A stretch of DNA of 64,000 nt from an uncultured archaeon (GTDB lineage: Archaea > Thermoplasmatota > Thermoplasmata > Thermoplasmatales > Thermoplasmataceae). Positions within the stretch are counted from its first letter, which is position 1. Every line of letters begins with the position of its first letter. The translations under genes and the position numbers were made by a program. Where the stretch lies: the NCBI GenBank assembly GCA_000965745.1, contig CP009479.1, forward strand, positions 1,498,457 to 1,562,456, written 5' to 3'. The notes beneath the pieces are model-generated. The model saw nothing but the letters and a program-made list of their open reading frames with translations. It did no database searches and was not told where the DNA came from. Shown in pieces: positions 1 to 64,000 of the stretch.

Positions 1-1
1 G

Positions 2-820
2 CTGCTACTGGGACTGATACGGCCAACGGCGGGGGAAGTCAGGGTCTTCGGGGAGCGAATGACCCCCGGCTCCTCCAAACTCCGCAGGAGGATGGGCTAC
101 CTTCCCACGAACCCCAGGTTTCCTTCAAAAATGACCCCCATCAAGTACCTTGATTTCGTAGGGAAGCTCTTCAATCTCGGGAAAGAGGAGAGGATGAACC
201 GACTCTCCAGCCTCCTCCGGTCGGTCGGGCTGCTTGGCGATTCCTCTAGAGAAATCGGCGGGTTCTCCACGGGGATGACGACGCGTCTGGGACTCGCTGC
301 GGCTCTGATGAACGACCCTGAACTGCTGATCCTCGACGAGCCCACGTCAGGCCTGGACCCGGCCGGAAGGAGGTCCACCCTGGAGATGATAGCAGAGCTT
401 GGCAAGGAGAAGACGATTTTCGTGTCGTCTCACATCCTGAGCGACATCGACAGGATATGCTCGGACGTTGTCGTGATTAGCGGTGGAAGGAGCATCTTCT
501 CCGGCTCGATGAAGGACATGAAGAAGCGCACTCGCAGCAACATAATCCGTCTGGAACTGGAAGGGGATCTGATCAAGCTTTGCGAAGCGTTGAATGACGC
601 GAAATGGGTCGTCAGCTTTGAAACGAGGGGCGGCTACGGCGTGGACATCATGTTCGCCCCCGAGATGCCTATGGCCGACGCGGTCAGAGAGGTGACGAAC
701 CTCGTTTCGCGGCAGGGCTTGGACTTAATTTCCGTGACCTCCTCGATGTCCAGTATCGAGGACGCCTTTATGGAGCTGCTCCGAGGTGAAGAATCCCGTG
801 GGTTCCTCAGAGCTGCATAG
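2..820 (+). CDS. ABC transporter ATP-binding protein (5' end outside window)
   Basis: Nucleotide-binding subunit of an ABC-2 type exporter, acting on the cytoplasmic face with the permease that follows. The reading frame is open to the window edge, so the N-terminus with Walker A is missing; the visible part begins in the conserved region just after Walker A (LLLGLIRPTAGEV). An ABC signature variant, GGFSTGM, lies near base 256, followed by Walker B LLILDEPTSGLDP near 325 and the H-loop histidine in FVSSH near 430. The final third is the variable tail typical of drug or lipid exporters. It overlaps the permease start by 35 bases, so the two are probably co-translated. Codon use is strongly GC-rich, unlike the chromosome from 12.8 kb on, which suggests transfer. 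The substrate cannot be deduced. Confidence 0.93.
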   Translation: MLLGLIRPTAGEVRVFGERMTPGSSKLRRRMGYLPTNPRFPSKMTPIKYLDFVGKLFNLGKEERMNRLSSLLRSVGLLGDSSREIGGFSTGMTTRLGLAAALMNDPELLILDEPTSGLDPAGRRSTLEMIAELGKEKTIFVSSHILSDIDRICSDVVVISGGRSIFSGSMKDMKKRTRSNIIRLELEGDLIKLCEALNDAKWVVSFETRGGYGVDIMFAPEMPMADAVREVTNLVSRQGLDLISVTSSMSSIEDAFMELLRGEESRGFLRAA

Positions 821-1541
821 CTTTGGGGGCACCCTCGCCCCCTTCCTTGCAATCGTGGAGGCGGACCTGAGAAGCCTCTTCAGCAGCAAGATAACTTACG
901 GATGGCTGCTCGCTGCGGTCTTCATCCAGGTGGTGATTACTCTCGGTTCACGCTCGGCCGGGACGACTTCAAACGTGGTTTCCTCCGGGCTCTCGGACTT
1001 TGTCTACCTCTGGAGTCTGGTGATTATCGGGCTGGCCGCGAGTTCGGTCTCATTGGAGGCGGGAGAGCTTGCAGATTCCATAATGAGCAAGTCGGTCACG
1101 CGCCTCGACTACGTCTGCGCCAAGTTTGCCTCGCGGATTGCGTACACTCTGATCGGCTTTTCTGTGGTCACTGCGGTGCTGGTGGGCCTCGCGCTGAGGC
1201 TGGATGTCAGCGACTACAGCACGGCCGGGCTGGCGTCGTCGATAGTCCTTGTAGCGCTGGCCCTGGTGATGCTGACGGCGCTCGGGGTCGGACTCAGCGT
1301 CGCAATGCCGTCCACCGTCACGGCCATGGTCACCCTTCTGGTCCTATGGTACTCTATGACATTTTTCTTCCCTGTCGTCGGTCTCGGCGTCCTTTCCCCA
1401 GGTACGCTGGTGGGCAACCTGCCGGGGATTATCAAGGGCGAGTGGAGCTGGGAGAACTGGGAGACCTTTGCGGGTTTCGTCGCAATCTCAGGAGTCTCAG
1501 CGGCGCTGTCTTCGGCGTACTTCTACCTCAAGGACATTTGA
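786..1541 (+). CDS. ABC-2 type transporter permease
   Basis: Membrane partner of the preceding ATPase, 251 aa from a GTG start inside the end of that gene. About six hydrophobic segments are visible: one near residues 37-55, then around 78-95, 118-138, 150-175, 180-205 and 225-248. The segment pattern and the pairing with a lone ATPase fit the ABC-2 permease family, whose exporters move drugs, lipids or ions. The N-terminal region with an acidic helix (IVEADLRSLFSSK) is the usual lead-in of this family. Codon use is as GC-rich as in the ATPase gene. No substrate prediction is possible. Confidence 0.85.
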   Translation: MKNPVGSSELHSFGGTLAPFLAIVEADLRSLFSSKITYGWLLAAVFIQVVITLGSRSAGTTSNVVSSGLSDFVYLWSLVIIGLAASSVSLEAGELADSIMSKSVTRLDYVCAKFASRIAYTLIGFSVVTAVLVGLALRLDVSDYSTAGLASSIVLVALALVMLTALGVGLSVAMPSTVTAMVTLLVLWYSMTFFFPVVGLGVLSPGTLVGNLPGIIKGEWSWENWETFAGFVAISGVSAALSSAYFYLKDI

Positions 1542-1577
1542 GCCTTCGGTTCGTTCCCAGCGGTTGCCCAGCCGGTG

Positions 1578-1736
1578 CTATACAGTAATCAACTCCCGGT
1601 TCCAAACTTTCTCCGGGTGGGACGGCTCAACGTCCGACACCAGCGCCCGGCAGGTCGCTTTGACGGCTCTAGGAGACATGACGGGCACGTCGTTGCCCTC
1701 AATCCAGCGGAGGTCTGCTTGTAACAGAAGACGACT
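1578..1736 (-). pseudogene. Possible C-terminal remnant of an unidentified gene
   Basis: A 52-codon open stretch on the minus strand without a start codon, ending at TAG. The translation contains RWIEGNDVPVMSPRAV and HPEKVWNRELITV, which reads like a genuine protein C-terminus rather than random sequence. It shares the GC-rich composition of the ABC genes. I do not recognise the family. It may be a leftover truncated by rearrangement at the edge of the accessory zone. Weak call. Confidence 0.22.
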
Positions 1737-1760
1737 TCAAGGCGCCCATGGATTGAGTTC

Positions 1761-2180
1761 TTGGTACATGAGATGTCAATTAAAAAGTTCGTTTGTCCAC
1801 GCTTTCATGATGATGATAGCGTGAAAGTATCCTATCCGAGTACCGAATGTAGGAAGGGAGATGAATGCTTCCTTACGAGGATGCTAACCTCAAGATCATC
1901 ATCGCACACCCTTGGCCAGATATGGGATCATATCTGGTTTAAAAGAATATACAAGATCATACAGGCAGTCCCAGCGAAGTTCAAGGACCTCATCCTGGCG
2001 AGTGTGCTGAACCAGATTGTCGAATCTCCGGATACAATGTAGAAGCTGCAGAATGAACTTGCAGCAAGAAGGCAGAAAGGTGTTGGATGATTACTTCATC
2101 AACAAGATGGAGGTTTAGCGAGACCTTGAGAAGCTGGAGCGATTGGTTAAGGGGGACTTCAGATTAGATTGTATGAAAAC
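1761..2180 (+). pseudogene. Decayed coding remnant upstream of the IS256 element
   Basis: A 93-codon open frame (1761-2042) ends at TAG. It is followed in the same and then a shifted frame by KLQNELAARRQKG and, after another stop, by RDLEKLERLVKGDF, both helical and charged. Several stops and frame changes in about 400 bases that still look protein-like suggest a degraded gene. No family recognised. Composition falls from GC-rich to AT-leaning here, so a junction between two pieces of DNA probably lies near 1750. Confidence 0.3.
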
Positions 2181-2184
2181 GATG

Positions 2185-3457
2185 GACATTTCGATCGTGT
2201 GCATAAAGTGATGTAATTTTAAAGAGGTCCCGCAAAATTTGGAATTAGGAGGACCAAAAGATGCAGGACCAGTTGAACATGGTAGAGGAATTAATAAGCA
2301 CTTTCCTGAATGACAATCAGGAAGGGAAGAAACAGCTGATCGAGTGGTTTCTGAACGAAGTCATGGACAGGGAAGCGATGGATCAGATCAAGGCGAAATG
2401 GTACGAGAGATCTGAGCAGAGGAAAGCGCACAGGAATGGCAAGAGGAAGAGATCACTGAAGACATCGGACGGCGATCTGATGCTGGAGAAGCCCCAGATA
2501 CCTGAGTTTCCATTCGAAACACAGGTATTTGACCGGTACAGCAGAGTCGAGAGAGCAGTTGAATCAGCAATCCTGGAATCGTACATACAGGGTGTCTCAA
2601 CAAGGAGAGTGAAGAGCATTGTTGAGACCCTTGGGATACGAAAAGTATCCCCGTCCTATGTCTCATCGCTTTCATCCGATCTGGATCAAAAGGTGAAGGA
2701 ATTCCTTGAGCGTCCCATAGAAAAGGAGATCAGGTACATGTATGTGGATGCCACATACATCAAGGTACGCCAGGATTCAAGGTACAAAAGCATGGCGCTG
2801 TACATTGCAGCTGGCGTCAGGGAGGATGGGTACAGGGAAATCCTGGGGGCAAGGCTTTATGACTCTGAGACAGAAATCGACTACGAATCATTCTTCGATG
2901 ATCTTAAGGATCGCGGCCTGAGAGGCTTAGAGCTGGTGATATCAGATGGCCATAAGGGAATCAGGGAAGCGGTACTCCGATCATTTCCAGGCGCATCATG
3001 GCAGTTCTGCCATGTGCATTTCATCAGGAACCTGATGAAGAAGATTCCAAAGAAAAGATGGGGGTCAGTATCACTCATAGTGAAGGAATCACTTGAGAAT
3101 CCTTCACTCATGCCTCTTGCACAGCAGGCATTGATGGATCATGGAATGGACAGGGCTGCTGAGATGTATGAGCGATGGTCGGATTCACTGTACAACTATC
3201 AGTCTTCCCCTAGAGGGCACTGGAGAAGGATCAGGACAACAAACATGATGGAGCGTCTCAATTACGAGATCAAGCGTCGTACAAAGAAAGTGGGTGCGTT
3301 TCCATCTGAGAAAGCGTTGATCAGGTTGGCAGGAGCGGTGTTGATGGACGTGAATGAGGAGTGGATCACTGGGCGAAAGTATTTGAGAATGGAGGAGTTG
3401 CACGGTGGGGGAGTCCCTCTTTAATTTACAGCACTTGGTGCACATGACCGACATTTC
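2185..3457 (+). mobile_element. IS256-family insertion sequence
   Basis: One transposase gene flanked by long imperfect terminal inverted repeats. The inner, best part pairs 2208-2228 (GTGATGTAATTTTAAAGAGG) with the complement of 3416-3434. The similarity continues outward through GTGTGCA/TGCACAT and ACATTTCG/CGACATTT, to about 2185 and 3457. I found no convincing 8-9 bp target duplication next to these ends, so the insertion may be old or one side rearranged. Confidence 0.8.
2261..3424 (+). CDS. IS256-family (mutator-type) transposase
   Basis: DDE transposase of 387 aa that would cut and paste its own IS. The first catalytic aspartate is in YVDATYIKV (about residue 165) and the second in VISDGHKGI (about 229). 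The family C-x-H element is FCHVHFIRN, and the catalytic glutamate is in TTNMMERLNYEIKRRTK (about 335). Length and order match intact IS256 transposases. The start at 2261 is preceded by AGGAGG (2248-2253), a good ribosome-binding site. The frame is uninterrupted, so the protein could be active. Confidence 0.95.
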   Translation: MQDQLNMVEELISTFLNDNQEGKKQLIEWFLNEVMDREAMDQIKAKWYERSEQRKAHRNGKRKRSLKTSDGDLMLEKPQIPEFPFETQVFDRYSRVERAVESAILESYIQGVSTRRVKSIVETLGIRKVSPSYVSSLSSDLDQKVKEFLERPIEKEIRYMYVDATYIKVRQDSRYKSMALYIAAGVREDGYREILGARLYDSETEIDYESFFDDLKDRGLRGLELVISDGHKGIREAVLRSFPGASWQFCHVHFIRNLMKKIPKKRWGSVSLIVKESLENPSLMPLAQQALMDHGMDRAAEMYERWSDSLYNYQSSPRGHWRRIRTTNMMERLNYEIKRRTKKVGAFPSEKALIRLAGAVLMDVNEEWITGRKYLRMEELHGGGVPL

Positions 3458-3655
3458 ATTGAAAGAATGAAAGATATATCTTATTCAGGACCAGACTCCA
3501 AGAAGAACAAATGCGAACAAGATTTTGTAGCAGAATATGCGGGTTGGATAATAAAATGCATGGTCAGGTGCTGTAACATAGTGTTGGGAACACTTTCCAC
3601 TCAAAGAAATAGGGACTCTCTGATGCTCTTATTGAAGAGTACAACAACTTGTTAG

Positions 3656-3920
3656 AAAACAGGGATCGAATTTTCATGGCACAAATGTCGCCACACATAT
3701 GCGAAGAACCTGATCAGAAACGACGTGGATCTCGAAACCATACGTCAGTATGCTCCTGGGCCATGAGGACCTGAGCTCGACTCAGATCTACCTGCACCCC
3801 TCACAGCTCAAGGCAATCGAGCACGCAAGGAAAATTAGCCTTTTTGGTGAAGACGGGGTACAGGACCCTTCGGATTTGAACCGTATGGACCGGCGGGATT
3901 GTAAACCTATTTGGGTTTAA
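3656..3920 (+). pseudogene. Frameshifted tyrosine recombinase (integrase) C-terminal fragment
   Basis: Frame one carries FSWHKCRHTYAKNLI, the HxxRHT box of tyrosine recombinases, then DVDLETIRQ. A single extra base near 3749 shifts the frame, after which MLLGHEDLSSTQIYLHP gives the LGH box and the catalytic tyrosine (IYLHP). No N-terminal part is left upstream, where a TAG closes the frame at 3653-3655. The second frame runs through the att core at 3883-3897 and stops at TAA in 3918-3920. It is unlike the intact integrase at 3958, so it represents a different, older integration. Confidence 0.82.
3883..3897 (+). repeat. att site, distal copy of the tRNA-Ala 3' end
   Basis: GTATGGACCGGCGGG is identical to 12706-12720, where it forms the last 12 bases of tRNA-Ala plus three bases beyond. 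After it the left copy reads ATTGTAAACC and the right GATTTGAACC, so similarity fades into the T-arm. It lies 60 bases before the integrase start. Just upstream, CGGATTTGAACCG (3871-3883) also resembles a tRNA T-arm and may be a second scar. Confidence 0.85.
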
Positions 3921-3923
3921 ACC
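3914..3923. promoter_or_regulatory. GGTTTAAACC palindrome at the left border
   Basis: A perfect 10-bp palindrome 16 bases inside the left att core. The same word occurs at 12689-12698, next to the right att core. Possible integrase or excision-factor binding site; function is inferred from position only. Confidence 0.45.
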
Positions 3924-3924
3924 G

Positions 3925-3934
3925 TATATTTATT
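3925..3934 (+). promoter_or_regulatory. TATA box of the integrase gene
   Basis: TATATTTATT centred about 28 bases before the ATG at 3958, so the transcript would be leaderless. It lies only 28 bases inside the att core. Confidence 0.55.
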
Positions 3935-3957
3935 TACATTAAAAACATCAGATATGT

Positions 3958-5256
3958 ATGAGGATTGGGAAAAAATACAACATGCTTCTTGAGGACCCGG
4001 ATATTAGGCGATGGTACGACAATCTGAAAAGGGGATCACAGTCAACGGCGGACGTTAGACTTAGAGGGTTAGGACGATTCTGTACACATTATGATACCAC
4101 GCCTAAAGACTTCTTAAACAAGAGTGAAAAGGAGATGTCCGATCTAATGATGGATTATGTATCTGACTTAGAAAAGGACGGTAAGGCACCCGCATACATT
4201 GACTCATGTCTAAAGCTGGTACGTTCTTGGCTCAAGTATAACTCAATAGTCCTTACCCGTTCAATTAAGATCAAGAATGCCAAGATACCCACTACACTTA
4301 ACGGTCAGAGGACACCATCACAGGATCAGTTAAAGAAGATACTCCAAGCCGGTACAATGACTTCAAGGGTTTGTATATCTCTAGTTTCCCAATCCGGCAT
4401 AAGGCTTGAAGTGTTAGGCGATTATTCGGGAAAGGACGGCCTAAGACTCAAGGATTTTCCTGAGCTTGTTATTGAAAAGGACTCGGTAGATTTTGAGACC
4501 ATACCGGCCCGGATTGTGATCCGTAATGCATTGAGCAAGGCGGGCCATGAGTATTTCACTTTCATAGGTCCAGAGGGAGCGGAATACATCAAGGACTATC
4601 TCAATGAAAGAATGAGGAAAGGGGAAAAACTGACACCTGAGACACCGTTAGTAATTCCAAGGAATCACGGAATACACTTCATTAGCACCATAAATATAGG
4701 CGATCAGATAAGGACGGCAATAAGAAAAGCCGGGTTCCCCTGGAGACCTTACGATCTCAGACACTATTTCGCTACTCAGACAATGGAAGCCGAATCAAAG
4801 GGAGCCATTATCAGAGATTGGAGAGTGTTCTTTATGGGCCATAAGGGAGACATAGAACATCAGTACACGCTTAACAACAGGACACTTTCAAAGGATAGGA
4901 TAGAATCCATGAGGGAGTCATACAGCAATGCCCTTAAATTCCTTGAGACCGAAAAGAAGGGAATATCTGAAGAGGACCATGCAAACATACTGAGGGAGCA
5001 TTCAATCAGGACATACGCAATGATTACCGGATCTGAGTTATCAGATGATGAAAGGGAAAGGCTCATGTCTCTGGAAGATTCCGATTTCTGGAAAGAGATT
5101 TCAGAGAAATACAAGCAGAATAAGAAGGACACGCTCAATAACGGACACTCTCAAAAAGTGGTCAGCGTTAAAGTAGTGAGAGAATACATCAACCAGGGAT
5201 GGGAGTATGTGAATACACTTCCTGGAAACAAAGAGGTAATAGTGAAACTTCCATGA
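3958..5256 (+). CDS. Tyrosine recombinase / archaeal integrase
   Basis: Site-specific recombinase of 432 aa that would integrate and excise the element at tRNA-Ala. The N-terminal SAM-like DNA-binding region covers roughly residues 15-105. The catalytic domain follows: Arg149 in SGIRLEVL, a candidate Lys194 in the beta hairpin, Arg268-His269 in YDLRHYFATQ, His295 in FFMGHKG, and nucleophile Tyr303 in EHQYTLNN. All key residues are present, so it is probably functional. A C-terminal extension of about 110 residues follows the tyrosine and is helical. The stop overlaps the ribosome-binding site of the next gene, suggesting co-transcription with it. Confidence 0.95.
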   Translation: MRIGKKYNMLLEDPDIRRWYDNLKRGSQSTADVRLRGLGRFCTHYDTTPKDFLNKSEKEMSDLMMDYVSDLEKDGKAPAYIDSCLKLVRSWLKYNSIVLTRSIKIKNAKIPTTLNGQRTPSQDQLKKILQAGTMTSRVCISLVSQSGIRLEVLGDYSGKDGLRLKDFPELVIEKDSVDFETIPARIVIRNALSKAGHEYFTFIGPEGAEYIKDYLNERMRKGEKLTPETPLVIPRNHGIHFISTINIGDQIRTAIRKAGFPWRPYDLRHYFATQTMEAESKGAIIRDWRVFFMGHKGDIEHQYTLNNRTLSKDRIESMRESYSNALKFLETEKKGISEEDHANILREHSIRTYAMITGSELSDDERERLMSLEDSDFWKEISEKYKQNKKDTLNNGHSQKVVSVKVVREYINQGWEYVNTLPGNKEVIVKLP

Positions 5257-5265
5257 GGATTATGC

Positions 5266-5898
5266 TTGAAATACATTTACATTGACGAGAGTGGGGACTT
5301 GGGTCTCTCAAAGAGTGGATCTACTGTTCTCGTTATTTCCGCTTTAGTGGTAAACAACTCGAAGGACCTTGACAGGATTGTCAAAAATGCTAGGAGGAAT
5401 AAATTCAGAAAAGAACTTACTGGTGCATCTGAAATTAAAGCAAACAAATCAAGTTCCACACTCAGGCGTTACATGCTCTCAAGATTGAATGGACTTAGCT
5501 CTGCTTACGCAGTGCATTGCATCCTATACAAGGACATGATTAGAAGTCAATACCTGAGAGACAACAAGCATAAACTCTACAATTTTGTAGCGGGTGCCCT
5601 TGCAGATAGTATTATCATCAACTCTGCCAATGTTGAGGCAAGAATCGATAAGAGCAAGGGAAAAGCTGTATTGAGAAAGGATTTCAACAGATACTTTGAG
5701 GATAAACTCAGAAATGGCTCTAGGATAGGAAAAATAGACATCTACCACAGTGACTCAAGGAATTTTAGCGGGTTGCAGTTAGTGGACATCTTAGCGTGGT
5801 CCGTGTTTCAAAGATTCAACAATGCTGATCTTTCCTATTTTGATTTGATAGATACCGTGAAATTTCCACAATATATGGTGGAACTATGGAAGAAGTGA
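5266..5898 (+). CDS. DUF3800 family protein
   Basis: 210-aa protein that begins with MKYIYIDESGDLG, the hallmark N-terminus of DUF3800, a family with an RNase H-like fold predicted from its conserved acidic residues. Further family features: SEIKANKSS around residue 55, EARIDKSKGK near 128, and the terminal GLQLVDILAWSVFQRF. The start is TTG with GAGGA seven bases upstream, and it follows the integrase by nine bases. Members are frequent on mobile elements and in defence islands, but biochemical roles are poorly defined. The active-site aspartates (Asp7, Asp11, Asp175) appear intact. I would not assign a specific activity. Confidence 0.8.
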   Translation: MKYIYIDESGDLGLSKSGSTVLVISALVVNNSKDLDRIVKNARRNKFRKELTGASEIKANKSSSTLRRYMLSRLNGLSSAYAVHCILYKDMIRSQYLRDNKHKLYNFVAGALADSIIINSANVEARIDKSKGKAVLRKDFNRYFEDKLRNGSRIGKIDIYHSDSRNFSGLQLVDILAWSVFQRFNNADLSYFDLIDTVKFPQYMVELWKK

Positions 5899-6060
5899 GC
5901 CAGAGCCGATTGGAACGTTTAAACGTCCACCTCAAGGTAGGCTTGTCCAATCGGTCTTACCTGTAAGTAAACATTGTTAACAATGTTATAAATGTTTACA
6001 CCGTACTCACTATCCGAGACACACCTGCGGGGTGCACCCGGTTCAAACATACGATGGTCT
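5899..6060. other. Palindrome-rich intergenic region, candidate origin or control region
   Basis: Non-coding gap inside the integrated replicon with several symmetric elements. CCGATTGGA (5906-5914) pairs with TCCAATCGG (5946-5954). Perfect palindromes are ACGTTTAAACGT (5915-5926), AACATTGTTAACAATGTT (5970-5987) and GGGTGCACCC (6030-6039). GTAAACATT (5967-5975) is also inverted at 5991-5999. Such density in an otherwise gene-packed element suggests a replication origin, partition site or operator. The region lies downstream of the integrase pair, so part may act in transcript termination. Confidence 0.5.
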
Positions 6061-6069
6061 TAATTATAG

Positions 6070-6612
6070 TTAAATACCTAACTTTCTATACTTATTATAC
6101 TCCTCCGGAATGAACTTCCTGATCCAGCCTATCGAGAAGGAATTGAACGGTGACAGTTCCTGGAAACTCTTAGAAATGAGGGATTTCATGTGATGTTCCG
6201 ATGCAATGAAATTTCTCGATACAACTCTCTTTATGCTCTTCCATATGAATTCAATTGGGTTGAGATCAGGCGAGTATGGCGGCAGGAAAATGAGTTCTAT
6301 TCTGAGTTCTAGGGATAATTCCATCACCTTTGCTGCATGATGTGATGCAAAATTATCCAGCACCACCTTGATCTTCTTTTCAGGATTGTTCCTCCTTATC
6401 TCAACCAGAAACGCGCAGATATCCTCCTTCCTTGATCGCTCCATGAAGCTGCATGTACTTGTGCCATTGATTGCATAGAACCCTATGCAATTGATTCTGT
6501 ACTTAGCTGTGTTCTTTATCTTCTCTGACCTTTTGAAGGACCACATCCTTACAGTGTTGGATGTGTTCTGTGGAGATGACTCATCCAGGAATCCTATGAT
6601 CTCATCATCCAT
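6070..6612 (-). CDS. IS630 transposase, orfB (DDE catalytic part)
   Basis: Catalytic half of the IS630/Tc1-mariner type transposase. Aspartate one is in GFLDESSPQ near the N-terminus, the second in VVLDNFASHHA, and the glutamate in LPPYSPDLNPIEFIW, the family signature. The reading frame is open upstream of its first ATG to the A8 run of orfA. A -1 slip there reads L-K-K-N-L-G-Q and then this ORF, giving a fused protein of about 345 aa, the usual family size. On its own it lacks the DNA-binding domain. Confidence 0.9.
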   Translation of the reverse strand: MDDEIIGFLDESSPQNTSNTVRMWSFKRSEKIKNTAKYRINCIGFYAINGTSTCSFMERSRKEDICAFLVEIRRNNPEKKIKVVLDNFASHHAAKVMELSLELRIELIFLPPYSPDLNPIEFIWKSIKRVVSRNFIASEHHMKSLISKSFQELSPFNSFSIGWIRKFIPEEYNKYRKLGI

Positions 6613-6623
6613 GCTGATCTGGC

Positions 6624-7106
6624 CTAAGTTTTTTTTAGCCTTTCCTCAGCGTCCTTTGGACGCCTGAAGTCATGCGGATATGGCTTTGAGTACTTCATGC
6701 CCATCTGCCTGAGGATCGTGCGTACATGCTTCTGTGAGAACCTGATTCCGAATCTCTTCTCAATGAGTTTCTGTACCTCCTCTGTGGTCCAGTCATCCCT
6801 TTCCTGCAATATTGTCCTGAGGCGTTCTTTCTTCTCCCCGGAGAGCTTAGCGGGCTTGCCGCCTGCAAATCTAGGTGCAAGGCCGTCATATCCATCCTCA
6901 TTCCACCGGTCCTGCCACTGGTACCCGACCATCTTGTACACTCCGACCTTGGATGCAGCCTCTTCCACTGAATCTCCGTTGTAACGGTGCCTGACAAAGT
7001 ACAGGCGCTTGAGGATCCGAGTGTCCTTCTCCAGTGTCTTGATACGCTTTTCAAGCTCTTCCACACTCATTTTTCTGTCAATTGGTATGGTCTCCTTCCT
7101 GCCCAT
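6624..7106 (-). CDS. IS630 transposase, orfA (HTH DNA-binding part)
   Basis: 160-aa N-terminal half of the transposase. It shows two helix-turn-helix units of the IS630 type: residues about 25-75 (VEEAASKVGVYKMVGYQWQ) and a winged helix around 105-150 (IEKRFGIRFSQKHVRTILRQM). It ends in ERLKKT at a run of eight A residues on the coding strand (6629-6636 on the plus strand as T), a classical A-AAA-AAA slippery site into the orfB frame. It would bind the terminal repeats. Confidence 0.9.
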   Translation of the reverse strand: MGRKETIPIDRKMSVEELEKRIKTLEKDTRILKRLYFVRHRYNGDSVEEAASKVGVYKMVGYQWQDRWNEDGYDGLAPRFAGGKPAKLSGEKKERLRTILQERDDWTTEEVQKLIEKRFGIRFSQKHVRTILRQMGMKYSKPYPHDFRRPKDAEERLKKT

Positions 7107-7183
7107 GGTTGTATAATACTAATACGTATTAAAAGTATGGTATTTAACTATAATTAGTATGTAAGGGACGCCTAAGGGTGGGA

Positions 7184-7474
7184 CTACATAGAGGGGTGGT
7201 TACCGTCTCGCTTTGTCGGTTTGAGTCCCGTCCTTATGTGTCTTCCGCATTTATGGCAGCGAATTCGTGAGACGTTCCCCGTGTATTTCCATTCATGGCC
7301 GCATCCCTTGCATTCGATAAGAATGCCCGGTATTTCTTCCCTTAACGATGTGTCCAGCTTGTAGAGGCGCATCCTCAGATATGATTCTATATCAATAGAC
7401 GGGTTGCTCTGTTTTATACGCCTAAGAACAGCTTCCTCAACAACCAACTTGATCTCTTTTTTCGTCTCTATCAC
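7184..7474 (-). CDS. Small zinc-ribbon protein
   Basis: 96 aa, last gene of the replicon operon. The C-terminal half has two knuckles, CKGCG and CHKCG, 17 residues apart: a four-cysteine zinc ribbon. The N-terminal 50 residues are helical and charged (EEAVLRRIKQSNP) and may help bind nucleic acid. Its start overlaps the stop of the preceding gene in an ATGA, so translation is coupled. No specific family recognised; a transcription- or replication-associated accessory factor is possible. Confidence 0.7.
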   Translation of the reverse strand: MIETKKEIKLVVEEAVLRRIKQSNPSIDIESYLRMRLYKLDTSLREEIPGILIECKGCGHEWKYTGNVSRIRCHKCGRHIRTGLKPTKRDGNHPSM

Positions 7475-7686
7475 CTCCCCTCGACATTTTCTTTATGGCA
7501 TTCTCTAGTTCCAGTTTCATCGTGACAACCGCACAAGCAATAGACAACAGCAGTTTCCTTGACCCCGAAATATGTGCCAAGATCATTGAGTGCTGCTCCC
7601 TGGCACCTTTCATGTTTTTCGTTCCGGCAATCCCTGAAAATATACGGGATGTCTTTATTGAATAATGAGGGTGAATCATGCTTCAT
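7471..7686 (-). CDS. Small cysteine/histidine-rich protein
   Basis: 71 aa with C-x3-E-x2-H-x2-C (DCRNEKHERCQGA) and a second cluster, YCLCGCHDE. This arrangement resembles the short metal-binding proteins common on phages and plasmids that end in a CxCxCH-like motif. It overlaps the preceding gene by 11 bases and the following one by 4. A metal-binding role is inferred from residue spacing; cellular function is unknown. Confidence 0.65.
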   Translation of the reverse strand: MKHDSPSLFNKDIPYIFRDCRNEKHERCQGAALNDLGTYFGVKETAVVYCLCGCHDETGTRECHKENVEGR

Positions 7687-8080
7687 CGTATTGCCCTCCC
7701 TTGCTCAGCCGATCCCTTATCTCCTTACGCTGTTCATCTGTGAGGGAATCCCATCTTTTCCGAGCTGCGAGCTTCCTGTTATATTCTTTGCTCAGATAGC
7801 CCCGGTATGGCAACCTTGACTTCAGTTCATCGGGCATGGATAACCAGTACTTATGGCGTGTAGGTTTGGCCATTTCACACTTTGGATCGTCCTCAATACT
7901 TGTCCTTATATCTATCAGTATGTCGAGCGGGCATTTCGGGGCAGAACATATCTCGAACCTCGAACAGTAAGACATTGATTCAAGCGATAACGACTCCTTA
8001 TCATTGGTGAAATCGTTTCTTTTTGTCTCATTTGTCCGGTCTCTCAGAATTGAAGGGGTCTCACCTGATTGCTTACTCAC
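7676..8080 (-). CDS. Hypothetical protein of the integrated replicon
   Basis: 134 aa from a GTG start that overlaps the TGA of the previous gene. The middle contains three cysteines (SYCSRFEICSAPKCP) that could bind a metal with a fourth further on (PKCEMA). The C-terminal third is basic and helical (SKEYNRKLAARKRWDSL, TDEQRKEIRDRLSKGG), a composition common in nucleic-acid-binding accessory proteins. No family recognised. Expression is probably coupled to both neighbours. Confidence 0.65.
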   Translation of the reverse strand: MSKQSGETPSILRDRTNETKRNDFTNDKESLSLESMSYCSRFEICSAPKCPLDILIDIRTSIEDDPKCEMAKPTRHKYWLSMPDELKSRLPYRGYLSKEYNRKLAARKRWDSLTDEQRKEIRDRLSKGGQYDEA

Positions 8081-8262
8081 TGTCTTACTCTCCTTGCTAC
8101 TCTTTGCAGAATCTTCTTTGAAAATTCTGGAAGTCTCCGCACGATCTCTTTCCTCAATTCTCTCAGTTTCGTTCTTTCCACCTTCTTATTTTTATCCTGA
8201 TTCTCTCCTCCAGTTCCTGGGCCCTCGATGCAAAAACAAAATATGCGAACATGAGGGCTCAA
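8077..8262 (-). CDS. Small basic hypothetical protein
   Basis: 61 aa with a TTG start; the C-terminal 40 residues are almost entirely basic helix (TKLRELRKEIVRRLPEF, ILQRVARRVRQ). It sits 13 bases after the preceding gene and its stop overlaps the next start. The N-terminus is less certain, since CFCIEG before the basic region could be untranslated if a later start is used. Likely nucleic-acid binding by charge alone; no family recognised. Confidence 0.5.
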   Translation of the reverse strand: MSPHVRIFCFCIEGPGTGGENQDKNKKVERTKLRELRKEIVRRLPEFSKKILQRVARRVRQ

Positions 8263-8275
8263 AGTTGTAGATTGG

Positions 8276-8476
8276 TCATTTCATCAACTCCTTTTTGTCC
8301 AGTTCCTCAAGAATCAGCAACACACGGTCTTTTCTAATGGCCCCGGAGCCGTAAATCCCATCATAGTAAAGGTACAGGTTATGTTTGTTGCCGTAAAATT
8401 CCTGTGTTCTTTCGGCTATGCTTCTCTCGACCCTGGAACCGTCCGGGGATTTGTGGAAGATAGCGATGAATTTCAT
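8276..8476 (-). CDS. Small hypothetical protein
   Basis: 66 aa, ATG start overlapping the stop of the helicase-like gene in an ATGA. The sequence is beta-rich then helical (MKFIAIFHKSPDGSRVE, DRVLLILEELDKKEL) and looks like a compact folded domain. No motif recognised. Its place between the helicase and other small genes suggests a replication or copy-control accessory role, but that is inference. Confidence 0.6.
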   Translation of the reverse strand: MKFIAIFHKSPDGSRVERSIAERTQEFYGNKHNLYLYYDGIYGSGAIRKDRVLLILEELDKKELMK

Positions 8477-10311
8477 TGCGGATCACCCCCTTTTAGCTTT
8501 ATTTTACACTGTGCGATTAGCTCCTTGGTCTTTGGGCTCTCAGGATAATACTCTACAATATCGCCGGCTTTGTAGACTGTCATGTTGAAGTAAAACTGTT
8601 TCAGGACAATGTAGGAGCGGTTAGGAGATGAATTCTTACCCGTGTTTTTTTGTTTTTCAGGGGAAAAGTTTCCATTTCTAATGTCAGTACTGTCAGTTTT
8701 ATTCTGTGAGCCGGATTCCCTAGGCTTGCTACCACTTACATTAGCTTTTTTCGATTTTTTAATGTCAGGGTCTAATGTCAGCTTCCCGGTGCCGGATTCC
8801 CTAGGATCAGCTTGCGTACTGACATTACTGACATTAACTTCATAACTTTTTTCCCCGCTGTCCAGTTTAGTTATTCTTTTTGTCCTGTTTCCGTCCGAGA
8901 GGGTCTCGTACAAAAAGCCCAGTTCAAGGAGCGTAGGAGATAGTTCTCTCAGGTTCCGACCCAGTCTCCTTTCGTCCTTCGGCATGTGTTTCCTCTGCGG
9001 CTCGGACATCAATTCATAAAGAATGTCGAACAATTCTGATGTTGTGCCTCTCCAGACGTCCCTATCCGCCATGAGGGTCCGGATTCCTTGAAGTATGGTA
9101 GTGTCCTTTGCTACATCCACGATCTCATTGTGCTTGGCTTCAGTATATGCATTGAAGAATGACATGGCAGGGAGCCCCATGGCCCTGATTCCACACTCGG
9201 CCCATATAACGAAGTCCGCCATTCTCGGCAATCTCCCCTTATGTTCCGATTCTACCTCAGGATAGAGCTTGATCGCCTTCGGGATAACTGATAGAATGAA
9301 TCCCCTCACTTTCGGTATGAGCATGTCCGCCTTGCTTCTAATCTCTGCGTCAGTGAGCCTTGCGACCTCGGACATCACGCCTAACTCGATGGGACATTCA
9401 CGATCCATAAAGTCCGGTTTGTATCCCGGCCTGTTGATCCCATTCATAATGATCGGTCGCTTCAGCTTGAGGATCACCTCTCCCATGTTGGTGTAAAGCT
9501 CCCTGGTCCTGAAGCCCTGTCCTGTTGTCAGTCTGCAAATAATATCTGAAATGTAGTCCGGCATGATTGTATTCACATTATCGAAGGCCAGCATGCCCTG
9601 GTGCATGGCTGATATCGAAAGGTCCCTTTCGTCATGCTTGAGGGATTGGCTGTTAGCCCCGCTTGGATCGAATAGTTCCCGCTTTGTCTCGGTGCAAGAA
9701 GTCTTGCCGGCCCCGTGTCCGCCGGTAACAACTTCCATGGCATGAGGAATGCCGGGAATGAAGCGGGAAAAATCAAGGCCCATTGAAAGGATTTTGCCGT
9801 TCTCTGTGAGATTCCACAGATTGACAAGTGCCTGGTGGTCCTCTAGCTTTCCGTCCTTGATGGGAGCTTCGAGCATGCCGGCATATCTTGCCGTGTAGGG
9901 CTGGTCCGGTAATTTGAGACTGAATCCCGAATCTGTGATGAAATAAACCTTACCGTCCGGCCTTATAGGGTCGTAGATAAATCCCGCTTCATGCTTGGCG
10001 ACTCTTACCCCTAAGTCCCTGATGCTCTTTGAAGCAAGATAGCGGGCATAACGCTTTATGTTGGCTATCTCCTCGCCGTTTGGGAGTTCGCCCAGCCTGG
10101 AGTACTTCCTCTCGGTTAAGAGACCCTCGAAATTCCGGCCCTCTATCTCCAGTGGTATGTTATCATCCTCAACATAGAATCCCATCCCCTGGGGATTGCT
10201 GAAAAATTGGCCTGTCAGGTGATTCAACAACTGGCTCTTGTTGTCCTTACCCGTTGCCTTCTTCCCTTTCACCTGTTTGTTGATTTTCTGAATGTCCTTA
10301 TCCGGATTCAT
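8473..10311 (-). CDS. P-loop replication helicase-like ATPase
   Basis: 612-aa ATPase, probably the replicative helicase of the element. Walker A GGHGAGKTS lies near residues 197-205, Walker B GMLAFDNVN near 241-249, and a sensor-like LKRPIIMNGIN near 286-296, an arrangement like the SF3/AAA-type helicases found with plasmid primases. The N-terminal 150 residues are a separate domain. Residues about 475-560 form a low-complexity Ser/Lys/Asn-rich linker leading to a small beta-rich C-terminal domain (FYFNMTVYKAGDIVEYYPE). It overlaps the primase gene end by 14 bases. The exact helicase superfamily needs a profile search. Confidence 0.72.
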   Translation of the reverse strand: MNPDKDIQKINKQVKGKKATGKDNKSQLLNHLTGQFFSNPQGMGFYVEDDNIPLEIEGRNFEGLLTERKYSRLGELPNGEEIANIKRYARYLASKSIRDLGVRVAKHEAGFIYDPIRPDGKVYFITDSGFSLKLPDQPYTARYAGMLEAPIKDGKLEDHQALVNLWNLTENGKILSMGLDFSRFIPGIPHAMEVVTGGHGAGKTSCTETKRELFDPSGANSQSLKHDERDLSISAMHQGMLAFDNVNTIMPDYISDIICRLTTGQGFRTRELYTNMGEVILKLKRPIIMNGINRPGYKPDFMDRECPIELGVMSEVARLTDAEIRSKADMLIPKVRGFILSVIPKAIKLYPEVESEHKGRLPRMADFVIWAECGIRAMGLPAMSFFNAYTEAKHNEIVDVAKDTTILQGIRTLMADRDVWRGTTSELFDILYELMSEPQRKHMPKDERRLGRNLRELSPTLLELGFLYETLSDGNRTKRITKLDSGEKSYEVNVSNVSTQADPRESGTGKLTLDPDIKKSKKANVSGSKPRESGSQNKTDSTDIRNGNFSPEKQKNTGKNSSPNRSYIVLKQFYFNMTVYKAGDIVEYYPESPKTKELIAQCKIKLKGGDPQ

Positions 10312-11248
10312 TAACTATGACCTCTAAAAATTCCATGAGTGCGTTAGGTCCCGCTACCTTTCCCTTCCCGTCCTTGAGCCTTGATATTGATGCATTATAG
10401 GCATTGGAAACAATCCAGGGCCTGTACTGTCCTTGTCCGGTACGCTTTATCAGTTCGCCGATAATGTATAGAAGGTCATTCTCTGTTCCACCTGATCCGG
10501 CGATATATCCGCTTATCCTGAGCATGAAGTTATGGAGCTTGCCCGTTCCGTTCTGCCAATACGGCGTAAGGACCTCTATTATCGTTTCAATGTCTTTTAT
10601 TCCGTCCCCTATGTGTCTCGGCAATACCGAGCCTTCATATCCCGGCTTAACTGAATCCTTGAATAGCTTATTCTGGTCCATCTCCATCAGCGTGGAATAA
10701 TTCTCAAACACATTGCCGGTAAGAAGGAAAAATCTCCCATAATCGTAAACCTCGATGGAATGTCCCCTTAGCTCGACGGCGGACCCTAGTCCCTGGGGCT
10801 TGGCTCCTTTAACAACGATGTGAACACCATTGCCGGAAATTGAAATCTCGGTATAGCTCTGAATCTCATTGATAAGGTCAAGTACCCAATCCTCAATTTT
10901 GCCGTCATGGATCACGTTATCAAAATCAAGCCCGGTATAGTCATGATTAAAAAAGAAGCTCAGATACTCGGCATTTCTGACGCTAAAAAAATTCGTCCAT
11001 GTCCTGGGGTCGTTGCTCTTGGCCGGATAGCCATTTATTTGGTATGGATATTTTTCATATTTTCCCTTGCCCTGATTCCAAACGGCTTTGGCAATACCCC
11101 ACTGTTTTTTTAACCTCATTTCAAGCGGGACCGAGAAATTGCGTTTCGCATAGCCCGAGACTGTGAACGGTATTTTTATATTGCGTGTTGCATTATTACT
11201 TCGACTCGAATCTGCCGATGAGAAGTCACTTTCTCTCTTTTTGTTCAT
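10298..11248 (-). CDS. Primase-polymerase (AEP superfamily, NrS-1-like)
   Basis: About 316 aa. Archaeo-eukaryotic primase superfamily enzyme expected to start and extend DNA on the element. The metal-binding motif is YTGLDFDNVI. Motif II is SYTEISISGNGVHIV (the S-G-x-G-x-H-I form). Motif III is IEVYDYGRFFLLTGN, whose acidic residue and R-F-F-x-L-T-G are typical of NrS-1 type PrimPols. A helical C-terminal domain follows. I choose the ATG at 11248, which has GGAGG ten bases upstream and overlaps the previous stop; a GTG at 11284 would add 12 residues. Confidence 0.85.
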   Translation of the reverse strand: MNKKRESDFSSADSSRSNNATRNIKIPFTVSGYAKRNFSVPLEMRLKKQWGIAKAVWNQGKGKYEKYPYQINGYPAKSNDPRTWTNFFSVRNAEYLSFFFNHDYTGLDFDNVIHDGKIEDWVLDLINEIQSYTEISISGNGVHIVVKGAKPQGLGSAVELRGHSIEVYDYGRFFLLTGNVFENYSTLMEMDQNKLFKDSVKPGYEGSVLPRHIGDGIKDIETIIEVLTPYWQNGTGKLHNFMLRISGYIAGSGGTENDLLYIIGELIKRTGQGQYRPWIVSNAYNASISRLKDGKGKVAGPNALMEFLEVIVNESG

Positions 11249-11409
11249 GACGTGGGTGCCTCCATCCTTAGCAGGCGCTCCCACGTCTGCATTTTGCTCA
11301 GATAGTCATCAATGTCCAGTCTATCGGGCTCCGACAGGATCAGTGTCTTGACCGGATCAGGAAACTTGATCGCCTTTGCCTTGAGGTCCTTAATATCGAC
11401 TTCAGTCAT
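11245..11409 (-). CDS. Small hypothetical protein, 54 aa
   Basis: Starts MTEVDIKDLKAKAIKFPDP and ends RLLRMEAPTS. The stop overlaps the primase ATG (ATGA) and its own start overlaps the end of the AbrB-like gene by eight bases. This chain of overlaps is the main reason to believe it is real. Helical and acidic-basic mixed; no family recognised. It could be an antitoxin-like or adaptor peptide, but nothing in the sequence proves this. Confidence 0.62.
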   Translation of the reverse strand: MTEVDIKDLKAKAIKFPDPVKTLILSEPDRLDIDDYLSKMQTWERLLRMEAPTS

Positions 11410-11545
11410 TGTCTAGCACCGTGGGAAAAACCCTTATTGAGCCATCCGCCTGTAATTCAACCGTCAGATCGGAGTACCTGCCAATCCCCTGGGCCTTAAC
11501 CCACTCAGAGGGCAGCGTCATCTGGAAGCTGCCCTGCACCTGCAT
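11402..11545 (-). CDS. AbrB-like swapped-hairpin DNA-binding protein
   Basis: 47 aa, first gene of the replicon operon. GSFQMTLPSEWVKAQGIG followed by LTVELQADGSIRVFP matches the archaeal AbrB/SpoVT fold, as found at the N-terminus of PhoU-like regulators and in antitoxins. Such dimers bind operators, so it may autoregulate the operon. ATG at 11545 has AGGAGG close upstream; an in-frame GTG at 11575 would add ten basic residues (including RWKRRA), which would suit DNA binding, so the start is open. Confidence 0.7.
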   Translation of the reverse strand: MQVQGSFQMTLPSEWVKAQGIGRYSDLTVELQADGSIRVFPTVLDND

Positions 11546-11629
11546 GGCCCTCCTTTTCCATCTTATAGGGTTCACACTATGATTATCGATTACGAGGTAT
11601 TGATCGTCTTTTTAGATTCACGGAGCCAC

Positions 11630-11639
11630 TATATAAATA
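11630..11639 (+). promoter_or_regulatory. TATA box for the divergent winged-helix gene
   Basis: TATATAAATA-like box about 26 bases before a start site near 11661. The A/T-rich stretch 11630-11650 could also serve the minus-strand operon, whose first start is at 11545 or 11575. Confidence 0.5.
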
Positions 11640-11650
11640 CATATATACAA

Positions 11651-11681
11651 CCATATGATTAACCATATGATTAACCATATG
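11651..11681 (+). repeat. Tandem 12-bp repeats with CATATG cores
   Basis: CCATATGATTAA occurs twice head to tail (11651-11662, 11663-11674) and is followed by a third partial unit CCATATG (11675-11681) that runs into the GTG start. Each unit holds the palindrome CATATG. Spacing of 12 bp puts sites roughly one helical turn apart, as in iterons or a cooperative operator. Located at the expected transcription start of the following gene, binding would repress it. Confidence 0.7.
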
Positions 11682-12619
11682 TGGCTGACTTTTTCCCAAG
11701 GGGCGTGACCGGTCTCATAATCTACAGGGGGCTGAGGTTCGCGAGGAAAGCCGACTTTCTAGAATTGTGCGATTATCTCAGGTACGTAGGAAAGAAGCTC
11801 TCCAAGCCTGAACGGTCGTTTTACAGTCAAAGAAGGAACAGGACTGTTAACTATGCCCTATCCAAGCTCTCAAGTTATAACTTAGTAAAATGGGATGAAA
11901 GAGCCAAGAGATACGAATGCAAGGTTGATTATGAAGCCTATCTCAAGTTCCTTAGGGAGACTGCTGATGAATTGTATCAGAGGGGAAAAAGAGGAATTGA
12001 GCACAGCATCATGAAGCTTATAGAAGATTACGTAGACAGAGGGATGAAGGATCCATCAAGAAATGTTGGGATCTATCATTCTGCAAGGAGTTCCATGGAA
12101 CCCGAGTTCACACAAGAAGAAAGGGATCTCTTGGACTGCAACGGCTGGAACAAATACAACTCGATAGGTGAGGTCTACATGGACGACCTACTGCAGCTTG
12201 ATCTTCTTGAAAAATTAATTCTCGAAAGAGGATGGAAAGCCCAAGCAGTGAGCGTCTCAATGTCTGAGATCGTCATGGACCAAGACAAAGAGAGGAAATG
12301 GATCAATGAAAAACTAGGGTTGGAGGGCCTACGTCAAGAACACCTCAAACTCAGGGCATCCGGCCCAATAAGAATCGATTTAGAAGCGGAACCAGAAGCA
12401 TGGGATATTCTGACGGCCGAAGGATTGGCAGCAAGACGGGTGTTCAAATTAGAAGGATGGGACACAGAGAAAGCTCAAAGGAGGTACGAGTTATTTGGAG
12501 ACTCCGTGTTTCATAGAATGGTTACAACAAAACCCTGGTGGTTGCGAACAGCAAATGAGAATGAAGACATTGAAAATATCTACTGGGGAGAAAAAGAGAA
12601 AAGGTCGAAGGATAAGTAA
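11681..12619 (+). CDS. Winged-helix-like protein of the integrated replicon
   Basis: 312 aa, GTG start directly at the CATATG repeats. Residues about 20-85 (ELCDYLRYVGKKLSKPE, RTVNYALSKLSSYNLVKWDE) look like a winged helix-turn-helix. The remainder is charged and helical with no recognised motif, ending in KEKRSKDK. It is the only plus-strand gene at this end and is divergent from the replication operon. It is a candidate replication-initiator or copy-control protein binding the repeats at its own start. Function unproven. Confidence 0.65.
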   Translation: MADFFPRGVTGLIIYRGLRFARKADFLELCDYLRYVGKKLSKPERSFYSQRRNRTVNYALSKLSSYNLVKWDERAKRYECKVDYEAYLKFLRETADELYQRGKRGIEHSIMKLIEDYVDRGMKDPSRNVGIYHSARSSMEPEFTQEERDLLDCNGWNKYNSIGEVYMDDLLQLDLLEKLILERGWKAQAVSVSMSEIVMDQDKERKWINEKLGLEGLRQEHLKLRASGPIRIDLEAEPEAWDILTAEGLAARRVFKLEGWDTEKAQRRYELFGDSVFHRMVTTKPWWLRTANENEDIENIYWGEKEKRSKDK

Positions 12620-12688
12620 CATCATAGTTATTTAAAGTTGACTATCACGGGTATATACTATTCATCAGTTTAGAGAGTCAAATATAGG

Positions 12689-12698
12689 GGTTTAAACC
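12689..12698. promoter_or_regulatory. GGTTTAAACC palindrome at the right border
   Basis: Same palindrome as at 3914-3923, here 8 bases outside the right att core on the element side. The 11-mer GGGTTTAAACC is identical at both ends. Confidence 0.45.
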
Positions 12699-12705
12699 TA
12701 AATTG

Positions 12706-12720
12706 GTATGGACCGGCGGG
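12706..12720 (+). repeat. att site overlapping the tRNA-Ala 3' end
   Basis: GTATGGACCGGCGGG, identical to 3883-3897. Covers the discriminator base, acceptor 3' strand and the edge of the T-stem of the minus-strand tRNA. Chromosome-element junction on the tRNA side. Confidence 0.85.
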
Positions 12721-12780
12721 GATTTGAACCCCGGACCTCTTCCATGCCAAGGAAGCGATCTACCTCTGATCTACCGGCCC
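12709..12780 (-). tRNA. tRNA-Ala (anticodon GGC)
   Basis: A full 72-base cloverleaf. The acceptor is GGGCCGG paired with CCGGTCC, including the G3:U70 wobble that identifies alanine tRNAs. The D-stem is GATC/GATC, the anticodon stem CTTCC/GGAAG around loop TTGGCAT, the T-stem CGGGG/CCCCG with loop TTCAAAT, and the discriminator A. No intron, and CCA is not encoded. Its 3' end is the integration target of the neighbouring element and was restored intact. Confidence 0.96.
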
Positions 12781-12934
12781 TTATCTGCCTGATCTCAAAC
12801 AACACGCGAACCAAGCTTGCGAACATACTAACGTGATTCATAAATGTTGTGCAGAAGATCTTGCAGGCTATCTTATGAAAACCAGTACGTGCATGCTATC
12901 CGGCAATTCGCTATAGTTGAGTCTACGGCATAAA

Positions 12935-12944
12935 ACTTTATATC
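12935..12944 (+). promoter_or_regulatory. TATA box of the pilus/secretion cluster
   Basis: ACTTTATATC centred 27 bases before the ATG at 12967, which implies a leaderless transcript for the four-gene cluster. Confidence 0.6.
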
Positions 12945-12966
12945 TACACGGCTATCTTATCACCGG

Positions 12967-14523
12967 ATGCCTGCTGAAATTCCAGATTACCACATCTCCG
13001 ATAACGGACAATTGGATACTCAGCACGGGAAAAAGATACAGGTTGTTGAGGAATATCCGGTAGTAGAAGGCATAGCATCAGTACGGATCCTGCTTAACAG
13101 TGATGATCTTGAACACATATATTTTGTAAAGGAGCCGGAAAATGGGTTCAGAGAATTGAAAATTATTGACAGCATGGTTTCTGAGATAGAAAGAATGATC
13201 CCCCTCCTCCTGGAAGGCGGCGAATTAGATACTTTCCAGGACCTAGATTATGTGATAAGCAAGTACATTTCTGACCGGCATCATGATTTCGACAATGATC
13301 TGAAGAAGAAGCTTATGTATGCGGTGCAGAAAAAACACGTGGGATTTGGAAAATTACATGTTGCGGTATTGGATGCCGAAGTGGAAGATGTCTCATGCAA
13401 TGGACCTGGAATGCCTGTCTTCGTTTACCACAAGAAGTATGGGTCGCTTAAAACGAATATCTACTTCAAGAATGAAGCTGAACTTTCTTCAAACCTGGTA
13501 AAATTTGCCCAGCTGTGCGGGAAGGAAGTTTCAGTCAGCAGCCCAATTCTTGACGGAATAACAAACGCAGGACACAGGATTCAGGGAATGTACGGACACG
13601 AAATTTCACCAAAGGGTTCTGCATTTACCATAAGGCTGTTCAGAGAGAAGCCTTTCACACCGATCGATCTAATGAAGTCTGGTTCTGCTTCCGCTGAAAT
13701 GATAGCCTACTTCTGGTATATGGTAGAATACCTGAATTCTGCACTTATAGTCGGTCCACCTGCGGTTGGAAAGACATCCACCTTGAATTCAATCCTCATG
13801 CTTGTTCCACCAAACACAAAGATATTCAGCATTGAGGAGACGAGAGAAATCAACATTCTGCACCCAAACTGGGTGGCAGCTTCTACGAGGGAAACAAGCA
13901 ACACATCCGCCAGCTTCAGGGGCACGGACACCGTAATAGACCTTTTTGAGCTTGTCAAGATGGCGATGAGGCAGAGGCCCACATATCTTGCAGTAGGTGA
14001 AGTCAGGGGGAAAGAGGCATACACGCTCTTCCAGGCTATGTCCACAGGGCATACCACATATTCTACAATGCATGCCGAATCCATGTCAACACTTCTCAAC
14101 AGGCTTGAAAGCGAGCCTCTGAATGTTCCACGGATACTTGTATCCTATTTGAAAACTGTAATTATAGCGCATTTCATCAGGAAGGGGCAGGGAACAATCA
14201 GGAGAATAACTGAGGTAAACGAAATAGTGGGTGTGGACAGCAAAACCGGCGAAGTGATATACAACAGGGCGTTTTCCTACGACTCCAGGACAGATACCCA
14301 TGTGTTTTCAGGGTACAGCCTTCTCCTGAAAAAGATAGCCGCCCTTAGAAACATAGATGAGGAGGCTCTGATGAAGGAATTTCAGGACAGAATTTCATTG
14401 ATAGATGGCCTCGCAAATAAAGAAAATCTCGAATACCGGGAAATCGCTGAAACAGTATCAAGATACTACAATGGGAGAAGGGATGAGTCAAGAATCATCA
14501 GGAAGAGTAAAGATGGAGAGTAA
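12967..14523 (+). CDS. Type II/IV secretion system ATPase (GspE/TadA-like), first copy
   Basis: 518-aa cytoplasmic hexameric ATPase that would power assembly of type IV pilus-like filaments. The N-terminal region (to about 150) precedes the family core with DAEVEDVSCNGPGMPVFVYH. Walker A GPPAVGKTST is at about 263-272, the Asp box around FSIEETREIN, Walker B LAVGEVRGKE at about 341, and the His box STGHTTYSTMHAES. Length and layout fit archaeal pilus/secretion ATPases. It is followed by an overlapping TadC-like gene, so it is the promoter-proximal member of the operon. Its substrate could be the pilin-like protein at 42230. Confidence 0.9.
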   Translation: MPAEIPDYHISDNGQLDTQHGKKIQVVEEYPVVEGIASVRILLNSDDLEHIYFVKEPENGFRELKIIDSMVSEIERMIPLLLEGGELDTFQDLDYVISKYISDRHHDFDNDLKKKLMYAVQKKHVGFGKLHVAVLDAEVEDVSCNGPGMPVFVYHKKYGSLKTNIYFKNEAELSSNLVKFAQLCGKEVSVSSPILDGITNAGHRIQGMYGHEISPKGSAFTIRLFREKPFTPIDLMKSGSASAEMIAYFWYMVEYLNSALIVGPPAVGKTSTLNSILMLVPPNTKIFSIEETREINILHPNWVAASTRETSNTSASFRGTDTVIDLFELVKMAMRQRPTYLAVGEVRGKEAYTLFQAMSTGHTTYSTMHAESMSTLLNRLESEPLNVPRILVSYLKTVIIAHFIRKGQGTIRRITEVNEIVGVDSKTGEVIYNRAFSYDSRTDTHVFSGYSLLLKKIAALRNIDEEALMKEFQDRISLIDGLANKENLEYREIAETVSRYYNGRRDESRIIRKSKDGE

Positions 14524-15439
14524 CAGCAACATACCTGAGAATGGGAAACGTTCAAGAACTGCCGTCAACCTCAAGAAACAGTTTTTTTTCGTGAACGTCT
14601 CAACAGTGTTGTTGGGCAGGTTTTTCTCTGATCAGTCCAGGTTCTCAAGAACTTCAAGGGAACTTTCTGTCTCAAAAATACCCCTTACCCTGAAGGAGTT
14701 TCTTTCCACAGTTGCACTTTCATCCGTAATATTCGCCGTGGCCCTGACAGCCACCATGACGCTTCTATCCATGCTCTATCCCAATCTGGCATTCCTGTTG
14801 TATTCATTCACTTTTCTGATCACGGTAGCATTCATTGCCCTTCTCCTTGAACTGCCGAATATCGTTACACGGAACAGGATGAGGGACATAAATGCAAAAC
14901 TTCCCGTGGCCATCGCGTTTGTGGCCACTCTCGCATCGGCGGATGTATCAGTTGACGAAATAGTCAGGGAGCTTGGCCAGGCCCGGGAATTTGGGGAAAT
15001 CTCCAGGGAAGCCAGATCAATATCTGTTTCGAGCAGAATGTTTGGGAAGGATATAATCAGCGCACTCAGGGAATCATCAGCACTGTCTCCGTCCCCGAGA
15101 CTCGCAGATTTTTTCCAGGGGATCACAACCACTGTAACGACAGGCGGAGACCTCAAACTTTACTTCACTACAAAATCAAGAGAATATTACGGGGAACAGG
15201 AGAATCAAATCAAGAAGAACTCAGAATCAGTGGGCATCATGAGTGAAAGTTACATAACCGTGGGAGTTGCCTTTCCGCTGATACTCATGATAATCCTGGG
15301 CGTGGTCGGTGCCCTGTCGCCAGTTTCCCCGGCATCAGTAATTACATTTCTCTACCTTATCGGCTTTGTAATGATCCCCGCGCTGGCAGCATTTTTCACA
15401 TACATTCTCCGCTCGACTCTCAGGGAGGTGGAAACATAG
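14483..15439 (+). CDS. TadC/GspF-like pilus assembly membrane protein, first copy
   Basis: Polytopic platform protein of the T2SSF class that would anchor the ATPase. Two membrane segments lie in the N-terminal third (VALSSVIFAVALTATMTLL and a following FLLYSFTFLITVAFIALLL). A cytoplasmic helical domain with the family pattern AFVATLASADVSVDEIVREL follows, then two C-terminal segments (ITVGVAFPLILMIILGVVG, FVMIPALAAFFTYIL). Several starts are possible. The ATG at 14483 has a purine-rich site just upstream and overlaps the ATPase end; ATGs at 14471 and 14513 are alternatives. Confidence 0.82.
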   Translation: MSQESSGRVKMESNSNIPENGKRSRTAVNLKKQFFFVNVSTVLLGRFFSDQSRFSRTSRELSVSKIPLTLKEFLSTVALSSVIFAVALTATMTLLSMLYPNLAFLLYSFTFLITVAFIALLLELPNIVTRNRMRDINAKLPVAIAFVATLASADVSVDEIVRELGQAREFGEISREARSISVSSRMFGKDIISALRESSALSPSPRLADFFQGITTTVTTGGDLKLYFTTKSREYYGEQENQIKKNSESVGIMSESYITVGVAFPLILMIILGVVGALSPVSPASVITFLYLIGFVMIPALAAFFTYILRSTLREVET

Positions 15440-15459
15440 AAAGGAAGGCGGCTGCAGGA

Positions 15460-16266
15460 TTGCTTTCATTATTATTTTCTGCAGTTTTCATTGCCGGCAG
15501 TGCTGTTTTTACGACTTCTGCGTACAGCATCAGGGAAAATCCGATATTCATCTCATCAATCGCAATTGCTGTGCCGATGATAGCCTACGGGAGCTTCGAC
15601 TATATTGAAATCCAGCGGATATACAAAGCAGAACGGAAACTTCCTGATCTGCTGAGGGACCTCTCAAATTACACATCATTCGGAATTCCCCTTTCTGAAG
15701 CCTTCATGAGAATAGGGATGAATGACTACGGTATTCTCACCGGAGGTGTGAGGAGAGTTTCATCACTTGTCACCGCGGGGGTTGGCTTCGAAAAAGCAGT
15801 GAAGGAGCTTGGCTCGGGAGTAAAGTCATCAAAGATAGCAATGGTCTCAAAAATTCTCCAGAAGTCCAATGAATCTGGCAGCAACACTTCAGATGTCATA
15901 TGGATACTTTCCGAATTCTCCACCAGGGCAGAACTTCTGCGGGGATCACGGATAGGTGACATGAAGAACTACAATCTTGTCATGATAATATCCTTCGCAG
16001 TTTTCCTGTTTGTTATTCTGTTCCTTGATGTCAGGTTCCTGCAGGTTATGTTCGAACACAGCATTGCGACCGGCTCCTTTATAGCCGGAAATCTTTCAAG
16101 CTCCACCATCGAAAACGCATTCAGTGTAGGGGTCATTGTTCAGGCTGTTGCAATCGGCATGATATCGGGGGTACTTAGGGATGTGAGAATCACTTCAGGC
16201 CTTCTTCTGTCAGGCATTCTGGTTGCCGTGACAACATTCATCTTCTCTGTTGCGGGGGTGTTCTGA
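15460..16266 (+). CDS. TadC/GspF-like pilus assembly membrane protein, second copy
   Basis: 268-aa partner of the preceding gene with the same architecture: N-terminal membrane pair (LLFSAVFIAGSAVF, FISSIAIAVPMIAYG), a cytoplasmic helical domain (DLLRDLSNYTSFGIPLSEAF), and further segments near 175-195 and 220-265. Archaeal pilus systems often use two such half-length platform proteins. The start is unclear. The only usual codon is TTG at 15460, but the frame is open further upstream and an ATA at 15436 would directly follow the previous stop region. Its stop overlaps the next ATG. Confidence 0.8.
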   Translation: MLSLLFSAVFIAGSAVFTTSAYSIRENPIFISSIAIAVPMIAYGSFDYIEIQRIYKAERKLPDLLRDLSNYTSFGIPLSEAFMRIGMNDYGILTGGVRRVSSLVTAGVGFEKAVKELGSGVKSSKIAMVSKILQKSNESGSNTSDVIWILSEFSTRAELLRGSRIGDMKNYNLVMIISFAVFLFVILFLDVRFLQVMFEHSIATGSFIAGNLSSSTIENAFSVGVIVQAVAIGMISGVLRDVRITSGLLLSGILVAVTTFIFSVAGVF

Positions 16267-17801
16267 TGGTGAAACGCCGTGGTTCCGGCAACAGCCTGGA
16301 TGAGGTTCTTTTTTCAAGGGACCTCACAATTCCGGAACAGAGGGAGAACGATCTTTTCACCTATGAGATTGACCCGGGAAGGGTATACTCGAGAGTGCAC
16401 ATATCAGAGGACAGCTCAATCATGTACGACCTGGTTGAGCCTTATATGAACGAGATTCTCCACAAGATATATATCAGCCTTAGGGAGAAGATAGTGAGGC
16501 TCATATCCGACCGGTCAGGGAACGGGAAAAAGGTTGCGGACACCGCGGAACAGATTAACGAAGCTGTAGTTTCTTCATCTCTGGAGCAGAAAGGAAAGAA
16601 ACTGGTATACTACTACCTGAACAGGGATTTTCTCGGATTGGACATAATCGACGGCCTTCTGAAGGACCCCAATATTGAGGATATTACTTGCGATGGATCC
16701 CACGTGCCGGTTTTTGTTTACCACACGTCCTACGGTTTCATCCCCACCAACGTCAAATTCAGAAACGATGAAGAGCTGAACTCTTTCATAAGGAAGACAG
16801 TTCAGAGAACAGGAAAAAATATTTCCATATCATCCCCACTGGCAGATTCGATTCTGCCGGATGGATCAAGGATCCAGGCATCACTGGGCAGGTATGTGAC
16901 CACAAACGGCCCCAGCTTCACCATCCGGAAATTCAAGGAGGTGCCGCTAAGCCCGATTGACCTGATCGTCAACGGCACAGCATCACCCGATATATTCGCC
17001 TACCTGTGGATACTCACGGAGTATGGCGCCAACATAATGATTACAGGTGGAACGGCCACAGGCAAAACCACATTCCTTAATTCAATCCTTCTATTTGCTC
17101 CCCCTGAAAAGAAGATCGTGAGCATAGAGGATACCCGGGAGATCAACCTGTATCATGAAAACTGGCTTTCTACAGTGACCAGGCCTGGGTTCGGGCAGTC
17201 ATCAGAAGGCAGGAATTCTGGAGAAATTGACATGTTCGACCTTCTCGTCTCATCCATGAGGCACAGGCCCGATTATGTTGTCATAGGTGAAGTAAGAGGC
17301 AGGGAGACGTTCACCGTGTTCCAGGCAATGTCTGTGGGCAGGTATTCCTACTGCACCTTCCATGCAGATGGAGTGGATACGCTTATTCACAGGCTTGAAT
17401 CCAAACCCATCAATATCCCGAGAAACCTGATCTCATCACTCGATACTGTTGTAGTCCTTTCCATGGCAGAGAGGGATGGCAGGCAGCAGCGGATAACATC
17501 TACTATATCAGAAATTACAGGCCTTGACCAGGGCAGTGGAGAGATAATTACAAACCGGCTTTACGACTGGGAACCTTCTTCAAACGTTTATGAATCATCG
17601 CTTTTCAGCTACGTTCTGGAAAGAATAGCGGAACGGACAGGGCAGTCCCTCTCTGACCTTGAAAATGAGCACAGGCTGAGAACCATGCTGTTGAGGTCCA
17701 TGATAGAAAACGGAATAACCAGGTTCGATGATGTTGCGTCAATTGTCAGAAAATATCACAGGGACAGGGATTCAGTTCTGGACAACTATTCTATTCATTA
17801 G
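16266..17801 (+). CDS. Type II/IV secretion system ATPase (GspE/TadA-like), second copy
   Basis: 511-aa paralogue of the ATPase at 12967, similar along most of its length. Shared core features are PNIEDITCDGSHVPVFVYH, Walker A TGGTATGKTTF near residue 259, the Asp box VSIEDTREIN, Walker B VVIGEVRGRE near 336, and a histidine box SVGRYSYCTFHAD. The two ATPases flanking two platform proteins suggest either an extension/retraction pair or a hetero-oligomer. The ATG overlaps the previous stop, so the four genes form one operon. Its end overlaps the convergent antiporter gene by 11 bases. Confidence 0.9.
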   Translation: MVKRRGSGNSLDEVLFSRDLTIPEQRENDLFTYEIDPGRVYSRVHISEDSSIMYDLVEPYMNEILHKIYISLREKIVRLISDRSGNGKKVADTAEQINEAVVSSSLEQKGKKLVYYYLNRDFLGLDIIDGLLKDPNIEDITCDGSHVPVFVYHTSYGFIPTNVKFRNDEELNSFIRKTVQRTGKNISISSPLADSILPDGSRIQASLGRYVTTNGPSFTIRKFKEVPLSPIDLIVNGTASPDIFAYLWILTEYGANIMITGGTATGKTTFLNSILLFAPPEKKIVSIEDTREINLYHENWLSTVTRPGFGQSSEGRNSGEIDMFDLLVSSMRHRPDYVVIGEVRGRETFTVFQAMSVGRYSYCTFHADGVDTLIHRLESKPINIPRNLISSLDTVVVLSMAERDGRQQRITSTISEITGLDQGSGEIITNRLYDWEPSSNVYESSLFSYVLERIAERTGQSLSDLENEHRLRTMLLRSMIENGITRFDDVASIVRKYHRDRDSVLDNYSIH

Positions 17802-19110
17802 AACGGGGAGTTTTTTCATCCGGTGATCCCTCGCTTGCTCCAAAGAGCCTGTCGGACAGTATTGGAAGGTATATTGTCTGCAGCACAATTGAGAACAGCA
17901 CAACGAATGATGTGGAAACCGAAATCAGGGGCCCCCATGTTATAAGTACCTGATTGTTGGTATTGAGCCCCACGGCATAAGGCAGCGTGGAAAGAACAAC
18001 GGTGACCACTCCCCTCGGGCCAGTGAGCGAGAAGAATGCCCTGATTCTATTGTTAATTGGCGGTCCCCTCCCCTTCCTTCCTGAAATTCCGAGTGCTGCA
18101 AATACTGATGCCGGGCGGGCAATGAAGATCACGACCAGGGAAAGGGCAAAGCCTATCAGGGCATACTCGAACAGGTCACCTCTGGTAATCTGGCTTCCGA
18201 GGAGCAGAAATATCACAGTCTGGAGGAGGAATGCAAGACTCTGCTGGAAATTTGACTCCCTGTTCCAGAAAATGCTCTTGTCGGAGAAGTTCCCCACTAT
18301 CGCACCCGTGGCTATAACTGCAGGGAAGGGGGTTATTCCAGCGGCTTCCAGAAAGGTGAATTCGAGGATCACGATGCCGAGAAGAAGGCCAACGACGAAA
18401 TTCTCGAAATTGAGAAGCTTGTTTACATAGATCACTGTGAAGCCGATGGCGATCCCCACAACCGAGGGAACTGTAATCTGAAGCAGGAAGAACGATGCAA
18501 TGCCTCCCGCGAATCCAACATAGTGGGCAAAGACACTGAACAGGGCAACATAGTTTGAGCTTGGCGCAACAAGGACTATTGCTATCGTTACGAGAATGAT
18601 GCCCAGCGGGTCGTTGAAAAGGCTCTCCCCTACCAGGGTTCCGGAGATGTCCTCCTTGATTCTCATCCTCCTGAACAGGGGTATCAGCGTTACCGGATCG
18701 GTAGGTGAAACGATGGCCCCGAACAGGAACCCAACGGAGAAGGGAGCGCCTGTTATGAGCGAGAAGAAGAGTCCTGCAACTAGGGCGGTTATGATGATAC
18801 CGACTGTATCAAGGGAAATAATCCTCCAGAAATGCCTCCTGAGAACCCTGAAACTTATGTTGTGGCTCTCGTAATAGAGTATGAATACGAGGGCCAGGAG
18901 TCCGAATCCCACTCCCCCGAAATTGTTCATGAAGTTGACGGCAAATCCAGTCTGAACGATTCCAAGAACGGGCCCGAAAAGTATGCCGAGTACAATAAGG
19001 ATCGGGATCTCAGCTACAGATACCTTACGGGCAATAGGTATAGCAAAGGCTGCCAGAATTAGAATTAGACTTATCTGGTAGTATTCCGTTGTTATATCTA
19101 TTACCGCCAT
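17791..19110 (-). CDS. Na+/H+ antiporter, CPA1/NhaP family
   Basis: 439-aa inner-membrane exchanger with about 12 hydrophobic segments. The core shows GAIVSPTDPVTLIPLFR and VGESLFNDPLGIILV, where the paired acidic N-D of the ion site is visible. TGPRGVVTVVLSTLPYA near residue 365 is the second CPA1 signature. It would help an acidophile keep cytoplasmic pH and sodium in balance. It follows nadE by 15 bases on the same strand and is probably co-transcribed. The last 30 residues are a charged cytoplasmic tail. Confidence 0.9.
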   Translation of the reverse strand: MAVIDITTEYYQISLILILAAFAIPIARKVSVAEIPILIVLGILFGPVLGIVQTGFAVNFMNNFGGVGFGLLALVFILYYESHNISFRVLRRHFWRIISLDTVGIIITALVAGLFFSLITGAPFSVGFLFGAIVSPTDPVTLIPLFRRMRIKEDISGTLVGESLFNDPLGIILVTIAIVLVAPSSNYVALFSVFAHYVGFAGGIASFFLLQITVPSVVGIAIGFTVIYVNKLLNFENFVVGLLLGIVILEFTFLEAAGITPFPAVIATGAIVGNFSDKSIFWNRESNFQQSLAFLLQTVIFLLLGSQITRGDLFEYALIGFALSLVVIFIARPASVFAALGISGRKGRGPPINNRIRAFFSLTGPRGVVTVVLSTLPYAVGLNTNNQVLITWGPLISVSTSFVVLFSIVLQTIYLPILSDRLFGASEGSPDEKTPRSNE

Positions 19111-19125
19111 GAATGCTGATCATCC

Positions 19126-19857
19126 TCAATTATCCTTTGTCAGTGGCATTCTCCTCTTGTGCCGGGAGTTGAGATACATCAGGTGCACCTTCCTGTGCCT
19201 GCCTGATATCTCACCCGTTTTCCTTTCAAAGAGGTCCTTGAGTATTTCATCAAGGTCATCGTATGACATTCCCAGTTCGGTTTCGTCAAACTGGTTTGCC
19301 CACAAACCCGCCGAAGGCCTCTTGTTTATTATTGATATTGGTACATCGAGCTCCCTGGCCAGCTCCCTGACCTCATGTTTGTAGAGGCCAATTATCGGCT
19401 CGATATCACAGCCTCCGTCGCCGTATTTGGTAAAATATCCTACAAGGTTCTCGCTCTTGTTGGTCGTCCCTACCACAAGGCCATTATACAGGTTTGAATG
19501 GTAGTATAGAGTGACCATTCTAACTCTCGACTTCATGTTTCCTATGATCTTGGGATCTGAAGCAGAGAGCGTTTTCCTGAATGCATCAACCATTGGTTGT
19601 ATGTTGACCGTCTTTACATCCACGCCTGATGCTTCAGCGAGCTCATTTACATCCCTGTAGTCACTTTCCGGGGTGCCCTCATCGGGCATGAATACAGCGA
19701 CTATGGAATCTTTTCCAAGAACCTTCTTCAGGAGCATCAAAACAGTCGCGCTGTCTATTCCGCCACTGACTCCAACGACTGCTTTTTTCTTCCCCAGGTT
19801 TTCAGACAGGAACCCGGTGATCTCCTCAAGATTCTTTGATTTGTGCTGCATTGACAC
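19126..19857 (-). CDS. nadE: NAD synthetase, NH3-dependent
   Basis: 243 aa, the final enzyme of NAD synthesis, amidating nicotinic acid adenine dinucleotide with ammonia and ATP. The PP-loop is VGVSGGIDSATVL near residue 23-35. The substrate region SRVRMVTLYYHSN and GTTNKSENLVGYFTKYGDGGCDIEP are classic for the family, followed by KRPSAGLW. No glutaminase domain is attached, as in other archaeal enzymes, so free ammonia is the donor. First gene before the antiporter. NAD supply may matter for the glucose dehydrogenase and FolD genes upstream, though they are a separate unit. Confidence 0.95.
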   Translation of the reverse strand: MSMQHKSKNLEEITGFLSENLGKKKAVVGVSGGIDSATVLMLLKKVLGKDSIVAVFMPDEGTPESDYRDVNELAEASGVDVKTVNIQPMVDAFRKTLSASDPKIIGNMKSRVRMVTLYYHSNLYNGLVVGTTNKSENLVGYFTKYGDGGCDIEPIIGLYKHEVRELARELDVPISIINKRPSAGLWANQFDETELGMSYDDLDEILKDLFERKTGEISGRHRKVHLMYLNSRHKRRMPLTKDN

Positions 19858-19970
19858 ATTTCATTATATTTACTGGTCAAATAAATATTACTGAGTCAAT
19901 TTATTTACAGACCTTTGAATATTCCTCTATTACTTATAAATATAATCGAAAATATTTTAACGCCGGTGCC

Positions 19971-20855
19971 TCAGTCAACGAAATTTTTCATCTGAGCCCT
20001 AGCCGCCTTTAGCAGGTTCTCGAACATGCACGCTGTAGTAACTGGTCCGACACCTCCCGGAACGGGCGTTATGGCTTTTACCTTGTCCTTGATGCTTTCA
20101 AAGTCCGCATCGCCGGTCAGCTTCCCGTTGGCGTAGTTTATTCCAGCATCAATTACTATGGAATTTCCAGTCACGTGATCAGGCGTAAGAAACCCGGCTT
20201 TACCCACCCCAACAACAATAAAGTCACTCTCCCTCGTTATCTTAGGGATATCATGCGTCCTGCTGTGGCACACGCTCACGGTAAAATCCCTGTTGAGCAG
20301 CATAAGGGCCAATGGCCTGCCAATAACAGGAGACCTGTTGATTATTGTGACCGTTGAACCCCTTTCAGGCTCCTGCAGTTCTATGAGCGTCCTGATGGCC
20401 TGTGCAGTGGCAGGCAGCATGTACTCTCTGTTGAGTGCAATCTTTCCCTGGTTTATCTCGGTTATGCAGTCTATGTCCTTCTGCGGGTCAATACGCTGTG
20501 CAATTCCAGTGTGATCAAGATGGGGGGGCAGTGGAGCTTCTATTACAATACCGTTTGTACTGCTATCCGCTGAAAATCCTGAGATTACCTTCCCCAACTC
20601 CTCTTCTGTAGTCTTTTCGCCAAGTTCCGTAAGCTCGACATTCACACCAAGCTTCTTCCCGTATCTCATCTTGGACCTGATGTATGATGCAGAAGAATCG
20701 TCTCCTCCCACAGAGATCAGTCTCATCGACGGAACTATGCCGGTTTCCGATCTTAGCGAGGCGATATCCCTTATCAGCTTCTCCTTCTTTTCAGAGGCAA
20801 CAGCCTTACCGTCTATAAGCATCCTATTACCAGATCTGATAGCGTTCAGCTCCAT
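19971..20855 (-). CDS. folD: Methylene-THF dehydrogenase/methenyl-THF cyclohydrolase
   Basis: Bifunctional one-carbon enzyme. SYIRSKMRYGKKLG holds the catalytic lysine of the Y-x3-K type. VIEAPLPPHLD, PQKDIDCITEINQGK and TVTIINRSPVIGRPLALMLL (Rossmann loop) follow, and the C-terminus has TPVPGGVGPVTTACMFENLL. The family usually begins with a sequence like MLIDGKAVASE, so the second Met (20822) is a plausible start; the first Met overlaps the glucose dehydrogenase stop by 10 bases. Serves purine and amino-acid synthesis with tetrahydrofolate or a related pterin carrier. Confidence 0.95.
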   Translation of the reverse strand: MELNAIRSGNRMLIDGKAVASEKKEKLIRDIASLRSETGIVPSMRLISVGGDDSSASYIRSKMRYGKKLGVNVELTELGEKTTEEELGKVISGFSADSSTNGIVIEAPLPPHLDHTGIAQRIDPQKDIDCITEINQGKIALNREYMLPATAQAIRTLIELQEPERGSTVTIINRSPVIGRPLALMLLNRDFTVSVCHSRTHDIPKITRESDFIVVGVGKAGFLTPDHVTGNSIVIDAGINYANGKLTGDADFESIKDKVKAITPVPGGVGPVTTACMFENLLKAARAQMKNFVD

Positions 20856-21940
20856 TTAATGACTGACTTTATCTCTCCATGCGGTTTGCTGGTGAACACA
20901 CCTGTATCAGCGGGATCGAATTTTGCTGTTATCATGTTGCTGAGAGCATCCCCGTGTATGTACTTCCATTTCCTCAGATATCTGATTGCGGTTTCATAGT
21001 GGGTCTTGGCAGCATCAACCACTCCCGCGACGGTTATATTCCTCTCAACAAGGTAATCTATGAAGCTTCCGTCAACCTGTGCTTCCGGGGCTTTTCCGTT
21101 TGTTCCAAAGAGGATGGCGACGGCGTTGTAGTTCAAGTACTTCATGAACCTGAATACAGTCCCCGGGTCCCCACTGGTGTCGATAAGCAGGTCAATCCCA
21201 CCTTTGACAACCTCTCCCTCATTTTTTGAATAATCAACAAAATTCACTCCAAAGCTGTTCAGCATCTCGACGTTTGAATCTTCAATCGGATGTCTGTTCA
21301 CGGCCATAGTGTCAAAACCATACTCTCTCGACATGAAGGCATAAAGGTAACCCTGCGTGCCGGTCCCCACAACTACGGAACGTTTCCCATCAAGAGTGGA
21401 GTCCTTGCCAGCGTAAACTGCTCGCCTGCTTACCACATCGAAAACTTCGAACCCCTTTACGACGTTCTTCAATGGCTCAGTCAGAACAGCAATGTCTGAT
21501 ATGTTGCTGTCAGATACCTTGACAAGATTCTCAATTCTGTCATAAAAATGTTCTCTCATGAATCCATGGAGCCCTGTAATTCCCGCTTCATGCTTGTCGC
21601 CGTCGGAGCAGTTGTCAGGCCTGCCTATGGAACAGTTGACACATCCTCCGGGCCTTCTCACAAGAGGGACAACATAATCGCCCTTCTTTATTCCGAGATT
21701 GTTATCTGCGATTTCCAGAACCCGGCATAATGATTCATGGCCCAGAACAAGTCGATCCTCTCCTTCAGGATTGTAAGCGAATGGCAGTGATCCTCTGACA
21801 ATGCCCCTGTCTGTGCCACATATACCAGTGTAAACAGGTTTAAGCTTCACTTCAAAATTTTCCGGCTCTTCTAGGTCTATGCTCTCATAAGTTACTCCGC
21901 CCCTGGGAGCTCTAGTGGTAAGGGCCATTACAGAACTCAT
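20846..21940 (-). CDS. gdh: Glucose 1-dehydrogenase, zinc MDR type
   Basis: 364-aa zinc-dependent medium-chain dehydrogenase that oxidises glucose to gluconolactone, the first step of the non-phosphorylative Entner-Doudoroff route of Thermoplasmata. The catalytic zinc cysteine is in YTGICGTDRGIV (near 40), LGHES follows near 70, and GGCVNCSIGRPDNC is the structural zinc loop. The nucleotide-binding loop is VVGTGTQGYL near 190. The sequence closely matches the archaeal GDH layout rather than threonine dehydrogenase. A TATA box 26 bases upstream makes the message leaderless. It is followed by folD with a 10-base overlap. Confidence 0.92.
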   Translation of the reverse strand: MSSVMALTTRAPRGGVTYESIDLEEPENFEVKLKPVYTGICGTDRGIVRGSLPFAYNPEGEDRLVLGHESLCRVLEIADNNLGIKKGDYVVPLVRRPGGCVNCSIGRPDNCSDGDKHEAGITGLHGFMREHFYDRIENLVKVSDSNISDIAVLTEPLKNVVKGFEVFDVVSRRAVYAGKDSTLDGKRSVVVGTGTQGYLYAFMSREYGFDTMAVNRHPIEDSNVEMLNSFGVNFVDYSKNEGEVVKGGIDLLIDTSGDPGTVFRFMKYLNYNAVAILFGTNGKAPEAQVDGSFIDYLVERNITVAGVVDAAKTHYETAIRYLRKWKYIHGDALSNMITAKFDPADTGVFTSKPHGEIKSVIKWS

Positions 21941-21960
21941 GATCCTGCGATCTGATATGA

Positions 21961-21970
21961 TTATATAAAG
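21961..21970 (-). promoter_or_regulatory. TATA box of the glucose dehydrogenase gene
   Basis: CTTTATATAA on the minus strand, centred about 26 bases before the ATG at 21940. Transcription would start at the A of the start codon. Confidence 0.65.
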
Positions 21971-21985
21971 TATGTTCAGATAATA

Positions 21986-22573
21986 CTAAAGCAGATGCCC
22001 CATTTTTTTCTTCTTGGTTTCAAGGTAAAACTCGTCAAATTCAGTGGGTGAACTTTTCATGGGAATTATACCTTTTATTTTTATCCCCCGTTCCTCAAGA
22101 TATTTTATCTTTGCAGGGTTATTGGTTATAAGCCTGACAGATTTGATCTTGAAATAATTCAGAACGTTTATGACATAATCATATTCCCTGTTGTCCGCAG
22201 GGAGGCCAAGCCTGAGATTGGCATCAACAGTATCATACCCCTCATCCTGGAGGCTGTAGGCTTTAATCTTGTTGAGAAGCCCTATCCCCCTTCCTTCCTG
22301 CCTGAGATAGATAAGCACTCCATAATCCTGTTTGCCCAGAAAAACGAGGGACTTAATGAGCTGATCCCGGCAGTCGCATCTCCTTGACCCGAATACATCC
22401 CCGGTGACACATTCCGAATGTATCCTCAGGGGCACTTCTTCCTTGCCTTCGACATCTCCCCTGACAAGCACTGCGTGTTCGGACTGGTCATCGGTCTCGA
22501 AGGTGTAAATCCTGAATTCTCCAGCCATCGTAGGAAGCTTTGCACTGGAATAATACTCGAACATCTTTCCCAT
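21986..22573 (-). CDS. ribA: GTP cyclohydrolase II
   Basis: 195 aa, opens GTP to form the first riboflavin intermediate. [21 protein letters not shown] carries the three zinc cysteines. [18 protein letters not shown] carries the substrate-binding arginine/glutamate region, and the C-terminal [14 protein letters not shown] is typical. It is the stand-alone RibA domain without RibB. Bacterial-type RibA is used by Thermoplasmata instead of the archaeal ArfA. The riboflavin kinase-regulator at 53636 might control it; I did not identify an operator. Confidence 0.93.
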
Positions 22574-22668
22574 CAGTTAGTGGTTTGTGGTATAAAATGT
22601 ATTGTCATAAGTTCTTTGACACAGCACGCTAGACCGAATCTCCAGAGTGTGTGACCCATTGAAGCAGG

Positions 22669-23922
22669 TCACCCCACATGTGACATCACATCAGTCTGCA
22701 TGGGCTTATCCAAGTTTTCTTCAATCTTGCTGCATACGATGTACCTGCCATCAACCCTGAAAATGTAGAGATCCACTTCACCTGTGAGGTCAGTTTCCAT
22801 ATCCCTCCGGATCGTATAGTATTCTTCCGGATCAACAGAAAACCTGATGATGGCGTTTCTGCAATTCCTTTCTTTCAGGGTTCCGGTAAGCTCGGATTCA
22901 TTGACAGTATCCAGCACTTCGAAGGCTTCTCCCGGGAACATCCATTCCAGTTCATTGTCTGAAGTAAGGACAAATCTTCTTCTGTCTTTAACCAGAAGGG
23001 AAAATTCGCCGAGTTGTTTCACACCGTTAAGAAGCCTTGCATACTGCAGGGAAATATCCGGGACGTAAAGGTACCTGCCCACTCTCCCGGCTTTCATGAA
23101 GTCGGAGGGGGAAGGTTTGCCCCGGATTCTCACATTCCAAGGCAGGATAACTGCCGACGATTCTGAATGACCCAGGTCGCCCTGGTAAAGGGTGAGCCTG
23201 TTCAGGGAGCCTCCTATGGAAATGTATTCTTTCTCCCCTTCTAGTGTCAGGTTGTCCCATGAAATCTGTGGAGGAAGATCAAAAACAAATTTCTCAGTTT
23301 TTCCCGAAAGCAGTTTCCTGAGAACAAGTGGTGAAGGTATAAGTGAAGGGAGTGACCTTTCCGACTCTGTTTTCGGCCTGAGAGGATCGGAAAAGATTAC
23401 AGTTTCCTCATCAACTTTCAAGTTTTCAATTACATTGGCATAGTCTGCATTTATCACCCGATCAGGTGAATGTCCATATACAGATCCGTTAAGTTTCGTC
23501 ATTGTCGCCCGCAAGGCTGAAACCTCGATTGAGGTGACTGAGCAAGTCTTAGAAAAGAATACCGACTGCATGCCTGCGCCGCATCCAACATCCACCATAT
23601 TGGAGGATTGAAGCCTACCTGCCCTGTACAAGCCAACGATCTCGGGGGTGGAGTAGCTTGCAGAGTATGAATCGAGCCAGAGCCTGTTCCATTTAGTGAA
23701 CTTGCCCGAAACGCTTAGCCTGGATCTGGCAACTTCAATCGCACCTTCGAACATTATTGGCCCTTTGCCCAAGTTATTCCTGATTTTCTGTTCATCATGG
23801 CCTGACCGTAATGACTCTACGATATTATCGATGTACTCATTGGCAGAATCTAATTTTTCCCGGTCCCGGTATAGCTCATCCAGTTCTCTGGAGAACCTTC
23901 TTTCATTCTTCAACGGGAGCAC
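22669..23922 (-). CDS. Class I SAM methyltransferase with THUMP-like C-terminus
   Basis: 417 aa. SAM motif I is MVDVGCGAGMQSVFFSK near residue 110, followed by the motif II acidic TSIEVS and a D-P-x-R-P loop (IFSDPLRPKTESE) near 180. The C-terminal third, with VRIRGKPSPSDF, YLYVPDISLQYARLL and an RYIVCSK end, fits the THUMP-like domain found with predicted RNA methyltransferases. It is probably an RNA-modifying enzyme; the target is unknown. The N-terminal 90 residues are helical. It is a single gene with independent neighbours. Confidence 0.75.
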   Translation of the reverse strand: MLPLKNERRFSRELDELYRDREKLDSANEYIDNIVESLRSGHDEQKIRNNLGKGPIMFEGAIEVARSRLSVSGKFTKWNRLWLDSYSASYSTPEIVGLYRAGRLQSSNMVDVGCGAGMQSVFFSKTCSVTSIEVSALRATMTKLNGSVYGHSPDRVINADYANVIENLKVDEETVIFSDPLRPKTESERSLPSLIPSPLVLRKLLSGKTEKFVFDLPPQISWDNLTLEGEKEYISIGGSLNRLTLYQGDLGHSESSAVILPWNVRIRGKPSPSDFMKAGRVGRYLYVPDISLQYARLLNGVKQLGEFSLLVKDRRRFVLTSDNELEWMFPGEAFEVLDTVNESELTGTLKERNCRNAIIRFSVDPEEYYTIRRDMETDLTGEVDLYIFRVDGRYIVCSKIEENLDKPMQTDVMSHVG

Positions 23923-24015
23923 ATTACAGTATGCTTTTAAATTATAGCTTGTAGTGTTCAGTGAAAATTATGCCATCGACCAAAAATTAATTAATCCGCA
24001 GAATGTTTTGGCAGA

Positions 24016-24906
24016 GTGGATCCGGTAAAGGTTGGCAAAGTTAAGGAAATCTACGACGAAGGCGAAACACTGCTTTTTAAATTTACGGACAAGATCTCTG
24101 TCTTTGACAAGATCATCCCCTCGCTCATTCCACACAAGGGAGAATCTCTGTGCAGGACAGCAGCATTCTGGTTCAAGGTTGCCGAGGAATCTGCACACGT
24201 GAAAACCCACTTCAGGGAGATGCCTTCAAAAGATGAGATGAGAGTTACAAAATACTTTGTTCCAGACCATAAAGGAAATCCTTTCGAAGTTGAGTATGTA
24301 ATCCCAATTGAGTTCATCACAAGGTATTATGTTGCCGGGTCCCTCTACGACAGGCTGAAATCAGGGGAGGTAAAGCCCATAGACATCGGACTGAATTCCA
24401 TGCCTGAATACGGGGAAGAGCTGGACGACCCATTTTTTGAAATGACCACGAAATATGAGAAGTTTGATCGCCCGCTGACTGTCGGTGAAGCCATGGAGCT
24501 AGGGGGCATGAGCAACTCAGAGCTCGTCGAAATCAAGGAAGTGATCTACAAGATCGACAGGCGCATGAACAAGCAGGTTCGAAACAGAGGACTCATCCAC
24601 GTCGACGGAAAGAAGGAATTCGCCTTCGGGATCAGGAGGGCGCCTGTTGTCATAGACACCTTTGGCACTGCAGACGAGGACAGGTTCTGGGACCTTGAGG
24701 AATACGAGAAGGGCAATATTATTGACCTCAGCAAAGAGTTCGTCAGGCAGTATTACCGGGATATCAGTTATCACGAGAGGCTTTACGCCGCAAGGGAAGC
24801 CGGAGAAAAGGAACCTGATATACCTGCCCTTCCGGATGAAATGATAAAGAAAACATCTGATCTTTACGTATCCATGTTTGAGAGAATAACCGGGCAGAAG
24901 TGGTAG
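24016..24906 (+). CDS. purC: SAICAR synthetase
   Basis: 296 aa, joins CAIR and aspartate with ATP in step 8 of purine synthesis. GKVKEIYDEGETLLFKFTDK and SVFDKIIPSLIPHKG form the ATP-binding region. RYYVAGSLYDR, GRIDRRMN-like KIDRRMNKQ and VIDTFGTADEDRFWD are family hallmarks, and the catalytic DTFGT-D-E region is intact. GTG start at 24016. Together with purB, purL and purS in this window it shows a complete but scattered purine pathway. Confidence 0.95.
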   Translation: MDPVKVGKVKEIYDEGETLLFKFTDKISVFDKIIPSLIPHKGESLCRTAAFWFKVAEESAHVKTHFREMPSKDEMRVTKYFVPDHKGNPFEVEYVIPIEFITRYYVAGSLYDRLKSGEVKPIDIGLNSMPEYGEELDDPFFEMTTKYEKFDRPLTVGEAMELGGMSNSELVEIKEVIYKIDRRMNKQVRNRGLIHVDGKKEFAFGIRRAPVVIDTFGTADEDRFWDLEEYEKGNIIDLSKEFVRQYYRDISYHERLYAAREAGEKEPDIPALPDEMIKKTSDLYVSMFERITGQKW

Positions 24907-24918
24907 GAAACCTCTACT

Positions 24919-25314
24919 CTATTGTATGCCCAGGTCAATCTGTGTTTCTATGTAATGCCAGAGATGGTGCTCGATCTCATAGGACCATAGCGCTTCGGGA
25001 ACTTCAATAAAAGCAACCATGGGGCTGAGGAAGAACGCTTCAATCGAGGCGACACCAAGATTCTTAAGCCATTTTCCAACACCGATCCTGATCTTGAAAT
25101 CGTTGTGATCTCCCTGTATTACAACCGTAAGTGCACGATCCATGGCAAGAAGTGTCCTCATTACTCCTCCCTTCCTGGCCTGTATCAGGGTGCCATGAGG
25201 GTGTTTCGAAGTCTGGGTTCTGAAACCTTCTTCCTTGAAAAAATCAACAATGAGCTCCGATAGGGTGTCTAGATTAACGTCTTTTGCCTGAAATTCCCTG
25301 ATTGCACTCTTCAT
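24919..25314 (-). CDS. Conserved-looking hypothetical protein
   Basis: 131 aa, convergent with purC by 12 bases. N-terminal alpha-beta with FFKEEGFRTQTSKHPHGTLIQ resembles small domains that bind nucleotides or metals. The middle, VGKWLKNLGVASIEAFFLSP, has a hydrophobic helix, and the end is His/Trp rich (EIEHHLWHYIETQ). No signal peptide. Family not recognised; possibly restricted to Thermoplasmata. Confidence 0.7.
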   Translation of the reverse strand: MKSAIREFQAKDVNLDTLSELIVDFFKEEGFRTQTSKHPHGTLIQARKGGVMRTLLAMDRALTVVIQGDHNDFKIRIGVGKWLKNLGVASIEAFFLSPMVAFIEVPEALWSYEIEHHLWHYIETQIDLGIQ

Positions 25315-25424
25315 ATAACTGTATCTTAACGGATTACAAAATATGATCGCAAATTGGTAGAAATCGAGAAATTCAGATTTCCAGAAAACCTAATATACCA
25401 TGGATAGATATTAAGCTGATAAAA

Positions 25425-25907
25425 ATGGACGAGGAAGTCAGGAACAATGAAGAAAAGGAAGAAGAAAGAGTGGAAGGAGAGAAGAAAAGCGTCTCAATTA
25501 AAGGGGTGAAGAAGGACGTATACAACAGAATGATACAGATGGCCAGAGACAGCGGAAGGACCCTTGGAGAATTGACCAACGACGCATACAGGACATTCAT
25601 AGGGACAATAGACGGGGCAAAGAATGTCTCGCAGAGCTTCGTGGAAGGCACCAAAGCTTCTAGAATAACTGCCATTGAAAACATCAGAAACCTCACCCTG
25701 ACAAGCAGGGATCTCGAGGAGATAGGACACAGGGTAGATCTTCGCAACATAGATGACCTTGATCTAAGCGATGTTGATGATGAAACCTTTGACAAGTACA
25801 TTCACCAGATCACGGGAATAAAAAACCTCAGTATCTCATCCGAACTGAAAAAATCCAAAGTTCTCCTGAAAGCGAGATTTATCGATAATATCATACAGAG
25901 GAAATAA
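25425..25907 (+). CDS. Putative ribbon-helix-helix-type regulator
   Basis: 160 aa. After an acidic lysine-rich leader of about 25 residues comes KSVSIKGVKKDVYNRMIQMARDSGRTLGELTNDAYRTF (given here only as a region, residues 23-60). Its short beta strand followed by two helices resembles CopG/RHH DNA-binding domains. The remaining 100 residues are helical (TSRDLEEIGHRVDLRN) and could be an oligomerisation or partner domain. The GGAAATAAG/CTTATTTCC hairpin at its 3' end may end the transcript. Partner genes unknown. Confidence 0.6.
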   Translation: MDEEVRNNEEKEEERVEGEKKSVSIKGVKKDVYNRMIQMARDSGRTLGELTNDAYRTFIGTIDGAKNVSQSFVEGTKASRITAIENIRNLTLTSRDLEEIGHRVDLRNIDDLDLSDVDDETFDKYIHQITGIKNLSISSELKKSKVLLKARFIDNIIQRK

Positions 25908-25928
25908 GAAGGTTTTCCCCTTATTTCC
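25900..25928 (+). terminator. Inverted repeat at the end of the RHH-like gene
   Basis: GGAAATAAG (25900-25908) and CTTATTTCC (25920-25928) form a 9-bp stem that includes the stop codon. It may mark the 3' end of the transcript; archaeal termination usually relies more on T-runs, so the role is tentative. Confidence 0.4.
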
Positions 25929-25998
25929 TGCATTTTTACCAGCCTTTGCCAGGCATGCCATTTTACTTCCAGTCAAATTCATGTGTTTTTGTTTTGCC

Positions 25999-26008
25999 GT
26001 ATAAAATT
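25999..26008 (+). promoter_or_regulatory. TATA box of the exonuclease gene
   Basis: GTATAAAATT. A start site 26 bases on (near 26029) favours the ATG at 26038 over the one at 26011, which would be too close to the box to be translated. Confidence 0.5.
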
Positions 26009-26037
26009 TAATGCAGGATCAGCTATTCCATATCCTC

Positions 26038-26679
26038 ATGGTCTCCGCAGATTACAGCATACTTAACAGAAATCGTATTTCAGGCACCAGCCTGGAAAAG
26101 GTGATGGCAATCGATCTGGAAACCCTTGTAGATAGGTATAATGGCTTCCTTACAGGTGAGAGGATCATAGCCATATCTGTGAGCATGGGCCATCCCGACA
26201 TAGAGACCAGGGTCATGGTAGCAGAGGAAGACTCCAAGAGTGAGGAGGATAGAATTATCAGGGAATTTGACAGTATGCTGGAAGAGCGTGACCCGGATGT
26301 TCTGATCGGCTACAACCATACTGGATACGATTTACCCCTTCTTCAGCTTAAGATGAGAAACAGGCCCTATAGTCAGCAGTTCTGGAATCTCAAGTATTAC
26401 CTTGGCACCGCATATACAATGGATATGATGTACGTTATTGCCCATGATCTCCATACCAGCGGCGAAAATTTCAGAATAAGAAAGCTTAGGGATGCAGTTA
26501 ATCATGAGAAATATGAAAAACTCCCTCTTATGAGGGCAAAAGACCTTGTTGTAAACCCCAACATGAACGTTGGGGAAGCGATAAAGAACCTATGGCTTAA
26601 CGACAGGAAAAATTTTGAGGCTTACTGCCAGGGGGATACCCATGACATTCTCAGGATATTCTATTCAATATTTGGTTAA
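26038..26679 (+). CDS. Stand-alone family B polymerase-type 3'-5' exonuclease
   Basis: About 213 aa (222 from the upstream ATG at 26011). All three exonuclease motifs of PolB/DnaQ-like enzymes are present: ExoI AIDLET near residues 24-29, ExoII VLIGYNHTGYDLPLL near 86-100, and ExoIII YCQGDTHDILRIF near 196-208 with its Y-x3-D. No polymerase domain follows; the gene ends just after ExoIII. It may trim DNA or RNA 3' ends in repair. The promoter position supports the ATG at 26038. Confidence 0.8.
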   Translation: MVSADYSILNRNRISGTSLEKVMAIDLETLVDRYNGFLTGERIIAISVSMGHPDIETRVMVAEEDSKSEEDRIIREFDSMLEERDPDVLIGYNHTGYDLPLLQLKMRNRPYSQQFWNLKYYLGTAYTMDMMYVIAHDLHTSGENFRIRKLRDAVNHEKYEKLPLMRAKDLVVNPNMNVGEAIKNLWLNDRKNFEAYCQGDTHDILRIFYSIFG

Positions 26680-26706
26680 TCCGGGGAACTTCAGGCGATA
26701 TTGTAT

Positions 26707-27129
26707 CTATATGTCGCCAAACCTGCTTATGAGATCTGTCAGGTTGTCCATATAATCCCTGAATATTCTCAGAATGTCCTTAGACGTTATAACGCCAAGC
26801 AGTCTGCCATTTTTCATGACAGGGATCCTCCTGATGCCCCTCTCATTCATGACAGATACGACCTTTTCGGTTGGTGTATTGGGCTCAACCCAGAAAAGCT
26901 CCTTTTGCATGATGTCCCCGAGTGCTACATCATCGGGGTCTAACCCCTTAGAGATTATCTTCGAGATGAAGTCCCATTCTGTGACAATTCCCGCCGGAAC
27001 TCCATTTATGTCAACCACAATGAATCCCTGGTGGTCATTTGCCATTATCTTTGCGGCATTTGAGGCCTTGATTGTCGAAGACAGTGTACTGTGAGCCTTC
27101 TGCATTATATCCTGGGCATACAGAACCAT
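26707..27129 (-). CDS. CBS domain pair protein
   Basis: 140 aa consisting of two tandem CBS motifs. The first is IMQKAHSTLSSTIKASNAAK through GVPAGIVTEWDFISKII, the second IMQKELFWVEPNTPTEKV through GRLLGVITSKDILRIF. Such pairs bind adenine nucleotides or SAM and sense energy state. There is no attached catalytic domain, so it acts as a free-standing regulator of unknown target. Confidence 0.88.
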   Translation of the reverse strand: MVLYAQDIMQKAHSTLSSTIKASNAAKIMANDHQGFIVVDINGVPAGIVTEWDFISKIISKGLDPDDVALGDIMQKELFWVEPNTPTEKVVSVMNERGIRRIPVMKNGRLLGVITSKDILRIFRDYMDNLTDLISRFGDI

Positions 27130-27452
27130 GTCAGGTAATTTATTCGAAATATTTAAGACAGATGTATCAGACTCCTTTGTGAACCGCGGAGTTTAAAATC
27201 GGACGGGGTACTCATGACTGAGTAGCATTTCATTCGCGCTGTCCAGGGCACCAACTACTTCTTATGTTCTCTGCAGACTCGGGTCCAGGGGGGGTCTCTT
27301 GGAAAACTTTCCCAGGAGCATCGGCTTACCTCATTCATATGCATTTTCGGCAGAACGTTCTGTCCGGCCTGTTCCGACGACAACGACGTCAGCTTGACGC
27401 GCAAAATAATAAGAAACTGTTTAATAGGTTGTTAAAATAGAGGAGCGTTATT
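27130..27452. other. Intergenic region with several hairpins, no gene seen
   Basis: 323 bases without a credible ORF on either strand. It contains a perfect stem TACTCA-TGAC-TGAGTA (near 27210-27225) and the palindrome CAGAACGTTCTG inside a longer inverted repeat (near 27352-27370). It is more GC-rich than other gaps here. I could not match it to SRP RNA or RNase P RNA signatures. The psmB promoter, GTTTAATAGG at 27419-27428, occupies the right end. Confidence 0.35.
27419..27428 (+). promoter_or_regulatory. TATA box of the proteasome beta gene
   Basis: GTTTAATAGG centred about 29 bases before the ATG at 27453, consistent with a leaderless or nearly leaderless transcript. Confidence 0.5.
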
Positions 27453-28100
27453 ATGGTGGACATTATGGACCAAAGGCTACAAACTGGAACAACCACTGTC
27501 GGCATTATCGTTAAAGACGCCGTTGTCATGGCAACTGAAAGGAGAGTGACAATGGATCACTTCATCATGCACAAGGACGGCAAGAAACTTCACCAGATCG
27601 ACACACACGCAGCTATGACCATTGCAGGGCTTGTGGGCGATGCCCAGGTTCTTGTGAGATACATGTCTGCAGAACTTGAGCTTTACAGACTCCAGAAAAA
27701 GGTCAACATGCCTATATCTGCAGCTGCAACATTGCTTTCAAACATACTCAACCAATCCAAGTTCTACCCCTATATGGTTCAGATACTGATAGGCGGAGTA
27801 GACAAGGAACCACATATATTCTCTGTAGATGCTGCAGGAGGGTCGGTTGAGGACACATATGCCAGCACAGGTTCAGGATCCCCGTTCGTCTACGGTGTCC
27901 TTGAAAACGGATATAGAAAGGACATGACAAAGGATGAGGGTATTGAGCTAGTAGTGAGGGCCATAAGTGCGGCCAAGCAGAGAGATTCTGCCTCGGGCGG
28001 AGTAATAGACGTTGGAGTTATAGACCGTAAAAATGGATTCGTACAACTGCCAACGGACGATGTCCTGAACAGAATCAACAAATTTGACCTAAAACTTTAA
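27453..28100 (+). CDS. psmB: Proteasome beta subunit
   Basis: 215-aa catalytic subunit of the 20S proteasome. A short propeptide ([12 protein letters not shown]) ends at Gly12, and the mature enzyme starts at Thr13 (TTTVGI), the N-terminal nucleophile. The catalytic lysine and aspartate are present in [14 protein letters not shown] and GKKLHQI contexts, and [11 protein letters not shown] and the SASGG segment complete the site. Length fits the archaeal subunit. It precedes fttA, which has its own TATA box. Confidence 0.96.
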
Positions 28101-28111
28101 TCATTCCCCAC

Positions 28112-28121
28112 CTTATATATA
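28112..28121 (+). promoter_or_regulatory. TATA box of fttA
   Basis: CTTATATATA about 38 bases before the ATG at 28155; predicted start site near 28142. Confidence 0.5.
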
Positions 28122-28154
28122 TTAATCAATCAATGAAACGGAGCGTTTTACGCA

Positions 28155-30074
28155 ATGTCTTTTAGAGACTATTTATCAGAAACAAGGAGCTTATTCGATA
28201 AGCTCTACCCGGACAATCAGATCACCGAGGTCGACTACGAAGGACCAACAATCGTCCTGTATACAACAAACCTTGATCTATTCTCAAAAAGGGATGATCT
28301 CGCCAGGCAAGTTGCACAGGAAATAAGAAGAAGGGTCAACATCAGGCCAGACCCTTCCATACTTGGTGATGAAGAAGAAGCAAAGAAACAGATTGAGTCA
28401 ATAATTCCAGAGGATGCAGGTATTCATGACATTTATTTTGAATCAGACACCGGTGAGGTCGTAATAGAGGTGGATGAGCCTTCTATTGTAACTTCAAAGA
28501 ATTCAAACTATATATCTGAGATCAAATCGGAGACAAAGTGGTCCCCTAAGGTCGTGAGAGCCCCTCCGATTTACTCCAGAACGGTAAAAGAGATGAGGGA
28601 GCTCCTCAGGGAATTCAAGACAGAAAGGAAGTCTTTCCTTCACCAGCTTGGAGAGAAACTTAATGCTCCTCCAATGCCAGGTGAAACTTGGATCAGGGCA
28701 ACTGCCCTCGGGGGCCACAGAGAAGTTGGAAGAAGCGCCACACTTATTTCCACGAACAACTCGAAAATACTTGTGGACTGCGGTATGCTCAACGTGACTG
28801 AGGATGATCAGCCATGGTCAGAGGCCCCATACCTTTATCTTCCTGAAATTCAGCCATTTTCTAATCTTGATGCCATAATCCTTACTCATGCTCATCTGGA
28901 TCATTCAGGCCTGCTTCCAATTTTGTACAAATATGGTTATGAAGGGCCTGTTTACATGACCCCTCCAACAAGAGATCTAGCAGCACTTCTTCAGAACGAT
29001 TACATAAAGGTAGCCCACGCTGAAGGGAAAAAAGCGCCGTATGAATCAAAGCACATAAGGGATGAAATCAAGCACTCCATCGTCCTAAGATACAATGAAA
29101 CAACGGACATCACAAGAGATGTGCGCCTGACATTCTACAACGCCGGCCACATACTAGGGTCAGCATCAGTCCATCTTCATTTTGGCGAGGGAATGTACAA
29201 CGTTGTTCTCAGCGGAGATGTCAAGTTCGAGAAATCCTGGCTCTTCAACCCTGCAAACAACAAGTTCCCGAGGGTAGAGGCCTTTATGACAGAGTCCACA
29301 TATGCCGGAAGAGACGATTATACAAATTCAAGGCCGGAGGCATCCAGAACTCTAGTTGATATAGTCAACAGGACATTTGACAGGGGAGGTTCAGTTCTGG
29401 TTCCCGTGTTTGCTGTCGGGAGGTCCCAGGAAGTAATGCTTGTTCTGGAGGACGCAATCAGGGACGGAAGGATAAAAAATGTCCCGGTATACCTCGACGG
29501 CATGATCTGGGAGGCCACCGCAATTCATGCAGCATATCCGGAATACCTGAACAGGGAACTGAGAGAATCCATAATGCTGAAAAGGGAAAACCCTTTTTTG
29601 AACCCGATCTTCAGGAAGGTAGAATCCAGGGACCAGCGTATGGAGATATGTGATTCCAACGAAAACCAGATCGTACTCGCAACCTCGGGTATGATGAACG
29701 GCGGACCTGTCATGGAATATTTCAGGAATTGGGTCGATGATAAGAAGCATTCGCTCGTTTTTGTGGGATACCAGGCGGACAGAACTTTGGGAAGAAGGAT
29801 CCAGAGAGGTTCAAATGAAGTTTCACTATCAGAGGGCGGAAGGCAGAACAAGTATCCAGTAAACATGGCAATTGAGACTGCAGAGGGCTTTTCCGGGCAT
29901 TCTGACAAGAGGCAACTGCTGGCATATATCGCAACAATGCAGCCCAAGCCACACAAAATACTCGTCAATCATGGCGACGGTGAAAAGGCAGCAGACTTTG
30001 CAAGGCTGGTCAAGTCAAGATTCGGTATAGATGCAGTAGCAATGAGGAATCTCGAAACTACAAGGCTCTACTGA
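28155..30074 (+). CDS. fttA: aCPSF1/FttA, KH-metallo-beta-lactamase-beta-CASP ribonuclease
   Basis: 639-aa archaeal homologue of CPSF73 that cleaves nascent RNA and ends transcription with RNA polymerase. The N-terminal 140 residues form the KH-type RNA-binding domains. The metallo-beta-lactamase core begins near 185 (TALGGHREVGRSATLI) with the zinc motif THAHLDHSG near 244-252. The beta-CASP insert follows (FAVGRSQEVMLVLE, LATSGMMNGGPV), and the C-terminal GFSGHSDKRQLLAY and LVNHGDGEKA supply the remaining ligands. All zinc-binding histidines appear intact. Single-gene transcript downstream of psmB. Confidence 0.95.
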   Translation: MSFRDYLSETRSLFDKLYPDNQITEVDYEGPTIVLYTTNLDLFSKRDDLARQVAQEIRRRVNIRPDPSILGDEEEAKKQIESIIPEDAGIHDIYFESDTGEVVIEVDEPSIVTSKNSNYISEIKSETKWSPKVVRAPPIYSRTVKEMRELLREFKTERKSFLHQLGEKLNAPPMPGETWIRATALGGHREVGRSATLISTNNSKILVDCGMLNVTEDDQPWSEAPYLYLPEIQPFSNLDAIILTHAHLDHSGLLPILYKYGYEGPVYMTPPTRDLAALLQNDYIKVAHAEGKKAPYESKHIRDEIKHSIVLRYNETTDITRDVRLTFYNAGHILGSASVHLHFGEGMYNVVLSGDVKFEKSWLFNPANNKFPRVEAFMTESTYAGRDDYTNSRPEASRTLVDIVNRTFDRGGSVLVPVFAVGRSQEVMLVLEDAIRDGRIKNVPVYLDGMIWEATAIHAAYPEYLNRELRESIMLKRENPFLNPIFRKVESRDQRMEICDSNENQIVLATSGMMNGGPVMEYFRNWVDDKKHSLVFVGYQADRTLGRRIQRGSNEVSLSEGGRQNKYPVNMAIETAEGFSGHSDKRQLLAYIATMQPKPHKILVNHGDGEKAADFARLVKSRFGIDAVAMRNLETTRLY

Positions 30075-30184
30075 ACGGACTTTGAAGGTTTGAGGAACAT
30101 TCGTGAAATACCTTAAAATAGCACATTACCCACGAGTACCCCAACCCTGAAAATGGTCCATTTTGGACAATTGTACCAATAAGT

Positions 30185-30194
30185 GAATATATAC
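30185..30194 (+). promoter_or_regulatory. TATA box of the first surface-protein gene
   Basis: GAATATATAC centred about 25 bases before the ATG at 30214, implying a leaderless message. Confidence 0.55.
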
Positions 30195-30213
30195 CATTTC
30201 GAATCAACTGACT

Positions 30214-31992
30214 ATGGCTAACAAAATAGCGATCACAGCTATAGCACTAATAATGGTAGTATCCGCGGTCTCCGTGGTTGCTACAGCCGACACAAACAGT
30301 GGACAACAGCCAATAAAACTGGGAAACTACTCATTCAGCGACAACACATCGACTAGCGCCATTCTCAATCTGAGCTATAAAACAGACAGTGGAAACTCAT
30401 TGATTGCCAAATCCATAGACACAATGGGCAACAGCGCAGCACTGAGCCTGCCATCAGGTTCAGACTCAAACAGCATAGTTTTGAACAATGTAACGGTGAC
30501 ATCAGCAGGAAGCGAGAATGTTATTCTCTTTTCTACCGTGGGCTCACAAATCACAGGGAACCCGACAATGGCCTTCAACCTTAATACAAACGTATCCCAG
30601 GTAAACCTGACCTCAAACCAGTACAGCTATCTGCAGAACCACTCAAGCAGAGTTCTGACAGACTTTGTTTCACATCCGATATACGATCTGCTGGTTAATG
30701 GAACAACCTTCTATCTGTTTTCGAATGCTAATTCAACAGCAACTAAGGACTCAGTAACTTACCATGACAGCACTATCCTGCTCGGATCAAAGCTCATCGT
30801 AGGACTCAGCTCAGCAAACGGAATCAAGGACAGAGTTGAAAAGGAAATGGAGCACCACAAGTCCGCCTCGCCGTTTACCTACAACAACACAACGGGGCAG
30901 CTGACCGGAAGGTTTGTCTCCATGCAGTACAACGCAACTGCTGGTACGATATACAACTACATGGACAGCATGGGTAACATGACAATATTCAACAGCATAA
31001 GTGCAGCAGGAAACGGATCCATAGGCAACACCTACCTTGGGCCGGTATTCCCAACGCTTCAGCCAATAGTGGCAGGCAGTGTCTTCTACTATTCGAACAA
31101 CACAGTGGTCTATCAGATGCACGACAACCCCGCCATGGTTTCAAATTACTATCTGAGCAACGGCACCCTTACAATGAACGTATCCTCTGGCCTCAACGTA
31201 AGCACATACAACCCGCCAAAGGAAGACGTCTCACATCAGAGCCTTCCAGCGAACTTCTCGACAAACGTAGACCTTGGTGATCAGTACGATGTCCAATCCT
31301 CATCTACTATCGTGTTCCTTCACAACAATACATTCACGGGTTCAATATTCGTCAACGGGGCAAACGTTTCAGTGAACGGCAGTTCGGTATCTATCTCAAC
31401 AAACCAGACAGCGCACATAACATTTGTCGCACCTCCAGGACTCCAGAAGGTCAAGAGAAGTGTTGAAAGCGATCTTCAATACGGCATAAACCATGGAAAG
31501 CTTGCAGCAGTCCTGGTCCTTGGGGCTCCTGGCCAAAGCAGCAGCAATGTTAGCGTCAACTACAATGGATCTATGCAGATTGCTGTTCAGAACGTGACGG
31601 CTAACAAGGTACTCCTGAAAGTCAGCTCCAAGATGCACGAAGGAAACAACTTCGCCATCTTTGTTCCAAACAATGTGATACAGAACAACTCAAAGATTAC
31701 AGTCAAATTCGACAACCAGACAATAACACTCACCAGCGGAGTGGGGTCAGTCATAAATGCTACGAGCACTACTCAGGCATCATTCTATTACGTGACGACA
31801 AATGGCGGAACACTGGTAGTGATACACGTGCCACACTTCTCTACCCATTCCATTGAGATAGTGAACAGTGCTGTTAGTCCGTCCAGCCCATCAGGCTCCA
31901 TGCCAAACGGAGAAATCCTGTATATTGGACTGGGCATAGTAGCAGTCATAGCTGTGATAGCAGGCGTGTCGCTAACAAGAAGAAAGAGATGA
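30214..31992 (+). CDS. Secreted, membrane-anchored surface protein (S-layer-like), copy 1
   Basis: 592 aa. A signal peptide of about 25 residues (ITAIALIMVVSAVSVVATA) leads to a large extracellular part very rich in Asn, Ser and Thr, with dozens of N-x-S/T sequons, suggesting heavy N-glycosylation. A C-terminal transmembrane helix (ILYIGLGIVAVIAVIAGV) and LTRRKR tail anchor it. The C-terminal 150 residues match those of the gene at 33601 (for example GGTLVVIHVPHFSTHSIEI). It is a likely cell-envelope protein. No enzymatic motif seen. Confidence 0.8.
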   Translation: MANKIAITAIALIMVVSAVSVVATADTNSGQQPIKLGNYSFSDNTSTSAILNLSYKTDSGNSLIAKSIDTMGNSAALSLPSGSDSNSIVLNNVTVTSAGSENVILFSTVGSQITGNPTMAFNLNTNVSQVNLTSNQYSYLQNHSSRVLTDFVSHPIYDLLVNGTTFYLFSNANSTATKDSVTYHDSTILLGSKLIVGLSSANGIKDRVEKEMEHHKSASPFTYNNTTGQLTGRFVSMQYNATAGTIYNYMDSMGNMTIFNSISAAGNGSIGNTYLGPVFPTLQPIVAGSVFYYSNNTVVYQMHDNPAMVSNYYLSNGTLTMNVSSGLNVSTYNPPKEDVSHQSLPANFSTNVDLGDQYDVQSSSTIVFLHNNTFTGSIFVNGANVSVNGSSVSISTNQTAHITFVAPPGLQKVKRSVESDLQYGINHGKLAAVLVLGAPGQSSSNVSVNYNGSMQIAVQNVTANKVLLKVSSKMHEGNNFAIFVPNNVIQNNSKITVKFDNQTITLTSGVGSVINATSTTQASFYYVTTNGGTLVVIHVPHFSTHSIEIVNSAVSPSSPSGSMPNGEILYIGLGIVAVIAVIAGVSLTRRKR

Positions 31993-32050
31993 TAAATAGA
32001 TAATAATCAACACATTTGATCTGCCCCACCGGAATTTGGAACACTTTTTC

Positions 32051-32926
32051 TCATTTTTCATCTAGTGCTACCTCCATTTCTTTCGATTCAAATCTTTCCC
32101 TGAATGCCTGATCATCCCGGAACTTCCTCCTGAACTCCCTTGGAGGAAGATAATCAATGGATGAATGCGGCCTGCATTCATTGTAGTCGGTGAACGCCTT
32201 TTCTATTGTCCTGGATACTTCACTGAAATCCCTGAACTCGTTTGGCCAGATGTAATCTGTCTTTATGCTGTTGTGGAAGGACTCAATGTTTCCGTTGTCC
32301 TCTGGAGTGTGTTTCTGGATATACTCCAGCCTTATCCCAAGGAGTTTCATGGCGTTCCTGAACTCATGGGATTGATACTGGGGGCCATTGTCAGTTCTCA
32401 GTACCAAGTTCTTTGGTACTGTACCATTGAAAGCAAGAAGAACAGCGTTTTCCACCGATCTTACGGCATCTTTTGCCATGCATGACCTGGAATAATGAAA
32501 ACCCTGCCATTCCTTCGTGAAACAGTCCTTTATACACATCAGATAGGTCATTCCAGAATCAGTGGGAATATACGTGATATCAGTTTCCCAGAGTTGATCA
32601 GGACCATTTGGACGGAAGAGATTCCTGGACTTTGTTCTCCCTCTGTGTTTTGATGCAGGAAGGGAGAGATTGTTATCCTTCAGCACCTTCCTGACAGTTT
32701 TCTGGTTCACCTTCGTACCTTGGTTCCTCAGTATTGCCCATACTCTCCTGTATCCGTATGTTGGCCTTTCGGAAGCGATATCCCTGATCTTGCTCTGCAC
32801 AGATAGATCAAGCCTCTGAATATGTCTCTTCCTGGGTGCGTAATAATATCCGGACAGTGAGATTCCGGATATTCTTGATGCGTTTCTCAGAGACATCATA
32901 GGTTTCAGATCTTCAAGAACCATCAT
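32051..32926 (-). CDS. IS3-family transposase orfB (integrase core)
   Basis: 291 aa. HTH_21-like ERPTYGYRRVWAILRNQG near residue 53, then the rve core: first Asp in LWETDITYI, second in LRTDNGPQYQS, and Glu in HTPEDNGNIESFH, giving the D-D-35-E spacing. The family tail NECRPHSSIDYLPPREF is present. It is normally expressed as a fusion with orfA by -1 frameshifting. The orfB frame is open upstream of its ATG through the slippery A7 run (32946-32952 as T on the plus strand). Frames intact, so the element may be active. Confidence 0.94.
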   Translation of the reverse strand: MMVLEDLKPMMSLRNASRISGISLSGYYYAPRKRHIQRLDLSVQSKIRDIASERPTYGYRRVWAILRNQGTKVNQKTVRKVLKDNNLSLPASKHRGRTKSRNLFRPNGPDQLWETDITYIPTDSGMTYLMCIKDCFTKEWQGFHYSRSCMAKDAVRSVENAVLLAFNGTVPKNLVLRTDNGPQYQSHEFRNAMKLLGIRLEYIQKHTPEDNGNIESFHNSIKTDYIWPNEFRDFSEVSRTIEKAFTDYNECRPHSSIDYLPPREFRRKFRDDQAFRERFESKEMEVALDEK

Positions 32927-33201
32927 CTTGACCTCCCTTGTAGCCTTTTTTTAAAAGCATCTATCACCAGGCTCTGGTCTCCTATGATCTTCTTGAGGTC
33001 ATCGATCTCCTCGTCCCTGCTGTCAGAATTCCTTCTCTGAGCCAGTGCAGATTTTCCTCCCTGGATGAACTGTTCTCTCCACTTGCTAAGTTGCACAGGA
33101 TATATGCCGTGCCTCCGGCATATCTCCGCCTGTGTCACATTGTCTGAGAAGGATTCCATGACGATCTGGAACTTCTCCTCAGCCGAATATTTGGACTTCA
33201 T
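32923..33201 (-). CDS. IS3-family transposase orfA (HTH)
   Basis: 92 aa. N-terminal helix-turn-helix of the HTH_Tnp_1 type (EEKFQIVMESFSDNVTQAEI, RRHGIYPVQLSKWREQF) and a C-terminal leucine-zipper-like helix (EEIDDLKKIIGDQSLVIDAF). It ends soon after a run AAAAAAAG that permits slipping to the orfB frame. DNA-binding half of the transposase. Confidence 0.92.
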   Translation of the reverse strand: MKSKYSAEEKFQIVMESFSDNVTQAEICRRHGIYPVQLSKWREQFIQGGKSALAQRRNSDSRDEEIDDLKKIIGDQSLVIDAFKKRLQGRSR

Positions 33202-33222
33202 GAAGAGACCTCCATGTTCCGG

Positions 33223-33600
33223 AAAACCACTTTTCGCATGCTCTTTATGTATCTGTTCTTGTCTATAATATTAATCCTAGAGTGTTCCAGTCCTATGATG
33301 GTTCGGTTCAACATTTTTTATATTCCAAAAATTTATTTTTCTTGTATATTTTATTTCGGCCTATGGAAAAATAGGGCCATGCAGCATTCCATACGTATTT
33401 ATGCACCAATTTTCTTTCAATGCGCCCGGATTGTAATTCTCCCATGATCCTCTTTGCATGGCATCTTTATGGCACTTAACTCAGACGCACACGTAAAACA
33501 GCCAGTGGCCCGCCTTCTGCGCCGTGAAAAAAACGCTGAACATATAAGGTATCTAGCTAATGAGAAGAATTCTGATAGAAACAATACAGGTGACAAAAAA
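33223..33600. other. Gap between IS3 and the second surface-protein gene
   Basis: About 380 bases, AT-rich, without a supported gene. An in-frame extension of the following gene to 33454 exists but encodes a polar, non-signal-like stretch and is better read as untranslated. A CATATAAGG box near 33541 could be its TATA element, and GGTGA at 33590-33594 is a possible ribosome-binding site. Confidence 0.45.
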
Positions 33601-35397
33601 ATGAAAGCATCATCTAAGGGTAAACTACTTGTCACTGCTGTAACACTTGCGCTCGCGTTGTCATCAGTTTCGGTTTTTACCGGAACGGCTTCTGCGGCAC
33701 TGGTGAATACACAGATGGGTAATTTCTCCCTGACATATGATAACGTCACGAGCACCGTGTATAACGTTAACTATTCAAACACAAACTATACGCTGAATGT
33801 AGCCAACTCAATTGCAACAAGCGGTTTGAACGCACCAATTTCGGCGGTAAGCCATCTGGATGTAAGCAAGACTCTCCAGCTTACCAACGTTACTCTATTC
33901 TCAACTGAGGACAAAGATATGTTGCTATTGTCTACAACAAACTCTTCACCGGCTCAAATTCCTTCTATCACGGTAAACTTGCCGAGTGTAGCTACGCAGG
34001 TGTCACTCACGACACAGCAGAAAACAGCAATAGAAGATAGTTCCAACCCGCTTATGGCGACTTTCCTGCCAAACTCGATTTACAGGATAACGGTTACTGA
34101 CGGGTATGTGTATTACTTCTCCAACTCGCCATCTTCACTTACCAATGGTGCCAAGACTATAGTGTTCCAGAACAGCAGTTTCATACCGGGGACCTCCCTC
34201 GTAGTGGGAACCACACCGAGCGGAACCATAAAGTACTCTCTCGACAAGCAGAAAAATAACTTCAATCTGAGCCTTGATCCACTTACCTATGATCCCACAA
34301 CTGGAGATGTAACCGGAACCTACCTGTCCTTGAACTTCAATTCAGCAACAGGAATAATCAGTGACTATACGAACAAATACACAAACACGAAGATCTTTGA
34401 CCAGATTTACACTACTGGCAACGGCAGCATCGGCGGCGGATTCATAAGCCCTCTATTCCCGGGAATTAATCCTCTGATGATTGGCAGTGTCTTCTACTAT
34501 GCCAACAACACAGCTGTATACCAGGTACACAACAATCTTGCCACTGTAGGGAACTTCTTCATAAGCAATGGGACAACAGTGTTCAAAGTGGCCTCGAATC
34601 TCAATGTCAGCACATTCAACCCGAGCCAGAATGCCATAGGCCAGAAACACATGTACGGGTACAACTACTCCAATTTCAGCAACCTGAATCTGGGCAGCCA
34701 GTTCATGGTACAGGCGGCACCCACAATAATAATGATATCGAATGATAACTTCAGGGGCGAGCTGTTCGTACATGACGGAGTAGTTTCTGTTTCGGGCAAG
34801 ACTGTAAGTGTTACCACCTCAAGCATTGCACACGTTACTTTCGTGGCCCAGGTTTGGTTCCTGCAGACACAGCTTCAGGTAAGGAACCAGCTTCAGTATG
34901 CAATACAGCACGGCATGCTGGGCGCAATGGTTTCCGTGGGTCCTGATGGGCACACGGGCAACAACATGACTACGTTCTACAACAGCTCAATGCAACTTAG
35001 AGTACAGAATGCAGAAACCAACAGAGTGCAGATCCAACTTGAGTCCAGGATGCAGCATGGGACAAACTTTGCGGTTTTCATACCGAATGAGATAATCAAG
35101 AACACGTCCCAGTTCACTTTCAGGTATGATAACCAGGAAATGAACATGCTAACCAACATGAACAGTGTCATGAACTCTACAAACCAGAATCAGGCATCTT
35201 ACTACATGACACAGGTCAATGGAGGCACACTGGTAGTGATAAATGTTCCGCACTTCACTACGCACAGCCTTGAGATAACTGCCACTTCTGCAGGCGGGAT
35301 GGACAACCTCTGGCTCTACGTGATAATAACTGTGGTGGTTGTAGCTGCTGCAGGGATTGCTGCGTTTGTGATTATCAGGAGGGGAAGAAGAGGATAA
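33601..35397 (+). CDS. Secreted, membrane-anchored surface protein (S-layer-like), copy 2
   Basis: 598 aa from the ATG at 33601, chosen because a perfect signal peptide follows (LLVTAVTLALALSSVSVF ending at SASA-type TASA). Asn/Ser/Thr-rich ectodomain with many N-x-S/T sequons, then a transmembrane segment (WLYVIITVVVVAAAGIAAFV) and an IIRRGRRG tail. Homologous along most of its length to the 30214 protein: shared NGSIG, SVFYYANNTAVYQVH, FAVFIPNEII and GGTLVVINVPHFTTHSLEI. The pair probably arose by tandem duplication and was later split by the IS3 element. A T-rich terminator follows. Confidence 0.8.
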   Translation: MKASSKGKLLVTAVTLALALSSVSVFTGTASAALVNTQMGNFSLTYDNVTSTVYNVNYSNTNYTLNVANSIATSGLNAPISAVSHLDVSKTLQLTNVTLFSTEDKDMLLLSTTNSSPAQIPSITVNLPSVATQVSLTTQQKTAIEDSSNPLMATFLPNSIYRITVTDGYVYYFSNSPSSLTNGAKTIVFQNSSFIPGTSLVVGTTPSGTIKYSLDKQKNNFNLSLDPLTYDPTTGDVTGTYLSLNFNSATGIISDYTNKYTNTKIFDQIYTTGNGSIGGGFISPLFPGINPLMIGSVFYYANNTAVYQVHNNLATVGNFFISNGTTVFKVASNLNVSTFNPSQNAIGQKHMYGYNYSNFSNLNLGSQFMVQAAPTIIMISNDNFRGELFVHDGVVSVSGKTVSVTTSSIAHVTFVAQVWFLQTQLQVRNQLQYAIQHGMLGAMVSVGPDGHTGNNMTTFYNSSMQLRVQNAETNRVQIQLESRMQHGTNFAVFIPNEIIKNTSQFTFRYDNQEMNMLTNMNSVMNSTNQNQASYYMTQVNGGTLVVINVPHFTTHSLEITATSAGGMDNLWLYVIITVVVVAAAGIAAFVIIRRGRRG

Positions 35398-35417
35398 TTC
35401 CCCCAATATTTTCACTG

Positions 35418-35443
35418 TTTTTAAAATATTTTTGATTTTTTTT
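35418..35443 (+). terminator. T-rich terminator after the second surface-protein gene
   Basis: Runs TTTTT at 35418-35422 and TTTTTTTT at 35436-35443, just beyond the stop and before the convergent transaldolase stop. Fits the oligo-T signal used by archaeal polymerase. Confidence 0.6.
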
Positions 35444-35460
35444 CACTCTATTTCCAGTAT

Positions 35461-36132
35461 TCAGAAAGGAAATTTCCCGTTTGGTGAAACTTCCTCCCAG
35501 TCATCCAGAAAGCGCTTTAGCCCTTCCTCAGTCTTAGGGTGAGCAGGAAGCTTCTTAAGAACGTCAAACGGAAGGGTGACCACATCAGCTCCTATTATCC
35601 CGGCTCTGAGAACGTGCACAGGATTCCTTATTGATGCGACCAGGATGTTTGTTCCAATGGCATAATTCGTAAACACTGTCTTGATCTGATCAATTATCTG
35701 CATACCATCCTGCCCTATGTCGTCAAGCCTCCCAACAAACGGGGAAACATATTCCGCCCCCGCCTTGGCGGCAAGGAGAGCTTGCACGGGATTGAATACC
35801 AGTGTGCAGTTAACCGATATGTTCTCGCTCTTGAGCGTCTTAATGGCTTTAAGGCCATCGAGCGTCATAGGTATTTTCACAACGGCATTGCTTCCGAGCT
35901 CAACGATCTTGTGTGCCTGTTTGATCATGGTCTCATAGTCGGTGGCAACAACTTCCACACTGACAGGCCCTGGTGTAGTTTTCACAATCTCCCGTATGAT
36001 GCCTGCAAGGTCTTTGCCTTTGCCTGCAACCTTAGAAGCCAGCGTGGGATTGGTGGTAACGCCGTCCACCAGCCCCCATTCAACTCCAGTCTTAATCTCT
36101 TCTATATTTGCCGTATCAAGAAATATTTTCAT
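35461..36132 (-). CDS. tal: Transaldolase / fructose-6-phosphate aldolase family
   Basis: 223 aa, short form. [31 protein letters not shown] is the family N-terminus (residues 1-31). The Schiff-base lysine is in [15 protein letters not shown] near residue 85, and [14 protein letters not shown] follows. The size and sequence are those of the transaldolase B-like/FSA subfamily. It follows the split transketolase with a 17-base overlap, so it works in the non-oxidative pentose phosphate pathway. Transaldolase versus aldolase activity cannot be separated by sequence here. Confidence 0.92.
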
Positions 36133-37072
36133 ATTTTCTCTCCTCCCTGAAACATCCTTCTGTTTCCTTTATGATATCATTAACACCCATATGGAAATAG
36201 TCAAAAAGGTCCCACGCCTTTCCTGATTTTCCGAAAGTGTCCTTCATGCCAACTCTTCTAACGTGCACCGGGTATTCTTCGGACGTGACCTCGGAGACTC
36301 TGCTCCCGAGCCCGTTATAGATTGAATGCTCTTCTGCTGTCACAATCTTGCCTGTTTCCCTGGCAGCTTTCAGTATCGCTTCACGGTCAATGGGCTTCAT
36401 GGATGACATGTTTACCACCCTTGCGTCTATTCCTTTGTCCTTCAACCCTTTTGCCGCTTCCAGGGACAAGCCTACCATTGCGCCATTTGCTATTATTGTT
36501 ATATCGCTCCCGTCTTTCAGGGTTGTAGCTTTTCCTGGAATGAATTCATAATCAGGCTCATTCACTACTGGAAATTTTTCCCTTGAAAGTCTTACATAAT
36601 AAGGCGTAGTTGTCTTCTCTGCAAGGAAGTTGATCACGCTTCTTGTCTCTATGGAATCAACGGGAACTATGACTTTCATATTTGGAAGGCCTGACATTAT
36701 GCCGACATCTTCAATAATCTGGTGTGTGGCCCCATCCTCGCCTACCGTCAGTCCTGCATGGGAAACTACAAGCTTAACGTCAAGGTTGTTGTAGCATATT
36801 GACTGCCTCATCTGTTCGTACGCCCTGGTCAGGAAAATTGCGAATGTAGATGCAAATACCTTCTTGCCGGACAGTGACAGCCCCGCTGCGGTAGCTACCA
36901 TGGACTGCTCCGCGATTCCCATCTCAAAGAATCTTTCAGGATACTTCCTGGAGAACAGCACCGTCTTGGTAGAAGTGGAAGTGTCACAATCCATTACTAT
37001 GAGGTCCTTGTACTTTCCCCCAACCTCTACAAGCTGCTCACCATATGCATCTCTAAGACTTTCTGCCGCCAT
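36116..37072 (-). CDS. Transketolase, C-terminal subunit
   Basis: 318 aa, the pyrimidine-binding plus C-terminal domain half of transketolase. [32 protein letters not shown] contains the catalytic-site glutamate (residues about 27-58). [21 protein letters not shown] and RLSREKFPV follow, with the C-domain [17 protein letters not shown]. Archaea commonly split the enzyme in two. It lies between the N-terminal subunit and transaldolase, forming one operon for sugar-phosphate interconversion and ribose supply. Confidence 0.93.
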
Positions 37073-37903
37073 TTACAGGCCCCCTGCGATCTCTTCCAGG
37101 GCCTGCCTGAACTCATTTTCGTCCTTTGGCGGGGAACCATGATATTTCGGATTATTCTCCATGTAGCTTACACCTTTGCCCTTTACTGTATTGGCAACAA
37201 TTACTGTAGGCCCATCGTTATAGCCTTTGGCTGCGTGTATGGCCTCGATAATTTCGGGTATGTTATGCCCATCTATCTCAATAGTGTTCCAGCCGAAACT
37301 TCTCAAAGCAGCCGGAAGATCATGCAGAGGCATGATGTCATCTGTGTTTCCGGTCTGCTGAACCCTGTTTCGGTCTATTATTGCAGTGAGGTTGGAAAGT
37401 TTGTATTTATATCCCGACATGAGAGATTCCCAGACGCTTCCCTCTTCAATCTCTCCATCTCCAAGAATAACATACGTCCTGTACGACTTCCCATCCAGCC
37501 TGGCAGCGAGAGCCATGCCCACGCCTATTCCGAACCCCTGCCCGAGGGACCCTGTAGATGCTTCAACACCAGGGACGCCTCTATGGACATGGCCTTCAAG
37601 CTTAGAATTGAGTTTCCTGAATCCGGACAGAAGGCTTTCAGGGAAGTAGCCTCTCAGAGAAAGGGTTGCGTAAAAGCCTGGTGACGCATGGCCCTTGCTG
37701 AGAACAACCCGGTCCCTGTCAGGATCATTTGGTTTGAGCGGGTCAATATTAAGTTCTTTGAAATAAAGAACTGAGAGTATGTCGGCAAGGCTCAATGAAC
37801 CTCCCGGGTGCCCGCTCTTTGCGGCATATACCATTTCAACGGACTTGGTTCTTATGCTTGCCGCCATCTTCTTCAAATCCGAAACTGAGTAATTCTGCAT
37901 CAT
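37073..37903 (-). CDS. Transketolase, N-terminal (ThDP-binding) subunit
   Basis: 276 aa. Binds thiamine diphosphate: AKSGHPGGSLSLADIL near residue 28, KGHASPGFYATL near 70, TGSLGQGFGIGVGMAL near 115, and ILGDGEIEEGSVWESLM with the GDG-x-N-type metal motif near 145. The C-terminus, TVKGKGVSYMENNPKYHG, is typical. The stop codon is directly next to the start of the C-terminal subunit gene. Promoter lies in the AT-rich gap 37904-38077. Confidence 0.94.
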   Translation of the reverse strand: MMQNYSVSDLKKMAASIRTKSVEMVYAAKSGHPGGSLSLADILSVLYFKELNIDPLKPNDPDRDRVVLSKGHASPGFYATLSLRGYFPESLLSGFRKLNSKLEGHVHRGVPGVEASTGSLGQGFGIGVGMALAARLDGKSYRTYVILGDGEIEEGSVWESLMSGYKYKLSNLTAIIDRNRVQQTGNTDDIMPLHDLPAALRSFGWNTIEIDGHNIPEIIEAIHAAKGYNDGPTVIVANTVKGKGVSYMENNPKYHGSPPKDENEFRQALEEIAGGL

Positions 37904-38077
37904 ATAAATCTCCAGTTAAAATTGTAAATAAGCGGGATCAGGGTAATGTTGAATCTGATCTGCACGGATAAGTTCACGTGTCCAGATTAAACCCTTTATT
38001 AAAAAACTTTTTTTTAACTCATCTATTTAAATTAAGCCGAAATGTAAAAATGCAGGCGCCTGGGGCAGTAAGCCTCG

Positions 38078-39163
38078 TCAAGCTACAAAATCAAGATCAT
38101 CTTCGGGCTTGGTTGCCTGGCCGCCCCTGCCTTTGTTGTACTCAGATGCGAGCCCTGTTGCTACAATCAGTATCTCAACCTGTCCTTCGTAGCTGTCATC
38201 TATGTTTGCACCCCAGATGATCTTTGTATTCTTCCCCACTCTTTTCTGAACTTCCTCTGCGGCATTGTTGGCCTCCTGAAGCTGCAAATCCCTTCCTCCT
38301 TTAACATTGACAATAACTCCGGTTGCAGTGGACATGTCCATCTGGAGAAAAGGTGAATTGACGGCCTTGTCAACGGCATCTATTATTCTTGTTTCCTCGC
38401 CCTCCTTGGAAACGCCAATGCCGATCATAGCCACCCCGGAATTCTGCATTATCGTTTTGAGATCGTTGAAGTCGAGGTTAATCAGGCCAGGATTGGTTAC
38501 CAAATCGGTTAGCCCAACGATTGCCTTTACGATGATTTCATCGGCATACTTGAAAGCCTTTTCAAGTGGTAGATCTGGCACAAGTTCCAGTAACTTGTCG
38601 TTTGGAATTATGATGACTGTATCTGAGGAATTGATCAGCTTGTTCAGGCCCCAGTCTGCGTTCTGCTTCCTCACAACGCCTTCAGATTTGAACGGAAGGG
38701 TAACGACCCCTATTGTGAGAGCACCAAGGTTCCTGGCTATTCTTGCAATGTAATGGGCTGACCCAGTGCCGGTGCCTCCTCCTAGGCCTGCTGTAATGAA
38801 CATGATATCACTCCCGCTCACATATTTTAGTATTTCCTGTTCAGACTCCCTTGCAGCTTCTTCGCCTATCTTGGGGTCTGCCCCAGAGCCAAGACCTCGC
38901 GTAAGGTTCTTTCCAAGCAGTATTTTATTGTGGGACCTTATTCTTAACAGGTGTGGCGCATCAGTATTGCAGGCGATAAGCCTGGCCTCTTTAATGCCTT
39001 CTTTCATGAGTCGGCTGATGCTGTTTGATCCGGCTCCTCCTGCCCCAAAAATCTTGATGTGTACTTTCAGTCTCTCAATAACACTGAGGAGTTCGTCATC
39101 TGATGTCCTTGCCACATCATCTTGTTCATGAAACTGGAATCCATAGTCAGAGCCGCTGTCCAT
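38078..39163 (-). CDS. ftsZ: Cell division protein FtsZ
   Basis: About 361 aa, tubulin-like GTPase forming the division ring. GTP-binding motifs: IKIFGAGGAGSNSISRL near residue 35, LGGGTGTGSAHYIARIA near 110 (tubulin signature), and LPFKSEGVVRKQNADWGL with the T6 region. The T7 loop is NLDFNDLKTIMQNSGVAMIGIG. I choose the Met at 39163 (MDSGSDYGF), since the upstream 23 residues to 39232 lack family similarity. The C-terminal tail is short. Compare the degenerate paralogue at 51126. Confidence 0.95.
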   Translation of the reverse strand: MDSGSDYGFQFHEQDDVARTSDDELLSVIERLKVHIKIFGAGGAGSNSISRLMKEGIKEARLIACNTDAPHLLRIRSHNKILLGKNLTRGLGSGADPKIGEEAARESEQEILKYVSGSDIMFITAGLGGGTGTGSAHYIARIARNLGALTIGVVTLPFKSEGVVRKQNADWGLNKLINSSDTVIIIPNDKLLELVPDLPLEKAFKYADEIIVKAIVGLTDLVTNPGLINLDFNDLKTIMQNSGVAMIGIGVSKEGEETRIIDAVDKAVNSPFLQMDMSTATGVIVNVKGGRDLQLQEANNAAEEVQKRVGKNTKIIWGANIDDSYEGQVEILIVATGLASEYNKGRGGQATKPEDDLDFVA

Positions 39164-39267
39164 TTGCACGCAGCTTAATAATGGAAGCCACATTATTAAT
39201 TCTTTTGCGTAAGGTGAAATAGACGCCCGCAATAAAAATTAGTGTTTCTGGAAAAATGTTTTATTAT

Positions 39268-40491
39268 TCACCTGGTCATCCATGACTTCTGTTTCCAGAA
39301 GGTAATGAGCCCGTACAGTGTGGTAGCAAACATTATTCCAAGCGCAATTGACCCGAAGGCTATCGTTTTTATTCTTTCCTTGTTTATCTTCGCAGCGATT
39401 GCTCCCAGGAAAATCACGTTCCCTGCAACATTCAGCATTAGCAGGATTGCCCTTGCGAATTCGGTATACGCATAGTGCGTGGCCCTTAGAAGCAGGAGAT
39501 CCTCGATCTGGGTAAGTGCATCCAGCGCAACTCGCCTGTGCACTGCAAACTCAAGGTAAAGCCTGAATATCGCGAGTAATACCACTAGAACAGGGAGGAG
39601 GTACATGTACACCATTTCGAAGGTGTAAAAGGCCCCTGCCTTTCTTGCTGTCCCGTTAAATATTTCTTTGAAGAAATGAGTCCACCCTACCCTTGACCAC
39701 CTTATCTGCTGCTTGACGAATTTCTTGTAATCCTGGGGCGGGTCCGTGAAGACAGTAACCCGGTAATCCTTGATTGCCCTGTAACCGGTTTTTGTTATGT
39801 AGCTGGTTATCTGCCTGTCATCGCCCATAACACTCTTCCTTCCCATGACTTTGTTAGAAACAAAAGAGCCGGACTGGATCAGGGGCTTCACCAGGGAGGT
39901 CCTGTAAAGTGCACATCTCCCATCAAGAACCATGACGTTTCCATGGGCCGACATGGCCCTGAAGACAACCTCTCTTGCCCTCTCCAGAAATTCTGCGCTG
40001 TATGACACCCCTGTTTTGTTGCTCCTTACGGCGATATTTGTCCCGACACCGCCAACATCCTCCTCCATTAGTGACAGCATGCTTTTTACAGCACCCGCCG
40101 GAATGACGGTGTCGCTGTCTACAAACATAACGTATTCGGTATCGACATGATTGAGCAGCAAGGAGAGCGCTTTTCTCTTCCCCCCTCTCTCTTCAGAAAG
40201 GACAAAGGTTCCGCCATTCTCCTCTGTAATCGTTCTGTAAGGTTCATTGCTCGAGTCTCCGAGGACAACAAACTTGACCCCCTGTCCCGACACTGCGGAA
40301 ACAACATTTCTGAATGTTTCCACATTCTCATTGTAAACGGGGATGGCTATAGTTACCTCTTTATCGTCAACTTCCACATTTCTGCCCTGCTCATCCTTGT
40401 AATAGACTGAAGAGTAGGTATTCAGTATATAATACGTGAACGAAATTGCCGTAAACAGCAGTAGTATTAGGTACAGATAGAAATACTGCAC
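39268..40491 (-). CDS. Family 2 glycosyltransferase, processive membrane type
   Basis: 407 aa. One N-terminal membrane helix (YLILLLFTAISFTYYI), then a GT-A domain: VTIAIPVYNENVETFRNV, VMFVDSDTVIPAG (DxD-like metal site), MGDDRQITSYI and QQIRWSRVGWTHF, the QxxRW motif of polymerising enzymes such as hyaluronan or cellulose synthases. Four hydrophobic segments at the C-terminus complete a membrane channel. It probably makes a surface polysaccharide from a nucleotide sugar. Sugar unknown. Confidence 0.88.
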   Translation of the reverse strand: MQYFYLYLILLLFTAISFTYYILNTYSSVYYKDEQGRNVEVDDKEVTIAIPVYNENVETFRNVVSAVSGQGVKFVVLGDSSNEPYRTITEENGGTFVLSEERGGKRKALSLLLNHVDTEYVMFVDSDTVIPAGAVKSMLSLMEEDVGGVGTNIAVRSNKTGVSYSAEFLERAREVVFRAMSAHGNVMVLDGRCALYRTSLVKPLIQSGSFVSNKVMGRKSVMGDDRQITSYITKTGYRAIKDYRVTVFTDPPQDYKKFVKQQIRWSRVGWTHFFKEIFNGTARKAGAFYTFEMVYMYLLPVLVVLLAIFRLYLEFAVHRRVALDALTQIEDLLLLRATHYAYTEFARAILLMLNVAGNVIFLGAIAAKINKERIKTIAFGSIALGIMFATTLYGLITFWKQKSWMTR

Positions 40492-40553
40492 ACAACAAAA
40501 TTATTATATAGTATTAAACGTTGCTGGTGCAATAGCGAATTTCAGGTAGAAAT

Positions 40554-42155
40554 TTACTGTGCCAGAATTTCCTTTAGCACCTTCTTATCTATTTTGCCTG
40601 TGCTTGTTTTCTGGAACTCCCCGACCCTTCTGAATTCATCTGGTACCCAGAACTTGGCGATTCTGCCGAATTCAACGTAGCTATCAAGGTGCTCCCTTAT
40701 CTTTTCTTCTGTTACTGTTTCATCCCCTGAATAGAAAGCTACAGGCCTTTCGCCCCATTTCTCATCGGGTTTGGCAACCACAGCTACTTCCTTCACTCCT
40801 TCGCATGTGCTGATGACATCTTCAAGGACAAGTGATGGTATGAACTCCCCTCCTGACTTGACCGCATCCTTTTCTCTGTCAACTATTGAGATATATCCAA
40901 GATCGTCCACTACTGCGAGGTCACCAGTGTGCATCCATCCGTTTTTCCACAGTTTCTCGGTTCCGGCAGGATCCTTGGTGTACTGTTTTGTAAGCCAGGG
41001 GGCCCGGACAACAATCTCTCCTATACTCTTTCCATCCTTGGGAACCTCATTTCCTTCACTGTCTATGACCATGAGATGAACAAGCGCTATCGGAAGTCCT
41101 GTTTTGAGGCTCACTTCAAACTTCTCATCATCGCTCATCCTGAGGACATCCTGATTGAAAGTTGCGAGAGTGAGAACCGGAGCAGTTTCAGAAAGGCCAT
41201 ACCCTGCGCTGACTTCCATGCCAAGCTCTTTTGCCTTCATTGCCAGTCCTCTGGGAAGTGCTGATCCTCCAATTATTACCCTGAACTTATCTTTCCCAAC
41301 AAAATTCTGGACATCCGGGACATTCATGATCATGTAAAGAATTGAAGGAACCATTGCTGAAACAGTGACGCCCTGTTCCTTAATTATCCTGGCGAGCCGT
41401 GGGTAGTCATACTTTCCAGGGAGCACGTATTTCATCCCCTTCATAATTCCAGAATAGGGAAAACCCCAGGAATGGACGTGAAACATGGGCACCAGTGGCA
41501 TAAGGACGTCCTTGCTCGTCACCGAAAGGGGAAATTCATTGAATGAAACTGCAGTTCCAAGGGTGTGAAGAACTATCTGTCTGTGCGTGAACGAAACACC
41601 TTTCGGCATCCCTGTGGTTCCGGAAGTATAGAACGTAGTTGCAAGATCATCTTCATTAAGTTCCGGAAGGTTGTCTTCTGCTTCCTTTGACACCAGGTCA
41701 TCATAGTCATAGAGTGGAGACAGCTTGTCCTTCACTTCCCCATCCTCAGAGTATACAATCCATCCCTTGATAAAACTGAAAGCGGACTTGTTCTTCTCAA
41801 TTATGGGGACGAACTCATCCCTGATAATGACATAAGTGTCTCCTGCATGCTGCATTGTGTAGAAAATCAGCTCCGGGGGGTACCTGATGTTAACGGTGTG
41901 TATTACTGCCCCGGCCATTGGGATGGCATAATATGATTCCAAGTATCTGTTAGTATCCCAGTCAATAACTGCAACAATGTCCCCTTTTTTCACGCCTATT
42001 CTTACAAGTGAAGACGCCAGCCTCTTCACTCTTTCGTAGAACTCTTCGTAAGTGTAATCCTCTTTTCCCTGGTAGGTTATGATCTGACCAGGAGTCCTCA
42101 GAGCGGCAGACGAGATTATTTTGTCTATTGTGAGCTGATAACCTTTATTATTCAT
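40554..42155 (-). CDS. Acyl-CoA synthetase (AMP-forming)
   Basis: About 533 aa of the ANL adenylating superfamily. The P-loop-like TFYTSGTTGMPKGVSF is near residue 185. VSAGYGLSETAPVLT and WMHTGDLAVVDDLGYISIVDREKD follow, and the catalytic lysine is in KTSTGKIDKKVLKEIL at the end. Length and layout match medium/long-chain fatty acyl-CoA ligases (the FadD-like group). Start chosen at MNNKGYQLT (42155); a Met seven codons earlier exists. It may activate exogenous or beta-oxidation acids; no neighbours point to a specific substrate. Confidence 0.88.
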   Translation of the reverse strand: MNNKGYQLTIDKIISSAALRTPGQIITYQGKEDYTYEEFYERVKRLASSLVRIGVKKGDIVAVIDWDTNRYLESYYAIPMAGAVIHTVNIRYPPELIFYTMQHAGDTYVIIRDEFVPIIEKNKSAFSFIKGWIVYSEDGEVKDKLSPLYDYDDLVSKEAEDNLPELNEDDLATTFYTSGTTGMPKGVSFTHRQIVLHTLGTAVSFNEFPLSVTSKDVLMPLVPMFHVHSWGFPYSGIMKGMKYVLPGKYDYPRLARIIKEQGVTVSAMVPSILYMIMNVPDVQNFVGKDKFRVIIGGSALPRGLAMKAKELGMEVSAGYGLSETAPVLTLATFNQDVLRMSDDEKFEVSLKTGLPIALVHLMVIDSEGNEVPKDGKSIGEIVVRAPWLTKQYTKDPAGTEKLWKNGWMHTGDLAVVDDLGYISIVDREKDAVKSGGEFIPSLVLEDVISTCEGVKEVAVVAKPDEKWGERPVAFYSGDETVTEEKIREHLDSYVEFGRIAKFWVPDEFRRVGEFQKTSTGKIDKKVLKEILAQ

Positions 42156-42229
42156 GCGACTCACAAAACACAACAACTAGGGCAAGATAAATTTTGCTCC
42201 GTATTTTTCACCCGTATTCCAGATTTCGG

Positions 42230-43231
42230 CTACATTGAATTTACGGAGAGCCCGATATCGGTTAGATCAACGGAGTTTAGGGCAATTCTGACGCTATTCG
42301 AGACAGACAGTTCCTCTCCAGTTATTGAAGTATTGAACGGGAGGCCGGTGAAATTCCAGAATGTTAACCCTGCTGCTTTCTGGAAAGTGGACCCGGAATT
42401 GTTGAACTGCTGAAAGAATGCGTAGTTCCACTGGTTTACAAAGGAACTGCTTATATTGTAATGGTAGCTGTTCAGTGTAATGTTGTCTATGGTTCCCAGC
42501 GTGCCATTTATTGCCGCAAGTTCCCCAACGGCCATGGAAGTTTGCTCAACAGAACTGTAATGAAGTGTCAACATCGTTGAGCCAACAGAAGATGCAGTTG
42601 TTGATGGTCCGGTAATGTTGTAAAGTGAGGACCCCAATGAAACCTGCCCTCCAGAAGAGACGTTGAGCGAAATTGGGAGGGGACCTATAGCTGTGGCGGG
42701 ATTATTCCTTCCCTGTACCTGGATCAGAAAGCCATCCTGAAAATCGTATGATGTCGGCGTAGTGAACTGTGTATCGGCAGAACTCTTGAACACTCCCTTT
42801 CCAGAATACGCGTGTGAGATGTTATAGTAAAATACCGAACCTGTGGAATTTGTGTACGATACAGTAATCACGTATTCCATGGAAGAAGAAAAGTTGTCCA
42901 GGTTACGCGAAAACGAGATCGAAGTCGGTGTGGAAGGGGAAAAGGGCGGAACCCCGCTAATTCCAGTAGGGAAGCTGTACGACACCATCTGCCCCTGGAC
43001 AGCCCTGGAATCCGAAAGCTCATTCGAAAATTTGTAAAACGCATTCTGGGTTTGCTGATCATAATGCTGCTCATTTGCTGTTCCAGTGGCAGGAACGTAC
43101 CACAGAATGAACGTTGTGAAAAGTGATACAGCTATGGCAAATATAAGCACAGTGCCGATCACTTCCGCTACTGCACTGTCATTCTTTCCATGCCTCGTAC
43201 ACTTTCGCTTCAGAATACAGGGTTTCACCAA
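42230..43231 (-). CDS. Archaeal type IV pilin-like protein
   Basis: 333 aa. A basic leader ends before DSAVAEVIGTVLIFAIAVSL, matching the archaeal type IV pilin N-terminal family: a class III signal cut by the prepilin peptidase and then a single hydrophobic helix. The rest is an extracellular domain rich in Ser, Thr, Asn and aromatic residues with many sequons (YTNSTG, YNISH, LNVSS). It is large for a pilin and may be a surface adhesin built into the filament. Starts with TTG or the adjacent GTG. A likely substrate of the 12967-17801 apparatus. Confidence 0.72.
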   Translation of the reverse strand: MVKPCILKRKCTRHGKNDSAVAEVIGTVLIFAIAVSLFTTFILWYVPATGTANEQHYDQQTQNAFYKFSNELSDSRAVQGQMVSYSFPTGISGVPPFSPSTPTSISFSRNLDNFSSSMEYVITVSYTNSTGSVFYYNISHAYSGKGVFKSSADTQFTTPTSYDFQDGFLIQVQGRNNPATAIGPLPISLNVSSGGQVSLGSSLYNITGPSTTASSVGSTMLTLHYSSVEQTSMAVGELAAINGTLGTIDNITLNSYHYNISSSFVNQWNYAFFQQFNNSGSTFQKAAGLTFWNFTGLPFNTSITGEELSVSNSVRIALNSVDLTDIGLSVNSM

Positions 43232-43511
43232 TATTTACCTGCTTCTTCAACTGCAAGACATTAAATAATGTTTCCACGGTGGGATGCCATCAGATTTCTG
43301 CAGCCGCCCATATGACGAGCATTTCAGGGATGGTCTGGTCCGACGTGTATCCTCGGCCGGCTCTGCTACGGAATTCTGCCTTGATGTGGTAAGGTGATTG
43401 AGAAAATAAAAGGCCTTGCAAAGATGCTCGCTTGTGCCATTAGCATCCTGGAGCACGACATGATCCAACATCGCCTCAAAAAAACTTTAAGTCAACCAAC
43501 AATCAAAGTTC

Positions 43512-44873
43512 ATGGGAGTATCTCCACTGGATTACCGGTATGGAAGAGAAGAGGTCAAAAAAATCTTCTCGGAGGACATGAAACTGTATTACATGCTTTT
43601 GGTTGAAAAGGCGATTGCCCAGGCAGAAAGTGAAAAGGGCCTCATACCGGTTGAAGCCTACAATGAAATAGCGAAGGCAGTGGACTCAGGTGGGGTCAGC
43701 CTCAAGCGAGTCAAGGAGATAGAGGCCGAGATAAGCCATGATGCTATGGCAGTGGTCAAGGCCCTCACTGAAAAATGCGAGCAAGGTGGAAAATATGTGC
43801 ATTTTGGAGTAACGTCCAATGATATCCTTGACACATCAACTGCCATGCAGCTAAAAGAATTCTACCACATCCTTCTGGGAGATCTGTTCGAGATCCAGGA
43901 GGCCCTGTCTGGAATTATTACCAAACACAAGAGGACGGCAATGCTTGGCAGGACTCACGGTCAGTGGGCAAGCCCCATAACGTTCGGCCTCAAAATCTCG
44001 GTGTTCTTGACGGAGATAAACAGGCACATCACAAGGCTTCTTGAGGCTCGAAAACGGATTCTAGTCGGGAAAATATTGGGGCCTGTAGGCACTGGCGCGT
44101 CAATTGGCGAGAAAGCCCTCGAAGTGCAGGAAAGGGTAATGCAAATCCTGGGGATATTTCCCGAAGACGGCGCAACTCAGATTGTGAACAGAGACAGATA
44201 TGTGGAATATCTCTCCATAATCAACGGAATTGCAACTTCCCTCGAAAAATTCGGCACTGAAATCAGAAACCTCCAGAGACCGGAGATCGCTGAAGTTTCC
44301 GAGTTCTTCGACCCTTCAAGACAGGTCGGGTCCAGTGCAATGCCCAGCAAACGCAACCCTATCTCATCAGAAAATGTCTGCAGCCTTTCAAGGCTGATAC
44401 GAAGCCTCATCATTCCAGAATACGAGGCAGCTGTAACCTGGCACGAGCGCGATCTGACCAACAGTGCGCTCGAAAGGTTCACGATACCCTATTCATCAAT
44501 CCTTATAGATTATACAATCAGGAGGATGGATTCCGTATTCAGGAACCTCTACGTAAACACCGAAAGGATGCTGGAGAACGTGAACAGGGACCAGACAATA
44601 ATGTCCGAGAGTGTGGTTTCCGCTCTGACGAGGAATGGTGTTCCGAGGCAGGATGCCCATGAACTTGTCAGGAATGCTTCCATGAGGTCGTACGAGAAAA
44701 ACCAGGCCCTACAGAAATCTTTAATTGAACTTGGTGCCATGAAGTTAATGGACTCAACCACTCTTGAGAGTGCACTTGAGCCTTCGAATTTTCTTGGCGT
44801 ATCGGACAGAATATGTGATTCGGTGCTTGGGGCTACTGAAAAGCTGAGAAGGGACTATGAGAGGGACATTTAA
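43512..44873 (+). CDS. purB: Adenylosuccinate lyase
   Basis: 453 aa. Cleaves SAICAR and adenylosuccinate in purine synthesis. The fumarase/ASL signature GSSAMPSKRNPISSENV is near residue 275, containing the catalytic serine. TSNDILDTSTAMQL and GRTHGQWASPITFGLK (catalytic histidine) occur earlier. ATG at 43512 fits the usual N-terminus (SPLDYRYGREEVKKIF). Its stop overlaps the next ATG, forming a two-gene unit. Confidence 0.95.
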   Translation: MGVSPLDYRYGREEVKKIFSEDMKLYYMLLVEKAIAQAESEKGLIPVEAYNEIAKAVDSGGVSLKRVKEIEAEISHDAMAVVKALTEKCEQGGKYVHFGVTSNDILDTSTAMQLKEFYHILLGDLFEIQEALSGIITKHKRTAMLGRTHGQWASPITFGLKISVFLTEINRHITRLLEARKRILVGKILGPVGTGASIGEKALEVQERVMQILGIFPEDGATQIVNRDRYVEYLSIINGIATSLEKFGTEIRNLQRPEIAEVSEFFDPSRQVGSSAMPSKRNPISSENVCSLSRLIRSLIIPEYEAAVTWHERDLTNSALERFTIPYSSILIDYTIRRMDSVFRNLYVNTERMLENVNRDQTIMSESVVSALTRNGVPRQDAHELVRNASMRSYEKNQALQKSLIELGAMKLMDSTTLESALEPSNFLGVSDRICDSVLGATEKLRRDYERDI

Positions 44874-45460
44874 TGGCAGGAGACTTTGACAGGGAACAGA
44901 ACCTGAAGGAAAAAATAATTTCGGACCTTACAGAAGGAGAGAAATCCATCTCAGGGCTCCAGAAGTCTCTTGAAAGCAAGGGCGTAAATCACCACAGGCT
45001 GTACCTTACAGGTTACCTTAAGGCCCTTGTCGATATTGGTTTACTCAAGGAAAAAGAAATCAAGCCTGCCAGAATCTATTTCCCACTTTATCACGAATCC
45101 AAGGACATCTACGATTACACCGGCAGAATTTCCAGGTTATACGATGAAGATTCATCCGGGGACAACGTTCTGATGATTCTCTATACTCTGTTTTCCAGGC
45201 CAATTTTCATGAGGGAGATTGAAAGGTGCAATGTTGACCTGCCAAGGAGCTACAGAAAGGTATCGAGCCAGAAAAGGCTGGATTACATAAAGAAACTTGA
45301 AGAGACGGGGATAAAGATACCACAGAACAATATGATGATTGAACCAACTCACCGTGACGTTTCTCAGCTTGTGCATTTCATGAGGGAACTGGTAATTTCA
45401 GTTTTCGACTTGAAGAGATACACGCTTCCGGAAGAAAGCACACAGAAAACGCTCGACTGA
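44873..45460 (+). CDS. Putative winged-helix protein downstream of purB
   Basis: 195 aa, translationally coupled to purB. The N-terminal 70 residues (EKIISDLTEGEKSISGLQKS, YLTGYLKALVDIGLLKEKE) look like a winged helix-turn-helix. The rest is helical with no known motif (FMREIERCNVDLPRSYRKV). It may be a transcription regulator; the association with purB could be regulatory or incidental. Not a recognised named family. Confidence 0.7.
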   Translation: MAGDFDREQNLKEKIISDLTEGEKSISGLQKSLESKGVNHHRLYLTGYLKALVDIGLLKEKEIKPARIYFPLYHESKDIYDYTGRISRLYDEDSSGDNVLMILYTLFSRPIFMREIERCNVDLPRSYRKVSSQKRLDYIKKLEETGIKIPQNNMMIEPTHRDVSQLVHFMRELVISVFDLKRYTLPEESTQKTLD

Positions 45461-45464
45461 TTTT

Positions 45465-46124
45465 TCATTCACGCTCGTGCCTCACAAACAGGCCACTTTC
45501 TATCAGAAGGTATCCTCCAGACCCTTTCCAGTGCTTGCTTACTTTTTCAAGGTCGATCTCCCCAGCCCCGGCCAGGCCTTTGACAAACGTCTCATATTCT
45601 CCGCCTTCTCCGGCGACATTTATTCCAATTCTCCTGTCTATATCGGACATCTTTTCCAGGAATTTTTTGTCGATCTTTCTTCCCAGGTCCTCTTCACCAA
45701 GCCCTTCGGCCGATACCGAAACGACTATAGCTTCTATGCCTGCACTGATCATTTCTTTGAGAAGCAGGTACTGGCTCTTTCTCCATATCGGCGTGTATGA
45801 AACCATGCCAAGTTCGGTACATATTCTCTCTATCCTCGTTTTCTGGTAATCAGATGCAATTGCTCCAGATATAACGGCCTCAACGCCTTCGGATCTTGCA
45901 TTTTCCAGTGAAGTCCGGAAATCACGCTCCTTGACATGTTTCACATTAAGGCCCAACAGCTTGGCAGAAAGGTCCGCAGCTGAGGTGTTGGGAAAGTGAA
46001 ACATCATTGAATACTCTTCAGGGTCTATCGTGATTGCATATTGCACATCGAATCCCTGCTCCATAGCTATAAGGGCAGAGAAGAATGAATCTTTTCCCCC
46101 GGAGAACAGGGAAACTGCTTTCAT
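45465..46124 (-). CDS. dph6: Diphthine-ammonia ligase family PP-loop ATPase
   Basis: 219 aa. The PP-loop is LFSGGKDSFFSALIAMEQG at the N-terminus. MMFHFPNTSAADLSAKLLG, GAIASDYQKTRIERICTELG and GEGGEYETFVKG are the archaeal Dph6/COG2102 features. It amidates diphthine on elongation factor 2 in the last step of diphthamide formation, using ATP and ammonia. Convergent with the gene before it. Family assignment is strong; the role follows from yeast and archaeal homologues. Confidence 0.85.
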   Translation of the reverse strand: MKAVSLFSGGKDSFFSALIAMEQGFDVQYAITIDPEEYSMMFHFPNTSAADLSAKLLGLNVKHVKERDFRTSLENARSEGVEAVISGAIASDYQKTRIERICTELGMVSYTPIWRKSQYLLLKEMISAGIEAIVVSVSAEGLGEEDLGRKIDKKFLEKMSDIDRRIGINVAGEGGEYETFVKGLAGAGEIDLEKVSKHWKGSGGYLLIESGLFVRHERE

Positions 46125-46183
46125 ATGAGTCCCATGAGCGCGTTATGGTTTTATATATTTAATGAATCACCGAGTTGATAAAA

Positions 46184-46657
46184 ATGGCATTGAAAGTTGG
46201 CGACAAAGCGCCGGATTTTGAAGTACCAGACCAGAACCTGAAGGTAAGAAAGCTTTCAGATTTTAAGGGAAGCAACGTAGTTCTGGCTTTCTTCCCTGGA
46301 GCATTTACATCAGTATGCACCAAAGAAATGTGCACTTTCAGGGATTCCATGGCGAATCTTAACAAGCTCAACGCAAAGGTTTTGGGTGTAAGTGTTGACC
46401 AGCCATTTTCAAACGCCAGGTTCGCAAAGGACAACAACCTGAACTTTGACCTTCTCAGTGACCTTGGCAGGGAAGTCAGCAAGAAATATGGCGGTTTGCA
46501 CGAGAACTTCGTTAACGTCCCCGGTCTCGTAGCTTCAAAGAGGTCCGTTTTCATAATAGACAGGAATGGCACTGTGAAGTATGCTTGGGTATCAGAAGAC
46601 CCGGGAGTCGAGCCCGATTACAGGAAAATAGAAGAAGAACTCTCGAAGATTGAGTAA
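46184..46657 (+). CDS. Peroxiredoxin (thioredoxin-like)
   Basis: About 157 aa. The peroxidatic cysteine is in [15 protein letters not shown] near residue 47, with the P-x3-T/S-x2-C motif. A second cysteine (KEMC) lies only four residues later, the arrangement of some atypical 2-Cys or BCP/AhpE-like enzymes. [19 protein letters not shown] and [18 protein letters not shown] complete the fold. ATG at 46184 chosen from [12 protein letters not shown]; a Met three codons earlier exists. Removes hydrogen peroxide and organic peroxides. A T-run follows the gene. Confidence 0.92.
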
Positions 46658-46670
46658 ACCTCAACTCTTC

Positions 46671-46684
46671 CAAGGTTTTTTTAT
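46671..46684 (+). terminator. T-rich terminator after the peroxiredoxin gene
   Basis: GGTTTTTTTATTTT starting 15 bases after the stop, an oligo-T archaeal signal. Confidence 0.6.
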
Positions 46685-46725
46685 TTTAGAAAATAAGTAA
46701 TATTTCTGTTATATGTGTGAATTAG

Positions 46726-47193
46726 ATGAATAAGGACATCGCAAGAAAACTCATAGCAATAGTTGCCAGTGAAAAAAAGAATGTTAATAAATACTCAAGG
46801 CAGGATTTCGTTACAGTCCTGTCGTACAAGAGGTCCCTGCTTGAACCGGAGGCGGTCGATGAGTTCCTGGCAAAGAGCATGGAATCAGGAATTTTGATAG
46901 AAAAAGAAAATAACTATTCCCCAAACTTCAGCACATCCGGGATAGTTGTTCCACTCGACTTCGCCGTAAGCAAAGAGGACCTTTTTTCTGATTCAGTGGA
47001 GAGGCCTCTGGTGGACAGGCTCCTGGATGCTGCGTCTGCTTCGGGCAAACTTACAAAGAAGGAGGCGATGGCACGCGCAAAAGAACTTCTAAAAAATATG
47101 CACTACATCAACTTCGAGATAGCGTTGCTTTCCGTTATTATCGATGAGGGCATTGAAGCCGACCACTTCCTCAAGGAAATGGCAGCAGAATGA
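46726..47193 (+). CDS. DUF2240-like archaeal protein
   Basis: 155 aa, all helical. RQDFVTVLSYKRSLLEPEAVDEFL and GILIEKENNYSPNF resemble the archaea-specific DUF2240 family, a small protein conserved in euryarchaea without known function. The C-terminal half (KEAMARAKELLKNMHYINFE, IALLSVIIDEGIE) is consistent. Family call is tentative. It is convergent with the TPR protein by three bases. Confidence 0.55.
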   Translation: MNKDIARKLIAIVASEKKNVNKYSRQDFVTVLSYKRSLLEPEAVDEFLAKSMESGILIEKENNYSPNFSTSGIVVPLDFAVSKEDLFSDSVERPLVDRLLDAASASGKLTKKEAMARAKELLKNMHYINFEIALLSVIIDEGIEADHFLKEMAAE

Positions 47194-47196
47194 TTT

Positions 47197-47937
47197 TCAG
47201 GCCCCTTCGAGCCTCTGGGCTATCTTGATCGCCTGCTCAACATCTTCCATTTCCATGGCGATGTCAGAAGCCATGTCGTACATATAGTCAAATGACTGCT
47301 TGAATGCCTTTTTCTCTTTCTTGTTCTTGATCTGGGAAGAAATCTTGTCTATGAGGTCTAGTGAATCCAAGGCTATCTTGAATGCACCTTTCTCGTCCCC
47401 ATTTTTCCTCATGAGTGCTAGCTTTCCGTGAAGGGCTTCAAAATAGTTGTCCCAGTCTCCTGATTCTCCTGCGCTTGAAAGAACCTTCTCATAAATGTCC
47501 ACAGCTTCCTTCTGTCTGCTTTTCTCCTTCGACAGGAGCTCTGCCTTGGCGAGAAGGCTTATGTTAATCAGCACATCATCATTGACAGACCCAGCTCTCT
47601 TTGCAGCCTCTTCAAAGAATTCAACGCTCTTCCCTTTAGACCCGCCATCCATCTCAATATATCCAAGGTTTAGGAGATCCATTATCTGCAGATCCAATTC
47701 ATCCGTCTTCTCGTGAACCTCAAGAGCTTTTTTTCCATAATCCAGGGAGTTTTCGTTGTTCTTGGGCTGAAAAGCGTAATAAGCCTGTGAAATTTTGTAA
47801 TACAACTCCCCTGCCACCGAACTAGATTTGTCCTCTACGGACTCCAATGCCTTCGTGTATTCTCTTATGGCATCGATGTATTTCTCTTTCTGGAGGCTCT
47901 TGTCGCCTGACTTCATTAGATCTTCGACGTTTTCCAT
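47197..47937 (-). CDS. TPR-repeat protein
   Basis: 246 aa made of repeated helix pairs. Examples with TPR character: KYIDAIREYTKALESVEDK, ELYYKISQAYYAFQPK, DLLNLGYIEMDGGSKGKSVE and RQKEAVDIYEKVLSSAGE. Such proteins are protein-protein scaffolds. Rich in Lys and Glu, no signal peptide, so cytoplasmic. Partners unknown. Confidence 0.75.
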   Translation of the reverse strand: MENVEDLMKSGDKSLQKEKYIDAIREYTKALESVEDKSSSVAGELYYKISQAYYAFQPKNNENSLDYGKKALEVHEKTDELDLQIMDLLNLGYIEMDGGSKGKSVEFFEEAAKRAGSVNDDVLINISLLAKAELLSKEKSRQKEAVDIYEKVLSSAGESGDWDNYFEALHGKLALMRKNGDEKGAFKIALDSLDLIDKISSQIKNKKEKKAFKQSFDYMYDMASDIAMEMEDVEQAIKIAQRLEGA

Positions 47938-47968
47938 TTGATTCTGACCTCTAATAATGGATTAATAT

Positions 47969-49258
47969 TTATTTGTTGGCTGAAAGCTTCTCCAAAATCT
48001 CTTTTGCACGAGTCATTGTAATGTTCTTCTCATCTATCATCATCTGTGAAACTTCGTCTATAAGAGTACCCTTTGCTCCAGCTGAGAGGGCAAGCTGTCT
48101 TGCATGAAGCTCCATGTGCCCTCTTTGAATTCCTTCGGTAGCAAGCGCCCTTACGGCGGAAAAATTCTGTGAAAGGCCAACAGCCGCCAGCACATTGGCA
48201 AACTCCCTGGAATCTTTGATTCCCAGTATCTTTTTCGCAATCCTGGCCTTGGGGACATTAGCGGTTGCTCCTCCAACTGTTCCTACTGCCAGCGGTATTT
48301 CTATGGATGCCAGGATGTCTCCGTTTTCATCCTTTTCATATTTTGTCAGTGATGTGTAAGAAGAAAGTGCGGCATAAGCATGTGCCCCGGCCTCAATGGC
48401 TCTCCAGTCGTTGAGTGTAGCGAGTACAACGGCATCTATGCCGTTCATTATCCCCTTGTTGTGGGTAGCTGCCCTGAAAGGATCCTGTGCTGCAAATTTG
48501 TAAGCACTGATGATGGAGTCTACAACTTCCTCTCCACCTAGATCCTCTTTCCTGAACTTTGCCCTGGCCCTAGAAAGCCTGTGCACACTCAGATTGCTCA
48601 ATATTCTCAGATTGACCTTCGCGCCTGTCAGTTTTTCGATCATGGGGGCAATATATTCACACATGCTGTTGACCACATTGGCGCCCATTGCATCCTGGAC
48701 ATCAACCAGAATGTGAACTACTATCATCCTGTATGGCGAATCAAATACCCTTACCTCAAGGTCCTTCGCTCCAGCATTGAGCTCGGCAAGGGTCTTGCTT
48801 CTCGTATTTGCTGCCTTAATTATTTCAGCCTTGTTCTCCAGGATCTTCTTCTTAGTCGCTTCTGAAGATTCATACCCTTCAAGCTGTATTTGCCCTATCA
48901 TGATGGGATTGGTGGATTCGCAGTAAAATCCGCCGGTCTCCCTCGCAACTTTCGCAGAATTTGAACAGGCTGCAACAACTGAGGGCTCCTCAATCGCCAT
49001 TGGGATAAGATAATCTTTGTCGTTGATTCTGAAGTTTGTTGCTACTCCTAGTGGGATCTCTATCGTGGAAATCGTATTCTCTATCAGGTGGTCCGCAACT
49101 TCTATTGGAAGGGTCCCAGTGTTTTCCAGTGTGCTCATTTCTTCTTGTGAAAGGTTGCAGAATTTCCTGACAAACTCAAGCCTTTCCCCTACTTTCAGCT
49201 TGTAGAAGCCTGAGACTTGAGAGCTTAACTTCTCTTCCATTGGGACGCGTATTTGCAA
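47969..49258 (-). CDS. mvaA: HMG-CoA reductase, class II type
   Basis: 429 aa. Converts HMG-CoA to mevalonate for archaeal isoprenoid lipids. STLENTGTLPIEVADHLIENTIS holds the catalytic glutamate, EEPSVVAACSNSAKVARETGGF the CoA site, DAMGANVVNSMCEYIAPMIE the cofactor loop (D-A-M-G-A-N), and GTVGGATANVPKA the next conserved segment. The class II (degradative-type) form is used biosynthetically in Thermoplasmata. The Met six residues on (49240) is an alternative start. Feeds the GGGP/DGGGP synthases at 57240-58816. Confidence 0.94.
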   Translation of the reverse strand: MQIRVPMEEKLSSQVSGFYKLKVGERLEFVRKFCNLSQEEMSTLENTGTLPIEVADHLIENTISTIEIPLGVATNFRINDKDYLIPMAIEEPSVVAACSNSAKVARETGGFYCESTNPIMIGQIQLEGYESSEATKKKILENKAEIIKAANTRSKTLAELNAGAKDLEVRVFDSPYRMIVVHILVDVQDAMGANVVNSMCEYIAPMIEKLTGAKVNLRILSNLSVHRLSRARAKFRKEDLGGEEVVDSIISAYKFAAQDPFRAATHNKGIMNGIDAVVLATLNDWRAIEAGAHAYAALSSYTSLTKYEKDENGDILASIEIPLAVGTVGGATANVPKARIAKKILGIKDSREFANVLAAVGLSQNFSAVRALATEGIQRGHMELHARQLALSAGAKGTLIDEVSQMMIDEKNITMTRAKEILEKLSANK

Positions 49259-49579
49259 CGAATTAATAAATTGGATCTCCTCTGCATATTGTGGGCAACA
49301 CCCCGGAGGAGTCGGGTGTGGGAACTGTGCAATTTGGAAAGTCAGGAAGCATCATAAGACAGGATAAAGGTAGCGGGGAATGGGATGATGGTGAAGAAAG
49401 GATCAGAAAGGCACTACTGAATGCAGTAGAAGATGGGATAATAGATGCAGCCTGTCACCCTCTGTGCTTAAGAATCTCGGGATGATCGACTCACTCGATG
49501 TTGACTACTGTCGTAGATTGTGCGGGAGAACCATAATGCCCATGGCTGTATGTCAGAAGTATGTCCCGTATGGATCTGT

Positions 49580-49608
49580 TGTACAACTCGATGTACTCGA
49601 ATTGTACA
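49580..49608. promoter_or_regulatory. Imperfect palindrome upstream of pyrB, candidate operator
   Basis: Half-sites TGTACAACTCGA and TCGAATTGTACA mirror each other around TGTACTC, a 29-bp near-palindrome ending about 65 bases before the pyrB start. It includes the perfect TTGTACAA word. Position suggests a regulator of pyrimidine synthesis; the protein is unknown. Confidence 0.45.
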
Positions 49609-49640
49609 TAATTATTTCAAACCTGGATTTTTATCAGGAA

Positions 49641-49650
49641 ACATATTTAA
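49641..49650 (+). promoter_or_regulatory. TATA box of pyrBI
   Basis: ACATATTTAA centred about 29 bases before the ATG at 49675. Confidence 0.55.
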
Positions 49651-49674
49651 CATGCACAGAGATTAGACTTCTCA

Positions 49675-50595
49675 ATGTTAAAAAACAAGAGCGTTGTTTC
49701 CATCGATGACGTTTCGGATGAGGATATACTTGAGGTTTTCAAGGTAAGTGACCAGATGTCAAAACTAATCTCGGAAGGGAAAAAATCAGAAATTCTTTCA
49801 TCCAGAATCATGGCAACATTCTTTTACGAGCCCAGCACACGAACTCGACTCTCCTTTGAAAGCGCCATGCACCGGCTGGGAGGGTCGGTGATCAGTGTTT
49901 CTGAAGCGTCATCGTCATCTGTTGCAAAGGGGGAAACCCTTGCAGATACAATTCGAATGGCGGATGCTTATTCTGATGTGATTGTGATAAGGCATCCGCT
50001 TGAGGGTTCCGCAAGGCTTGCCTCAAAGTTTTCCTCAAAGCCGGTGGTCAACGCAGGCGACGGCGCAGGACAGCATCCAACGCAGACTTTGCTTGACCTT
50101 TACACTATCAAGAAGGAGTTCGGAAAGCTGGATGGGCTGAAGATATCAATGGTGGGTGACCTGAAGTATGGCCGGACAGTACACTCATTGATAAGGGCGC
50201 TTAGCAGGTTTGACGTTGAAATAAACCTCATTTCCCCCTCAATTCTGCGTATTCCTCAGCACGTTATGTCCAGGTTGCCAGCGAGAACAAAAATTACAAT
50301 ATCGGATAACATTGAGGAAGACATTGAGAATTCTGACGTCTTCTACGTGACAAGAATACAGAAAGAGAGGTTTACTGACCAGAATGAATACAGGAGTGTT
50401 ATCGGGTCATATTCAATCGATGGTGGGCTTGCTGGAAAGATGAAGAAGAATGCTATCCTGATGCATCCGCTCCCAAGGATTGATGAAATTGCCCCTGAGG
50501 TTGACTATATGCCACAGGCCAGATACTTCAAGGAGGCAGCAAATGGAATACCGGTTAGGATGGCGCTTCTATCCATGATACTGGGGGGAGAGTAA
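49675..50595 (+). CDS. pyrB: Aspartate carbamoyltransferase, catalytic subunit
   Basis: 306 aa. Condenses carbamoyl phosphate and aspartate in pyrimidine synthesis. Carbamoyl-phosphate site [16 protein letters not shown] at residues 50-65, with S-T-R-T-R at 54-58; [20 protein letters not shown]-type segment ([15 protein letters not shown]) near 135. The aspartate site is [10 protein letters not shown], and [10 protein letters not shown] is near 263. Its stop overlaps the pyrI start. Confidence 0.96.
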
Positions 50596-51059
50596 TGGTA
50601 GATAAGACTTTAAAAATATCAAAAATCAAGGACGGCACCGTCATTGACCACATTCCTGCAGGCAAAGCGCTTAAGGTGCTCAATATCCTCAACATAAGTG
50701 AGGATGTAAGCTCGTCGGTAAGCATAGGCATACATGTCCCGAGCGGTAAGTTTGGCTACAAGGATGTGATCAAAATAGAAAACAGGTTCCTCGAAAAAAT
50801 TGAGCTTGATATGATTTCACTTATCGCCCCTGAAGCTTCAATCAGTATTGTAACAGACTACTCCATCAAGGAAAAGTTCAACGTTGAACTTCCGCAGACG
50901 CTTCTTGGCCTGATCAACTGCGCAAACCAGAACTGTATTACCAACGGGAATGAGCCAGTAAAGAGTGAATTTGAAACAATATCAAGAAACCCGATCAGTG
51001 TCAGGTGCAGGTACTGTGAGAGGGAAATGAACTATAAGGAAATTCAAGCAAGCATGTGA
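50595..51059 (+). CDS. pyrI: Aspartate carbamoyltransferase, regulatory subunit
   Basis: 154 aa. Allosteric subunit that binds CTP/ATP and holds the catalytic trimers together. The N-terminal allosteric domain has [19 protein letters not shown]. The C-terminal zinc domain uses four cysteines in CANQNC and CRYCE, near residues 113-140. ATG overlaps the last base of pyrB, giving coupled expression. Confidence 0.95.
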
Positions 51060-51125
51060 GTTCAAAACACATTTTTTGCAATTAATGAGTATAAATGAAT
51101 GCTGGGTGGTATTCCGGCATATCGC

Positions 51126-51884
51126 CTATGAGGCCAGAATCTGCATTTTAAGAAGGTTAGCCTTGGCTGCCAGTTTTCTTGAAAACTCATTCACCCTTTT
51201 TGCCACCATCTGGTAGAACTCCCCTGAGAGGTATTCTCTTGAAGACGCGTATGAATCCTCAATGAACGTCACAACTCCTGCTCCCTTCTCTTTCAGTTCG
51301 TCCAGCCCGGAATTTACCATTTCAAGATTGCTAAAGGCCAGGTTTTTTGGAATTGTTACAACATTCAGGTGAGGAATGCCTTTCTTGGAGAGTAGGCTTG
51401 AGAGTGATATGTGCATTCTTTGCGATAGCATCTCTCCAAAATTGCTGAGCAGGATAAATGAAGATGAATTGCTTGTTGAGGATAGAATTTTAGCAGAAGT
51501 AGCGTCCGGGTTGAGATTGAATTCCTTCTCGTCAACGTTGAGCTTCCCAATGGTGTGATCGCCTGCTATGAAGTCCAGTGCAACTTTTCCACCCATGGAG
51601 GACGAACTGAGGCTTCTCACGTATTCCATGTGGTCCAACTCGTCCTTGAATGTGTGGATTAGCTTCCTCCCGACCAGCGACACTATGTTGCCTTTGGCAA
51701 TTCCTTCTCCACTCTCAACCGATATCAGTTCAGTACCCATAACTGCCCTTGAAGCCAGTCTGGAAATTACGTTCTTCCCAGATTTTCCGAAGGCAATGAT
51801 GGAATTGTCTTTTCTTCCAGAATAATACTCAGATGCTGCGTTCAGGCAGTCATCCCTAATTGTCTCGCTCCAACCAACCAACAT
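51126..51884 (-). CDS. Divergent FtsZ/tubulin-like protein
   Basis: 252 aa. The segment AFGKSGKNVISRLASRAV near residue 32 aligns with the FtsZ loop G-x-G-G-x-G-x-N-x-V-x-R-L seen at 39163. LSNFGEMLSQRMHISLSSLL falls where FtsZ has its GGGTGTG tubulin signature, and GIPHLNVVTIPKNLAFSNLE fits the ALTIGVVTLPF strand. The GTP-binding glycines are largely missing, so it probably does not hydrolyse GTP normally. It lacks the C-terminal FtsZ domain. It may be a division- or shape-related regulator. It lies just downstream of a ribbon-helix-helix gene. Confidence 0.6.
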   Translation of the reverse strand: MLVGWSETIRDDCLNAASEYYSGRKDNSIIAFGKSGKNVISRLASRAVMGTELISVESGEGIAKGNIVSLVGRKLIHTFKDELDHMEYVRSLSSSSMGGKVALDFIAGDHTIGKLNVDEKEFNLNPDATSAKILSSTSNSSSFILLSNFGEMLSQRMHISLSSLLSKKGIPHLNVVTIPKNLAFSNLEMVNSGLDELKEKGAGVVTFIEDSYASSREYLSGEFYQMVAKRVNEFSRKLAAKANLLKMQILAS

Positions 51885-51899
51885 TTTGAATCACCCAGA

Positions 51900-52295
51900 T
51901 TAAATCTCATTTTCTTTTGTAAGGTCAAAATTTTCAAGATCATACATCTCTCTCTGTATATTCTTGTACTGCTCCACTTTTTCCCTGATGATCTTTGTTA
52001 CCAGGCCATTAATCATTGCCTGGTTTGCTATATCAACAATTGCGTCTTCTATTGAGTAGAAGAACCCTTTGTCTTTTGCGCTTTGAAGGGTTTTCAGAAG
52101 AACTTTGTCTATCTTCAGGTTAATTCCGGAGGTGTCTAATATCCCGACTCTGAGCTGTGTCATGAGTTCCACCGCAGCATGCCTCATAAACTCTGATCTG
52201 CTGCCGAACCTCTGGTTTTTTTCAAGAAAACTGTCTATCTCCATTAGATCGTCTTCCGAAATTCTCAATGTAATCTTTGTATCTCTCTGACTCAA
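51900..52295 (-). CDS. Ribbon-helix-helix regulator (CdrS/CdrL-like by context)
   Basis: 131 aa. KITLRISEDDLMEIDSFLEK and RFGSRSEFMRHAAVELM form a classical N-terminal RHH domain. The rest is helical (DKVLLKTLQSAKDKGFFYSI, EKVEQYKNIQREMYDLEN) and may dimerise. It precedes the FtsZ-like gene by 15 bases on the same strand. In haloarchaea, RHH proteins of the CdrS/CdrL group are encoded with ftsZ and control division genes. The similar arrangement suggests, but does not prove, the same role. Confidence 0.72.
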   Translation of the reverse strand: MSQRDTKITLRISEDDLMEIDSFLEKNQRFGSRSEFMRHAAVELMTQLRVGILDTSGINLKIDKVLLKTLQSAKDKGFFYSIEDAIVDIANQAMINGLVTKIIREKVEQYKNIQREMYDLENFDLTKENEI

Positions 52296-52592
52296 GTGTG
52301 CTTTGACCTCTAAGTTTAATCTTAAGGTATATATATAAAGCTTTTTACGATGTAAGACAAATTAAATATTGATACTTTTAAATATATTTTTAAATATGTA
52401 CCAATAATCTAATTCTTTAGCAGATTATACTAAGTCATGGTATAAACAGATATGTCTTCTTTATTAAATTTCGTCTGACGTTGTATATCTTTATAATACG
52501 TATAAAATTAAATTAACACCCACACTTGCTTTCTCACCACTTCCATTCAGCTCTATTGGTAAGGTTATTAAAGGCGCCTCGAATTTGGACGC
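52296..52592. other. AT-rich divergent promoter region
   Basis: About 297 bases, unusually A/T-rich, with TATATATAAAG near 52330 serving the minus-strand RHH gene. Several TTTAAATATATTTTTAAATATG-type words lie in the middle, and AT boxes near 52490-52510 come before aIF2-beta. No gene. The richness in A and T exceeds that of other gaps here. Confidence 0.5.
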
Positions 52593-53213
52593 ATGGCACA
52601 GAATGAATATGAAGAGCTGCTGAATCGAGCGAGCGGCATATTTTCAAAATCCACTCAAAGTGAGGCAAGATTAAAGATTCCTGATCCCGACATAATAAGG
52701 GAGGGAAAGTCGACAATTGTGAGGAACTTCCAGGATATTGCTGATATGATAAACCGAGATCCAAAGCATATTTCTAAATTTCTGATGAAGGAATTTGGTA
52801 TCGGAGTAACAATATCTGGAAGGCGGCTAATAATAAACAGGAAGGTCACCTATGAGCAGATTTCAAGCAAGATAAGCCAGTACATCGATTCGTATGTCAA
52901 CTGTTACGAATGCGGCTCCCCTGATACTGAATTCCTCAAGGTTGGAAGAACGAATCTTCTTTCATGCAAGGCCTGTGGCGCCCAGCACCCGATAAAGCTT
53001 GCGAGAGAATCAAGGTTTGAAGAAACTCAGCTTGAAGAGGGCAAACAGTACGTGGTCGAGATAACGGAAAAAGGAAGTTCAGGGGAAGGAAGGGCGATGT
53101 TCAGGGGCTACAGCCTTTTTGTCCCGGGGGCAAAGAAGGGTGAAACCGTCAAGGTACTAATAAAAAGGATCAAGCGGGGAATGGCTATAGCTGAGGTTGT
53201 TGACAAGGAATAG
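52593..53213 (+). CDS. Translation initiation factor aIF2 beta with TRAM domain
   Basis: 206 aa. Part of the aIF2 heterotrimer that delivers Met-tRNAi to the ribosome. The helical lead and IF2B/IF5 core (TIVRNFQDIADMINRDPKHI, FLMKEFGIG) are followed by the zinc ribbon CYECGSPDTE...CKACGAQHP. A C-terminal TRAM domain of about 60 residues (EEGKQYVVEITEKGSSGEGR, LFVPGAKKGETVKVLI) is fused, a feature of Thermoplasmata and some other archaea. It may bind RNA. The TAG stop is followed in frame by a PIN-domain coding region. Confidence 0.93.
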   Translation: MAQNEYEELLNRASGIFSKSTQSEARLKIPDPDIIREGKSTIVRNFQDIADMINRDPKHISKFLMKEFGIGVTISGRRLIINRKVTYEQISSKISQYIDSYVNCYECGSPDTEFLKVGRTNLLSCKACGAQHPIKLARESRFEETQLEEGKQYVVEITEKGSSGEGRAMFRGYSLFVPGAKKGETVKVLIKRIKRGMAIAEVVDKE

Positions 53214-53594
53214 GCGGTTCTTATAGGATCATCCACTCTACCGCAGGTAATACTCGACACTAATTCCATTATCTACTCCATAAAGAATAAAATCGACCTG
53301 AAGGCCTTACTGGAAAGGTTCAGCGAACTCGGGCCTGCGAAAATTCCCCAGTGTGTAATAGATGAACTGTCAGGACTTTCTGAATCTGTCCCGGAAGCCA
53401 GGGCTGCGCTCAAGATGGCAGAAAGGTTCGAAGTAATTCATACTCAGGGAAAAGGGGATGACTGTATAATAGAAAAGGCAATTGAGACAGGTTCTGCGGT
53501 CCTGACAAATGACAGGGGGCTCGCCAGAAGGCTTAAAGAATCAGGAATAAGGGTCATATCCATCAGGGGCGGGAAAACAATAGATTTTGTATGA
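53214..53594 (+). CDS. PIN-domain ribonuclease-like protein without a usual start codon
   Basis: Open frame in phase with aIF2-beta and directly after its TAG. Recognisable protein begins at VILDTNSIIYSI (base 53247) with PIN motif Asp-Thr-Asn. It continues with PQCVIDELSGLSE (second acid), CIIEKAIETGSAVLTNDRGLARRL (third and fourth acids) and ends IDFV. About 115-126 aa. It resembles the FCF1/VapC-like PIN proteins of archaea. There is no ATG, GTG or TTG between the TAG and VILDTN; ATA at 53223 is the nearest weak candidate. See findings. Confidence 0.7.
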   Translation, partial: AVLIGSSTLPQVILDTNSIIYSIKNKIDLKALLERFSELGPAKIPQCVIDELSGLSESVPEARAALKMAERFEVIHTQGKGDDCIIEKAIETGSAVLTNDRGLARRLKESGIRVISIRGGKTIDFV

Positions 53595-53635
53595 TTTGCG
53601 TATCTCCAAGAATAATCTGAAATTTAAATGCGGAG

Positions 53636-54343
53636 ATGAGAACTGTTATGAGGGATTTTGATACAAACATATATTACGCCCTGAAGGTGATTAAGACAAA
53701 AGCAGGACCAAGAAATCACGTCTCAATTTCTTCCAGTGATCTGGCCGAGGGAATGGGACTCAGCCAGCAGTCAGCATCAAGAATCCTGATCAGGCTTGTC
53801 GAGGATGGGTATATAACCAGGACGTTTCAGAACAGAAAGCAGAGGATAGTGCTCACAGACGCCGGGCTCGATGTTCTTTACAGGGAACTCGGAAGCCTTT
53901 CCAAGATCCTCCACCTTGACAGCACCATTTCCTTATCCGGCATAGCCCAAAGCGGCCTTGGCGAAGGCAGATACTACATTTCCAGGAAATTTTACATTAT
54001 ACAGTTTCAGGAGAAACTTGGGTTCATACCTTATCTCGGAACACTGAACCTCAAAATCCTCCCGGCGTTCGAAAGCCCCTTGAGAAGATTGAGGAGCAGT
54101 CCAGGCATACATATTGACGGATTCAAGACAGAGGACAGAACATTCGGCCCGGTTAAAGTATTTAACGCAACAGTTAACGGTGAGAAGTGTGCAGTAATAT
54201 TCCCTGAAAGATCAGTTTACACTGATGTTGTAGAATTGATTTCAGAAAAATACCTTAGAGGAGAATTCGGCTTAAAAGACGGTGATGCCGTCGATGTGTC
54301 GGTGGACCTTAGTCAACCAGATGGGGCAGAATCCGATCAGTGA
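53636..54343 (+). CDS. ribK: Riboflavin kinase, CTP-dependent, with winged-helix domain (RbkR-type)
   Basis: 235 aa. Residues 1-85 are a MarR-like winged helix (SSSDLAEGMGLSQQSASRIL, DGYITRTFQNRKQRIVLTD). Residues about 100-230 are the archaeal kinase that makes FMN with CTP: SGIAQSGLGEGRYYIS, FIPYLGTLNLKILP and FGPVKVFNATVNGEKCAVIFPERS. The fusion is known as RbkR, a regulator of riboflavin genes in many archaea. It could control ribA at 21986. A start at Met5 is possible. Confidence 0.92.
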   Translation: MRTVMRDFDTNIYYALKVIKTKAGPRNHVSISSSDLAEGMGLSQQSASRILIRLVEDGYITRTFQNRKQRIVLTDAGLDVLYRELGSLSKILHLDSTISLSGIAQSGLGEGRYYISRKFYIIQFQEKLGFIPYLGTLNLKILPAFESPLRRLRSSPGIHIDGFKTEDRTFGPVKVFNATVNGEKCAVIFPERSVYTDVVELISEKYLRGEFGLKDGDAVDVSVDLSQPDGAESDQ

Positions 54344-54348
54344 GGCAA

Positions 54349-54624
54349 TCAAACCTCTATCTGGCCCGCTTTTATCTCATTAACAACCTTCTGGAAATTC
54401 TTGTCAACCTCTTCCTCGTTTAGACCACACTCTAAAAGTTCCATGTAGATTTCGTATGCCTCTTCCCCTTCGTCAAGCTCAACTTTCTGTATGTCCCCTT
54501 TGTACACTCTTACGAAGCCGCATGATCTTCCAACTTCAAAATTGAGTCTGTAGTCTAATTCAAGCGACACATCGAATTCCGGGAGATATTCATAATTCTT
54601 CAGATGATCTGGCATTCCAATCAA
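54349..54624 (-). CDS. Small acidic hypothetical protein
   Basis: 91 aa, convergent with ribK by five bases and upstream of no close partner (purL lies 34 bases beyond its start, reading the same way into it). Acidic, with EYLPEFDVSLELDYRLNFEV and DKNFQKVVNEIKAGQIEV. No motif recognised. Start may be the Met at codon 4 (MPDHLK). Confidence 0.6.
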   Translation of the reverse strand: MIGMPDHLKNYEYLPEFDVSLELDYRLNFEVGRSCGFVRVYKGDIQKVELDEGEEAYEIYMELLECGLNEEEVDKNFQKVVNEIKAGQIEV

Positions 54625-54658
54625 AATATGGACTCACTATATGTAAGTTAGCCAACTT

Positions 54659-56977
54659 TCAGACATACTGGTCAAGTCCGGTTTCCCACTTTTCCCTGAA
54701 CTTCTGCAAGTCCTCATCAATACAGACCATTTCGAGGTCCTTGACCTTTGCCCTTACTCCGCCTGTATTACCTATCTCAATGACTTCAATCTCCTTTAAG
54801 CATTTGAGAAATTCTTCCCGGTCCTGTTTCCTGACCTCAACAACAATTCTGTTTCCATCTTCGGAAAACAGCTTGTTCGCAGTTTTGTTATGTGAAACCT
54901 GAGTCAGGTCAAGTTCAAATCCGATAGATCTACCGAAGGCCATTTCAAGCACAGTCTGTATTAATCCACCTGAAGATATATCATGAGCAGCCATTATAAG
55001 CGATTCTGATGATGCTGCAAGAATACCTTCAGAGATAGTTTTCAACTCCTCATAGTCTACGTCATCCAGGCTTTCCGAAGAAACTCCGAGATGATCCAGG
55101 TAGGCACTTCCCGAAAGATTGCCAGATGTGCTGCCAACAACAAAGATCAGGTTCCCCTCACCCTTGAATTCCGAAGTTACAGCCTTGCGCACATCTTTGT
55201 TTATGCCGGTGATCATTACAGTTGGTGTGGGCTTGATATTCTTTCCGCCTGACTGGTTGTAGAGGCTCACGTTTCCTGCCACCACGGGTATGCCGAAATA
55301 CCTGCAGAATTCAGAAATTGCCCTGGAAGCCTCTATCAGCTGGCCCATTACTTCCGGTTCCTCAGGGTTTCCAAAATTGAGCGAATCTACCAGGGAATGG
55401 GGCTTGGAACCTGTGACAATGATGTTCCTGTACGCTTCTGCCAATGTGGCTTTGGTCCCAAGGTATGGATCAATAGAAACCATTACAGGCTTGGAGCCTG
55501 ATGTTATCGCAAGCCCTCTATATGACCCTTCCAGTGGTTTTATAATCGAAGCATCTGAGTGAGTTTCCCCGTTGGGCAATCCGGTAAATGGCTTAACTAT
55601 GGTATTGCCCCTTACAGTGTGGTCGTACTGCCTGACCACATTGAATCTCGAACAGTTCTGTGGTCTGGAAAGAAATTCAAAGAGCAGGGATTCGTAATTC
55701 TTCATCTCGCGCGGGACAGGATAGCTTCGCAGATCTCTAGTATGTTCCCTGTAGTTCCTTGCGTATAACGGGCCCGTTGTGAGAAATTCCAGGCTGAGAT
55801 CAAGGACTTTCTCTCCCTTGTATTTTACTTTCAGATTGGGTGATTCGATAACTTTGCCGATGATTGAAAATTCTATGTCCCATTTTGAAAATATCTCCTT
55901 TATGGCATCGAGCTTGGAGTCTGAAACGGCCAGAAGCATTCTTTCCTGGCTCTCGCTCACCCAAATCTCCCAGGGTTTCATGTCCTCAGCCTTAAGAAGC
56001 ACCCTGTCCAGATCAACCTCCGCGGATAGTCCCCCAGCGTGGCATATTTCACCCACTGAACTAGAGAGTCCGCCTCCTCCAAGGTCCTTCATACCTTCAA
56101 TCAGGCCCGCTTCGTTTGATTCCAGCACGGCATGGATCAAAGGCTCTTTTATGATGGGGTTTCCCAGTTGAACTGCCCTCTGGCTTTCTTCATCCTTGTC
56201 GGAAAGCACCCTTGAAGCAAATGTAACACCATGAATTCCGTCTCTCCCGGTCCTTCCGCCGGCCAGTACAAGATTTGCACCTACACTGGCTACCCTGCTC
56301 CTTGAGATCCTGTCCTTCCTGACAATGCCTATGCACCCGACATTCACAAGAGGCATCCCATCGTAGCTCGGATCAAAGTCAACAGAGCCGGCCACAGTTG
56401 GAATACCTACCCTATTGCCATAATCCCTTATTCCTGACACCACCCCGTTCAGCAGGAACCTGTTTGAAAGTTCAGAGGTATTGGCATTATTCCCTTCAAC
56501 ATCTCCGAAATAGAGCGAATCGAGGAGAGCAAGTGGCTGGGCGCCCATGCATAAAACATCCCTCAGGATTCCCCCGACCCCGGTCGCAGCCCCTCCATAT
56601 GGCTCTATTGCGCTCGGGTGGTTATGGCTCTCCATCTTTACGACATATGCGTATTCATCGTCGAAGGAAACAACTCCTGCATCGTCTTCCATTGCCAGTA
56701 TGGTGTCCTCCGTGTTGAGGTTTGAGAAATATTTCTTGAGATAGAATTTTGATGACTTGTAGCAGCAATGTTCGCTCCAGGCCTGGGCCATTGCCTGAAT
56801 CTCAATATCCGTGGGATTTCTTCCGAGCCCTTGAAAGTAGTGCTTCAGCATTAACATCTCATCTTTGCTCAGAGAAAGCCCCATTGATCCGCTGATATCG
56901 GAAAGTACTGAATCATCGGTTTCAGTTATGTTCACAGTCTGTGCGTGTTTACTCGATGAGTCAGGCAAATCATTCAC
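54659..56977 (-). CDS. purL: Phosphoribosylformylglycinamidine synthase subunit PurL
   Basis: 772 aa, small-form PurL. It makes FGAM from FGAR, ATP and ammonia delivered by PurQ through the PurS link. N-terminal AWSEHCCYKSSK, the ATP-binding KMESHNHPSAIEPYGGAATG, GGRTGRDGIHG and DLGGGGLSSSVGE segments, and the second AIRS repeat with ALTSGSKP-like AITSGSKP. C-terminal DISSGGLIQTVLEM. Overlaps the purS stop by eight bases. PurQ is not in the window. Confidence 0.96.
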   Translation of the reverse strand: MNDLPDSSSKHAQTVNITETDDSVLSDISGSMGLSLSKDEMLMLKHYFQGLGRNPTDIEIQAMAQAWSEHCCYKSSKFYLKKYFSNLNTEDTILAMEDDAGVVSFDDEYAYVVKMESHNHPSAIEPYGGAATGVGGILRDVLCMGAQPLALLDSLYFGDVEGNNANTSELSNRFLLNGVVSGIRDYGNRVGIPTVAGSVDFDPSYDGMPLVNVGCIGIVRKDRISRSRVASVGANLVLAGGRTGRDGIHGVTFASRVLSDKDEESQRAVQLGNPIIKEPLIHAVLESNEAGLIEGMKDLGGGGLSSSVGEICHAGGLSAEVDLDRVLLKAEDMKPWEIWVSESQERMLLAVSDSKLDAIKEIFSKWDIEFSIIGKVIESPNLKVKYKGEKVLDLSLEFLTTGPLYARNYREHTRDLRSYPVPREMKNYESLLFEFLSRPQNCSRFNVVRQYDHTVRGNTIVKPFTGLPNGETHSDASIIKPLEGSYRGLAITSGSKPVMVSIDPYLGTKATLAEAYRNIIVTGSKPHSLVDSLNFGNPEEPEVMGQLIEASRAISEFCRYFGIPVVAGNVSLYNQSGGKNIKPTPTVMITGINKDVRKAVTSEFKGEGNLIFVVGSTSGNLSGSAYLDHLGVSSESLDDVDYEELKTISEGILAASSESLIMAAHDISSGGLIQTVLEMAFGRSIGFELDLTQVSHNKTANKLFSEDGNRIVVEVRKQDREEFLKCLKEIEVIEIGNTGGVRAKVKDLEMVCIDEDLQKFREKWETGLDQYV

Positions 56978-57215
56978 CAGCCAGTGTCACCTCATAATCG
57001 TGAATTACTGGATTGACAAGGAGTTTCTCAGCCATTTTCCTGGCCTCCGCGACCGGGTCCCTGACATCATCTGAGAACTCAATCTCATAGGAGCGGACTG
57101 TATTGATTGAACTCACTCCGGTGAAACCCAGTATGCTGAGATTCTTCTTGATCGTTAGCGCTTCGGGGTCCTCCACACCCTTGAGATATTTTATCTCAAT
57201 CCTCACTCGGGACAT
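56970..57215 (-). CDS. purS: Phosphoribosylformylglycinamidine synthase subunit PurS
   Basis: 81 aa. Bridges PurL and PurQ. Features: VRIEIKYLKGVEDPEALTIK, LGFTGVSSINTVRSYEIEF and AEKLLVNPVIHDYEV, all typical. Its end overlaps the purL start, so the two are translated together. Confidence 0.92.
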   Translation of the reverse strand: MSRVRIEIKYLKGVEDPEALTIKKNLSILGFTGVSSINTVRSYEIEFSDDVRDPVAEARKMAEKLLVNPVIHDYEVTLAGE

Positions 57216-57239
57216 GAGAAGGGCAAGCCGATAAGCGAA

Positions 57240-58004
57240 TTAAATCTTTCCCGGATGTGCGACCGGTACAGCCTTTAAGGCACTTATGATCGGCTTAAGA
57301 ACATCGTAAATCCTGTCTGCTTTTTCCGCTACAGTACCAGTGACAATGATGTCTGCTCCTGCCTCTGCGATCTTGGACGCTCCCACAGGATCACGAATGC
57401 CGCCGCCTACTATCAGGGGGATTCTTATGCTGCTGCTAACGGAAGCAACAACTTCCTCAGAGACAAAGGTGGGAGATCCGCTTCCAGATTCAAGATATAC
57501 AAGCTTCATTCCAAGCATCTCAGCGGCCAGCGAATAGGCGACAGCCTTTTCTGAGTCAGTCCTGGAGATAAGCTGGGCATTTCCCACCCTGCCCACTGTC
57601 ATGCCAGGCTCGAATATCAGGTAGCCCATGGAAATAGTCTCGATCCCCATCCTTTTCAGGACAGGGGCTGCCATTACCTGGTGTGCAATAAGAAACTCAG
57701 TCGTTGCAGAGTTCAACAGGGACATGAAGTATATTGCATCAGCGTTATCGCTTATCATAGATGCAGACCCGGGAAAAATGATAATCTTCCTGCTTGTCCT
57801 GGCTCTTATTCTTGTTATGGTTTCTTTCAGTTTCGCTGGGTCAACCTTGGTTGAACCACCAATCATGATATAATCTGTACCGGCCTTTTCAGCCTCTTCT
57901 GCTATCACTGCAGCCCTGTCGGACCCCTGGGCAGCAGGGTCTATCAAGGTCATGTGTATTCTTTTCTTCCTTATGGAACTTGTAATTTCTTCATATATGC
58001 TCAA
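57240..58004 (-). CDS. Geranylgeranylglyceryl phosphate synthase
   Basis: 254 aa TIM barrel. Joins geranylgeranyl diphosphate to sn-glycerol-1-phosphate, the first step of archaeal ether lipids. HMTLIDPAAQGSDRAAVIAE near residue 16, DYIMIGGSTKVDPAKLKE near 44, IFPGSASMISDNADAIYFMS near 75, YLESGSGSPTF and LIVGGGIRDPVGASKIAEAG near 200 are the phosphate and substrate loops. The start overlaps the stop of the DGGGP synthase gene in an ATGA. Confidence 0.94.
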   Translation of the reverse strand: MSIYEEITSSIRKKRIHMTLIDPAAQGSDRAAVIAEEAEKAGTDYIMIGGSTKVDPAKLKETITRIRARTSRKIIIFPGSASMISDNADAIYFMSLLNSATTEFLIAHQVMAAPVLKRMGIETISMGYLIFEPGMTVGRVGNAQLISRTDSEKAVAYSLAAEMLGMKLVYLESGSGSPTFVSEEVVASVSSSIRIPLIVGGGIRDPVGASKIAEAGADIIVTGTVAEKADRIYDVLKPIISALKAVPVAHPGKI

Positions 58005-58816
58005 TATAAACCACCTATTGTGAACGAGATCAAGCCAACAATCATTGCAAACTTTGACAGATTCTGGCTTGTGTGTGGGTAGCCAATCTTGTATGCGGAC
58101 AGGAGGAACAGGGCGTCTGCCACTGCGACTGCCCCAAGGTAATAAACGGAGAATATGCTGAGATAATATGGCAGGACAGACATTCCCACTGCTACAAGAA
58201 CGGAGGCAACCGCCACTGCAGATGCGATCCTGACCCCATATCTCCTGGGCAATGTAACTCTGTCGGTATCCCCCTTCATGTCTTCAATGTCTTTTATCAC
58301 TTCTCTTGAAAGATTCGCAAGTGAAGCCATTACGAAGAGTATCAGCATTTTATACGTTGAATTCACTGCGATTCCACCAAAGATGAATATGAGGCCCACC
58401 ATGATGCTTATTGAAACGTTACCGACGAAGCCTCTCTTTTTCAGTGTGTACTCATAACTTACTAGAAGTGCCTCAGCAATAATCACCATGATGAAGGCAT
58501 ACAGGGAAATAAACAGGGCCGCCAGTATGAGCGCTGCAGCAAACAGGATCACAGATTCCGCCCTGGCCTGGCTCATGGTAATTGTTCCCTGCACAAGGGG
58601 CCTTCCCGGGTGGTTCACTCGATCGGAATCGACATCAACTATGTCATTGATTATATTCCCTGCACCAGTAACCAGAAAAACTACAATTGAAGCAAATATT
58701 ACAGGGACAAGGTAGTTTCCTATGCCCAGGCCTACGCCTATCAACCCTGAAATCCAGGTGGCGATTAAACCCATGAGTGCATTCACAGGCCTGATTATCT
58801 TTACCCATTGCTTCAT
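58001..58816 (-). CDS. Digeranylgeranylglyceryl phosphate synthase (UbiA family)
   Basis: 271-aa membrane prenyltransferase with about eight hydrophobic segments, adding the second geranylgeranyl chain. The first aspartate motif is NIINDIVDVDSDRVNHPGRP (N-D-x3-D-x2-D). The second is EVIKDIEDMKGDTD near residue 190. Coupled by overlap to the GGGP synthase gene, so both etherification steps are made from one message. The start follows an AT-rich promoter near 58850. Confidence 0.93.
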   Translation of the reverse strand: MKQWVKIIRPVNALMGLIATWISGLIGVGLGIGNYLVPVIFASIVVFLVTGAGNIINDIVDVDSDRVNHPGRPLVQGTITMSQARAESVILFAAALILAALFISLYAFIMVIIAEALLVSYEYTLKKRGFVGNVSISIMVGLIFIFGGIAVNSTYKMLILFVMASLANLSREVIKDIEDMKGDTDRVTLPRRYGVRIASAVAVASVLVAVGMSVLPYYLSIFSVYYLGAVAVADALFLLSAYKIGYPHTSQNLSKFAMIVGLISFTIGGLY

Positions 58817-58852
58817 TGAACTAGGTCGGTAACCCTTCTATTTTTAATATTT

Positions 58853-59920
58853 TTATCTGTATTTTTCTGTCATTAGTTTGGAAATATTGTCATAGGCGGT
58901 CATCAGTGAATCTTCAACTTTCAAGCCGCTAAATGAATAATGAGTTCTGTGGGACTTAACACCCATATCTGCCAGGTGCTGAGCTACTGCTTCCATCGGT
59001 GGCATATTTGACCTGACATTCCGTGCAATGTCTGAAAGCTCCAGAAAAAGTACAGAAGTGTCTTCATTCTCCAGGTAATTCAGGTAACTTTCAGATTTTG
59101 GGGAACTATGGACCAGTTTCTCGTCTGCCATCGACTTTACCGTATCGGGATTTGAAAGTTTTCCCTTCCAGACAGGCCCCTCATCTGCATCTTCATAAGT
59201 GTTCGAAAGCAGTTTGTGCTTGTTCAGCGTGCCAATCTGCTCAAGGGTATTATCAGCTTTCGCTGCGCCATGTTCCACCCTGAATATGACCCGGTAAAAG
59301 TGGGAATGCCAGAACGAAATCTCGGGCGTTGCTGCCATATCAAGGACCGCGGCTCTCTTGGCTATGTACGAAATGAGGAGCCTTATTCCCATCTCGTGCT
59401 TGAACATGTCAGTCTTGATGTATGCATCATATCTTCTCTTCGTTTTTGCCCTCACAGACCCTGTCAGGGAAGAAAGGTCAGTAGCGGTGGCTCCCACGAA
59501 TCCCCTATTCCTGACGCCTGTTATGGCTTTATCGATGTAGGGGATTATTGAGCCATACGGGTCTATATCAATAAAATCGAAAAGATGGCGTTCTATGGTT
59601 TTCTCAAAGCTCTCATTGAATATCTCAACTCTGGCACTGTTCCTCTCGATGTTATTCAGTGCAATTCTGTAAGAGGCCGGATTTATCTCCGACATAACGG
59701 TGCTTATGCCGGCTTCCCGGTCAACCCTTATGCCTCTAATGCCAGATGCGCCAAAGGCATCCAGGAATTTCTCGGGCCTTTTTGCAGCAAGAAATGACAA
59801 AGTAAGGTCTCTGTTGAGACGCTGCGACGGGTTATAGAAACCGACCGTCCTTGTTCCAGGGCCTTTTTTAACAGGTTCAGAAGGTAACTCTATCTGGGCC
59901 GCACCTTCATTGACGATCAC
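58853..59920 (-). CDS. trm1: tRNA (guanine-26 N2,N2) dimethyltransferase
   Basis: 355 aa. SAM motif I is FLDAFGASGIRGIRVDRE near residue 53. The catalytic-site motif IV is DIDPYGSIIPYID near 118, and VGATATDLSSLTG follows. The N-terminal EGAAQIELPSEP is the Trm1 lead-in and GFYNPSQRLNRDLTL follows. Its start is next to the stop of the THEP1-like gene. It would modify G26 of tRNAs. Confidence 0.93.
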   Translation of the reverse strand: MIVNEGAAQIELPSEPVKKGPGTRTVGFYNPSQRLNRDLTLSFLAAKRPEKFLDAFGASGIRGIRVDREAGISTVMSEINPASYRIALNNIERNSARVEIFNESFEKTIERHLFDFIDIDPYGSIIPYIDKAITGVRNRGFVGATATDLSSLTGSVRAKTKRRYDAYIKTDMFKHEMGIRLLISYIAKRAAVLDMAATPEISFWHSHFYRVIFRVEHGAAKADNTLEQIGTLNKHKLLSNTYEDADEGPVWKGKLSNPDTVKSMADEKLVHSSPKSESYLNYLENEDTSVLFLELSDIARNVRSNMPPMEAVAQHLADMGVKSHRTHYSFSGLKVEDSLMTAYDNISKLMTEKYR

Positions 59921-60469
59921 TTATGAACCTTCTTCTCCGCGTATAACTCTCAGGACCTTGAACGGAAGCAAGCTCCTGTTGATTGGTGTAATGTCAAACA
60001 CCCTGATACCTTCTAGGCTTCTTATTTCCTGCAGTACAGGGTTTCTGGATTTCTTGTGAAGTGTTACTATTATGGGTTTCTCGAACTTGAGAGTCTCCTC
60101 TATCTCCTTCTGGATGGTCTTGGTCACGTTCTCCAGCTTTCCCACTTCATCAATAACAATCACGTCTGCGTTTTCCCTGGCTCTCTGTAAGCTCGGAAGC
60201 AGAATGTCCTCAAGCAATCTTGTATCTACACCTATCTTGTCTATTTTGGCCCGGGAAATTATCCCCTTGTCAGCGAAAACTGCTCTCTTCTTGGTATATA
60301 TGTCGTATATGGAATAGCCGGTGAGTTTCCCATGCTCTGCTATCTCACTGACGAGTACGCCCTGAACGTTTGAGCCATCGTGTTCAAGCATCTCAATTAT
60401 TTTTCTCAGAGCATCAGCTTTAATTGAGCCAACCGGTCCGGTTATTCCTATCTTTACCGCCATTTGCAA
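59921..60469 (-). CDS. THEP1-like NTPase with degenerate P-loop
   Basis: 182 aa. The layout is that of the archaeal THEP1 nucleoside-triphosphatase: N-terminal beta strand and P-loop, LVSEIAEHGKLTGYSIYDIY, and Walker B DVIVIDEVGKLEN near residue 105. But the P-loop reads ITGPVGSIKAD, where THEP1 has G-x4-G-K-T/S: the glycine before lysine is Ile and the next residue is Ala. Catalysis may be lost or altered. It is in an operon with mptD upstream and trm1 downstream. Confidence 0.8.
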   Translation of the reverse strand: MQMAVKIGITGPVGSIKADALRKIIEMLEHDGSNVQGVLVSEIAEHGKLTGYSIYDIYTKKRAVFADKGIISRAKIDKIGVDTRLLEDILLPSLQRARENADVIVIDEVGKLENVTKTIQKEIEETLKFEKPIIVTLHKKSRNPVLQEIRSLEGIRVFDITPINRSLLPFKVLRVIRGEEGS

Positions 60470-60850
60470 CTATTCCTCCAGGTGCATTAATGGATAATCC
60501 ATTTCCTTTATGTATTCCAGCTTTGCAGTTATCTTCTCATCGTTGTATTTTACTTTTATTGTGACGTCCAGCATCTCTCCGGAGAGTGTAATGTATTTGT
60601 ATACTCCCTGCCTCTTCTTCACAATTTCCCTGTCTATGCTCACTTCAGCGTCCTGGACAAATGGCTGAACCATGACACTTTCCTTCATGGCATTCTGCAG
60701 AGAAGTCAGGTTGCTTAGATTTATGGGCACTCCCACATACTGGTGATAAATGGTGCCAAGCTTTATGCCAGCTTCAAATATTGCTCTTTCTCTGTCAGTA
60801 CAAGAAAAATATTCGCTGGCCGGGTCTTTCATTAATAACCTATATAGCAC
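60470..60850 (-). CDS. mptD: Archaeal dihydroneopterin aldolase (MptD-like)
   Basis: 126 aa. FSCTDRERAIFEAGIKLGTIYHQYVGVPINL at residues 17-47, with SVMVQPFVQDAEVSID, corresponds to the archaeal family formerly DUF372, MptD, which splits dihydroneopterin in tetrahydromethanopterin/folate-type pterin synthesis. The one-carbon gene folD at 19971 needs such a cofactor. Its stop adjoins the THEP1-like gene. A TATA-like TATATAG near 60840 lies just upstream of the start. Confidence 0.78.
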   Translation of the reverse strand: MLYRLLMKDPASEYFSCTDRERAIFEAGIKLGTIYHQYVGVPINLSNLTSLQNAMKESVMVQPFVQDAEVSIDREIVKKRQGVYKYITLSGEMLDVTIKVKYNDEKITAKLEYIKEMDYPLMHLEE

Positions 60851-61046
60851 AAAATTAAATAAAAGTTTTTAAATTATTTTGTAGGCTCCAAATTTACGCT
60901 TGTCGTCGTGAAATGATCAATAGGAAATCTGGCATTGGCGGAGATCACATTTCAGGCATGTTCCCATAAGGGACTTCAACAGAAAATCGATACAATGAAA
61001 TACCGGCAATTCCTTAACCAGATGATAAACTATTAGGTAGGACACT

Positions 61047-61301
61047 ATGGCAAGACGAAAAAACAACAGCAACAATCTGGCAGAGGCATTCGTTTCGTGG
61101 ATGTCATTCAACGCGGCATACAGAATTTTCGGACTGGCTATGGTGATTCTTGGGCTATCATTCTACCTCGCCTGGTCCATACTTTACAACACCTGGGCCG
61201 ACCCCGGGCTGTATTCGGTTACGGTTATCCTGGTTGTGTTCGGGATACTTTCACTTCTCCTGGCCGGTGAGAAGGAGAGGAATCCAGGAAAGCAGAGATA
61301 G
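61047..61301 (+). CDS. Small two-helix membrane protein
   Basis: 84 aa. Two hydrophobic segments, GLAMVILGLSFYLAWSILY and YSVTVILVVFGILSLLLAG, with basic ends (MARRKNNSNN, EKERNPGKQR). It is convergent with the VirB4-like gene (three bases apart). Size and layout recall the small CedA1/CedA2-type partners of archaeal DNA-import systems. That is only an analogy. No sequence family recognised. Confidence 0.6.
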   Translation: MARRKNNSNNLAEAFVSWMSFNAAYRIFGLAMVILGLSFYLAWSILYNTWADPGLYSVTVILVVFGILSLLLAGEKERNPGKQR

Positions 61302-61303
61302 GG

Positions 61304-62707
61304 TTATTCTCCGGCATCTATAATATCAGATTCAAGTTTGGAACCCAATATTCTTGTTTTTTTGAGTCTCCCGTTTTCGACAAACAGGCATTCAGAATAA
61401 GGGCTGTTTCTTCCGCCGGAAAGGTCCTCAGCATCGAGGTCGCCAAAAGCCTGGAGGCCGAACCTGTTCAACTCTGCCCTCCCCATCCCTCTGCTCCTGA
61501 AGATGAACACCGAACTGCTGTTTTCAGCAATGACATTTGAAAGATGGTTTCTTGAGAGATCATCTGGATTTTGTGTTACACATATCACCGAGGCACGGTA
61601 ATGTCTTGAATGCCTTATCATTCTCGAAAGCATCTCCAGCGAATTTTTATTTGCCAGCACCAGATGAGCCTCGTCTATGAGAATCATCTTTCTTCTATTG
61701 GGATTCTCAGCCATTGCATTGTATATTCTCCCGAGAAGGGCAATCATCTTCCTTGAAGAGTCATCATCCAACAGGTTGCTGATCTTGTATATTTCCACAT
61801 CCACGTTTCCGGAGCCATTTTCTTCATGCTCGCTTTCCCTGTCCAGGTGGGGAATGCCCGAATCTGCATTTAGTGCTACTACTTTGCAAGATCCAGGAAA
61901 CATTGAGCAGGCATATTCATCGAGAGGATCCAGAATTGCAATGCTGTCAACAGAACGTGTCGTTGCGAACCTCATCAGGAGTATTTTAGCGAAGAACGAT
62001 TTTCCTGATCCCGTCTCTCCGAATATCAGCACGTTGTGGGAATTCTTGTTAAAAATATCCAGAAAGACTGGTTTTTCCGTGATGTCATCAACCCCAAGAG
62101 CAACTCCTCCCGCTTTGGGAACAGGGGTGAACGAAAGTGGGAAAATTGAGGATGCTGAATGAGTATCCATCAGGTACGGCTTACCCACATTATCCTTTGG
62201 CGACGACATCTCCTTGAGCCTGTTTGTTGAGATATACTCAACGGGTCGGACGATGAGGCCCATAAGCTTCATCACAGACGAAAATGTAGCAGCACTCTCC
62301 CTTAATTTTACTGGATGTTCCGAAGATACCCTGAAGGAAGCAAAAAGGTTCACCAGAAGTGATCTCCTGGCCCCAATTCTTGAGGACATGTTCTCAAGGT
62401 CGTATATCTGGCGGTTCAGCTTCTCGCGTTCGGAGTCCCCCATTGTCCTGCTGTACCTGATTTCAGACTTTCTGTCTGCGATGTATTTGCCAAGTGTGGA
62501 TGAGCTGACTTTCTCCGGAACAGGCCTGATTATGAATTTCATCAGAACAGGAAAGCTGAGAGATTCCAGTAATGGCAGGTAATCTGTCCCACCCCCGTAG
62601 TCTGAATCCACGAGAGTAAAAACCTGGTGGTGCTGATCAGTCGTGTAATACGCTTTCCCAATCTTGAAATTTGTGTTTCTCAACCTTCTACTATCATTCA
62701 TAAACAT
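61304..62707 (-). CDS. VirB4/TraC-like P-loop ATPase
   Basis: 467 aa. Walker A is IFGETGSGKSFFAKIL near residue 231. Walker B is KMILIDEAHLVLANKNS near 345, followed by SVICVTQNPDDLSRNHLS, a sensor region typical of the VirB4/HerA-FtsK superfamily. The N-terminal 220 residues form the VirB4-like partner-binding domain. Its context with membrane proteins on the same strand suggests the motor of a conjugation-like or CedB-like DNA-transfer machine. The start is 13 bases after the preceding gene. Confidence 0.82.
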   Translation of the reverse strand: MFMNDSRRLRNTNFKIGKAYYTTDQHHQVFTLVDSDYGGGTDYLPLLESLSFPVLMKFIIRPVPEKVSSSTLGKYIADRKSEIRYSRTMGDSEREKLNRQIYDLENMSSRIGARRSLLVNLFASFRVSSEHPVKLRESAATFSSVMKLMGLIVRPVEYISTNRLKEMSSPKDNVGKPYLMDTHSASSIFPLSFTPVPKAGGVALGVDDITEKPVFLDIFNKNSHNVLIFGETGSGKSFFAKILLMRFATTRSVDSIAILDPLDEYACSMFPGSCKVVALNADSGIPHLDRESEHEENGSGNVDVEIYKISNLLDDDSSRKMIALLGRIYNAMAENPNRRKMILIDEAHLVLANKNSLEMLSRMIRHSRHYRASVICVTQNPDDLSRNHLSNVIAENSSSVFIFRSRGMGRAELNRFGLQAFGDLDAEDLSGGRNSPYSECLFVENGRLKKTRILGSKLESDIIDAGE

Positions 62708-62720
62708 ACCTCATATACAA

Positions 62721-63398
62721 TCATGAAAGTGATTCAAGAATCAAGCTGAGCGTTTTCCCGTCCTCCACAAGTTCGCAGTTCCCCGCAACCCCAGAGAGGG
62801 CAGACCTTATCGTATTCAAGTCATCCATGAGGCCTCTGCCCGAAATCTCGCTGTTTCTCCCATTCCCCCACACGATGATGAAGGATCTGTAGTAATATTG
62901 ATCCTCAAACAGATAATCCAGGAATCTGTTGTAATTTTCTGATAACCTGTCAGCTTCCTCTACATGATACATTTTGGAGTCCACAGAAAAGGGTATGGCA
63001 AGGAAACTGGCCGCCCTTCCCATGGAAGAAAAGGCATTTGAAACCGCTTTTTCAAAATCTTTCCTGCTTTCAGGATTCAACGTGTGGACGTCTGCCCCTT
63101 TAACCTCAAGGCAGTATCCTTTACTTGCGCCCTTAAGGAAGAAGTGATTATCATTTACGGCATCCACCTTCACCCCGTTTGGCGGAATCCCGCGATGCGA
63201 TGAAGCTTTCCAGAGGATGCTCCTTGCCACCAGAGTTCCTATGGAAGACCCTTTCCTTACAGGAACAAAGAAAACAAGGGCAAAAACCAGTGCAAGCAGA
63301 GAGTAAAACAATGATATCTCTGACACCATGGCCGCCAGTGAAACAGAAACAAGAATCAGCACAGCATTCCTCGCTTCCAGTCCTGCAATTTTAGGCAT
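62721..63398 (-). CDS. PrgI-like membrane protein of a transfer apparatus
   Basis: About 225 aa from the ATG at 63398, chosen because the longer frame to 63569 would overlap the preceding gene. Two N-terminal hydrophobic segments (VLILVSVSLAAMVSEISLFY, SLLALVFALVFFVPV) are followed by a soluble domain with GYCLEVKGADVHTLNPESR. The two-helix N-terminus before a VirB4-like ATPase gene recalls the PrgI/VirB3-type partners of type IV secretion. No specific family confirmed. Confidence 0.6.
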   Translation of the reverse strand: MPKIAGLEARNAVLILVSVSLAAMVSEISLFYSLLALVFALVFFVPVRKGSSIGTLVARSILWKASSHRGIPPNGVKVDAVNDNHFFLKGASKGYCLEVKGADVHTLNPESRKDFEKAVSNAFSSMGRAASFLAIPFSVDSKMYHVEEADRLSENYNRFLDYLFEDQYYYRSFIIVWGNGRNSEISGRGLMDDLNTIRSALSGVAGNCELVEDGKTLSLILESLS

Positions 63399-63435
63399 GA
63401 AAGTGTTTATGTTTGCAGGTATCCTGTTATTGCCC

Positions 63436-63993
63436 TTACTCCTCGTATGAATCCACCTCGAAGCGGTTATATTCAAGATCCCGTGCCAGGGCGAAATCCT
63501 GCATCGACGTCTTTTTTGCACGGGAGGCGAAAGTGCCTGATTTTCCTGCAGTGCCGAACACATCCCCAACTGAATTCTTTACGCTTCCTGACGCAAACTT
63601 ACCTATTGCCCCCGCAGGACCTGAAACAGAAGATCCCAGAAAATCCCCGGTATTCATAAGGGAAGTTGCCGAAGAACTGAGTATCGAGCTGGCGGTAACT
63701 AGAAGGTACGGGCTGGATGCGGCCAAGATAATAAATGCAGCCTGAAGAAGGAAGTTTCCATAGAAAATATGGGCATTATACAGTATTATCAGGATAAAGA
63801 AGGGGAGCGCATTTATCTCTATGAAAAGTTTCCAGAATTTGACGGCAAGGCTATCAAACCCCTTTATAACGAAAAAAAGGGAGAACAGTGGAAGTGTGGA
63901 CACAAGAAAAATGGCAAGGGCCTGTCTTATTTCAAGAACTGCCAGGAGCGCTCCTGTTCCGACGAAGTAAAGTGAAAGAAGGAGAAATTCCAT
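63436..63993 (-). CDS. Polytopic membrane protein of a transfer apparatus, runs to the window edge
   Basis: At least 185 aa; the frame is open at the window edge, so a longer N-terminus is possible. Four or five hydrophobic segments (LLSLYFVGTGALLAVLEI, IFLVSTLPLFSLFFVI, LPFFILIILYNAHIFYG, LQAAFIILAASSPYLLVTA) are followed by a Gly/Ser-rich cytoplasmic tail (SVSGPAGAIGKFASGSVKNS). The multi-segment plus Gly-Ser tail form resembles TrbL/VirB6-type channels or CedA, but identity is unproven. Stop lies 38 bases before the PrgI-like start. Confidence 0.6.
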   Translation of the reverse strand: MEFLLLSLYFVGTGALLAVLEIRQALAIFLVSTLPLFSLFFVIKGFDSLAVKFWKLFIEINALPFFILIILYNAHIFYGNFLLQAAFIILAASSPYLLVTASSILSSSATSLMNTGDFLGSSVSGPAGAIGKFASGSVKNSVGDVFGTAGKSGTFASRAKKTSMQDFALARDLEYNRFEVDSYEE

Positions 63994-64000
63994 GACCTGG

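Follow-up and report, generated by a model that had tools for sequence, protein, structure and literature searches.

Several described systems resemble parts of the locus analysed here. The primase-polymerase of phage NrS-1 is known from PDB entries 6a9w, 6jop, 6k9a and 7rr3. As described in PMC7581432, the helicases of SaPI elements read iterons lying just 3' of their own gene through a C-terminal domain, and the SCCmec helicase Cch2 binds repeats 3' of its own gene. Plasmid pRN1 is stated to require a stem-loop directly 3' of its primase-helicase gene (PMC4234260). For the Streptomyces plasmids pFP11 and pWTY27, Rep proteins that bind iterons were reported, with RepB of pWTY27 given as a predicted primase/polymerase (PMC3583192), and PMC4158269 describes further small elements of archaea that encode prim-pol proteins. 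Deletion of the primase (Ppol) of Thermus ICETh2 is reported to have had no effect on replication of the element, and the same report describes a defence function directed at environmental DNA (PMC7693054). According to Kazlauskas et al. 2018 (PMC5862659), ATPases that neighbour AEPs have been exchanged, and NrS-1-like primases group with pRN1-like ones.

The locus lies in a 64-kb stretch of DNA from a Thermoplasmata archaeon (the window), in which an 8.8-kb element carrying an integrase, a PrimPol and a helicase was delimited by a tRNA-Ala att core at its borders (Table 1). The PrimPol and the helicase are likely the replication module of this tRNA-integrating element. As expected of such archaeal elements, it has an integrase and is flanked by directly repeated copies of a tRNA 3' end; the left att copy at 3883 lies 75 bp ahead of the integrase start. 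The two att copies diverge outside the 15-bp core. The remaining genes of the element are a DUF3800 gene, an insertion at 6061-7156 that we take to be IS630-like, the 134-aa protein, the 54-aa protein, the AbrB/MazE-like protein and the divergent 312-aa protein. Integrases 35-46% identical to that of the window were found in seven sister stretches (L019, L020, L021, L022, L024, L025 and L028). Direct repeats of tRNA ends, 21 and 23 bp long, border two of the seven, the first of these without a called tRNA gene; a tRNA-Cys gene lies ~50 bp from the integrase start in L022 and L025. Among 77 genomes of the same family, the window's own included, PrimPol was matched in 10 and the helicase in 6 (E <= 0.001), with a full-length PrimPol match in only one other genome, G052. 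A class-level scan of 400 genomes gave at least partial matches to the PrimPol profile in 12 genomes and to the helicase profile in 25.

Table 1. Features of the integrated element, in window coordinates.
Feature	Position	Strand	Remarks
Left att core, 15 bp	3883..3897		Identical to tRNA end
Tyrosine recombinase (integrase), 432 aa	3958..5256	+	
134-aa cysteine-containing protein	7676..8080	-	Conserved in sister elements (54-63% in longer matches)
Predicted AAA+ replicative helicase / initiator, 612 aa	8473..10311	-	
Helicase C-terminal tail (residues 553-612)	8476..8655	-	Residues 553-605 common to a D5-type helicase of the same genome
Intragenic iteron array	8679..8836	-	Seven 9-bp sites (five exact TAATGTCAG), both orientations; candidate replication origin
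Winged-helix-like domain of helicase (~residues 405-485)	8857..9099	-	Candidate iteron reader, from secondary structure and fold; putative DNA-binding role
AAA+ core of helicase (~residues 190-400)	9112..9744	-	Walker A 197-205, FDN 243-245, sensor-like NGIN 290-293, DR 303-304; motif roles by analogy
PrimPol, 316 aa	10298..11248	-	ATG start, TAA stop
PrimPol C-domain (residues 205-316)	10298..10636	-	PriCT-like, common to PF09250-type primases of sister elements
PrimPol N-domain (residues 1-200)	10649..11248	-	NrS-1-type AEP; D108, D110, S136, S138, H143, E166
54-aa protein	11245..11409	-	Counterpart upstream of the G019 primase, 60% over 47 aa
57-aa AbrB/MazE-like DNA-binding protein	11402..11575	-	First gene of the operon; PF04014, 1.3e-5
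12-bp repeat, 2.8 copies	11649..11681		Between divergent genes; possible operator
Divergent 312-aa protein	11681..12619	+	Possible regulator; no family match above chance
Right att core (12706-12720) in 3' end of tRNA-Ala(GGC) (12709-12780)	12706..12780	-	

The AEP motifs that the initial annotation had read in PrimPol (YTGLDFDNVI, residues 104-113; SISGNGVHIV, 136-145; GRFFLLTGN, 171-179) proved real. PrimPol matched the NrS-1 primase chains at ~1e-16 and, among PHROGs, phage DNA primase families, the best being phrog_1829 'DNA primase' at 1e-37, far above chance. An hmmscan of PrimPol against Pfam gave no match, and the PF09250 N-domain model (Prim-Pol proper) had no match in PrimPol, unlike in all six two-gene sister primases. 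In the AlphaFold2 model the N-domain (41-200) was confident and the helical C-domain less certain. Structure prediction, which the initial annotation had proposed as a check, bore it out: the predicted N-domain is NrS-1-type in fold as in sequence (Z 19.1, 2.7 A, 163 residues), and its superposition on pRN1 ORF904 gave Z 8.9. The acidic and histidine positions are those of NrS-1, with D108, D110, H143 and E166 of PrimPol aligned to D78, D80, H115 and E139. The role names used for these residues are in part our assumption. The catalytic Asp, Asp, His and Glu and the Ser-x-Ser loop are all present, the loop having I137 in place of a proline that stands in 50 of 53 other alignment rows; for NrS-1, P109A is reported to reduce de novo synthesis. 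F173 occupies the position of NrS-1 Y146, at which the other rows have F in 29, Y in 23 and a gap in one. The NrS-1 change Y146F is reported to alter activity only slightly, and the same authors suggest that PrimPols with Phe at this position may depend more exclusively on dNTPs for initiation (PMC8718748). PrimPol would have primase activity; it is plausible that an element with this putative PrimPol can dispense with host primase, and a host polymerase could carry out most of its DNA synthesis.

By sequence comparison PrimPol is a chimera, in which the NrS-1-type N-terminal 200 residues are joined to the C-domain of the PF09250-type primases of sister elements. In blastp the N-domain matched 80 of 81 viral loci, which had been fetched using the NrS-1-like family itself, and none of six PF09250-type primases; the C-domain (205-316) matched sister-element primases and none of the 81 viral loci. 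PF09250 itself is matched by all six two-gene sister primases. Aligned with PF09250-type C-domains by hhalign, the C-domain of PrimPol scored 99.2% (E 1.6e-19); profile-profile comparison with 12 NrS-1-like viral C-domains gave 0.2%, which does not identify an NrS-1-like C-domain. The fold search gave no clear match for this domain, an absence without weight for or against any reading. The description of the protein as an NrS-1-type PrimPol accordingly holds for the N-terminal 200 residues and fails for the C-domain. Because this domain is not NrS-1-type, the start-site behaviour of NrS-1 is not simply transferable to PrimPol. The two heads would be cousins, since NrS-1-like and pRN1-like primases are placed together in PMC5862659. 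The element also differs from NrS-1 in carrying its helicase, of another family, on a separate gene.

The ATPase with GGHGAGKTS was confirmed in the neighbouring gene, at residues 197-205 of the helicase; the helicase and PrimPol genes overlap by 14 nt, as the initial annotation had indicated. Family searches with the helicase (Pfam, PHROGs and others) gave no match above cut-off, and the curated D5/DUF5906 models PF08706 and PF19263 gave no match either. Because these searches yielded little of use, fold and profile-profile comparison were applied. The model had a mean pLDDT of 72, with residues 31-480 mostly >80 and the tail <50. It aligned with the SaPI5 primase-helicase PriRep1 at Z 17.4 (6.8 A, 373 residues), with SCCmec Cch at Z 14.9, with poxvirus D5/E5 at ~14 and with MCM at 13-14, and the C-terminal helicase of NrS-1 was also among the Foldseek matches (1e-7). 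The rmsd values are high, so the likeness is one of fold class and not of close kinship. In its predicted model the protein folds as an AAA+ replicative helicase, with an AAA+ core followed by a winged helix as in PriRep1, Cch and D5. Comparison with a D5/DUF5906 set by hhalign gave 94.9% (E 4.7e-8), a distant relation visible by hhalign only; the SF3/D5 profile check suggested earlier thus failed by hmmscan and succeeded by profile-profile comparison and fold. The third ATPase kind of the sister elements (G008b, G032) had no match to the helicase (hhalign 0.7%), and RepA-type phage helicases matched it in the Walker A stretch and nothing more.

Archaeal genomes, 26 of 72,556 plasmid records and a single phage, listed under two accessions, were found to carry relatives of the helicase. 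The plasmid hosts are Streptomyces, Stanieria, Methylobacterium, Chlorohelix, Methanothrix and Actinacidiphila. A 'bifunctional DNA primase/polymerase' is annotated ahead of the relative in five Streptomyces and Actinacidiphila plasmids; the Methylobacterium, Stanieria and Chlorohelix records have no such annotation beside it. In Methanothrix pH6Ac a PF09250-like stretch, slightly below cut-off, is fused to the relative. The parts of the module are of known kinds, and the proposal that an NrS-1-type AEP beside a helicase-like ATPase serves as replication module of an integrated element is supported. The interval 10298-11248, to which the proposal was attached, covers PrimPol alone; the module is larger.

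Judged from sequence, the PrimPol-helicase pair is not a fixed unit. Presence of the paired ATPase in related elements, which the initial annotation had offered as a test of its reading, did not hold for the nearest PrimPol relative (G052, 58% identity), which is followed, at an identical 14-nt overlap, by a DUF5906 (D5-type) helicase instead. The close helicase relatives in G019, G008a and G038 (52-65%, blastp) stand after PF09250 primases, and in the G040 element, which has the helicase, no primase gene was recognised adjacent. The window, G052, G019 and G065 pair both primase types with both helicase types, which requires exchange or repeated replacement. The helicase genes are themselves mosaic by computation. 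Over residues 553-605 the window helicase has 53% identity with the end of a D5-type helicase encoded at another place in the same genome, the match of the window tail to G065 not being significant taken alone; the G008a tail is 72% identical to that of G008b over 82 aa, with no match in the G008b ATPase core; and the N-terminus of the G019 helicase is 55% identical to that of the D5-type G065 over 132 aa. The DNA of G008a and G008b is 79% identical over 10662-11208, starting beyond the G008a repeat array. Kazlauskas et al. 2018 (PMC5862659) likewise describe different ATPase domains replacing one another beside AEPs, and an AEP followed by PriCT; the exchange described there is between families, whereas here it occurs within genes among sister elements and includes the AEP head.

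The primase-helicase order is nevertheless kept in eight elements despite exchange of both partners. This retention speaks against a view of PrimPol as acting in DNA repair, damage tolerance or against invading DNA in place of replicative priming, for which the Ppol-Hel of Thermus ICETh2, with its replication-neutral Ppol deletion and defence role (PMC7693054), would be the precedent. PADLOC gave no match for the five proteins tried, and we regard a repair or defence role as quite unlikely.

A third part of the module had been missed in the initial annotation, which was right about the PrimPol and the helicase-like ATPase of its self-contained pair: a probable origin lies inside the helicase gene, in the linker just after the winged-helix part. 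Its 9-bp sites comprise two forward copies of TAATGTCAG, two reverse, one forward with one mismatch and two reverse, one of these with a mismatch. This is the densest 8-mer cluster of the 64-kb window, in which TAATGTCAG occurs six times (five in the array) against 0.58 expected, and codon shuffles of the gene matched the observed exact 6-, 7- or 8-mer counts in 0/300 cases each. As single-stranded DNA the region could form a long imperfect hairpin (z -3.5). The G038 array has almost the same layout, with the repeat TAATGTCGG at homologous sites; G008a has TAATGTCAG at four exact sites, G019 has TAATAGCAC at four sites and the G040 repeat is TATCGTCA. The repeats shared by the window and G008a could be due in part to common descent. 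That iterons follow C-terminal tails was considered and rejected: the window and G008a have TAATGTCAG in common and not the tail, and G008a and G008b share the tail over the 82 aa given above and not the repeat.

Protein-level repetition in a low-complexity linker would account for the repeats with no DNA signal, and the linker is predicted to be disordered (pLDDT <50 from residue 485). Since the sites lie in both orientations, however, they encode different residues (VNVSNVS against TLDPDI); all seven G038 sites carry the identical changed base, codon shuffles and other genes fall short of the count, and two relatives (L041 and L164) have their arrays beyond the stop codon. This explanation is extremely improbable. 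The five exact 9-mers retained in the array, together with the full-length integrase, PrimPol and helicase with intact motifs, likewise make it distinctly improbable that the element is dead and the module its decaying remnant, as the presumed IS630-like insertion at 6061-7156 and the att divergence past 15 bp might otherwise suggest.

The array was surveyed in 34 helicase-family genes, each with up to 700 nt downstream and with 60 shuffles, an array being defined as at least 4 exact 8-mers, a count reached by 0/60 shuffles. Ten of the 26 plasmid records (H3-H6, H10, H13-H15, H20 and H21) were included, and the winged-helix end was extrapolated where the alignment ended early (e.g. L057, L058, L062). 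Exact 8-mers were adopted after a first clustering test with 9-mers and one mismatch, in which an array was found in the window, G038 and G040 and the other eight genes did not exceed shuffles. Arrays start -5 to +90 nt from the estimated winged-helix end in 19/34 genes (14/29 without the five genes used to find the pattern), the 34 genes not being independent because close relatives are included (L158/L161, 96% identical). Seventeen of the 19 arrays are wholly coding and the two in L041 and L164 lie just beyond the stop codon. In L158, L161 and L162 the arrays stand 350-560 nt further downstream. At or after the winged-helix end, no array so defined was found in the other 12 genes (L033, L055, L037, L038, L056, L057, L036, L157, L159, L160, L042 and L163), of which L037 and L038 have 3 copies only, near the winged-helix end, and L163 has an array at another place with a count reached by shuffles. 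The shuffles mix whole-gene codons and leave linker composition unmodelled, which 104 control ORFs were intended to cover; none of these other long ORFs reached 4 copies. The D5-type helicase gene of G065 holds six copies of AGTCCA (0/300 shuffles reach this) and that of the window's own genome five of GGTAAC (4/300 reach it); repeats in the helicase genes of G052, G008b, G032 and G004 were not above shuffles. The idea that NrS-1-like primase-helicase genes generally carry intragenic arrays was rejected, as 3/75 of such viral ORFs reach 4 copies.

Origins within initiator genes are known in phages, e.g. lambda. The array adjoins the putative DNA-binding domain of the initiator, as in iteron-type replicons, and is probably the replication origin. 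In SaPI and SCCmec Cch2, as far as these are described in PMC7581432, repeats also adjoin the DNA-binding C-terminal part of the helicase; PriRep1 and Cch/Cch2 have no sequence match to the element's helicase, whose repeats are coding and archaeal and whose primase gene is separate. Plasmid pRN1 is alike in combining a small DNA-binding protein (orf56) with an AEP and helicase (orf904) and an origin-like hairpin 3' of the helicase part, and differs in having one fused protein and a stem-loop without iterons downstream of the gene (PMC4234260). In pFP11 (H8) a homologue of the element's helicase (27.9%, E 4e-37), presumably the Rep of PMC3583192, stands after a Prim-Pol gene; nine copies of AGGGACGC, scanned separately and without shuffles, start ~550 nt beyond it, so that its array is outside the gene, and the annotated primase is PF09250-type. 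From the SaPI, SCCmec, pRN1 and Streptomyces plasmid analogies, one would expect iteron binding and DNA opening by the helicase, which would present single strands to PrimPol. We take the AEP of pRN1 to be PF09250-type as well.

Iteron arrays can also act in copy control. The pair might replicate the element from an origin at some other place, such as the 12-bp repeats (11649-11681) in the divergent intergenic region, with the intragenic repeats serving in incompatibility, partition or regulation. We consider this unlikely: many relatives have their array directly 3' of the winged-helix part, the position that SaPI and SCCmec origins are described as having relative to helicase genes, and TRF found no 12-bp repeat at the same place in nine other elements scanned.

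With the array as origin, replication would begin with integrase-driven excision of the element. The AAA+ helicase/initiator would then bind the 9-bp iterons in its own gene via the winged helix encoded just upstream, assemble as a hexamer and open the origin. On the single strand thus exposed, the NrS-1-type catalytic domain of PrimPol would start DNA strands, while the PriCT-like C-domain of PrimPol may grip the template. The helicase core stays together with the winged helix and the iterons, while primase heads and helicase tails have been traded among sister elements. Whether this amounts to a plug-in replicon, in which AAA+ core, winged-helix reader and iteron origin form one coding stretch that is traded together, heads and tails being swapped independently, seems to us evenly balanced. 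On that reading, initiator and origin would be hard to part by recombination because core, reader and origin are contiguous, and the reading of the helicase gene across the origin would have made this origin protein-coding in archaea.

In an open-access literature search, no report turned up that describes this helicase family, an iteron array within its coding sequence or an NrS-1/PF09250 chimera. The helicase points to an AAA+ family beyond Pfam, present in archaeal elements and in plasmids of Streptomyces, Methylobacterium, Stanieria and a methanogen, whose members often have an adjacent primase and a repeat array at a fixed place. PrimPol, with the catalytic head of one AEP family and the C-domain of another, offers a natural swap for asking what sets the start site. 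Two uncharacterised archaeal genes become a replicon that can be tested and for which a candidate origin is named, and, if the plug-in reading is true, one exchange could change both the replication machinery and the incompatibility group of an element.

The DUF3800 gene was present, among the stretches compared, only in the window's element. The insertion between integrase and helicase carries two transposase ORFs and has inverted ends of 37 nt that are 86% complementary; we take it to be IS630-like. By eye, GGTTTAAACC-like sequences were observed on the element side of both att cores (window 3890-3925 and 12690-12706), and L021 and L024 showed TAAACC motifs resembling them; the GGTTTAAACC-like sequences may be integrase arm sites.

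Features of the window and of compared DNA stretches (L-numbers; G-numbers, genomes)
Feature	Location	Remarks
DUF3800 gene	window 5266-5898	family match 1.4e-16
Insertion, presumably IS630-like	window 6061-7156	inside element, between integrase and helicase
Second replication-type helicase	L027 9409-11472	same genome as window; G000:C1 about 1131408-1133471
Stand-alone NrS-1-like AEP domains, 181-183 aa	L029 8221-8772; also L005, L008	
355-aa protein	L051 3524-4591	downstream of helicase relative, another family of same order
Sm/Hfq-like protein, 79 aa	L020 5959-6198	SM-ATX 2.7e-4, below curated cut-offs
Imperfect direct repeat, about 525 bp	L019 1-524 and 9052-9575	G052 contig; copies 9.05 kb apart

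Among sister elements, the Sm/Hfq-like protein was found repeatedly, and one copy of the direct repeat adjoins the integrase of G052, the genome with the nearest PrimPol relative. The second helicase in the window's own genome is D5-like by comparison with the one in G065, shares its final 53 residues with the window helicase at 53% identity, and its gene has GGTAAC repeats of its own.

The genomes with stand-alone AEP domains number three and belong to a single genus (G001-G003). Arginine replaces the motif II histidine in four of the six aligned rows; neither helicase nor integrase was recognised adjoining the one such locus viewed. The 355-aa protein contains an AEP-like SFSGNNSIHVHV stretch, noted by eye, and is perhaps a third primase type accompanying the window-type helicase.

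Follow-up and report, generated by a model that had tools for sequence, protein, structure and literature searches.

A tandem ribbon-helix-helix regulator gene and an FtsZ-like partner gene form a conserved operon in the Thermoplasmata

Results

A conserved gene pair

The genes for a tandem ribbon-helix-helix (RHH) regulator and an FtsZ-like protein form a conserved operon across the Thermoplasmata. We examined the pair in a 64,000-nucleotide stretch (hereafter the window) of the genome of an uncultured member of the Thermoplasmataceae (family f1). We take f1 to be the family of Thermoplasma, since named loci retrieved with its profile include some from Thermoplasma sp. and from Thermoplasmata MAGs. 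Here the RHH gene (51900..52295, minus strand), with a TTG start and a product of 131 amino acids, lies 15 nucleotides upstream of the gene for a 252-residue protein that we call FtsZL (51126..51884, minus strand). The original prediction, made from the letters of the DNA, had named a 252-residue protein 15 bases behind an RHH regulator; both open reading frames and the gap are present, and the KITLRIS strand and the helices of the 131-residue protein agree with the RHH call. Upstream of the operon is a divergent aIF2-beta-like gene (52593..53213, plus strand), and on the other side a convergent gene for a PyrI-like aspartate carbamoyltransferase regulatory chain (50595..51059, plus strand), both named from our own reading of the sequence. 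Most f1 relatives keep the aIF2-beta-like gene on the one side and PyrI/PyrB-like genes on the other. The genome, a single contig of 2.23 Mb, also contains two canonical FtsZ genes, and the one that lies in the window (38078..39232, minus strand) is full-length, with T4 GLGGGTGTG and T7 LINLDFNDLK, and has neither an adjoining RHH gene nor the operator motif described below ahead of it.

Similarity to FtsZL identified loci with an RHH gene directly upstream in families f3, f4, f5, f8, f9, f10, f11, f13, and f25. A reciprocal test from the RHH side, carried out in 20 genomes of 19 families, all outside f1, found an FtsZ-like gene as the next gene in 20 of 20, so that the conservation of the pair extends to the class. 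The RHH profile detected a protein in 150 of 150 Thermoplasmata genomes and in 76 of 77 from f1, a profile that, having been built from FtsZL-linked RHHs, selects orthologues by design. The impression from a first profile search that FtsZL is missing in many genera of Thermoplasmataceae proved wrong, as in g3, g12, and g8 the RHH gene is followed by a copy that has diverged strongly.

Several other loci came to light in these searches. In G129 a second, very divergent RHH and FtsZ-like pair (L097, 3706-4822, minus strand), whose RHH-like gene falls below the profile threshold and which forms the longest branch of the tree described below, accompanies a standard pair (L098). Family f5 has a different short FtsZ-like family of 260 residues with a GLGG... 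loop (L090, 3847-4626, plus strand; L092, 3688-4467, minus strand), located next to a tRNA-methyltransferase-like gene and without an RHH neighbor. An extra RHH gene is found upstream of the pair in families f56 and f63 (L228, 3394-3801, minus strand; L229, 3409-3801, minus strand). Finally, the same-order relatives f3, f4, and f5 encode 4-8 PF00091 proteins per genome, more than the window's family, and the Thermoplasmata seem to be rich in undescribed FtsZ paralogues.

FtsZL is predicted to have the tubulin/FtsZ GTPase fold

As a single query the FtsZL of the window gave no match in searches of Pfam (PF00091 included), NCBIfam, or the PDB. A single-sequence search found FtsZL in 26 of 61 relatives, and only family profiles were informative about its kinship. 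Thirteen of 19 members of the family matched PF00091 (best 1.2e-8), and the family profile found FtsZ chains in the PDB at about 2e-7 (2.2e-7). When aligned by hhalign with canonical FtsZ from the sampled genomes, the family gave 6.5e-8 over 168 columns, in agreement with the original prediction of an FtsZ-like protein. An AlphaFold2 (AF2) model built from a 21-row alignment had a mean pLDDT of 75, the core reaching about 85-93 and an insert at residues 61-108 staying below 50. This insert, between S2 and S3 (window 51561-51704, minus strand), is poorly aligned and has no confident fold. In a Foldseek search of the PDB with the model, the best 50 matches listed were all FtsZ, PhuZ, or CetZ (the best at E 8.8e-6, probability 1.00), CetZ 3zid being just one among many, and the tubulin fold anticipated at the outset is thus present in the model. 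The TM-scores of these matches were only about 0.45-0.5, which we attribute in part to the insert and to the two-domain nature of the targets. Together, profile and model support the assignment of FtsZL to the tubulin/FtsZ GTPase fold.

What remains of the nucleotide-binding loops differs between the window and its relatives. Aligned relatives display T1-like SFGxAGxR, T4-like SGFGGxFAQxxH, T5-like KPSxxExxRR, and T6-like VYDNDxL segments, whereas the protein of the window has FGKSGKN at T1, SNFGEML at T4, and FIEDSY at T6, all of them degenerate. The guanine-contacting asparagine of T6 (YDN in most relatives) is lost in the window (FIEDS). Alignment with the relatives confirmed that SNFGEML occupies the position of the GGGTGTG loop, as first proposed; most f1 relatives have SGFGGxFAQxxH there, and GGGTGTG itself is kept in several other families. 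The chain of the window stops after helix H7, and it therefore has neither the C-terminal domain of FtsZ nor its T7 loop (NxDxxD). The view of the protein as a GTP-loop mutant of FtsZ accordingly holds for the missing glycines, but what carries the substitution is a single-domain protein of a class-wide operon.

The regulator is a duplicated RHH protein

The RHH protein of the window consists of two RHH units and a C-terminal helix. The two halves of the chain evidently arose by duplication: aligned with each other by hhalign, they gave an E value of 1e-8 and a score of 42.4, where 200 column shuffles reached no more than 12.8. Matches of the window RHH to the NCBIfam models of CdrS (0.013) and aCcr1 (0.01) were both far below the cut-off; with the CdrS model (NF058555) it scored 15.5 bits and the best of the proteins scanned (L074) 56 bits, where at least 100 bits are required. 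Among named proteins, CdrS is nonetheless the closest to the RHH of several families outside f1, with a match of 2.4e-15 in two stretches in L074, in which Pfam and NCBIfam together likewise mark two RHH stretches. The AF2 model of the RHH protein (pTM 0.40) was left out of the fold search.

A paralogous second tandem RHH of about 100-110 residues is conserved in f1 directly upstream of a pheT-like gene (by our own reading, phenylalanyl-tRNA synthetase beta), with no FtsZ-like gene beside it (L177, 3709-4035, minus strand, in the window's genome C1:2112217-2112519; also L178, L179, L180, and L181).

Progressive erosion of the FtsZ partner

Across the class the FtsZ partners can be arranged in five stages. 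At the first, a tandem RHH is followed by a full-length FtsZ with GMGGGTGTG and the T7 sequence NIDFAD intact (f50 and f55; L231 and L230); at the second, in f4, f8 (L080), and f63, the FtsZ is of the longer kind and T7 is lost. Many families represent a third stage, with the GTPase domain only and GTP loops that are intact or nearly so, and the Thermoplasmataceae, including the window, a fourth, with the GTPase domain only and degenerate loops. At the fifth, in genera that have no FtsZ, a stub of about 160 residues stands behind the RHH. T7 was absent from 18 of 20 RHH-linked FtsZ-like proteins (one or two sampled per family). Most RHH-linked FtsZs outside f1 have in common [DE]N at T6 in place of the PN of canonical FtsZ, a pattern that the YDN of the Thermoplasmataceae fits. 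A tree of 63 sequences placed all canonical FtsZs in a single clan, supported at 99/99, and every RHH-linked FtsZ outside it; because of long branches, the branching order among the RHH-linked FtsZs is unsafe. We take an RHH with a complete FtsZ, as in f50 and f55 and in the haloarchaeal cdrS-ftsZ2 locus, to be the probable ancestral state.

Purifying selection, and persistence in genera without FtsZ

Where it could be computed in close pairs, dN/dS was 0.02-0.09 for f1 FtsZL; the strongly diverged copies of g12 gave 0.13 and the stubs 0.09-0.18. dS was saturated in some pairs, and the values come from relatives of the window gene, whose genus is represented by one genome. Open reading frames were intact in the family members found. 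As purifying selection was evident at every degenerate stage tested, FtsZL does not appear to be decaying.

Most genomes with a member of the FtsZL family also have one or two canonical FtsZs. In three f1 genera (g9, g18, and g19), however, there was no PF00091 match at all, and here the RHH gene is followed, at the operon position of FtsZL, by an overlapping gene for the stub. We infer that these genera are Picrophilus, Acidiplasma, and Ferroplasma, which have been reported to be without FtsZ (PMC10936438); the absence may go back to a single loss. Comparison of the stub with the FtsZL family by hhalign gave a score of 27.3 over 132 collinear columns (P 0.0019, probability 14.5), the maximum in 200 shuffles being 21.1. 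Since a comparison of the stub profile with the profile of the diverged FtsZLs (g3/g12/g8) was negative, the case for homology is drawn from the broad family profile and from synteny, and it is with moderate confidence that we regard the stub, from the hhalign result and its identical operon position, as a probable remnant of FtsZL. The idea that the RHH-FtsZL pair needs FtsZ was discarded, as RHH and stub are present in genera that lack it.

A putative operator at the operon's own promoter

Ahead of the RHH gene in the window is the sequence TGTCTTACA (52351..52359, minus strand), about 20 bp upstream of the archaeal TATA box of the operon, CTTTATATATATA (52328..52340, minus strand). The family consensus, TGTN3TACA, occurs at this position, roughly 20 bp ahead of the TATA box, in 19 of 29 f1 promoters (21 sites against 1.6 expected), and half-sites of the form GTATGAC/GTCATAC occur at the RHH promoters of other families (18 against 0.6 expected). 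From its place and its conservation in relatives, we consider TGTN3TACA a putative operator for the tandem RHH. A search of 77 genomes for TGTN3TACA-N8-12-TATA returned 51 matches, 28 of which were the promoter of the RHH-FtsZL operon. The 23 elsewhere were no excess over the 26 matches of a reversed control pattern, and we therefore set aside the idea of a wider RHH regulon detectable by motif and TATA box. The motif was found at none of 16 ftsZ promoters.

Discussion

How might the pair work? We propose that the tandem RHH recognizes half-sites of the operator next to the TATA box of its operon, which it would control in this way, and that FtsZL, having ceased to form filaments, would partner the RHH as co-regulator or sensor and alter RHH binding. 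Members with intact GTP loops may respond to GTP or to contact with the open end of an FtsZ filament; the signal in the window's family probably does not involve a nucleotide; and in species that lost FtsZ only the part that contacts the RHH, the stub, would have been retained. The contact between the two proteins, the binding to DNA, and the effect on transcription are proposals read from sequence. As a whole, a self-regulated derivative of the cdrS-ftsZ2 locus in which FtsZ has turned into a non-polymerizing partner of the RHH is our best explanation, to which we give a little less than an even chance. The broader claim, that a protein of the tubulin superfamily was domesticated class-wide as a non-polymerizing co-regulator of the tandem RHH and outlived FtsZ in lineages that lost it, is a tentative one that we judge plausible without expecting it to hold.

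The main rival is that FtsZL is a division regulator that acts on FtsZ itself, with one filament face but no T7 face, capping or poisoning protofilaments at a dose set by the RHH. A protein that keeps the GTPase domain but has lost T7 and the C-terminal domain is just what a one-sided capper should look like, most genomes with the family offer canonical FtsZ as a target (the window itself contains one such gene), and an action of FtsZL on FtsZ would lead one to expect a shared operon just as well. Moreover, in Haloferax overexpression of cdrS inhibits division and overexpression of cdrS-ftsZ2 stimulates it (PMC8406309). But capping, although it explains well the loss of the T7 face, does not explain why RHH and stub are under purifying selection in genomes without FtsZ, a persistence that argues against capping as the only job, and the window's family has eroded loops (T1-T6) at the longitudinal interface. 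We consider it unlikely as a general account, though both it and the RHH-partner reading could be true in different lineages. The original prediction of a division regulator stands in its anatomy, an RHH with a pseudo-FtsZ partner and a parallel in CdrS and FtsZ; the role that it assigned in division is weakened by the same persistence and by the lack of the motif at the 16 sampled ftsZ promoters.

A persisting pair would also suit a sensor of nucleotides or metabolites that serves growth control and not division in particular, its descent from FtsZ being incidental; the position between aIF2-beta and PyrI/PyrB genes and the paralogous tandem RHH upstream of pheT point the same way. Against this, the neighbors differ in other families of Thermoplasmata, so that the link to translation is not conserved beyond f1, and the nucleotide loops of the window are degenerate, and we regard such a sensor as improbable. 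Gene order, with the RHH upstream and an overlap or short gap, and the operator motif at the pair's own promoter recall a toxin-antitoxin-like module of an RHH antitoxin and an FtsZ-derived poison. The presence of the RHH in every genome of the class sampled, and of the pair at fixed loci within families, is neither a mobile nor a patchy distribution, however, and makes this very improbable. As for a decaying FtsZ pseudogene, which motif loss and truncation might suggest, the dN/dS of the relatives (0.02-0.18 in every close pair computable) and their intact reading frames lead us to reject it as scarcely credible.

If the RHH-partner reading is true, FtsZL would be a clear example of the tubulin fold in a protein that forms no filament. 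Across the class the FtsZ partner loses the parts needed for filaments, then the GTP loops, and finally part of the fold, all the while under selection, a series in which the regulatory and the cytoskeletal contributions of the partner come apart and which suggests that a component of the cytoskeleton was turned into part of a gene-control switch.

Comparison with known systems

Pairs of RHH and FtsZ genes are known as archaeal division regulators. The closest likeness is to cdrS-ftsZ2 of Haloarchaea and other Euryarchaeota, in which an RHH gene likewise lies immediately upstream of a gene of the FtsZ superfamily in one operon (PMC7439475, PMC8406309). The RHH described here is, however, tandem and of 120-140 residues, whereas CdrS has about 61; its partner is an FtsZ-like protein without C-terminal domain or T7 and, in the window, with degenerate GTP loops; and the operator motif appears to be confined to the operon's own promoter, whereas CdrS binds 18 sites, ftsZ1 among them (PMC7439475, PMC8406309). 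Synteny of cdrS-ftsZ2 has been reported across archaea; we found in the paper concerned no reference to Thermoplasma or its class and no mention of a truncated FtsZ. CdrL of Haloarchaea is also an RHH, and the promoter of the cdrS-ftsZ2 operon is reported to be essentially its only target (PMC7439475), but it is a separate gene with a zinc-ribbon C-terminus where the second half of the protein here is another RHH. Another archaeal RHH regulator, and a weak NCBIfam match (0.01), is the Sulfolobus cell-cycle repressor aCcr1, whose model is a single RHH of 38 residues. We know of no FtsZ partner for aCcr1.

With the FtsZ/tubulin superfamily (FtsZ, CetZ, TubZ, PhuZ) FtsZL shares the N-terminal nucleotide-binding fold, the order from S1 to H7, and T1/T5/T6-like segments; it differs in being a single domain, without the C-terminal domain or T7 and with the T4 glycine loop replaced, and from CetZ in having 252 residues in that one domain where CetZ is full-length with two. 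FtsZl1 and FtsZl2 (Makarova and Koonin 2010, PMC2875224) are, like FtsZL, divergent FtsZ-superfamily paralogues beside canonical FtsZ, and FtsZl1 too has no recognizable C-terminal FtsZ elements; that paper does not mention Thermoplasma. We nevertheless rejected membership of FtsZL in these groups, as it has no Tubulin_2 (PF13809) match and its neighbors are RHH, aIF2-beta, and PyrI, not vWA. Our search of the openly available literature turned up no account of a single-domain FtsZ linked to an RHH. We file the pair as a variant of the RHH-FtsZ gene pair, and not as a member of FtsZ (TIGR00065 / PF00091 + PF12327) or CdrS (NF058555).
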